Below, piece after piece: positions 1-29,191 of a DNA stretch of 29,191 nucleotides. The stretch spans positions 1 through 29,191 of the IMG/VR virus record IMGVR_UViG_3300034105_000532; one strand, given 5' to 3'. The number at the start of each line of letters is the position of its first letter. Position 1 is the first letter of the stretch. The position numbers and the translations under genes were made by a program. Under the pieces are notes generated by a model. It did not search any database, was not told where the DNA came from, and worked only from the letters and a program-made list of their open reading frames with translations. Source of the stretch: a virus.

Positions 1-111
1 TGTAAGATTTTCAATAAAAATCTTATTCTTAGCCTTAGAAATTTTTTTAATTTTGACAATAGAGCCAGCGTACTTATAAAATTTATTTGCGATTGGTTTC
101 TTGGATATCAT
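1..111 (-). CDS. Hypothetical protein, 5' part only (runs off window edge)
   Basis: An ATG at 111-109 opens a frame of 37 codons that stays open to base 1, beginning MISKKPIANKFYKYAGSIVK and continuing rich in Lys and Ile. It was chosen as a real start because GGAGGA lies about 7 nt upstream on the minus strand (bases 118-125), inside the end of the preceding gene. It overlaps that gene's 3' end by 29 bases, which is larger than the other overlaps here. The lysine-rich, 'YxGSIVKIKKI'-like beginning suggests a small beta-barrel or regulatory phage protein, but I do not recognise a family. The gene is cut by the window, so its length is unknown. Confidence 0.6.
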   Translation of the reverse strand, partial: MISKKPIANKFYKYAGSIVKIKKISKAKNKIFIENLT

Positions 112-301
112 GGCGTTCCTCCACAGTTTTGAAATTCAAATACCGCAATACTTTATTTAGCTTTTTGACTTCTACATCAATAGATGCAGCACATCTTAAA
201 CAGGTCAAGTCAATATAGTTTTTTTGGAAAGCATAATACTGTTGACCAGTAAACATACGCCCAGCGCAATGCTGACAATAGATACCAGTAGCTTTTACCA
301 T
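83..301 (-). CDS. Small zinc-ribbon-like protein (72 aa)
   Basis: This short protein carries two Cys-x2-Cys pairs, C9/C12 (CQHC) and C34/C37 (CLRC), spaced as in a zinc ribbon; the rest is polar with a Lys/Glu-rich tail. It starts 1 nt after the stop of the metallophosphoesterase gene, so the two are probably translated from one message, although its own SD is weak. Small zinc-ribbon proteins in phages often bind nucleic acid or a host enzyme, but no partner can be named from sequence. Its 3' end carries the SD of the next gene. I see the cysteines directly; metal binding and function are inferred. Confidence 0.7.
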   Translation of the reverse strand: MVKATGIYCQHCAGRMFTGQQYYAFQKNYIDLTCLRCAASIDVEVKKLNKVLRYLNFKTVEERHDIQETNRK

Positions 302-302
302 G

Positions 303-1469
303 TTAGTTTAACCAGCAGTTATACTCGGCTGTAACAATACCATTCTCAGGGTGTACAAAATACAGTGACTGAGATGGTCTGCCAGCAGCAGCAAGAACTT
401 CTGCAGCATATGTATTAACTGACTCTGGGCTCCCTGAAATTCTTAACTGAACAGTATTGAATGTCATCTTGGTAGGAGTATGAAAGTGACCAATGAAGAT
501 ATCATCAAAGTCTTCATCCAAAGCCCCAATCTTCCAACCATAAGCTTTCTTCTGGAACGAATGGAAGGCAGAAAGGCTACCGAATTGATCACCATGACAA
601 AGCATTGCTTTATAGTTACCAATTGTGTCAACGGCATACCAATGTCTTTCACCACGACCATCAGGAATTTTAAACTCAACACGCTTTTCTTTTTCAAACA
701 TTAATTGAGTGATACGATAAAGCATTCTGTCACCATTAGTTTCAGGGTCATGGTCTCGTCTTGCACGACCACCAATAGAACCATGATTACCAATAACACC
801 AACAAATGTTACTTTCTCAAAGTTTTCCAACATCTTGTTAATAAAATTCTTCATGATGCGTGGACCATCAACAGTGATTTGTCTATACAAACCACCATCA
901 ACTAAGAATGATTGACCTGGGAAAATCAACTCACCTTCAATAATATCTCCCAAAGCCCAAATTCTAAGTTCCTTAACAGGGTGATCTTTTCTTTGGATTT
1001 CGGTAAGTTGAATTACCTTCTCAGCAAAAAGCTCAATACGCTCTTCACAAACTTTAGAATTATAATCAGGAGTGACCTTGGCAAGTTGCCAGTCTGCTAG
1101 AACTGCAACAGCGACTTCTTCGCCCTTAGTTTTTCTATCAAACTTTGGCTTGTTCACTGGTACATACTTAATTGTTTCAATATCTTCTTTTACAGCACGA
1201 TAGATAGCACCAGCTAAATCATCACTCTTTGTTTTCAACTTTGTGTATTCACTAAGAAGCTTATTATAGGAAAGCCTCAATTCACTATCATTGGATGGAA
1301 TTGATCCAGTCAATGGGTCTGGTTGCGTATCAAACAATCCATTATCCCTTCTATGTTTACATAAACCATTAATATCAATTGATTGACGACACAATTTGTC
1401 AGCGTATTTATGATTCGCTGTTTGTGGTTCAAACTCTATTCCACAACCTTCACCTGCACAAACTTTCAT
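303..1469 (-). CDS. Calcineurin-like metallophosphoesterase
   Basis: A 388-aa protein with the full set of calcineurin-like metallophosphoesterase motifs: LADWQ (D near 126), ALGDIIEGE (D near 175), VIGNHG (N228, H229), CHGDQ (H292) and GHFHTP (H328, H330). These residues hold a two-metal centre that hydrolyses phosphoesters; the family includes SbcD/Mre11 nucleases and nucleotide phosphodiesterases, and sequence alone does not give the substrate. The first 40 residues carry four Cys (4, 9, 27, 37), possibly a small zinc-binding module. An in-frame ATG exists 11 codons upstream, but the start at 1469 was chosen because AAGGAG lies 5 nt before it. The preceding gap holds a 17-nt dyad and a TTGACA box. 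It probably belongs to DNA metabolism rather than the virion. Confidence 0.85.
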   Translation of the reverse strand: MKVCAGEGCGIEFEPQTANHKYADKLCRQSIDINGLCKHRRDNGLFDTQPDPLTGSIPSNDSELRLSYNKLLSEYTKLKTKSDDLAGAIYRAVKEDIETIKYVPVNKPKFDRKTKGEEVAVAVLADWQLAKVTPDYNSKVCEERIELFAEKVIQLTEIQRKDHPVKELRIWALGDIIEGELIFPGQSFLVDGGLYRQITVDGPRIMKNFINKMLENFEKVTFVGVIGNHGSIGGRARRDHDPETNGDRMLYRITQLMFEKEKRVEFKIPDGRGERHWYAVDTIGNYKAMLCHGDQFGSLSAFHSFQKKAYGWKIGALDEDFDDIFIGHFHTPTKMTFNTVQLRISGSPESVNTYAAEVLAAAGRPSQSLYFVHPENGIVTAEYNCWLN

Positions 1470-1494
1470 AAGGACTCCTTTGGGTTCTTTACAG

Positions 1495-1511
1495 CATATC
1501 ACAATGATATG
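1495..1511. promoter_or_regulatory. 17-nt dyad (7-3-7) with adjacent TTGACA box
   Basis: The plus strand reads CATATCA-CAA-TGATATG, two perfect 7-nt arms around 3 nt. On the minus strand a TTGACA lies at 1515-1510, overlapping the dyad edge, with a weak -10 candidate (TGTAAA) 16 nt downstream. The site sits 26 nt before the start of the metallophosphoesterase gene and just after the HNH stop. It could be an operator over a weak promoter or an RNA hairpin at the 5' end of the message. The pattern is seen; the role is inferred. Confidence 0.4.
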
Positions 1512-1521
1512 TCAAAAGTTG

Positions 1522-1947
1522 CTATGGGAGTCTTTTTTTAATAATTATAGCTCTTGATGCATTTTTCTTTTTAGTATGAGGTTTTACTTTGTTAGCAGTT
1601 TCCCTCATTTTAGCACGATGACTATCTGACATCTTATTCCCTTCCTTATGCAAGGCGCTATGCTCTTGCGGAGTGCATAAGAATAGATTAGACAAACGAT
1701 TGTCTACTTTAATTTCATTAATGTGATGAACAGTTTCCCAAGGCTGTAAATACCTGCCCAAATATTGTTCAATTACAAGCCTATGCTCATAAGTATAACC
1801 ACGAATGTTCTTAGGATGATCTGGCTTTAATACCCGAACATATCCTTTATCGTCAATATACTTTCCACCATTATAATTAGGACTGTCTTCTCCAGAAAGA
1901 AATTTCGTTGACCAATCAATGTCTTTTCTTTTAGAAGCTAAACCCAT
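1522..1947 (-). CDS. HNH homing endonuclease (free-standing)
   Basis: A 141-aa protein with an HNH core: TYEHRLVIEQYLGR (residues 52-65), VHHIN (73-77), then NRLSNLFLCTPQEHSALH (83-100), giving the paired His and Asn/His residues of the beta-beta-alpha-metal nuclease fold. An N-terminal NYNGGKYIDDKGYVRV strand pair is typical of phage HNH genes. The tail MSDSHRAKMRETANK resembles a NUMOD3-type DNA-binding helix pair. Such genes cut a cognate phage lacking them and spread by repair. It lies between a minor tail gene and the metallophosphoesterase and is unrelated to either, as expected of an inserted homing gene. No SD precedes the ATG; TATAAT boxes do. Confidence 0.9.
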   Translation of the reverse strand: MGLASKRKDIDWSTKFLSGEDSPNYNGGKYIDDKGYVRVLKPDHPKNIRGYTYEHRLVIEQYLGRYLQPWETVHHINEIKVDNRLSNLFLCTPQEHSALHKEGNKMSDSHRAKMRETANKVKPHTKKKNASRAIIIKKRLP

Positions 1948-1955
1948 TTTATTAT

Positions 1956-1961
1956 ATTATA
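1956..1961 (-). promoter_or_regulatory. Candidate -10 box for the HNH gene
   Basis: On the minus strand TATAAT ends 8 nt before the HNH ATG and overlaps the stop codon of the upstream gene; a second TATAAT (1951-1956) ends 3 nt before the ATG. No SD is present in the usual window. This fits a near-leaderless transcript, but the stretch is simple AT-rich sequence, so chance is possible. No convincing -35 was found. Confidence 0.35.
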
Positions 1962-2634
1962 CAACCCCACCAATATCTTCAACATACATCTGCAGAGGAA
2001 TAGTCCCGCTAGAAGCAACAACAGAGTACGCTGGTAAGTTATTGGATGATGCGCCAGTAGTTCTATCAACAGCAGCAAAGAATGAACCATTTTGAAACCC
2101 AGAAACATTGCTTGCTAAAACTACAGAATAAACCCCAGCGCCAAATTTAGAATCATAAGAGTTATTACGCAAAACATTATTAGCAATTGTTGCGTTAGCT
2201 CCAAGCGTTGAGACATCAATAAAAGTGAATGGTGGAGCAATGAAAGACGAAGTGCTGATAACAGTATTAGCACTACCTGATATGCCTGAACGGATAGTCA
2301 ATACATAGGTGCTATCTTCAGCACCTTTAGTATCAACTGTAAAACCTGGAAAATTAACTGTTACACGATAGTAACGACTAGCCCCAATAGTTACACGATT
2401 ATCCCCACCACCAGTGCCAGAATCATCTTTTAAACTAATAATCTCATGAGCAGACTGGAAATCGGAGAACGGTCCAACTGTGCTAGTAACCGTTTTTAGT
2501 TTCTTTACACCTTGGGGGTTATCGTCAGTAGATTCCTTAACTTGCTGGATATTAGTAGACATTTGTTGCAATCTATCCCCAGTAATTGGGGTTCCATCAG
2601 TCCATGAAATTTGTGTATAGTTCTCGTAAGCCAT
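1957..2634 (-). CDS. Minor tail protein (actinophage-type)
   Basis: A 225-aa protein beginning MAYENYTQISWTDGTPITG followed by a short amphipathic stretch (DRLQQMSTNIQQVKEST). This 'Y-x-x-Y-T-Q-x-x-W-x-D-G-x-P-I-T' opening is one I associate with minor tail proteins at the end of actinobacteriophage tail operons. Residues 45-225 are Ser/Thr/Val-rich and predicted beta, as in a beta-sandwich fibre head with a small helical N-terminal trimer stalk. It is the last virion gene of the tail-tip group. A 68-nt gap separates it from the S74 fibre, and its ATG lacks an SD but has TATAAT exactly 6 nt upstream. Its exact place in the tip is not visible from sequence. Confidence 0.75.
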   Translation of the reverse strand: MAYENYTQISWTDGTPITGDRLQQMSTNIQQVKESTDDNPQGVKKLKTVTSTVGPFSDFQSAHEIISLKDDSGTGGGDNRVTIGASRYYRVTVNFPGFTVDTKGAEDSTYVLTIRSGISGSANTVISTSSFIAPPFTFIDVSTLGANATIANNVLRNNSYDSKFGAGVYSVVLASNVSGFQNGSFFAAVDRTTGASSNNLPAYSVVASSGTIPLQMYVEDIGGVV

Positions 2635-2640
2635 TTATCT

Positions 2641-2646
2641 ATTATA
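2641..2646 (-). promoter_or_regulatory. Candidate leaderless -10 box for the minor tail gene
   Basis: The minus strand reads GGTATAATAGATAAATG: a consensus TATAAT, 6 nt, then the start codon. With the usual 6-nt spacing from the -10 hexamer, transcription would begin on the A of the ATG. The only purine-rich stretch (GAGG) lies 12 nt before the ATG, too far for a good SD. No clear -35 box is present. It lies in one of the few real intergenic gaps of the window. Confidence 0.45.
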
Positions 2647-2702
2647 CCTCATTTCTGTTGTCGTATGTATTATATAAAGATTAACCATATATAGTACAGT
2701 TA

Positions 2703-4367
2703 TTAGTTACTTTCTAACTCCACCACTTTTTGCTCTAAAACTTCTACTTTTATACAGAGTTCTTGGATAGCTTTAGCTAGAAGGGGGGTGAGTTTTGAAT
2801 AGTCAACACTCCAAGGGTCCATTTTGACTAAATCAATATTTTGCTCTGAAGCGTCTATTCCAATACTTACTGCTTGAGGATAGACCTCGTAAAGCTCTTG
2901 AGCAAAAAACCCAAAGTACTCATCATCTTTTTCATTTTCTGCAGACAGACGCATTTTATAGATTCTAGGCATTAATGAGTTAGTCACGGCAAGAGCATCG
3001 TAAGGTTTGTCTACATTGATTTTTAGTCGGCTATCTGAAGTGGTATTATACTGCGTATGAGTAGTATTAGACTGTGCAATAGAACCAATTACTGCGCCGC
3101 CTTCGGCAACTCCTAGCGCAAAAACGCAGTAGTTCTTATTTGTCCCAGCTCTTTCACGGTTGATATAAATTGGTGCTGTCCCACCACCAGTTTTCTTTAT
3201 CTCTATATTGCCTGCTTCAATAATAACACTATTAGTCCCACTAGTCACACCTACAGAGGTAGTAGCAGTGATGGTGCCCCCTGAATGAAATGAATAAGAA
3301 CTCAGAGTACTTAGACCAACATATACATCTCCAGACGAATTTAGACCATTAACTGCTACATAACCAAGATTTCCAGATATTCCACCACCAGTTATCGTGG
3401 TTGACCTGCTTATTGAATCATTCACAACTAGACTTGCAGCAGTTATGACCATTGATGTACCAGTAGCATCATTCCCTAATGTAATTGATCCGTCTGACAT
3501 AATTGATGCGAATGTCCCCTCCACTTCCTGAGCAATTAGGAATGAAGAGTCCCCAGGACCTGTTTTGGAGTGAAGCATCATTCCTCCATCTCCTGATATA
3601 ATGTCTTCGCCGCCTATCTCCCAATCACCAATATATCCATCGGTAGCATTAATTGTCCCTGTAATAGATGCATTGTTTGCTGTTAAATTTCCAGATGCGT
3701 CAACTCTAAAATTATTAGATGATGTGAATATAGCGCCATTGGCATAAATACCAAAAGTGCTAGCATTTGATGTAAGGTTCCCGCTTGAATCAATATCAAT
3801 TCCTGGGGTAGTAACAGAGTTAGCAGTTATCGTTCCTCTAATGGAGGTATTTGCAAATTCAGCTGCCCCGTTGCTATTAATAGACCATCCTGAAACTCCT
3901 GGGCTGTAATTACTACTTGAGATAACATTATTGACAAGAACAATATTTGCAGCTAACTCATCTGCAGTGATAGCCCCTGCAGCAATCTGACCTGCTGTAA
4001 TTGTGTTAGCAGCAATTTCATTTGCTGTAATAGTATTAGCAGCAATCTCATTTGCAGTAATAGCATCTGCAGCAATTAGCTTGGTAGAAATAGAATTAGA
4101 AATAATATCTGAATCACCATTGACAGTCCCTGGTTGCAGGATTAAACCAGCAGGTTTCAATACCGCATTATTAACTGTTTCTACAATAAAATTTTGGAAT
4201 GAATTATAATTCGTTGTCTGAGATGCAATACGGGATGGATCGCCTAATAAACCCCAAGAAAAATCAAACAAAGAATATTTAGTGGTATCAATAAAACTGG
4301 AGTTTTCTCCATCATGGGAGTGACCACCCTGACCAGGGTAGAAGTAAATAGTATTTTCACTAGCCAT
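2703..4367 (-). CDS. Tail fibre with C-terminal S74 self-cleaving chaperone
   Basis: A 554-aa fibre. Residues 1-80 are a probable attachment region (YFYPGQGGHSHDGENSSF). Residues 91-140 are five decapeptide units of the type TITANEIAAN. Residues 150-440 are Ser/Thr/Gly-rich repeated beta, typical of a trimeric beta-helix shaft. The last 111 residues form an S74 (endosialidase-type) intramolecular chaperone: TSDSRLK gives catalytic Ser444 and Lys449 in the S-D-x-R-x-K spacing, followed by YFGFFAQELYEVYPQAV and VDYSKLTPLLAKAIQEL and a coiled-coil end. In known members the domain trimerises the fibre and then cuts itself off at the Ser. An SD (GAGGTG) precedes the ATG, which overlaps the hub gene's start region at 4367. 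Receptor target unknown. Confidence 0.88.
   Translation of the reverse strand: MASENTIYFYPGQGGHSHDGENSSFIDTTKYSLFDFSWGLLGDPSRIASQTTNYNSFQNFIVETVNNAVLKPAGLILQPGTVNGDSDIISNSISTKLIAADAITANEIAANTITANEIAANTITAGQIAAGAITADELAANIVLVNNVISSSNYSPGVSGWSINSNGAAEFANTSIRGTITANSVTTPGIDIDSSGNLTSNASTFGIYANGAIFTSSNNFRVDASGNLTANNASITGTINATDGYIGDWEIGGEDIISGDGGMMLHSKTGPGDSSFLIAQEVEGTFASIMSDGSITLGNDATGTSMVITAASLVVNDSISRSTTITGGGISGNLGYVAVNGLNSSGDVYVGLSTLSSYSFHSGGTITATTSVGVTSGTNSVIIEAGNIEIKKTGGGTAPIYINRERAGTNKNYCVFALGVAEGGAVIGSIAQSNTTHTQYNTTSDSRLKINVDKPYDALAVTNSLMPRIYKMRLSAENEKDDEYFGFFAQELYEVYPQAVSIGIDASEQNIDLVKMDPWSVDYSKLTPLLAKAIQELCIKVEVLEQKVVELESN
3948..4097 (-). repeat. 30-bp/decapeptide tandem repeat in the S74 fibre
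   Basis: Residues 91-140 fall into exact 10-residue register: NSISTKLIAA, DAITANEIAA, NTITANEIAA, NTITAGQIAA, GAITADELAA. The middle copies are nearly identical at DNA level. Such I-T-A-x-x-I-A-A units are common in phage host-specificity proteins and probably form a trimeric spacer between anchor and shaft. Confidence 0.85.
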
Positions 4368-7300
4368 TAAGAAACACCTCGTAGGATTAAATTCTGGGTT
4401 ACAGTATCCCCAATAGCTGTACTATGAGAAATAACCCAGTAATCAGTATTAACTATATCTAACGCATTAAGCGCTGTTATTCTAATTCTATCACCTAATT
4501 GGACTTTCGGCATTGCCGTAACTGATACATTAATAATTGGGACTGGTATTTGCGTTTTTTCAATAATAAAGTCAGCAAGCTTTTTAGCATGTACAGAGTT
4601 TGTAATGAATGGACTCTGTATCGTTAAATCTTTAACCCCGTATTTTTTAATGCTAACATTTGTTGAAGCAGACTGCTCTTTAACCTGTAAGTTCTGCTCG
4701 CTCATTACAACAGCAGTTCCACCAATAGTTGTTGCATAAGGATATTGTGTTTCTGGGTTTGTCCCTTGCAACCAAGCGAGCTTACCTATTTCAACATCAT
4801 TAGTTGCAGAAACAATTAATTCAGCGCCATATGCGTATGGTAAATATCTAGATATTTCAACTCGGGCTGGGGAATCAAAAAGAATTGAAGAAACAAATGG
4901 ACTCTTAATATTATAAGCTGGTGACTTATCAAATTTAAGGTCATAATATCTAGATTCCCTAACCTTAGTCCCAGAGGTATGAGCAGCAGCAGTTGTTTGA
5001 AACTGTCCACGCTCTAATCCATTGAAAGATACCGCTGTTTTTGAGATGTACTTAATAATTTCGTCATCAATTTTAAGATAGCCGCTGTCTGGGTAAACTG
5101 GGTCTAATGTAGTAGTAACATACATAGCAGAATCAATCCCGCTTGTATTACTTGCAATATTTGCTGTGAGAGCAGTGACTGCCAATGAAGCGTTATCTGG
5201 AGCTGTCCACAAATTTTGTACCGAAGATGAAGATGTCTGAATACCACTCACTGGAACAACAACTTTATTACATTGCAGAGCAACTACATAATCAGCTTGA
5301 ATTATATTAGTTGAATCACTAATTGTTGTTTGAACAACAGCATGTTGATTAATTGTAGATTCAAAGAACCTGTAATAATGTTCATACCTTGCACAATCAG
5401 TTTCATCAACATAAACACGACCCATATCGGCAAATGTAATCCCATCCATAATTCCTCTGATAGAATCCTCATTACCATACAAGAATGCAAATTGAGTAAG
5501 AGGCTGCATCCTTGCCTCAGTATATCTATCACTTACTTCATTAGGAGTAAGGCATTCATTATAAATAGCAAACTCATCAGCATAAAGACTTCTAATTGTC
5601 GCTGGAGCTACTTCTGCACCAGCAGTGTATGTTGCCCCTCTCCCACCAATCGTAATTGGCTTTGAAGCCCAAGAAACAATGGTTCCATCAACAACCTCAG
5701 TGTCTACTAGGGCACCGTTAACATAATACTTAAGATTATCCCCATCAAAAGTAGCAATCAGATGTGAAGGCGAAGAATTAGACAATGCAGTGTTGGAAGA
5801 AACAGTTTCTGTTGTAACAGTAGAGTTAGCAAGTGCTTTAACTTTAAACCCATGAGATGTAGAGTTATTAAAAAATTCAAAACCAGCAGTAGATGTTGAA
5901 TTATTCCAACAACTTAAATACTCTCCATCGCTACTGAATACTCCATTATGGAATTTCCCATAGAATTCAATTGACCATCTTTCATCAACAGTTACATCAA
6001 TGCTTGCATGGCTAGGTATTCTGATGTATGAATTTGATTCCAGTAAAACCGATTTGTCATTTACATCAGAAATTAAAAACGAAGGTTGACTTAATTTTGG
6101 TGAATCAATATATATCGCATTGTTCCGATGGTTATTGGCATCTGCAGTAGTGAGTACTCTAGACGGGTCTTTCGTCCCGATACTATCCAGCGCAACAATC
6201 GTGCAGCACTCACTTGCACCCACCAAGACATCTGACCCACCATCTAATGCTTTGTAAAGGATAATATCAAACGAAGCAACTCCACCAGTATTAAAAGAAT
6301 GATAAAATTCAATTCTTATCTTTCTTGGGACACCCGCAGTAAGATTAACTGAGCTTGAAGCAAATCTTGTAGAAGTTGTAGTGATATTCCAACGATTAAG
6401 AATTACAACATCATCCAAATATACTCTAACTCCACCGTATGCTATTCTAATTACGATTTGTTGTAAACCAGAATCTGTTGGTATATAATAGCCATCAAAT
6501 ACACCATTAAAATATTCGGAATAAACAGTCCCATCAGTTCCAGTAAAAGTGTAATTATCTAAATTTAGAGCATATGTACTAGATGTTGATATTGATTTAG
6601 AAAGCACCGTAATAGTAGGGGATGTGAAACTCTTTTCTCCGAGAGCTTTGTCCAATGGGGATAATTCTTTATCAATAGCATCTGCTAAAATATCCTTAAC
6701 AGAAACATCTTTTTTGTTTGCTGGCATCCCCCAAAATCGTGCCCTCAACCCCGAGGCTGGAATGATATTATTACCACTCCTATCAACGGTATCTTCATTG
6801 AAGGAATACAATGCAACAGCCCCTCTTTCACGAGCCCCATGCTTATAGCTTTGTAACTTTTTAATATCTGCTTTTGGGAAGTTCGCTCTTAATAAAAGAT
6901 TTTGAACGGCATCATCCGCATAAACATTCTGTAAAAAGAAACCATAATTAATGGTTCTTTCAGACAAGAACTTTGTCCAGTCTTGCAAGTTAGCACTCAC
7001 TGTCATATCTGTACCTATTGACCATTCATCAACATAGAATGTCCCATTTTTTACATATTCATAAATATCAAAACGGACAATACTCCCAGCACTATGGGCT
7101 TTAGGAATAGTTCCGCCATACCCTCGCTGTGACACTGTTACCACCCCAGAACTATTCACTGAAGAGCAAAGAATTGTTTCCTCGGACTGTGTTCCATAAT
7201 TAATTACAACAACAAACTCATCCCCAGCACCGCCAGCAGGGATATTGGACTTATCCAAAACAGTAAATGACATAGCCGTGTTTGAAATATTGCTAACAAG

Positions 7301-8278
7301 CTGAGTCTGTAAAAATGATGCATTGATATTATCACTACTTGGCTTCTTAATTCTCCAACCAGTATATACCTCAACTTCTAAATCCTTTACCATATATTTA
7401 CCATAAAGAGATGAAGTATTAAAAAGATTAAAAACTTTCGTTGTGTTATCTAATGTTAAATCAACAACAGCAGTTTCTGACCCACCGATTGGTAAACTGG
7501 TAGAATGGACATCACGAGTTCTATTTACTGAGTACGAAATAATATAGTCACTGATGTCAATTTCATACATTGGAACTATTTCTTGAATTCTTGCATAATC
7601 TTCTGGGTATACTGTTGAATGGATTGTTACTTTAATTTTTGAAATATCCTGGGTAGACAATGCGCTTGATAGAACATGGTCCGTATAGTAACTACCATTC
7701 GGTATTACACCCAATTCACTAAATACTAAATTTAATGAACCGTCAAAAGCTTCAACAGTATATGTTGATACTTGACCATTAAACTCAGATGTTACAACTC
7801 TAATTTTATTTACTTTTCTTGTTGTAAAGGTTGCTTGAAGATATGGGTCAGTAGCAAACCCATATCCACTATATGTAGCATGAGTATTAGCACTACTTAC
7901 ACTATTTGACCACCAACCAAATTCAAGGCTGCTTCCAATTTGTGTGTTAGACAAATCGTTAGTAGTAAGCGATGGCATTGCATACCAACTACCATCTGCC
8001 TTAATCACATCGCCATTTATATCTTTAGCACCAGCAACTCCCCAAGTGAATGACTGTCTTTTAATTCCGTTAAAAGCTTCCGAGACTGGGAAGAAGAAGC
8101 CCCGAGATGGGTAGGCTGTATTTGCGGGAGCATCATTTGTTGTGACAACTAGGTTATCAAGATGTCGGCTATCCAACCACTTAATAATAACTTTTGGCTT
8201 TATTTTCTGTGCTGGTGCAGCAATAGCTGAATTAAACGAATTAGAGAACTCCTTTCCATATAATCCAGATGTTAACAT
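4367..8278 (-). CDS. Tail hub/tip protein with carbohydrate-binding modules
   Basis: A 1303-aa protein downstream of two Dit-like genes. Residues 95-240 look like a discoidin (F5/8 type C) domain: WWSNSVSS, FTTRKVNKIRVV and KIKVTIHSTVYPEDYARIQEI. Residues 245-470 resemble hub material of siphophage tail proteins. Residues 585-680 are PA14-like (YSEYFNG, GGVRVYLDDVVILNRW, IRIEFYHS, ASFDIILYK). Residues 745-925 are LamG/concanavalin-like (WSIEFYGKF, HLIATFDGDNLKYYVNGALV, ADEFAIYNECLTPNEV). The C-terminus (VQLGDRIRITALNAL) resembles the end of Tal-like hub proteins. It probably links the tail tube to the cell surface and binds surface glycans. No peptidase or glycosidase catalytic motif was recognised. 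SD AGAGGT precedes the ATG with no gap from the upstream stop. Confidence 0.8.
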   Translation of the reverse strand: MLTSGLYGKEFSNSFNSAIAAPAQKIKPKVIIKWLDSRHLDNLVVTTNDAPANTAYPSRGFFFPVSEAFNGIKRQSFTWGVAGAKDINGDVIKADGSWYAMPSLTTNDLSNTQIGSSLEFGWWSNSVSSANTHATYSGYGFATDPYLQATFTTRKVNKIRVVTSEFNGQVSTYTVEAFDGSLNLVFSELGVIPNGSYYTDHVLSSALSTQDISKIKVTIHSTVYPEDYARIQEIVPMYEIDISDYIISYSVNRTRDVHSTSLPIGGSETAVVDLTLDNTTKVFNLFNTSSLYGKYMVKDLEVEVYTGWRIKKPSSDNINASFLQTQLVSNISNTAMSFTVLDKSNIPAGGAGDEFVVVINYGTQSEETILCSSVNSSGVVTVSQRGYGGTIPKAHSAGSIVRFDIYEYVKNGTFYVDEWSIGTDMTVSANLQDWTKFLSERTINYGFFLQNVYADDAVQNLLLRANFPKADIKKLQSYKHGARERGAVALYSFNEDTVDRSGNNIIPASGLRARFWGMPANKKDVSVKDILADAIDKELSPLDKALGEKSFTSPTITVLSKSISTSSTYALNLDNYTFTGTDGTVYSEYFNGVFDGYYIPTDSGLQQIVIRIAYGGVRVYLDDVVILNRWNITTTSTRFASSSVNLTAGVPRKIRIEFYHSFNTGGVASFDIILYKALDGGSDVLVGASECCTIVALDSIGTKDPSRVLTTADANNHRNNAIYIDSPKLSQPSFLISDVNDKSVLLESNSYIRIPSHASIDVTVDERWSIEFYGKFHNGVFSSDGEYLSCWNNSTSTAGFEFFNNSTSHGFKVKALANSTVTTETVSSNTALSNSSPSHLIATFDGDNLKYYVNGALVDTEVVDGTIVSWASKPITIGGRGATYTAGAEVAPATIRSLYADEFAIYNECLTPNEVSDRYTEARMQPLTQFAFLYGNEDSIRGIMDGITFADMGRVYVDETDCARYEHYYRFFESTINQHAVVQTTISDSTNIIQADYVVALQCNKVVVPVSGIQTSSSSVQNLWTAPDNASLAVTALTANIASNTSGIDSAMYVTTTLDPVYPDSGYLKIDDEIIKYISKTAVSFNGLERGQFQTTAAAHTSGTKVRESRYYDLKFDKSPAYNIKSPFVSSILFDSPARVEISRYLPYAYGAELIVSATNDVEIGKLAWLQGTNPETQYPYATTIGGTAVVMSEQNLQVKEQSASTNVSIKKYGVKDLTIQSPFITNSVHAKKLADFIIEKTQIPVPIINVSVTAMPKVQLGDRIRITALNALDIVNTDYWVISHSTAIGDTVTQNLILRGVS

Positions 8279-9370
8279 TTAAACCTCTTCTAGCGTCATT
8301 GCGCAACCAAAATAGTATACACCACTAACCAAATCTCTTCTAATCAAATCTTCATTAAAATTAGTAATAAAGACATTAATTGTTTCTTCCGTATATGGAG
8401 TTAAACCACTTTCATCTTGACGAACAATTGTTAAAGTATGGATATCTGAATCCATTGCCTTATCTTTCAAGTAATTCCTAGACTCCCTGCGATCAACAGT
8501 TTCTTCGCTTTTATTAGGGATAAAACTCCATCTTGCATTAAAGGTTCTCTTAGACCCACCAAATTGAGCGGCGTTCTTATAATATCTAGATGAGTCACCA
8601 GCCCAATTTACATTTTCTATAAACACTGGGGCTGCAGAAATATCAAATGTTCTTGACTGGTTCGTCAAAGGAGCGCCATCAAGTAAAAGCAAGGCTCGTA
8701 TCAATGTAGAGTCGGCTGTAATGTTCGGACTAAACCTGATCATTTCTGCTGTTGTACTACTATTAAAATTGTTAATATTTATTCTAATAGTCGCAAGGAA
8801 TATGTCCACATTAACAGTGCTGGCATTTGGGATTGTTCTAACATTACCCAATACTGATATTAATGAACCAATCATTTTTATTCTGAGAGCACTAGTCGTT
8901 ACAGATGAGGTTGGGGTGATCGCTGAAGAAACCAAGACAATCCCAGTCGTTGTAGCAGAAGCGTTAGCTGACCCAGAAAGTTGAGCGCTACAGAATGCTG
9001 TTTTACTAGTGCTTGAAGTTAGTGAAGATGTACACGCTATTGAAGATGCGGCATATGCTACCTTCTGAATGGAAGTTGATACACTCACTGACCCAGAAAG
9101 GGTAGTGGCTGAGCCTTCTCTTATCGTTGTAGCTACAACAACATCTGCCGCTAGTATATCGGTAACACTAACCTCAGCAAAAATTATTTTTCTAGCAACA
9201 ATTGATACATCAGCACTAGCAGATAAGCTTGCTGAAATGGGCATTACTTTTGTTGCATTAACTACAATGCTAGCATTACCAGACAGTGATAAAAGTATGC
9301 TATCGTCAGCATTATAAAAATCTATGCCATTATTAAGAGGATCGCTAAAGCTGTAGAAATTGCCTGCCAT
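8279..9370 (-). CDS. Dit-like tail protein with N-terminal 20-residue repeat region
   Basis: A 363-aa protein in two parts. Residues 28-186 form about eight units of about 20 residues, Ser/Ala/Thr/Val-rich, many opening with a SLSGxAS-like strand (SLSGNASIVV, TLSGSVSVST, QLSGSANASA). Residues 246-363 are a second copy of the protein encoded just upstream: KRTFNARWSFIPNKSEETVD, RRESRNYLKD and NEDLIRRDLVSGVYY match SFTYLPDKPSETIDGRKSRN, NYLYDLA and SETLIRRDIPNQCAYY. That placement after the tape measure gene suggests a distal-tail (Dit-like) ring component; the repeat region may be a projecting beta spacer. The duplication is clear from sequence, while the Dit assignment is from position and general character. 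Confidence 0.75.
   Translation of the reverse strand: MAGNFYSFSDPLNNGIDFYNADDSILLSLSGNASIVVNATKVMPISASLSASADVSIVARKIIFAEVSVTDILAADVVVATTIREGSATTLSGSVSVSTSIQKVAYAASSIACTSSLTSSTSKTAFCSAQLSGSANASATTTGIVLVSSAITPTSSVTTSALRIKMIGSLISVLGNVRTIPNASTVNVDIFLATIRININNFNSSTTAEMIRFSPNITADSTLIRALLLLDGAPLTNQSRTFDISAAPVFIENVNWAGDSSRYYKNAAQFGGSKRTFNARWSFIPNKSEETVDRRESRNYLKDKAMDSDIHTLTIVRQDESGLTPYTEETINVFITNFNEDLIRRDLVSGVYYFGCAMTLEEV
8813..9289 (-). repeat. Degenerate 60-bp repeats coding 20-residue beta units
   Basis: Within the 363-aa Dit-like protein, residues 28-186 divide into roughly eight 20-residue units (one of 22), aligned on L-S-G/A-S-x-x-x-S-x-x followed by a hydrophobic strand. Copies are diverged at DNA level, so this is an old protein repeat rather than a fresh tandem array. 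Confidence 0.6.
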
Positions 9371-9372
9371 GT

Positions 9373-9783
9373 CTACTTCTCTTTAAGAGTAATCTCAACA
9401 TTGTAATAAGCACATTGGTTGGGAATATCTCTTCTAATTAATGTTTCTGAATATGATTCTACATAAACAACTGTATTATAGAACGGGTCATCAGGGTCCA
9501 ATTTAATTGATAGCGTAGCTGATGATGGAGCTCTAGCGAGATCGTAAAGATAATTCCTGCTCTTGCGACCATCAATAGTTTCTGATGGTTTATCTGGGAG
9601 ATAAGTAAAAGAGAGAGTATAATTATTCTTTGCATTCTTGATAAATCTTTTTCTATTCCCGTTTAAAAGTTCAGCATTCGCAGCCGATGTGGACATACCC
9701 CCAGTAAATAAACGGTTATGCTCAGTAATCTCTTCCCCATTAAGGACAACAAGATGGGTGATGTTTGGTTGCTGTACAGCCAT
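9373..9783 (-). CDS. Distal tail (Dit-like) protein
   Basis: A 136-aa protein encoded directly after the tape measure gene, with a 1-nt TAATG overlap. It opens MAVQQPNITHLVVLNGEEIT, has a basic loop NRKRFIKNAKNNYTLSFTYL and ends YYNVEITLKEK. Its last 95 residues are paralogous to the C-terminal domain of the next protein. Proteins immediately after the tape measure in siphophages are usually Dit, the ring that closes the tail tube and carries the tip. Length is short for Gram-positive Dit proteins, so it may equal only the ring-forming domain. Family membership is inferred from position and predicted beta content; no signature motif proves it. Confidence 0.65.
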   Translation of the reverse strand: MAVQQPNITHLVVLNGEEITEHNRLFTGGMSTSAANAELLNGNRKRFIKNAKNNYTLSFTYLPDKPSETIDGRKSRNYLYDLARAPSSATLSIKLDPDDPFYNTVVYVESYSETLIRRDIPNQCAYYNVEITLKEK

Positions 9784-12700
9784 TAGTTAATACCATTATA
9801 GCTTGTAAATGTTCTGGACTCATTGCCAGCAGCTTTATTCATTTTTGGAAGAACATTAACATTGTAACTCTTCATCATTGACTTAAACCATTCCTCTTCC
9901 CCGACAAATGTTTCAACATTAATATTTACAGTGGATACGCTAGTTGCGCCACCACCAGAATAAGATGGTGATCCAGAAGGTGCGCTAAACCTTGATTGGT
10001 TAATATTCTGCATTGTTCTTGCGCCCATGTTCTTCATAGCGCTAGCGCTGATTCCATAATCTCCGCCCTGTAGCGCTGCAGAGAACGACATTGAAGGTGC
10101 GCTAGGGACATAACCGCCCTTGGCAAACTTTGGCATAAGATTATTATTAAGCTTTTCTAATGCACCAATGCCTAATCTTGAAACTGCTTTTGCATTAATA
10201 ATATATTCCCCACCATGAAGTAATGCGGGGACACCTTGCTGTGTAGGGGCATTTATATATCCACTCGGGATCATTCCACCCTTAGCTCTTGTAACAACAG
10301 CATTACCTATATTTGATCCTGGTCTACCAACACCAGTAATATATTGCTGGTATGTCAACGGGGCTTGTTTTCTCGCAGCTCTGGCTATATTATTATTCTC
10401 AAATGCATCAGCTCTGCCGCCCTGCGTGGTAGGAGTAGTAGGCGTTGTAGGTGGGGCATCAACACCGCCAGCATTACTCTGGGCATCCGCTGCCTGCTCT
10501 GCTGCAACTTTAAGACCTACCCACTTCAAAGTTGTTTCAGTTAACTTGTCTTTTAATTCGTCAAATAATGCTTTATTTATTTTAACATTACTTCTTAAAC
10601 TGTCCGTAATAGCTGTATTGCCATCAATAATAGCTTGATCATAAACTTTCTTAAAGTCAGTAACAAATGTTGTTGATGCTGCTGCAAATGGAGTTAGGAA
10701 CTCTTCGTTAACAATTCGCAAAATTTCTGTTTTAGCAGCAGTGAAATTTCCAACTAAACCAGTGGACACCAAACCAAAAGCATCAATAACACTTTGCTTC
10801 TTTTCCCCAAATTTATCGCCAATGCCAGTAAGCATTCCAAGAGTTGCACCAATAATAGATTGATCAGCTGGAGTAGCGCCCAACCCGTACTTCGTTTGTG
10901 CTTCTGTAACAAGATCACCTAGATTTGTGCTAAATGCACCAATAACCTTGTTTGGCATTTTATCATTTATTGTTGTAACAAACGCTTCAAACATATTTCC
11001 AAACTCTATGCCATTAGCCAGAGCTGCATCCGTAGTAAGCGTCTGTAGTAAACCAATTTGAGTTTGATAATCCTCAATTGTGACAGGAGGGAACTTAGTA
11101 ACTAAAGCTGCTGCTGCTTGGAAATCAGCAATAGACTTATCAAAGAAATCTGAAGCAGCAGTCTTCGCCTCGGCAATAGCAGCCTTAAGAGCATCAAGAT
11201 TTTCTTTTGCCAACTCCTGACCACGCTTTGTCTCAATAGATTTCATGTCTTCACTAAACGATTTCTCGTCTGCACCCTGCTGAAGTTGCATCATTCTTGC
11301 ATCATCAACCCGACCTTCATAGACAGCCAAGGCGTAATTTCTGCGGAACTGCTCATCAGTAAGAGCCTTTTCATCAATGCGCTTACGCTTCTCTGACTCA
11401 TAAGCCATTGTCTTCGTAAGAGACTCTTGTGCTTTTTCTAATTTATCAAGTGTTTCAATCTGGACATCAAATACTTTTAGGGCAGCATCTTTTTGTTTCT
11501 TAAGAGCATCTTCTGCTTGTGACACATACTTATCTACAGCATTCTTCAATTCACCAGCAACATAATCTTGTAGAGTCTGTAGGACATCTACAATCTCTTT
11601 CTTCATCGCCTCGCCAAGATCACCCTTTGCAAAACCATCACCCATATTGTCAGCAATTGCTTCACCACCAGCCACAGCCTCATCCTTTGTACCATCGCCA
11701 ATGCCCTTGACTGTTCCTTCTGATTTCTTAATACCTTTCTTGACTCCCTTATCAAGAAAATCACTAATAGATCCTGCGACAGAATCCACAGCCCCAAATG
11801 CGGCTCCCTTGCCAGCATCTACTAAACCATACAAGCCATCAATTACACCATCAATACCGTCACCAATAGAACTCAAAAATCCCATACCAGGAAGTTTTGA
11901 TAACCAACCAAATGATTTAGCAACAGCTTTTGGTATAAGTGTAAGAAAACCAATAACTAATTTTACACCAAGAGAAATAAGACCAATCATGCCCTTAACT
12001 AAAAGAGCAAAAGCTTTTACACCAAATTTAGCAACTTGTGCAAGAACTGCAGTCAGATAACCAAAAGCGTCACCCCATTTACCTGTAAATACAGAAACAA
12101 CAAACATTACAATATTTAGAATCATGTATAAGTAAGGCTGAACAACATTCATTACAAACTTCTGGAACACCACAGCGACAAATTTAACAGCTTTTGCAAT
12201 TCCGCCGAATGCTGAAACAAGACCACCCACCGCTGTTTTTCCTTCTTTACCACCTTTACCAAACATTGCAAAAAGATCAAGGAACGGTCTTGCAATTTCT
12301 TTTAAAGCATTCTTCAATATGTTAAATGCAGCTTTCAACGCTGAAAAAGCGCCAGCACCTGATTTTTTAAATTGATCAAAATTCTTAACAACGACAGTAA
12401 CTGCAATACCTATTACAGCAATTGCAATACCAATACCTGTTGAAATTAAAGCTAATCTCATTAGCTTCAACGCCATAGTGCCACCCTTAGTAGCACCCAT
12501 AAATCCTCTCATTGCAGTAGTAGCGTTTTTAATTTTTCCAGCTTCTTTGCCAAATCCAGCATCAGCATTTGCTTTAGCTAAATCAGCTACAGCTTTTTTA
12601 CCACCTTGCATAGATTTCGTATAAACACCACTAGGGCTGAGACTACTAACACCAGATTGAACTCTTTCCGCAACTCTCTGACCAAGTAAATTAGTTTTTA

Positions 12701-15700
12701 CAATACGAGACCCAATTCCGCCTCTACCAATTTTATTAGCAGTCTCTTGAGATATATCCATACCTTTATAAGATCTCTGCAAAGTCATTTGACCAGCAGT
12801 GCCTTTTGGTGTATTCGTAATTGTTTGTTTTAAACTAGTAGTTATACCAGCTTTGTCATAAGCTGCTTGCTTAGCAGCCATTGCTGCTCTTTTCTCTGCA
12901 GTTTTAATTCCTTGTAGATGTTGAGTCTTAGATGTTGCTACAGATTGCCTATAAGATTTCATTTGCGCAGCATTCTCTATTCTTATATCAGCCATCTTTT
13001 GCGCATGCAAAGCAACTTCGTCAGCCTGCTGTTGAGCAAAAAGGGTCGCCTGATTTGCTTTCATTTCAGCAAAAATTTTCTTTCTTAACCCCTGGCTTTC
13101 AAGCGGTCCAGCTGGGACACCAACTTGAGGGACAGCTTTTTGTAAACTAAGATCATAGACTCTTTTTGCAGAAGGAGACAAAGTAGCAACCTTGCTTTTA
13201 TCACGCATAGCAGCAATTGCATCTTCAATAGTATTATTATAAAACCCTAACTGCTTAGCAACTTTCCTTCTTTCATCATCTATTAATTGCGAAGTAACTG
13301 AGTTAAATGAAATTTGAGGTGGAGGAGTTAACTGTCTTACTGGCTCTAAATTACTTAAAGCCGATCTAAGAGATGGAGGTCTTTCAATTGCACTTCGCCC
13401 TAAAGCAAACTTTTGCCTTGCTGCTGCGGCACCAGTTAGCGCTCCTGCCTCTGGAATAACTGCTTCAGTTATCCCCGCACCCACCAAAGACATTTGTGAC
13501 CTACCACCAATCCTTTGAGTAGCTGTATTTCTTAAAGATTGATACAGTCTATCTATTTTTTGACGAGTAACTTCAGCAGTAGAACCAAAAGCTACCAATC
13601 CACCTTCGGCAGTTCTTATTTGAGGAAGCATTTTTGCAAATGTTCTACCTAGAACTCCCATAGATGCTTGGAAGGTACCTATTGTAATAACAATTGGACC
13701 CAGCACTGCAAGAAATGTAAGCACAATAGCAACAACTTTAGCAATACTGTCTCTAGTCGCTTGAGTTAAACCTTCCCAATACTCTTGAAATTGCTCAAGC
13801 TTTGCCGACAAAAATTTTATTGCAGGAGCAACTGCTCTTAGTATTTCAGCAGCAAAAAGTTTAAAGTTGTTCTTTATCTTCTGAACAGAAACAGATAAAG
13901 ACTTTAGGGATATATCTAATTCATTATTAGCTATTTCAGTAGCTGTTATCGGACCAGCCAATTCAATAAGCATCGCTCTTCCAGCTTCTGACGCAACTCC
14001 AGCAAAAGTATCTTTTCCTTCTGCACGATCTTTTCTAACTTGTACTGCAACGGCTTTTCGCGCTGCTTTTGCCGATTCAATATCTGTAGTAGACAACGCA
14101 CCACCTGCCCCTTTACCCTTGTAACCATCAACAGTTGCGCCAGCAGTTCCAGCAGCAACCCGAGCAAGAATTCCAATGTCCCTGAAATTTTCAATAGTAG
14201 CTTTTAGAGTTGTATTATTAAATGAATTAAATTTAACAATCGCTTCTTCTGCTATGTTTGCAAGTGAATTTTCTGCAGAGCCAGTTGTTTTTAATTGCTT
14301 ATCAAACAATGCCAATTGCTCAATGGCAATAAACATTCTTGGTCCCTGTCTTTTCTCAAACAATTGTGACATCAACTTCAAAGCGCCTTCTGTTCCTGCG
14401 GCGGAATCTTTAATTTGACTAAACACATCAACAATAGCTTGCAAACCAACTAGCCCAGTTTTTGTGGTTGAATTAAATGCCTGAGTTGCCTCAGTGTTGA
14501 CTCCGTACTGCGCTGCTAACTCAGCCATGAATTTTGTATTCTTTATAGTTGGAAGAATTAATCTCTGTAATGATGTTTTAATTGAAGTTGCTGAAGCTCC
14601 AACATCCAAGCCTGCAGCCTTCATAGGAGCAAGCATCGCTGCAGCTTCTGTCATGGAAAGACCAAAAGCTGTTGCCATTGACCCAACTTCTGGAAGAGAA
14701 TCAGCGAGGTCTTGGAGAGTCAGTGCAGTGACGTTTTCAATAGCGTTAAATATAGCAAGCTGAGTTTGTGCTGCTTTAATCGCCATTGTCTCTCGTTCAC
14801 GAGCATCTGTAACTAATCTGAATGCACCGTTTGCCTCATAAGCCCTCTTCGCATTAAAGAAAAGAGCTTGTGATAAATCTTTTGCTGCACCAATGTCCAT
14901 TCCACCAAGTTTTTCAATACTTGTTGTTAATGTTGTAAGCAATACAATATTCTCTTGTTGAACAATTCCAAGCTCTGCAAAATCTGATGCTAGACCAACA
15001 ACAATATCTTTTGAAACACCAAATCTGGAGCTAACACCCGTCAGCTGCGAGTCTAACGCCTTGAACGCAGATACCATCTGTTTCATCATTGCTGCCTGTG
15101 TCGCAGTTGGCATTTTCCCTTCCATCACACCAACTTTCACAGCGGCTTGCTCAGCACTCATTGCAACGCTGTCAAATACTTTTGATAACCTAGTAGCTTC
15201 TTTATCTACTGCCAACAACGACTGGAAACCCAACCTACCGAACAGCATGATAGGAGCTGTCAAGTTAATCATTAAGCTTCTACCAACAAATTGGGCATCC
15301 TTACCCATTTTTTGCATCTTCAACGAAACGCTAGCAACATCTGAACCAAACGCTCTAACCCTCGCACCACGCATGGAAGCGCTCATGACTTGCAACTGCG
15401 TTTTGGTTGATGCTAGTTCTCTACCTAAAGCAGTAGTTGGACCACCAGCTGTTCTGATTGCCCCTGTATAAGCAATAATATCAGCTTTAAGTCTTTTAGA
15501 TTCTTCGCCAAGAACTCTTTGGTTATCTTTTAATTCCTTAACAGTCTTGGCATGATCTTTCATACCACGATTTGTAATACCTAAAGCTTTATTTACAGCC
15601 CGACTTTGCACATCCAATTTGCTCATTGGAATCGTGATTTCTCTTAAATTGGCGGTTAGCGCTTTAACAGATGCGCTAAGATTAGCTACATCCTTAACCC

Positions 15701-15740
15701 CATTAGTATGGACATTGATTATAAGATCTACATCAGACAT
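9783..15740 (-). CDS. Tail tape measure protein
   Basis: A 1985-aa protein, the longest gene here, placed after the tail chaperones. Residues about 150-560 match the TP901-type tape measure core (SLMINLTAPIMLFGRLGFQS, SLPEVGSMATAFGLSMTEAA, KLMSQLFEKRQGPR). Hydrophobic segments lie near residues 667-690, 1091-1117, 1200-1218 and 1247-1270 and may insert in the host membrane during DNA entry. A long charged coiled coil covers about 1385-1540. The C-terminal region has the repeated tape measure motif ALLHGGEYIINAKAVSRLG and a Gly/Ser linker before the last 60 residues. It sets tail length; about 0.15 nm per residue would predict a tail near 300 nm before any processing. No lysozyme or NlpC/P60 motif was seen. 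The SD is weak, so translation may couple to the frameshifted chaperone gene 45 nt upstream. Confidence 0.95.
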   Translation of the reverse strand: MSDVDLIINVHTNGVKDVANLSASVKALTANLREITIPMSKLDVQSRAVNKALGITNRGMKDHAKTVKELKDNQRVLGEESKRLKADIIAYTGAIRTAGGPTTALGRELASTKTQLQVMSASMRGARVRAFGSDVASVSLKMQKMGKDAQFVGRSLMINLTAPIMLFGRLGFQSLLAVDKEATRLSKVFDSVAMSAEQAAVKVGVMEGKMPTATQAAMMKQMVSAFKALDSQLTGVSSRFGVSKDIVVGLASDFAELGIVQQENIVLLTTLTTSIEKLGGMDIGAAKDLSQALFFNAKRAYEANGAFRLVTDARERETMAIKAAQTQLAIFNAIENVTALTLQDLADSLPEVGSMATAFGLSMTEAAAMLAPMKAAGLDVGASATSIKTSLQRLILPTIKNTKFMAELAAQYGVNTEATQAFNSTTKTGLVGLQAIVDVFSQIKDSAAGTEGALKLMSQLFEKRQGPRMFIAIEQLALFDKQLKTTGSAENSLANIAEEAIVKFNSFNNTTLKATIENFRDIGILARVAAGTAGATVDGYKGKGAGGALSTTDIESAKAARKAVAVQVRKDRAEGKDTFAGVASEAGRAMLIELAGPITATEIANNELDISLKSLSVSVQKIKNNFKLFAAEILRAVAPAIKFLSAKLEQFQEYWEGLTQATRDSIAKVVAIVLTFLAVLGPIVITIGTFQASMGVLGRTFAKMLPQIRTAEGGLVAFGSTAEVTRQKIDRLYQSLRNTATQRIGGRSQMSLVGAGITEAVIPEAGALTGAAAARQKFALGRSAIERPPSLRSALSNLEPVRQLTPPPQISFNSVTSQLIDDERRKVAKQLGFYNNTIEDAIAAMRDKSKVATLSPSAKRVYDLSLQKAVPQVGVPAGPLESQGLRKKIFAEMKANQATLFAQQQADEVALHAQKMADIRIENAAQMKSYRQSVATSKTQHLQGIKTAEKRAAMAAKQAAYDKAGITTSLKQTITNTPKGTAGQMTLQRSYKGMDISQETANKIGRGGIGSRIVKTNLLGQRVAERVQSGVSSLSPSGVYTKSMQGGKKAVADLAKANADAGFGKEAGKIKNATTAMRGFMGATKGGTMALKLMRLALISTGIGIAIAVIGIAVTVVVKNFDQFKKSGAGAFSALKAAFNILKNALKEIARPFLDLFAMFGKGGKEGKTAVGGLVSAFGGIAKAVKFVAVVFQKFVMNVVQPYLYMILNIVMFVVSVFTGKWGDAFGYLTAVLAQVAKFGVKAFALLVKGMIGLISLGVKLVIGFLTLIPKAVAKSFGWLSKLPGMGFLSSIGDGIDGVIDGLYGLVDAGKGAAFGAVDSVAGSISDFLDKGVKKGIKKSEGTVKGIGDGTKDEAVAGGEAIADNMGDGFAKGDLGEAMKKEIVDVLQTLQDYVAGELKNAVDKYVSQAEDALKKQKDAALKVFDVQIETLDKLEKAQESLTKTMAYESEKRKRIDEKALTDEQFRRNYALAVYEGRVDDARMMQLQQGADEKSFSEDMKSIETKRGQELAKENLDALKAAIAEAKTAASDFFDKSIADFQAAAALVTKFPPVTIEDYQTQIGLLQTLTTDAALANGIEFGNMFEAFVTTINDKMPNKVIGAFSTNLGDLVTEAQTKYGLGATPADQSIIGATLGMLTGIGDKFGEKKQSVIDAFGLVSTGLVGNFTAAKTEILRIVNEEFLTPFAAASTTFVTDFKKVYDQAIIDGNTAITDSLRSNVKINKALFDELKDKLTETTLKWVGLKVAAEQAADAQSNAGGVDAPPTTPTTPTTQGGRADAFENNNIARAARKQAPLTYQQYITGVGRPGSNIGNAVVTRAKGGMIPSGYINAPTQQGVPALLHGGEYIINAKAVSRLGIGALEKLNNNLMPKFAKGGYVPSAPSMSFSAALQGGDYGISASAMKNMGARTMQNINQSRFSAPSGSPSYSGGGATSVSTVNINVETFVGEEEWFKSMMKSYNVNVLPKMNKAAGNESRTFTSYNGIN

Positions 15741-15785
15741 ATTTGTACCAATGTAAATTATCCCATTTTATTGAGAAATAAGCAA

Positions 15786-16423
15786 TCATGATTCTTCTGA
15801 ATAACCCAGACCAATAGCGGCATTCATAATGTCCCAACTACGCATAGCATCAATCGGAGCCCGATCTTCTGGTGTGTACCAATCTTCTTCAAAGTCAACA
15901 TCAGCACCCTGAGAGGCAGCCAGAGCTTTCATGTTTTTGCTAAACTCATTTGAACAAGCACGATACAATAAAAACAGTTCGTGCAGAATTAGAGATTCTT
16001 CTAACTGCTCTAAATTAGCCCATGCGCCAACCTGCACAAAGACTTCCGACTCATACTTCAGAAGGGGGATCTCATTCCAAGTTAGAGGATCTTCATCCTC
16101 ATCCCCACTTACTCGTTTGGGTTTGGGTCGTTCCCCATTGCAGCAGCCATGACTTCACCGAATGTACGCAAGTCAAGAATATCTTCAAGTGCATCCCTGT
16201 CTGCAGCCAATTCTGGGTCTGACTTACGCAAAGCAATAGAAGCTGCACTAACCATCTTATCAATGTCTTCGTCAGTCATTCCAGTCTCGCTATCAGATTT
16301 CATTTCATTCGCAACCTTCATAAACTCTCTAAGGTGCTTGATTGTCAAAGCCTTCACAACTCTTGTCTTACCATCAGAAAAAGTAATCTCAGTGCCTTTA
16401 AACAAATCAGTGTTTGTTGCCAT
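15786..16423 (-). CDS. Tail assembly chaperone GT (made by -1 frameshift)
   Basis: Ribosomes slipping -1 on CCCAAAC at 16121-16115 leave the 104-aa G frame and continue in an open frame to 15786, giving a product of about 212 aa. I translated the junction: after the slip it reads RVSGDEDEDPLTWNEIPLLK and runs without a stop into the 83-codon frame ending LGYSEES. That downstream frame has no ATG or SD of its own near its beginning (first plausible start is GTG at 16037), so it is an extension, not a separate gene. In siphophages the T extension binds the tape measure and recruits tail tube subunits. Position between tube and tape measure genes agrees. Slippage rate is not known. Confidence 0.88.
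16109..16423 (-). CDS. Tail assembly chaperone G
   Basis: A 104-aa protein, MATNTDLFKGTEITFSDGKT onwards, mostly helical and acidic, ending GNDPNPNE just past the slippery site. It corresponds to lambda gpG in role: it coats the tape measure during tail assembly and is absent from the mature tail. An earlier in-frame ATG lies 15 codons upstream, but the start at 16423 has AAGGAG about 8 nt before it and is preferred. A strong hairpin lies in the gap before it, which may tune its level relative to the tube protein. Confidence 0.85.
   Translation of the reverse strand: MATNTDLFKGTEITFSDGKTRVVKALTIKHLREFMKVANEMKSDSETGMTDEDIDKMVSAASIALRKSDPELAADRDALEDILDLRTFGEVMAAAMGNDPNPNE
16115..16127 (-). promoter_or_regulatory. 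Double -1 slippery site CCCAAACCCAAAC
   Basis: On the minus strand the G frame reads GAC CCA AAC CCA AAC GAG TAA. Both CCCAAAC heptamers are in the X-XXY-YYZ register (C CCA AAC) and share one C, and the zero-frame stop follows 3 nt after the second one. Slippage at either gives the same frame change, differing by two codons' worth of decoding. Confidence 0.88.
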
Positions 16424-16455
16424 TTGTATTGCTCCTTGTTTCATATTGGGGATAT

Positions 16456-16504
16456 AGAAAACTCCCAAGTTTCAGTATATCATACCGATCCTTGGGAGTT
16501 TCCC
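16456..16504 (-). terminator. Intergenic hairpin between tail tube and chaperone genes
   Basis: AAACTCCCAAG (minus strand, from 16501) pairs perfectly with CTTGGGAGTTT (to 16459), an 11-bp stem extendable to about 14 bp with G-U pairs. The 21-nt loop contains a smaller GTAT/ATAC stem. The right arm ends in TTTT, then CTATATCC, so the U tract is short. It lies after the tail tube stop and 33 nt before the chaperone start. It fits a leaky terminator or a processing/stability hairpin that keeps tube mRNA abundant. Confidence 0.6.
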
Positions 16505-16530
16505 TAGTACAAATAATTTATTGGTTTAAA

Positions 16531-17109
16531 TTAGATTTGGTCAATGATTTTGCCGTACTCATAACCCGAATCACCAGTTACTGGCAAAATACGGAATGAA
16601 GTTTCAAATACGGTAGCTTCTGCTCTTTTCATTGCAATCATTGAAGTTGTCATTGAGATTGCTCTCTTTGTGTTGAACTTACGAGTCTTCGTCACTGAGG
16701 CTGTTGAGCCAGGTGCTTGACCAGTTACTTGCAACGCATACTCAAAAGGGTTCACGCTTTGTGCACCGAAATGGAATGTTGTTGTGTTAGCTGCTGTGGT
16801 GTTTGCCTTAAGAGCATCTCCACCAATTGTATTATCGTAGTTCCAAGCCATTGCGAGGTTCTTTAATGTACCCTCAGCAAGAGTTGTCTTAACCATAACT
16901 TTAACCTTTGACTGAATGACTCGTGCAGCATCGCCGTACTGGTCAATTTCAATGTCAACCATATCTGGTTCCCACGAAATCTCAAGACCACCTTGGGTTG
17001 CGCCTACATCTGTCAAGCTATCAAAATCTGCGTTTGTCATCGTGATGTTAGAAAGACCAGTTTTAACTGTTGCCTCACCAACTACGATATTGGAAGTTGT
17101 TACTGCCAT
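16531..17109 (-). CDS. Major tail (tube) protein
   Basis: A 192-aa protein with a single SD of near-perfect form (AGGAGG) before its ATG, as expected for an abundant protein. It has the character of a siphophage tube subunit: N-terminal strand MAVTTSNIVVGEATVKTG, an early loop TQGGLEISWEPDMVDIEIDQ and beta-rich C-terminal half ending SGYEYGKIIDQI. The segment 'xxGGxxxxWxPxxxxxxxDQxG' matches the start of tube proteins in many actinophages. It lies between tail completion genes and the G/GT chaperones, the standard position. No Ig-like C-terminal extension is present. The gene is followed by a strong hairpin. Confidence 0.85.
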   Translation of the reverse strand: MAVTTSNIVVGEATVKTGLSNITMTNADFDSLTDVGATQGGLEISWEPDMVDIEIDQYGDAARVIQSKVKVMVKTTLAEGTLKNLAMAWNYDNTIGGDALKANTTAANTTTFHFGAQSVNPFEYALQVTGQAPGSTASVTKTRKFNTKRAISMTTSMIAMKRAEATVFETSFRILPVTGDSGYEYGKIIDQI

Positions 17110-17124
17110 TTTATTTTCCTCCTA

Positions 17125-17319
17125 TTACTCAAGGATAAAAATTTTTTTACCCTTGCGATCTCGCCATTTAGAAATCTTAATAGCGTTATCTAATTTTATT
17201 TCATTAGAGCGGCGACCTATTCCTACGCCTTTTTGCCACTCAAAATCATAAAGATCTTTTCCTAATTTTACGGCATACCCTGGGGTTTTGCCGATGTATG
17301 TAATTACAGTATACTTCAT
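17125..17319 (-). CDS. Small unknown protein between terminator and tube genes
   Basis: A 64-aa basic protein, MKYTVITYIGKTPGYAVKLG then DLYDFEWQKGVGI and a Lys/Arg-rich end. The ATG is preceded by AAAAGGAT, an SD-like run placed very close. Short proteins with a 'YxGxxPGYxVxxGxxxYxF' beta-hairpin opening occur among connector and tail genes of other phages, but I cannot name a family. The position suggests a minor assembly or completion factor. No signal peptide or membrane segment is seen. Confidence 0.65.
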   Translation of the reverse strand: MKYTVITYIGKTPGYAVKLGKDLYDFEWQKGVGIGRRSNEIKLDNAIKISKWRDRKGKKIFILE

Positions 17320-17344
17320 ATCCTTTTATGATACCACAAATTAG

Positions 17345-17755
17345 CTACAGACTAACCGAGAATACGGAAAAATCAAGATCCATTTGATACCAGCCTTCTT
17401 TTTCAAGAGGCTCTGAAAGCCCTGAACCTACTAATTGTGATGAAACAACTCTCACATTTGCGCTTGGGACAGTTCCTTGTATCTGATCGCCCCGACCAAG
17501 TAAATAAATAATTCTTTCCGAAATTTGGAACAATCTATCCACATTGCTATCGTATATAGAATAACGAATTGCGTCATAACGATTCCAATATGACTCCACT
17601 GATGGGATTGCAGGGTTATAATAATAGATTACAAATGGAGGTGTTTCCGTTCCGTAACCGAGGACTGGAAAGAAGTTCATTACTTTCCCAGCAATGCTTG
17701 TTAGCGTTGCATCGGCTTTTAAAAATGTGTTTATATCATAGACACTAATTGGCAT
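17345..17755 (-). CDS. Tail terminator-like protein
   Basis: A 136-aa protein opening MPISVYDINTFLKADATLTS, with central YNPAIPSVESYWNRYDAIRY and a final strand pair WYQMDLDFSVFSVSL. Length, the early helix with repeated D/L residues, the conserved central W-R-x-D region and gene order (after the gp10-like gene, before the tube) fit tail terminators of the lambda gpU/DUF3168 type. That protein caps the tail tube and joins it to the head connector. It starts 2 nt after the preceding stop. The assignment rests on order and size more than on any single motif. Confidence 0.65.
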   Translation of the reverse strand: MPISVYDINTFLKADATLTSIAGKVMNFFPVLGYGTETPPFVIYYYNPAIPSVESYWNRYDAIRYSIYDSNVDRLFQISERIIYLLGRGDQIQGTVPSANVRVVSSQLVGSGLSEPLEKEGWYQMDLDFSVFSVSL

Positions 17756-17757
17756 AA

Positions 17758-18276
17758 CTAAGCTCCTCTTACTCCGCCTCTTACGCCGAAGCCTTGCTTT
17801 GTAAGAGCAGCAGAAATCTGTTTTAAGATGACAGCTTTTGCAATTTGCCTGAGCTGTTCTTTCTTAGATTTAATAGCAACAAGTCTAGCTTCATAAAAGA
17901 ACATACGACTTCCACCCGACCAACCTGGTCTTGTTGCCATAACACCACCATTCCTAGCCTGAATTTTTGCTTTACCTTTTCTACCTGTTAACAAAATAGA
18001 TGCACCAATTTGCGTATTACGCCCATACTCACCAGTCTCTGCTTTCTCAGGTGGTCTGATCTTTAATCTCATACCAGTTACACCATACGGAATTAAATCG
18101 TATTCTAAATATTTAGCAGCCGCACCAACAGACTTAAATGCATCTTTGAGTTTCCCTTTTGATGATTCAAGTGCTTCTCTTTGTGCAGCCTGCACTCTGA
18201 TCGGAAATATAGAATAATAAAGAGCAGCCGTTTCTAATTGCAATGAAGCTGATTTACTTATTTGAATACTAAGCAT
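17758..18276 (-). CDS. HK97 gp10-like tail completion protein
   Basis: A 172-aa protein from ATG at 18276 (MLSIQISKSASLQLETAALY). A TTG two codons upstream is possible but the ATG has a GGAAGG-type SD at a usual distance. It overlaps the upstream gene by 8 nt. The long N-terminal helix with REALESSKGKLKDAF, a glycine-rich basic middle (LLTGRKGKAKIQARNGG) and a C-terminal helix rich in K/Q resemble the HK97-gp10 family that sits between head closure and tail terminator genes. It likely acts at the head-tail joint. Function is inferred from family resemblance and order. Confidence 0.65.
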   Translation of the reverse strand: MLSIQISKSASLQLETAALYYSIFPIRVQAAQREALESSKGKLKDAFKSVGAAAKYLEYDLIPYGVTGMRLKIRPPEKAETGEYGRNTQIGASILLTGRKGKAKIQARNGGVMATRPGWSGGSRMFFYEARLVAIKSKKEQLRQIAKAVILKQISAALTKQGFGVRGGVRGA

Positions 18277-18643
18277 TCTCAACCACCTTCCTGCAAGTTA
18301 GAAGGACTTGCCTTACTTTACCATTCAACCCAGTTTGTTTATGGATATTAATAATCTCAACAGGACCAGCTTCAATCACATTGCCGTAGCGGTCAACCAC
18401 ATTCTGGATGCGGTTACTATAAGATGCGTATTGTAAATCCTTGTAGGAAATATAGAATTCAATTTCATCAATGTTATCAACATAAGGGAATGTTCTTCTA
18501 TCCGAAGAAATAGCTTGGTACCTTGCTTTGATTGTTCCTGACTTTGAATAAGTCACAGCTCTTTGCCCTGCTGCATTTGTAGTTGATGTCTTAACATAGA
18601 CATCAATTTCATGCGAAAGTTTTAAATAAACTCCATTAGACAT
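18269..18643 (-). CDS. Head closure (stopper) protein
   Basis: A 124-aa beta-rich protein, SHEIDVYVKTSTTNAAGQRA, RYQAISSDRRTFPYVDNIDE and a final strand NGKVRQVLLTCRKVVENA. The pattern of an early 'V.V....T.N..Ge' strand pair and late 'I....' barrel strands resembles the SPP1 gp16 / head-tail joining family, which seals the DNA channel after packaging. Its start overlaps the adaptor gene stop by 1 nt (TGATG), so it is likely coupled to it. Order adaptor, stopper, gp10-like, terminator is the classical siphophage order and is the main support. Confidence 0.7.
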   Translation of the reverse strand: MSNGVYLKLSHEIDVYVKTSTTNAAGQRAVTYSKSGTIKARYQAISSDRRTFPYVDNIDEIEFYISYKDLQYASYSNRIQNVVDRYGNVIEAGPVEIINIHKQTGLNGKVRQVLLTCRKVVENA

Positions 18644-19569
18644 CAGACAATGTAGTCCATGATAAATAATGTATAATCCATGAGTAAAATATCGGCATCA
18701 ATATTACCTGTTGTTTCAAAGAAATTAGTGTTAGTGAAATACTCAATAGTGTCCATATCCACTCTATGGATACCATGCCTTCTAAATTCAGAATCATCAT
18801 TCATCATATCTTCTAGTAATAAATCGGCTGCTTGCTCAATATTATTTGGTACAAACTGCCAACCAAAATCACCTTCAATCAGATACGCATCTCTTGGATA
18901 AAATTTGTTTGTTAACAGAGCAACATTCACACTATCTAAAGTTGATCTTCTGAATTGAAGATAATATGTTGACCCGAATCTATGAGGTTCTTTAGCTTTT
19001 TCAATATTGTTTACTGTTACATCTTCATAGTCATGTAAAACTTCTTGGTCACTAGTCCCACTATTCATCGTAACTTTACGCAAAGTATTAATTGGGTATG
19101 GAAGATGTAAAGTATTCTTCCCTGTCCCAGATATCTCAATAGACTTGTTTGGGTAGTGTTCAAATCCCTGACCACAGAATGTGTTAATGATATTTCTTAC
19201 TTTCTTTTCCATTTTATCAAACTTGTCATACCAGTCATCTTCCAGTTCGGGATGGTCCTCAAAGAAGGTGTCAGCCGTGATATAAGGCGTGTAGACATTT
19301 ATATATTGAGATTTGGTATAGGAAGTGCCAGATACAGTATATGTAAAATCAGCACGGTACTTACCCGCCGAATTTAAGATATAGTGTCCAGATGCCTGTT
19401 GCCCATAAGTAATGGTATAAACACCTGCCGAAGACCTGGTTGCTGCCGTTGGACCGCTTACGAGAGTTCCGAATTCATGATATAAACTTGCAGAGACCGC
19501 ATTTGAAGTTGGGTCGGCAGGTAGCGTTAAAGTTAGCGTCTTACTTGTATCAATTTTTACATCATCCAT
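18643..19569 (-). CDS. Head-tail adaptor fused to an N-terminal Ig-like domain
   Basis: A 308-aa protein from ATG at 19569 (a TTG three codons earlier is possible). Residues 1-95 look like an immunoglobulin-like beta-sandwich: DTSKTLTLTLPADP, SAGVYTITYG and GKYRADFTYTVSGTSYT. Residues 100-308 are the adaptor part, mostly helical: ADTFFEDHPELEDDWYDKFD, a long helix with VRNIINTFCGQ, and the late helix NIEQAADLLLEDMMNDDSEF, like gp6/gp15-type connectors that dock under the portal. Adaptors are usually 100-200 aa, so the extra domain is notable and may project from the neck. The ATG lacks an SD and has an extended -10 just upstream. Confidence 0.75.
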   Translation of the reverse strand: MDDVKIDTSKTLTLTLPADPTSNAVSASLYHEFGTLVSGPTAATRSSAGVYTITYGQQASGHYILNSAGKYRADFTYTVSGTSYTKSQYINVYTPYITADTFFEDHPELEDDWYDKFDKMEKKVRNIINTFCGQGFEHYPNKSIEISGTGKNTLHLPYPINTLRKVTMNSGTSDQEVLHDYEDVTVNNIEKAKEPHRFGSTYYLQFRRSTLDSVNVALLTNKFYPRDAYLIEGDFGWQFVPNNIEQAADLLLEDMMNDDSEFRRHGIHRVDMDTIEYFTNTNFFETTGNIDADILLMDYTLFIMDYIV

Positions 19570-19577
19570 AATAGTCA

Positions 19578-19586
19578 ATTATATCA
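19578..19586 (-). promoter_or_regulatory. Extended -10 promoter before the adaptor gene
   Basis: Minus strand TGATATAAT is a perfect TGnTATAAT extended -10. TATAAT ends 8 nt before the ATG at 19569, so the transcript would start 1-2 nt ahead of the ATG or on it, and no SD is present. An extended -10 can work without a -35 box. A 17-nt dyad lies 9 nt upstream, over the -35 area. Confidence 0.5.
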
Positions 19587-19594
19587 GAGAAGGT

Positions 19595-19611
19595 ATTCTA
19601 AGCCTTAGAAT
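19595..19611. promoter_or_regulatory. 17-nt dyad over the -35 area
   Basis: The sequence ATTCTAA-GCC-TTAGAAT is a perfect dyad (7-nt arms, or 8 with a single central base). It would lie at about -40 to -24 from the predicted transcription start of the adaptor gene. It lacks a following T run, so it is a better operator or activator candidate than a terminator. Confidence 0.45.
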
Positions 19612-19653
19612 GTCTAAAGAGCTTAAGAAATATAAGAACCCCATTATTTGAAA

Positions 19654-19678
19654 ATAGTTAAAGCCATATAGTTAAGCC
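19654..19678 (-). repeat. Near-identical direct repeat in the intergenic region
   Basis: Minus strand GGCTTAACTAT and GGCTTTAACTAT occur 13-14 nt apart (start to start), differing by one inserted T. They lie just after the chaperone-like gene stop and upstream of the dyad and extended -10. The spacing of just over one helical turn would suit a tandem protein-binding site. Confidence 0.35.
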
Positions 19679-19689
19679 CTATCTGTTAC

Positions 19690-19962
19690 CTATTCGGGTG
19701 GAGTTGGGAAAACAATCGTTCTGGGATCAACATCTTCTACTGGCAAATCCCTAAGTTGTTGACGATAAGCAGCCCATGCTGTTTTATCGGCAGTGCTATC
19801 CTCTATTTGAGTCCAATCAGAATTTAACAAAAGGTGGTTGCGATGAAAACGCACGGCAGCGAGAATAGTTTCATCACTGGCAGATGACGGATCATTTGCG
19901 TAACTTATAAAACCATCACATAAAGGATCTTCTTCATCAATATTCAAACCAAAAATTTCCAT
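19690..19962 (-). CDS. Tail fibre assembly chaperone-like protein
   Basis: A 90-aa acidic protein. The middle reads RFHRNHLLLNSDWTQIEDST followed by TAWAAYRQQLRDLP and a proline-rich end. The R-x-x-x-L-L-x-x-S-D-W-T-Q then D-K-x-A-W-x-x-Y-R-Q-x-L-R-D-L pattern is that of the phage tail assembly chaperone family (Phage_tail_APC), usually encoded next to a collar or fibre gene that it helps fold. It lies 3 nt after the collar gene. An AGGAG SD is 8 nt before the ATG. It ends the adhesin cassette. Confidence 0.85.
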   Translation of the reverse strand: MEIFGLNIDEEDPLCDGFISYANDPSSASDETILAAVRFHRNHLLLNSDWTQIEDSTADKTAWAAYRQQLRDLPVEDVDPRTIVFPTPPE

Positions 19963-19965
19963 AAA

Positions 19966-21087
19966 TTATACTCCTGCCAAGATAATATAGTTTACCACGA
20001 TTGTTGGTTGCATGTTGTTGTGTGCACCACCACCTCCAGTGTTTGCGTTGGTAACAGTAACATTGCTTGTTACAGAGTGAGTGTGAGCACTTTCGGTTGC
20101 GTTGGTGACAGCGACATTGCTTGTTACAGAGTGAGTATGACTCACATTCATGCCAGCAGTAGTTCCAGAGTGTGAGTGGTCGGCACTATGACCACCAGTT
20201 GTGTGAGTATGGTCGCCTACTCCATAAATAGGACTAGTACTTGTAGTGTATGTTCCACCACCCGCTGATGCTTCGTTTGTATTGGTGTGGGTGCTTGTAG
20301 CGGCACCAGTTCTCAAGCCAATTGTGTGACTATGCGCACCACCACCATTGGTTGTGTGTGAGTGGTCAACGCTTGCTCCACCAGTTCCAAATGTGTGTGA
20401 ATGGTCCGCAGATTGGTTGCCAGTATTAACAGCATTATTTGTAACAGTAGGGGTGTGACCGTGAGAAGAACCAGCACCACTCGTAACTGCATTATTTGTA
20501 ACAGTAGGGGTATGCCCGTGAGAAGGAATATCTGTTGTTGCTAAAGTAACAGTTTCAGCACCAACCTTTTCTCCCAAATTATTTGCGGAACTTAAAATAC
20601 CAGCATCAGTACCGCCCATGTTATCAACACCAGCAACCGTGCGACCTCTAAGGTCGGGAATGTTAAAAGTTGTTGAACCATCACCAGCACCATAAGTAGT
20701 ACCTAGTACAGTAAACAAACTTGCATAAGTAGTACGACTGATTGCTTGTCCGTAGCACAACTGCCAGCCAGTAGGCGCAGTAGCGCCAGCAAAAGCAGTT
20801 ATCATTCCAATAGGACTAGCTTGAAAAGCAACAAATGCTGTAGTCGCAACTTGAGTATTAGATGTCCCTATCGCCGCAGTAGGTGCGGTAGGTGTACCTG
20901 TAAAAGCTGGGCTGTCAGTTGTAGCAATTCCTGTCACTACGCCAGTATTACCATTCACTGAGGAAACACCCGCAGTTACAGCTACTGCTACAAGTGTCCA
21001 AGTTGTACCATTATACAACCAGTTTTTTCCAGCAACAGAATAGACCTGTCCATTAGTTGGTGAATTAGGAAAATCTATTGCAGCCAT
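19966..21087 (-). CDS. Tail-collar fibre protein with His-rich C-terminus
   Basis: A 373-aa protein. Residues 1-32 are a short W-capped hairpin anchor (SPTNGQVYSVAGKNWLYNGT). Residues 92-155 are a phage tail collar domain: PIGMITAFAGATAPTGWQLC, ISRTTYASLFTVLGTTYGAG and FNIPDLRGRT. Residues 185-360 hold about nine H-x-H pairs (SHGH, DHSH, AHSH, DHTH, SHTH, AHTH) in a Gly/Thr/Asn-rich repeat. In T4 gp12 similar His pairs bind metal along a trimeric fibre, so a metal-stabilised receptor-binding tip is likely. Its ATG overlaps the upstream stop by 1 nt. A chaperone-like gene follows. The collar family is widespread, and the exact receptor cannot be told. Confidence 0.9.
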   Translation of the reverse strand: MAAIDFPNSPTNGQVYSVAGKNWLYNGTTWTLVAVAVTAGVSSVNGNTGVVTGIATTDSPAFTGTPTAPTAAIGTSNTQVATTAFVAFQASPIGMITAFAGATAPTGWQLCYGQAISRTTYASLFTVLGTTYGAGDGSTTFNIPDLRGRTVAGVDNMGGTDAGILSSANNLGEKVGAETVTLATTDIPSHGHTPTVTNNAVTSGAGSSHGHTPTVTNNAVNTGNQSADHSHTFGTGGASVDHSHTTNGGGAHSHTIGLRTGAATSTHTNTNEASAGGGTYTTSTSPIYGVGDHTHTTGGHSADHSHSGTTAGMNVSHTHSVTSNVAVTNATESAHTHSVTSNVTVTNANTGGGGAHNNMQPTIVVNYIILAGV

Positions 21088-21455
21088 TAAATAGTAATCT
21101 CAGACTCTAGCCATGAGATAGTATCCTCATCCCAAATATAAAGCTTATCGTCAACTGGCTTTGCTACAGGGGCATCCCAATTAGTTGTTGTTTCGTTAAG
21201 AACCCAAGATGGGAAAGGGCTAGGAGTAATAAATACATCAGCTAATTCATTATAAGAATAACCAACACCTGCATACTGTTTACGAATATTGTTGTTATAG
21301 GATGTTTGTTTCCAAGTACCTCCCAAAAGATTGCGACAGAACTCAGCGCCTACAGCCTCTGATTCATCTCCTGCGCTATCTTTACATTCATTATTAGATA
21401 CCACAATAACTCTTAGTACAGTATTATCTTCACTAATTTCAGCAAAATGTGCCAT
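21087..21455 (-). CDS. Conserved small tail-associated protein
   Basis: A 122-aa protein: MAHFAEISEDNTVLRVIVVS, then a central CRNLLGGTWKQTSYN, GVGYSYNELADVFI and PSPFPSWVLNETTTNWDAPV and a final LYIWDEDTISWLESE. This 'MAHFA...V..VIVV.N' to 'GYSY....D.FI.P.P.PSWxL' pattern is very common in marine and freshwater phages near fibre genes, but no biochemical role is established to my knowledge. The last W-x-D-E-x-T-x-S-W hairpin resembles the anchors of neighbouring fibres. A good SD (AGGAGA) precedes the ATG, with a 17-nt dyad upstream of it. Confidence 0.8.
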   Translation of the reverse strand: MAHFAEISEDNTVLRVIVVSNNECKDSAGDESEAVGAEFCRNLLGGTWKQTSYNNNIRKQYAGVGYSYNELADVFITPSPFPSWVLNETTTNWDAPVAKPVDDKLYIWDEDTISWLESEITI

Positions 21456-21467
21456 TCATGCTCTCCT

Positions 21468-21484
21468 GGATATTAGCAATATCC
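21468..21484. promoter_or_regulatory. 17-nt dyad just upstream of an SD
   Basis: The plus strand reads GGATATT-AGC-AATATCC, perfect 7-nt arms around 3 nt. On the mRNA the dyad ends right next to the AGGAGA SD of the 122-aa protein gene, so folding could affect ribosome access, or it could be a protein site. A TATAAT lies further upstream in the same 78-nt gap, and no clear -35 was found. Confidence 0.4.
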
Positions 21485-21533
21485 TCTTATGATATCAAAA
21501 ATCCGTCAATTTGTCTATCACTTAGATTATAAA

Positions 21534-22364
21534 CTATCTTGTCCATAATTGGACAAATTGAAGAGCGTGACCTTCGGAACCATTCTGAAAGCCACGAGTT
21601 TCTGTTGAACCAGAGGACCAACCATGAAAAGACCCGTGACCACTCCAGTGCCAAGTGAATAGTCTTGCCGTTCCGTTTCCTGAACCAAAATCATTATCAC
21701 GAAATCCAGAAACATCTGTGGATGTTTGAGTCCCCCCTAGCCAAATATTTGGATAACGGCTATTAACTCCTGTCCCTGCATTAGTCCCACCGTCTGTTGG
21801 GGTAGAGCCAAACTGATCAACCCACGCAAATGCTGATTGATTAGTTATCTTATGATAAAAACTATCTCCGATGCCAGAATAGCCATCTGTTGCATTACTG
21901 ATTCTATTTACTACAAGATAGTTTGCTCCGTCAAAATTTTTCCATCCGCTAGCCGTTCCATTCATTAAATAATTAACAAATGAAGAACTTACTTTAGAAA
22001 TGCCAGCTGCAAAAGCATTCTCTTGCAGAAGCCCAGAAACGGTAAGTTCACTTTCCGTACCAAACCAACCACCGCTATTATCGGAAGATTGACGACCTTT
22101 CCCAATTAGAACCCAACCGCCACCGAGGTTTGTCATATCACACCAAAGCCTGACTGCCGCTCCACTATACCCTGTTGGCTTTATCCAATAGTTACCGCTT
22201 GTAGTTATTCCAAGTTCATTACGCAAATAGAGAGCGCTCGGTGTAGCCAATGCTTCAGTAGAGCCATCTAGCGCAGGAGGAAGATTACCACCTAGTCTAA
22301 AGTTTCTGTGTTTTTTTAATGACCAAACACCAGAAGCGCCTCTTGATGATGGAAATTGCGGCAT
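21534..22364 (-). CDS. Fibrinogen-like domain adhesin
   Basis: A 276-aa protein. Residues 1-16 (MPQFPSSRGASGVWSL) repeat the N-terminus of the gene upstream. Residues 40-276 resemble a fibrinogen C-terminal-like domain: SGNYWIKPTGYSGAAVRLWC then DMTNLGGGWVLIGKGRQ, matching the 'YWI.P....V.CDM...GGGW.LI' signature, and a C-terminal QFVQLWTR strand. Only one Cys (C75) is present, so the disulphides of animal homologues are absent, as expected for a protein folded in cytoplasm. Fibrinogen-like domains bind glycans and acetylated sugars, so this is a probable receptor-binding head. Its ATG overlaps the preceding stop by 1 nt. The domain call is from motif recognition only. Confidence 0.78.
   Translation of the reverse strand: MPQFPSSRGASGVWSLKKHRNFRLGGNLPPALDGSTEALATPSALYLRNELGITTSGNYWIKPTGYSGAAVRLWCDMTNLGGGWVLIGKGRQSSDNSGGWFGTESELTVSGLLQENAFAAGISKVSSSFVNYLMNGTASGWKNFDGANYLVVNRISNATDGYSGIGDSFYHKITNQSAFAWVDQFGSTPTDGGTNAGTGVNSRYPNIWLGGTQTSTDVSGFRDNDFGSGNGTARLFTWHWSGHGSFHGWSSGSTETRGFQNGSEGHALQFVQLWTR
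21539..21556 (-). other. Inverted repeat at the end of the fibrinogen-like gene
   Basis: TTGTCCA-TAAT-TGGACAA (plus strand) is a 7-bp hairpin covering the last codons and nearly the stop. What follows on the mRNA is AT-rich (GATAGTTTATAATC) but has no U run, so terminator activity is doubtful. Confidence 0.3.
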
Positions 22365-23335
22365 TAGAAAGTGATACTCCCAGTAACATTGAATACATAA
22401 ATTCTATATCCATTTAATAGGTTTACTGTTGGAGAACCAGTAGTTGTAGCAGCCGTAAAAGAGTCCGAGTAGCGAACTACAACAATTCCTGAACCACCGC
22501 CACCAGATGCTTGGCTGTGACCAGTTCCTCCGCCTCCGCCTCCAGTATTTACAGCGCCAGCACCACCTGGTCCTTCACCTGCGGTGCTTCCTGCTGAACC
22601 ATTGCTAGATCCGCCTGTGCCGCCAACTCCAGCACCAGTTGAGGAATGAGCTCCCCCGCCTCCTCCGCCGCCTCTTCCTCCATCAGAACCTGGAGCGTAG
22701 TAACCGCCGCCTCCGCCTCCGCCTGCGTAGGCTAATGTCGCTCCTGTTATGGATGAAGCTCTTCCATCGCCGCCTTTTGTTGTTAAAGCGCCGTCACCAT
22801 TTCCTCCTGGACCACCTGCGCCGCCTCCACCATGACCAGCAGTCGGGGTACCAGTTCTTCCACCAAAAGTTGCTGCACCACCAGCATTCCCGTAGCCAAC
22901 AGATGCTGAAGTTGGTTGTAATCCTCCTCCGCCAGCAGGGCGACCTTGTTCAACTCCACCACATCCACCTCCACTACCACCAGCCGTTCCAGGATTATTT
23001 GCGTATCTTCCGCCAATACCACCACCCAGGGCAACGATATTTATACTTCCGCCAACAATGCTTGAGTTTGCTCCAGCGGCATCTCCTGCACCACCACCGC
23101 CTACTGTTACTGTGTAAGAAACTCCAGCAACAACAGATATTGCTCCTTCAACAAATCCACCACCGCCTCCACCGCCACCGACATAATTACCACCACCACC
23201 TCCACCACCTACTACTAAATATTCAACTGCATTTGGTTTTTGAGATACCCAATTAAAACCAGATACAGCATCTCGTACTTCATTTAAATTCCATAAACCA
23301 GATGCCCCAATACTTTGCCCAGGAAATTGCGGCAT
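22364..23335 (-). CDS. Glycine-rich adhesin
   Basis: A 323-aa protein. Residues 1-18 (MPQFPGQSIGASGLWNLNEV) share the N-terminal tag of the fibrinogen-like protein encoded next. Residues 37-290 are dominated by glycine runs: AVEYLVVGGGGGGGNYVGGG, then VSYTVTVGGGGAGDAAGANS and many short GGxGG tracts, ending in GSGIVVVRYSD and a last beta strand pair. The 'YLVVGGGGGGG...YTVTVGGGG...GIVVVRY' frame is the phage glycine-rich fibre domain. In the S16 gp38 adhesin, glycine tracts form packed polyglycine-II helices that display variable receptor loops; the same layout is plausible here but not proven. Start and stop overlap both neighbours by 1 nt. Confidence 0.85.
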   Translation of the reverse strand: MPQFPGQSIGASGLWNLNEVRDAVSGFNWVSQKPNAVEYLVVGGGGGGGNYVGGGGGGGGFVEGAISVVAGVSYTVTVGGGGAGDAAGANSSIVGGSINIVALGGGIGGRYANNPGTAGGSGGGCGGVEQGRPAGGGGLQPTSASVGYGNAGGAATFGGRTGTPTAGHGGGGAGGPGGNGDGALTTKGGDGRASSITGATLAYAGGGGGGGYYAPGSDGGRGGGGGGGAHSSTGAGVGGTGGSSNGSAGSTAGEGPGGAGAVNTGGGGGGTGHSQASGGGGSGIVVVRYSDSFTAATTTGSPTVNLLNGYRIYVFNVTGSITF

Positions 23336-23688
23336 TAACTAATCTCCTCATAACTACAGACTGCTTCAAGGTCGGAGTTGGCAGAAGCAGTAAGGCGCAA
23401 TGAGTCTCCTTCTTCTAGATAAAAAGATTTACTAATGACATCCAGTGTTGCATCTGCTGGTACCGAAACTGTTTTAGCAATGTGATAAGCAGTTGTTGAA
23501 CGATACAAATCAACGGTAACATCCGCAGTATTTGTTCCGTCAATATTAGAGACATAAAGGGCGTTAACTTTAAATACTTTTCCGCTTGAACCAGAATTTG
23601 TAACGATTGCAGTTGCCGATGTTGTAATAGCAAGAACTGCTGTTTTTCCCGTGATTGTTGTTACCGATACTATATTAGGTGCTGCCAT
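23335..23688 (-). CDS. Small beta-sandwich virion protein (copy B)
   Basis: A 117-aa protein, MAAPNIVSVTTITGKTAVLA, then FKVNALYVSNIDGTNTADVT, AKTVSVPADATLDVISKSFY and a final LEAVCSYEEIS. It has the same layout as the 111-aa protein at 26051-26386: strand, 'K-x-x-x-x-N-x-D' strand, V-T-x strand, 'P-x-x-A' loop and closing strand. The alternating hydrophobic pattern predicts a single beta-sandwich. Such small proteins can decorate capsids or cap fibres; I cannot tell which. It has a strong SD (AAGGAG) 12 nt after the preceding stop. Confidence 0.7.
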   Translation of the reverse strand: MAAPNIVSVTTITGKTAVLAITTSATAIVTNSGSSGKVFKVNALYVSNIDGTNTADVTVDLYRSTTAYHIAKTVSVPADATLDVISKSFYLEEGDSLRLTASANSDLEAVCSYEEIS

Positions 23689-23700
23689 AATTTCTCCTTG

Positions 23701-24156
23701 TTACCCGAATACAACTGCCATAGCAATTGCCTTACCTGTTGATGCAGGTGTAAAACCTAAATTTGTAGCCGCAACATTTGCTGCAAGCTGTGTATTTGTA
23801 ATTGTTGTATTTGCAATTTGGGTTGCAGTAATTGTAGTGTTTGCAATCTGCGTTGCAGTAATTGTTGTATTAGCAATTTGTGTTGCAGTGATTGTAGCAT
23901 TTGCAATTTGTGTCGCAGTGATTGTAGCATTAGCAATTTGTGTTGCAGTAACTGCTGTATTTGCAATCTTCGCTGTCGTTACGGCTGTATTAGCAATCTT
24001 TGCTGTAGTGACAGCTAAATCAGTTATTTGATCAGTAACGATACCTGTAATTAATCCGCCTGTCATTTCCCAAACATAACCCGACCATGTGTATGTGCGT
24101 GGACCTACCGTGTAAGTGTCGTTAGTAGCTGGGGAAGCAGGGAATGTAAATGCCAT
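23701..24156 (-). CDS. Fibre protein with eight decapeptide repeats
   Basis: A 151-aa protein from ATG at 24156. An upstream ATG (24186) is possible, but this start places the conserved FPASPATNDTYTVGPRTYTW hairpin at the N-terminus as in neighbouring fibres. Residues 48-127 are eight tandem units of AVTTAKIANT/TITATQIANT type in strict 10-residue register, followed by a C-terminal NVAATNLGFTPASTGKAIAM region. It likely forms a trimeric extended spacer with little room for a head domain, so it may be a linker or a scaffold for other fibre parts. It starts 10 nt after the preceding stop. Confidence 0.8.
   Translation of the reverse strand: MAFTFPASPATNDTYTVGPRTYTWSGYVWEMTGGLITGIVTDQITDLAVTTAKIANTAVTTAKIANTAVTATQIANATITATQIANATITATQIANTTITATQIANTTITATQIANTTITNTQLAANVAATNLGFTPASTGKAIAMAVVFG
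23776..24015 (-). repeat. Eight-copy 30-bp tandem repeat
   Basis: A 30-bp unit (protein TITATQIAN plus one variable residue) repeats eight times without spacers. Central copies are nearly identical at DNA level while the first two (AVTTAKIAN) and last (TITNTQLAA) diverge. Copy number could change by slippage without breaking the frame. Confidence 0.9.
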
Positions 24157-24166
24157 TAGATACCTG

Positions 24167-24826
24167 CTACGACTTCCTATATCCATAAACGCTAATTTGC
24201 CCAGCAGTCATTGTTCCTGAACTATCATTAAAAAATCTAAAATCCGTGTAACTGGTTGAGTTTTCTAATGAACCCGCAAAAGTTCCAACGTAACCACGCC
24301 CATAGTACCCACCATTCATTTGAGTTCTAACGGAAAGAAACGGGGCTATCAAATCAAATGTGCTAGATGTGGTTGGTACACCAGCATCAGTAAGACCAAC
24401 AAACCAAAAGTTTGAATTATTCTGTGGCACAAAAGTCCACGCCGTAGCATTATATAATGCATAAACCATGTTCCCGTAATAACCAGTAGCAGTAGTACCC
24501 ATTTTCAAAGCAAGTCCTTGCGAAGCACTCGTTTGCAGACCAGTTACAACTACTCTGTAATTATCGTAAGTTGCAGAAAAAACATTTGTAACAGCAGTTG
24601 CTGCCTCACCTGCAACAACTGCTTGCGTTTTAATGAACTCTAAACCTGTTGGGTTTTGTGCAGGGCTGTTCGGGATAACCCACGCCGTACCGTTGTAAAT
24701 ATACAAACGGTCCGTGTCGGTCTCAAAAATCATTTGACCTTCAAACGGCACAGCAGGGCGGGTTGAAGAAGTACACACACCAGGTTTAATAATTGATTGC
24801 GCACCAACAACAGAACTAAGAGGCAT
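24167..24826 (-). CDS. Anchor-family fibre protein 3
   Basis: A 219-aa protein from ATG at 24826, chosen over an ATG 16 codons earlier because 24826 overlaps the preceding stop by 1 nt (TAATG) and gives an N-terminus like its two upstream paralogues. Residues 13-50 are the shared anchor: KPGVCTSSTRPAVPFEGQMI, then ETDTDRLYIYNGTAWV. The rest is a separate beta-rich head with repeated aromatic and Gly residues (GYYGNMVYALYNATAWTFVP, FRFFNDSSGTMTAGQISVYG) like other phage receptor-binding heads. Probably a minor adhesin, unnamed. Confidence 0.75.
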   Translation of the reverse strand: MPLSSVVGAQSIIKPGVCTSSTRPAVPFEGQMIFETDTDRLYIYNGTAWVIPNSPAQNPTGLEFIKTQAVVAGEAATAVTNVFSATYDNYRVVVTGLQTSASQGLALKMGTTATGYYGNMVYALYNATAWTFVPQNNSNFWFVGLTDAGVPTTSSTFDLIAPFLSVRTQMNGGYYGRGYVGTFAGSLENSTSYTDFRFFNDSSGTMTAGQISVYGYRKS

Positions 24827-26018
24827 TATCCTGAAATCTCCATAAGGGTAATTCGGTTTACGGCACCAGACCACAAAACAAAAGAACCACCCAATGTAGT
24901 GTGGTTTATTCCTGTAAGAGAATAAGTAATAGTTGAAGTAGTACCAGCAGTATCAAAAGCATGAATATCGTATTGTTGATGAGCCGAAACTCCGTATGAA
25001 CCAGCAGAGTTCATTTGAAAGTTGTGTGTCCAATCACCAAAAGAATTACTACTGGAAGTAATTTTATTACCAGAGCCAACAGCACCTCTGCGAATCCACA
25101 AAGAATAATAGTTAGAAAAGTTAGTTGGATAACCACCAAAAGTAAAAAATATAATTATTTTTGAAGAAGCAGACTTTGGAGTAATCTGTACAAGGTTGCT
25201 AATAAACATGGTTTCAGAAGCACTAGTAAGATTTTGGTCGCCAAATGCTGGCTGATTAGTTACAACCTGCAAAACACTTCCGTTTGTTGTAGCAGATGAC
25301 GCAAAATATCTCCACGATGAACCATTCCAAACACCAAGCATGTCGGTGTCAGTTTCATAAATCATCTGCCCCTCAAACGGTGTTGCGGGTCTGTTAGACG
25401 AAGTACAAACGCCTGGTCTTAGCCCTTGTGTAGTAGCAGAAATAGTCATCAGCGAATCCTTGTCCCAGAAAAAGAATTGTATGTAATACCAGCAGAATAA
25501 AGACCAGTAGCAGGCACAATCCACCTGACTCTTACGGTGTCAGCAACAGCAAGTTTTACTGTTGCTGACGAAATAGAGAAAACATCTGACCCCCCTTGCG
25601 CTGGTGTTTGAGAACCATTTATGTCCAACCCAGTGCTACCAGATGTGACTAATTGGATTCTAAAATAACCGCTTGTTCCAATGTTGTAACAGTTTCCTGC
25701 AACATTAAATTGATAAATGCCAGCCTGCCCCGCAGGAACAGTGAATACCCCAGAACTGACCGATGATGTGTCATCATACAAGGTGGTGTTGTATGCGAGA
25801 TAAGCATTATTAACGACACTTCCGTTTCCCCCAGAAAAATACACAAGGAAGTTTGGGTACACCGTTGCCGAAGTTGGTGAATACGAACCTGCGCTACTTG
25901 TCAGCACCCACGCTGTTCCGTTGTATACCAACACTCTGTCGGTATCAGTCTCATAAATTTGCTGTCCTTCAAACGGAGAAGCAGGGCGAGTAGAACTAGT
26001 GCAAACCCCTTGCTTCAA
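24677..26018 (-). repeat. Three dispersed copies of a PFEGQ anchor module
   Basis: A module of about 38 residues recurs at 25902-26018, 25306-25422 and 24677-24790: (K/R)xGVCTSS(T/N)RPAxPFEGQ, then (I)(Y/F)ETDTDxxxV(Y/W)NGxxW. DNA similarity extends over most of the module, whereas the sequence after it is unrelated among the three genes. Confidence 0.85.
24826..25449 (-). CDS. Anchor-family fibre protein 2
   Basis: A 207-aa protein from ATG at 25449 (MTISATTQGLRPGVCTSSNR), which overlaps the preceding stop as TGATG; an ATG 25 codons upstream would lie inside the previous gene and adds an unlikely aromatic stretch. Residues 10-48 are the shared anchor (PATPFEGQMIYETDTDMLGV). The head ends VNRITLMEISG and contains ITPKSASSKIIIFFTFGGYP, a pattern I recognise from fibre heads in marine phages that close with an 'ITLMEI' strand. 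It is probably a minor receptor-binding protein of a family without an established function. Confidence 0.75.
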   Translation of the reverse strand: MTISATTQGLRPGVCTSSNRPATPFEGQMIYETDTDMLGVWNGSSWRYFASSATTNGSVLQVVTNQPAFGDQNLTSASETMFISNLVQITPKSASSKIIIFFTFGGYPTNFSNYYSLWIRRGAVGSGNKITSSSNSFGDWTHNFQMNSAGSYGVSAHQQYDIHAFDTAGTTSTITYSLTGINHTTLGGSFVLWSGAVNRITLMEISG

Positions 26019-26051
26019 AGAACCAATACCGTAAGCAGAATCTAAACCCAT
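25449..26051 (-). CDS. Anchor-family fibre protein 1 with C1q/TNF-like head
   Basis: A 200-aa protein. Residues 12-50 are the shared anchor (KQGVCTSSTRPASPFEGQQI). The rest looks like a C1q/TNF-type jelly roll: AYLAYNTTLYDD, SGVFTVPAGQAGIYQFNVAG (the classic 'F..P..G.Y.F' stretch), FRIQLVTSG, DTVRVRWIVPATG and a final FSGTRI. C1q-like heads are trimeric and bind ligands at their outer faces, so this fits a short trimeric adhesin. Its ATG overlaps the upstream stop as TGATG. The domain call relies on the strand order and motif, not on alignment. Confidence 0.75.
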   Translation of the reverse strand: MGLDSAYGIGSLKQGVCTSSTRPASPFEGQQIYETDTDRVLVYNGTAWVLTSSAGSYSPTSATVYPNFLVYFSGGNGSVVNNAYLAYNTTLYDDTSSVSSGVFTVPAGQAGIYQFNVAGNCYNIGTSGYFRIQLVTSGSTGLDINGSQTPAQGGSDVFSISSATVKLAVADTVRVRWIVPATGLYSAGITYNSFSGTRIR

Positions 26052-26386
26052 CAGTTCGTCTTATCCCAGCCAACCACCGTAACATTTACTTTGCTCGCCG
26101 TGTCAGACAAGCCCTGTAAAGTCTCAGTAGCCAACAAAACTAAAGCTGTATCCCAAACCATCACATCATTGGCACCAATCGGCAACGCAGACATTATTCT
26201 ATTAGCAGCAGTAGCCGCAGAACCAATAGCTAAAGTAACAGTACGGTCAACCGTATCCGTGTTAGCAATAATGATTTGCTTAACCACATATGTATGACCA
26301 GCCGCTACTGTGAACAAAGTCGTAGTAGAAGTACCAAGTTGGGTAGGCGCACACAATCTTGCTTCCGCTCTGTCACCTGATGCCAT
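26051..26386 (-). CDS. Small beta-sandwich virion protein (copy A)
   Basis: A 111-aa protein, MASGDRAEARLCAPTQLGTS, then AAGHTYVVKQIIIANTDTVD, MSALPIGANDVMVWDTALVL and KVNVTVVGWDKTN. The pattern of strands and the 'VKQIIIANTD...VTLAI...PIGAND' core matches copy B at 23335-23688 despite low identity, suggesting a shared fold and perhaps role. This type of small protein is frequent in phages of freshwater and soil bacteria; it could be a fibre cap or decoration protein. It starts 1 nt after the 280-aa fibre gene. Confidence 0.7.
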   Translation of the reverse strand: MASGDRAEARLCAPTQLGTSTTTLFTVAAGHTYVVKQIIIANTDTVDRTVTLAIGSAATAANRIMSALPIGANDVMVWDTALVLLATETLQGLSDTASKVNVTVVGWDKTN

Positions 26387-26387
26387 A

Positions 26388-27230
26388 TTAGCTCCCTATA
26401 TCCATAAGTATTATTGCTGCATTCCGAGTATCAGTCATAACATCTGAACTAAATGTTGCATTAACCCATGCGCTACCGCTCCATTGTAGCACTTGACCCG
26501 AACTTGCGCTAGTGATAGTTACATCGCCAATATCATCCAGCGCATTAATGGTTGGAATTGTTGCATTTACCCAAGCCGAACCATCCCACTTCAAGAACTG
26601 CCCTGTGGAAATACTCGTAATAGTTACATCTCCAACATCATCAAGTGCATTAATAGTTGGAATTGCAGCCCAAGCCAAGCCTGTAGCTGTTGAAGAATTA
26701 GCTTTTAAGAAATAACCGTCTGTCCCCGCACTTAATTTTGCAGCAACATTATCAGCAGTTCCTACAATCAAATCACCCTTTGCATCAATCACATTAAGAG
26801 GTACGCTGTCTGGGACTGCACCAATTTCTGCCCACGCAGAACTGTAATAAACATAAGTTCCGCCAGTTACAGAGTCAAACCATATTTGACCAGCAATAGG
26901 GGAAGACGGAGGTGCATCAGAGACCACTGCAGCCATACCTGAAGAACCAATCTCAACCCAGAAAGAATCATAATAAACAAATGTTTGAGCAGTATCTGAA
27001 TCAAACCATAAGTCCCCCGAAGATGGGCTAACAGGTGGTGTTGTAGAAATCGCTATACTGCTACCAGTAGCGATAGCAGATGCCGCAGAGCTTAGTATAG
27101 AAATTGCATTACTAGAATCCTTATAATATAAAATACCATCATTATAATTGACAGCAAGCTCCCCAGCTTCAAGCGAAGTGGGGGCTGTATTTGCCGTTCC
27201 AGAATTCTTTAATTTAATTACATTAGCCAT
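26388..27230 (-). CDS. Fibre protein with duplicated hairpin and 35-residue repeats
   Basis: A 280-aa protein. Residues 1-45 (MANVIKLKNSGTANTAPTSL, ELAVNYNDGILYY) are an anchor like that of the 622-aa fibre. Two W-capped hairpins follow: PSSGDLWFDSDTAQTFVYYD and PIAGQIWFDSVTGGTYVYYS (residues 68-137). Residues 140-185 hold an IDAKGDLIVGTADNVAAKLS segment frequent in phage fibres. Residues 191-260 are two 35-residue repeats of the PTINALDDVGDVTIT type. The end is AAIILMDIGS, a C-terminal tag like those of two neighbours. SD AGAGG is present. It is probably an elongated fibre or a baseplate-attached spike. Confidence 0.75.
   Translation of the reverse strand: MANVIKLKNSGTANTAPTSLEAGELAVNYNDGILYYKDSSNAISILSSAASAIATGSSIAISTTPPVSPSSGDLWFDSDTAQTFVYYDSFWVEIGSSGMAAVVSDAPPSSPIAGQIWFDSVTGGTYVYYSSAWAEIGAVPDSVPLNVIDAKGDLIVGTADNVAAKLSAGTDGYFLKANSSTATGLAWAAIPTINALDDVGDVTITSISTGQFLKWDGSAWVNATIPTINALDDIGDVTITSASSGQVLQWSGSAWVNATFSSDVMTDTRNAAIILMDIGS
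26451..26660 (-). repeat. Two-copy 105-bp tandem repeat
   Basis: Residues 191-225 and 226-260 of the 280-aa fibre are two copies of a 35-residue unit, PTINALDD(V/I)GDVTITS then SGQ(F/V)L(K/Q)W-GSAWVNAT, clearly similar at DNA level. Confidence 0.88.
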
Positions 27231-27243
27231 TCAAGCCTCTTAA

Positions 27244-29112
27244 TTAGAAAGTACCACCATCTATTGTAGCAGTATTTGCAGCAAGCGCTGTGAGCTGTGA
27301 GCTAAAGGCTTGAACATTAGACCCAATTGCAAGACCCAATGCAGTTCTTGCATCAGAAGTCGTTGTTGAACCAGTACCACCATAAGCAACACCGATAGCA
27401 GTTCCTTGCCATACGCCAGTGCCAATAGTTCCTACAGATGTAAGGCTTGAAGTAATGACGCTTGATGCCAAAGTTGTATTTGAAAGAACGGCAGAGCCGC
27501 CAATGTAGTATGACTTACCAGCAAGAATATTGAAATGCTCAGAAGATGTCCAAGCATCGGTAGCATCTACCCAGTTAAGAGTCTTGTCTGTTGCGCCAAG
27601 AACTGTAATACCAGCACCATCAGCTGTTGTATCTGTTGGTGTTGCAACATTAGCAAGAACAACATTCTTGTCCTCAACAACGAGTGTTGCTGTGTTAAGA
27701 GTTGTTGTATTACCATTAACAATCAAATCCCCAGAAACTGTGAGGTTGTTTGAGATAGTAACATTGGCTGGAAGGCTAAGCGTTACTGCACCAACACCAG
27801 AGTTTGACACTGCAATCTCGTTCGCTGTTCCTGTTAAACCAGTTACAAGGTTTGTTGCTCTATCACTAACTTGTGAAGCAGTGATTGAAATTGTTGAGTT
27901 TGCAGCAGCAGTTAAACGACCCTGTGCATCAACAGTAAATGTAGCAACAGTTCCTGCAGCACCATAAGAACCACCAGTAACGGCTGTGTTATCAAGGTCA
28001 ATTGTAACCTGATCTGTTGCACCACCAGCAGTTGCTGTAAGACCAGTACCACCAGAGATTGTTAATGTATCCCCTGCAGTAATTGTTTGACTAGTTCCAG
28101 TATCGCCAGCAAGTGTGAATGCTTGAGCAGCTACCGAGAAGTTGACCTTTGTATTGGCATCATCATAAGTAACTGTAATCCCAGATTGTGTACCATTAGT
28201 TACTAATGTGCCAAAAGCATCTTGGGCAGCTTCTACAAAATCAGAAACGGCTGTTGATGCAATTGAGATTGATGTAGACACAGCATTGGTCAAACGACCT
28301 TGAGCGTCAACCGTGAATGTTCCAACAGAAGATGCATTGCCATAAGTAGCAGCTGTAACAGCGGTATTAGCAAGATCCAAAGTGACAGCACCAGATGTTC
28401 CACCACCAGACAATCCAGTTCCAGCGGTTACTGATTCAATATCACCAGCATCGTTGGTAAAGCTAATTACACCAGTTGTAGTATTATAGGCAAGATCTCC
28501 AGAAACACTAATTGATGCTCTTGTATTTGCTGTAAAATCACTAACTTGTGAAGACAAGATAGAGATTGTATTACTAGTTGCTCCTGTCAAACGACCTTGA
28601 GCATCAACTGTAAACACACCAACAGCTGATGTGTTACCATATGTACCAGCAATAACGGCTGTATTATCAAGATTTAATGTGATTGTGTCAACAGATGCTG
28701 CTGATGATGTTAAACCAGTTCCACCAGCAATTGTAAGAGTATCAGTTCCACTAGAAATAGAAACTGAGCCGCTATCGCCAGCCGCTGTAAAAGAAGTTGC
28801 GACATTGGCAATTGCACCGTCAACATAAAGCTTGGTAGCGGCATGGGTGTTTGCAGAAGGGGTAGGCACAATAACTACACCAGAGAAAGTTTTATCCCCA
28901 GTAATAGTTTGCGTTGTCCCGAGCGTAGTGTATGCTCCATAACCGCCAATTGCAATAACAGATGTTGCACTGCCACCAGCGCCACCAGTTCCTGTACCAT
29001 AATACAAAATATTGTCTGCTTCGTTAAATGCTAATTCCGCATTTTCCAGACTTGTTGGTGCACCTGCAGCACCAACAGATGACCTTCTCTTAATTCTTAG
29101 CGTATTAGCCAT
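27244..29112 (-). CDS. Long repeat-containing tail fibre
   Basis: A 622-aa protein. Residues 1-45 are the anchor (MANTLRIKRRSSVGAAGAPT, LENAELAFNEADNILYY). Residues 65-105 carry ITGDKTFSGVV and AATKLYVDGAI, motifs common in phage fibres. Three repeats at 147-190, 245-290 and 372-417 share TFTVDAQGRLT with a preceding LDNTAVxxxTYG strand. Residues 450-490 hold NLTVSGDLIVNGNTTTLNTA, a fibre motif known from cyanophages and relatives. The C-terminal part has GTGVWQGTAIGVAYGGTGST and ends TIDGGTF. It is Gly/Thr/Ser/Ala-rich throughout, as expected of a trimeric beta fibre. SD GGAGG lies 8 nt before the ATG, which overlaps the upstream stop. Confidence 0.85.
   Translation of the reverse strand: MANTLRIKRRSSVGAAGAPTSLENAELAFNEADNILYYGTGTGGAGGSATSVIAIGGYGAYTTLGTTQTITGDKTFSGVVIVPTPSANTHAATKLYVDGAIANVATSFTAAGDSGSVSISSGTDTLTIAGGTGLTSSAASVDTITLNLDNTAVIAGTYGNTSAVGVFTVDAQGRLTGATSNTISILSSQVSDFTANTRASISVSGDLAYNTTTGVISFTNDAGDIESVTAGTGLSGGGTSGAVTLDLANTAVTAATYGNASSVGTFTVDAQGRLTNAVSTSISIASTAVSDFVEAAQDAFGTLVTNGTQSGITVTYDDANTKVNFSVAAQAFTLAGDTGTSQTITAGDTLTISGGTGLTATAGGATDQVTIDLDNTAVTGGSYGAAGTVATFTVDAQGRLTAAANSTISITASQVSDRATNLVTGLTGTANEIAVSNSGVGAVTLSLPANVTISNNLTVSGDLIVNGNTTTLNTATLVVEDKNVVLANVATPTDTTADGAGITVLGATDKTLNWVDATDAWTSSEHFNILAGKSYYIGGSAVLSNTTLASSVITSSLTSVGTIGTGVWQGTAIGVAYGGTGSTTTSDARTALGLAIGSNVQAFSSQLTALAANTATIDGGTF
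27862..28674 (-). repeat. Three TFTVDAQGRLT repeat units in the long fibre
   Basis: Units at about 28543-28674, 28243-28380 and 27862-27999 code for L-(D/A)-N-T-A-V-x-x-x-(T/S)-Y-G, V-x-T-F-T-V-D-A-Q-G-R-L-T and S-I-S-I-x-x-x-x-V-S-D. Spacing between them varies, so they are dispersed modules rather than strict tandem copies. Confidence 0.85.
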
Positions 29113-29191
29113 TAGTAGTTTCCTCCATCCATTAATAACGATGCTGCACTATGAACATGATCTGCCCTTGCTGCTAGCACACTCACACCTA
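29112..29191 (-). CDS. Fibre protein, C-terminal end only (runs off window edge)
   Basis: A frame open from base 29191 ends with TAA at 29114-29112, overlapping the next ATG by 1 nt. The visible end reads GVSVLAARADHVHSAASLLM then DGGNY. The (A/V)xxADHVH motif is a well-known repeat in phage fibre and head-fibre proteins, and the final MDGGNY resembles the ends IDGGTF and LMDIGS of two downstream fibres. It is therefore another member of the fibre cassette; nothing more can be said of its length. Confidence 0.75.
   Translation of the reverse strand, partial: GVSVLAARADHVHSAASLLMDGGNY

Follow-up and report, generated by a model that had tools for sequence, protein, structure and literature searches.

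We find that the tail assembly chaperone genes of this metagenomic phage carry the signals of a programmed -1 ribosomal frameshift, and that the 3' member of two overlapping C CCA AAC heptamers is most likely the main slip site, with the 5' member contributing a minor share at most (a reading to which we assign a probability of roughly 0.78). The window, by which we mean the whole 29,191-base stretch analysed (an IMG/VR virus record), carries its tail genes on the minus strand. The frameshift signal itself is ordinary and well supported, and the tandem of heptamers is real and specific to one lineage.

The two reading frames, G and T, are a tail-assembly-chaperone pair producing G and GT, and the chaperone identity and -1 frameshift proposed in an earlier note on this DNA are supported by homologs, gene order and a conserved slip site. 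The genes run major tail protein, G, T and tape measure along the minus strand, an order shared with annotated Streptomyces phages, and both neighbours of the pair have PHROGs matches (those of the upstream gene being led by "protein with Ig domain" at 5.2e-22, followed by major tail protein at 6.4e-06). Searches of viral contigs returned 64 loci related to G and 56 related to T. Furthermore, G matches 33 Streptomyces phage records, the best 20 of which are all annotated as tail assembly chaperones, and T matches 28 named-phage records (27 from Streptomyces and 1 from Rhodococcus phages), where it corresponds to the extension of the annotated chaperones; joined products are annotated in the relatives Francob, Stigma, Patelgo, Yaboi and NiceHouse. 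The predicted structure of G (mean pLDDT 78.5) has as its best match A0A6J5QVP5, a viral "Tail assembly chaperone" (96% identical, E 4.8e-16). In Pfam no match above cut-off was found for the pair, no solved structure is related to it by sequence, and a fold search gave no useful match. The 134 stretches in genome contigs that fitted our search pattern include none encoding a relative of G, and so no host was obtained by that route; the phage relatives suggest that the host is an actinobacterium.

Table 1 Features of the chaperone locus in the window, all on the minus strand
Feature	Coordinates	Strand	Basis and remarks
Gene G, tail assembly chaperone, 104 aa	16109..16423	-	Translation and 64 related loci
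-1 reading frame (T)	15786..16154	-	Translation and 56 related loci; TGA at 15788-15786
Tape measure protein gene, downstream neighbour	9783..15740	-	PHROGs tail length tape measure matches
Major tail protein gene, upstream neighbour	16531..17109	-	PHROGs and gene order
5' heptamer C CCA AAC	16121..16127	-	Sequence; 14 nt to stem
3' heptamer C CCA AAC, proposed working slip site	16115..16121	-	Sequence; 8 nt to stem
Middle in-phase heptamer A AAC CCA	16118..16124	-	Sequence; between the other two
Spacer, 8 nt, containing the G stop codon	16107..16114	-	RNA folding
Predicted outer stem, 5' arm GGGGAU	16101..16106	-	RNA folding; homologous stem paired in 7/7 relatives
Predicted outer stem, 3' arm AUCCCC	16065..16070	-	RNA folding; close-relative covariation set
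Predicted inner hairpin GAGGAU-GAAG-AUCCUC	16085..16100	-	RNA folding; relatives' helix has 4 pairs with both-side changes

The G frame ends ATG GGG AAC GAC CCA AAC CCA AAC GAG TAA, giving the C-terminus MGNDPNPNE and a stop at 16111-16109. Within it, at 16127-16115, lies the only copy in the window of CCCAAACCCAAAC, a 13-mer that appeared in 0 of 100 dinucleotide shuffles. The earlier note had read here two consecutive C CCA AAC heptamers in X XXY YYZ phase directly before the stop, followed by a -1 frame open through to 15786, and both observations hold: the -1 frame is open from 16154, past the 0-frame stop, and the portion of T beyond the slip starts at 16115. That reading did omit a third in-phase heptamer, A AAC CCA, which we set aside as a further site on published E. 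coli data, where A_AA.C_CC.A did not reach the shift threshold even when the IS3 pseudoknot was present (PMC4066793), and which is probably not slippery. Across 25 hand-picked ORFs of the window (9033 codon positions) there are 42 in-phase XXXYYYZ heptamers, and CCCAAAC accounts for 4 of these, both tandem members included. The upstream AAUGGGGAACGA, examined by eye, contains none of GAGG, GGAG, AGGA, GGNGG or AGGKG, the Shine-Dalgarno-like motifs listed in PMC4066793 that can act as an optional stimulator. A slip at either heptamer predicts a GT protein of 212 aa, and, as anticipated earlier, the two products would differ, the sole difference being residue 103 (Lys following a 5' or middle slip, Asn following a 3' slip).

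Among relatives, the slip site is conserved beyond what protein constraint would demand, as judged from codon counts. An in-phase CCCAAAC stands just before the stop in 60 of the 63 readable relatives of G (64 loci less one with no stop in its available DNA), and CCCAAAT in the other 3; at the 55 readable T loci (56 less one that starts inside T), 27 have CCCAAAC and 28 are without any XXXYYYZ, carrying GACCCTTCC instead. The 65 distinct G 3' ends all fit one of four sets of slip codons, namely GAC CCA AAC (41), GAC CCT TCC (16), AAC CCA AAC (5) and GAC CCA AAT (3). Elsewhere in G, proline is encoded by CCT 59 times, CCA 55, CCC 17 and CCG 2. Moreover, the -1 frame opens no more than 16 nt before the G stop in 22 of 49 distinct sites, and consequently the shift must fall at the heptamer. 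These observations bear on the proposal that T is a separate protein, made by internal initiation or by re-initiation after the G stop with no frameshifting at all, which we regard as very improbable. A GTG at 16037, the first start codon of the T frame in the window, could be taken in its favour, yet it falls past the conserved IPLLKYE part of T, and 42 of 50 distinct relatives lack any ATG, GTG or TTG in the T frame ahead of the conserved KYE motif. Conservation of the slip codons far above normal codon use also argues against separate synthesis of T, as do the joined products annotated in the relatives named above.

Stimulatory structures usually begin 5-8 nt past the slip site (PMC4066793), and the earlier note had seen no evident strong stem following the tandem. 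Folding contradicts this, since it predicts a 6-bp outer stem that encloses a hairpin and begins 8 nt past the 3' heptamer (14 nt past the 5' heptamer, outside that range), the structure being conserved with compensatory changes in close relatives. In the window alone the predicted structure is modest: a fold of 75 nt has an MFE of -22.9 kcal/mol (z -1.77; 11 of 200 shuffles as good), which is moderately unusual, and under synonymous recoding the outer stem is unexceptional (p 0.20) and the MFE exceptional (z -2.97). Across relatives the case for the predicted stem is convincing. When the T codons of 48 distinct relatives were recoded synonymously in 300 trials, the observed summed stem score of 969 compared with a recoded mean of 577 and a maximum of 654, with p <=0.05 reached individually in only 26 of the 48. 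Folding of 7 close distinct sequences predicts 14 pairs, of which 4 have changes on both sides; 98% of cells are paired and 9 are both-side cells, as against 42-70% paired and no both-side cells in slid versions, and 0 of 500 shuffles scored as high (the number of pairs with both-side changes, taken alone, was reached by 68 of 500). This covariation sits in the inner helix; within this set, changes in the outer stem are confined to one side. The strongest helix begins 3-8 nt past the slip in 34 of 48 relatives and 12-19 nt past it in 14; in the close relatives of the window the helix at 12-19 nt is the inner hairpin, and the outer stem lies at 8 nt. When two clades were aligned together the outer stem did not emerge, because stem registers differ among clades, which were then folded apart; grouping relatives by best stem register was post hoc and was not used as proof.

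The tandem has a narrow distribution. Besides the window it occurs in 4 contigs from other metagenomes, whose G and T proteins are identical to those of the window, and thus it is not an error of a single assembly. Seven sister contigs, with G 87-88% identical, read GAT CCA AAC CCA AAC, so that the 5' heptamer is broken (T CCA AAC) and the 3' heptamer intact, and the close single-site relatives (L013-L028) have no extra Pro-Asn pair. Of the 61 distinct GT proteins placed in a tree, 1 row carries the tandem and 3 rows, forming one clade, carry the broken form; together with 5 single-site rows they make up a supported clade of 9, a placement indicating that the two-copy length arose once or twice within this clade and that the 5' copy can be lost. 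As both copies match the conserved DPN of the G alignment equally well, the alignment is neutral as to which is the older. The tandem is probably a recent, lineage-specific 6-nt (CCAAAC) duplication or length change, of small effect, as far as the sequences indicate. In viral_contigs, GAYCCAAACCCAAACNNNTRR occurs in 29 stretches, of which 4 belong to this lineage, 7 are the sister contigs with T CCA AAC and 18 lie in other genes or frames. A looser tandem pattern gave at least 120 stretches, and the 80 new loci read among the matches listed yielded no further chaperone tandem; one loosely similar context among these 80 belongs to a Q/P-rich protein and was rejected as not being a chaperone. 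On the evidence of the loci covered, the tandem may be rare elsewhere. A limited literature search returned no description of a phage tail chaperone in which two heptamers overlap in phase, and in the portions of PMC5009743 consulted "tandem" denotes a pair of neighbouring codons within one heptamer, or tandem codons, rather than two heptamers.

The earlier suggestions that one heptamer is the rule and that a tandem may raise or buffer the G:GT ratio fared differently. The former is borne out by the confinement of the tandem to the window and 4 near-identical contigs, and the latter finds no evolutionary support. That both heptamers are used, and that the tandem has been selected for its effect on the ratio, is in our view unlikely: each heptamer is intact and in the right phase, slipping at two sites could be additive, and both copies are kept in all 4 other contigs of the lineage (weak evidence, these contigs being near-identical), but the tandem is confined to one lineage, which supplies 1 of the 61 distinct GT proteins, the sister group has a broken 5' copy, and the 5' heptamer lies 14 nt from the stem. 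We rate as still less probable that slippage occurs mainly at the 5' heptamer, with the 3' heptamer as a by-product. The 5' heptamer does follow directly after MGND, matching the slip position of relatives in G; however, its distance to the stem is 14 nt versus 8 nt in close single-site relatives, a spacing that in the window is matched by the 3' copy only, and it is the 3' copy that the sister group has kept.

Since it lies 8 nt before the stem, the 3' heptamer is the one we favour as the main slip site. Under the proposed mechanism, the majority of ribosomes would read G to its TAA and release the 104-aa G protein, and a minority would pause at the downstream RNA structure, whereupon the CCA (Pro) and AAC (Asn) tRNAs in the P and A sites would re-pair one base back on CCC and AAA and translation would continue in the -1 frame, yielding the 212-aa GT fusion. 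Pausing followed by re-pairing of the P- and A-site tRNAs is the standard model (PMC4066793, PMC5009743). The 5' heptamer, as the putative outcome of the 6-nt length change, would be at most a minor additional site. We infer slippage itself, its efficiency and the choice of heptamer from sequence, phase, open frames, conservation and covariation in relatives. In E. coli, C CCA AAG is among the strongest slip sites, and G GGA AAC is weak yet very likely used by insertion elements (PMC4066793); slip strengths in a different host may differ.

Non-canonical motifs occur at the corresponding place in other relatives. CCCTTCC is found in 16 of 61 distinct GT proteins, all in one clade (support 100/99), a sister clade of the window, in which 28 of the 55 readable T loci (within L084-L117) have a conserved GAC CCT TCC ahead of the stop of G, followed after 7-8 nt by a stem that covaries. 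TCC accounts for a small share of the Ser codons elsewhere in G (17 of 205), and GAC CCT TCC is likely a non-canonical slip site. At the homologous place the Streptomyces phages Enygma, Karimac, Yaboi and Angela (L154, L275, L277, L279) have CCCGGAA, which follows the opening of the -1 frame by 0-3 nt. CCCGGAA comprises the commonest bases of the "threetwotwo" motif proposed with PRFect (PMC10885494), which matches the slip of the Karimac type and the shape of the CCCTTCC of the sister clade, whereas the window has a canonical XXXYYYZ. A potential explanation, to which we give even odds, is that the place of the slip is fixed, with the Pro codon sliding onto CCC and the next codon being exchanged (CCCAAAC, CCCAAAT, CCCTTCC, CCCGGAA), in which case X XXY YZZ sites would be genuine evolved slip sites and the tandem an intermediate in moving or renewing the site. 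At X XXY YZZ the second tRNA could re-pair via a middle-base G-U pair, in line with a remark in PMC10885494.

Several further features of the window deserve mention. A very strong hairpin at 16504-16456 on the minus strand lies between the major tail protein gene and G and is followed by a short T run (MFE -30.1, z -7.52, 0 of 200 shuffles as good). Of the 30 distinct stretches folded from upstream of G, nearly all have a similar hairpin (that of L065 is weak), with stems changed and still pairing, and many share an apical GUAU-AUAC-like part; Rfam gave no match. It is possibly a terminator or attenuator that sets the ratio of tail protein to chaperone. On the same strand, the ORF at 24186-23701, within a run of tail-fibre-like ORFs, contains many imperfect copies of a short repeat in which A, N, T, I and Q abound, and the ORF at 1522-1947, which by eye we take to be HNH endonuclease-like, adjoins a phosphoesterase-like ORF at 303-1502.

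The slip heptamer of phage lambda is GGGAAAG, and the window is unlike lambda gpG/gpGT in its C CCA AAC, its two heptamers and its downstream stem. The two have in common a short G, a -1 frameshift extension and an adjoining tape measure gene, and in lambda the binding partner of G is the tape measure and that of the T part is the tail tube protein (PMC5009743). A further comparison is offered by the Stanwilliamsviridae chaperones of Streptomyces phages (examined in Beuffert, Francob, Stigma, Patelgo, Enygma, Karimac, Yaboi, Angela and Circinus), in which G is 31-36% identical in the rows listed, T is detectable, gene order is the same and the slip likewise falls at DPN or DPE codons. They differ from the window in having a single CCCAAAT, or CCCGGAA in the four phages noted above, and in a G stop 43-61 nt past the start of the open -1 frame.

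The value of these findings is modest, and lies in the natural series that the relatives provide, comprising a single heptamer, the tandem, the tandem with its first copy broken, CCCAAAT, CCCTTCC and CCCGGAA. As the slip motif changes, the place stays constant and a stem is present in near relatives, the value of each element could be tested with few reporters. For the tandem, the readout would be a one-residue difference in the tryptic junction peptide, with TFGEVMAAAMGNDPNPNR predicted for a 3' slip, TFGEVMAAAMGNDPNPK for a 5' (or middle) slip and TFGEVMAAAMGNDPNPNE for unshifted G.
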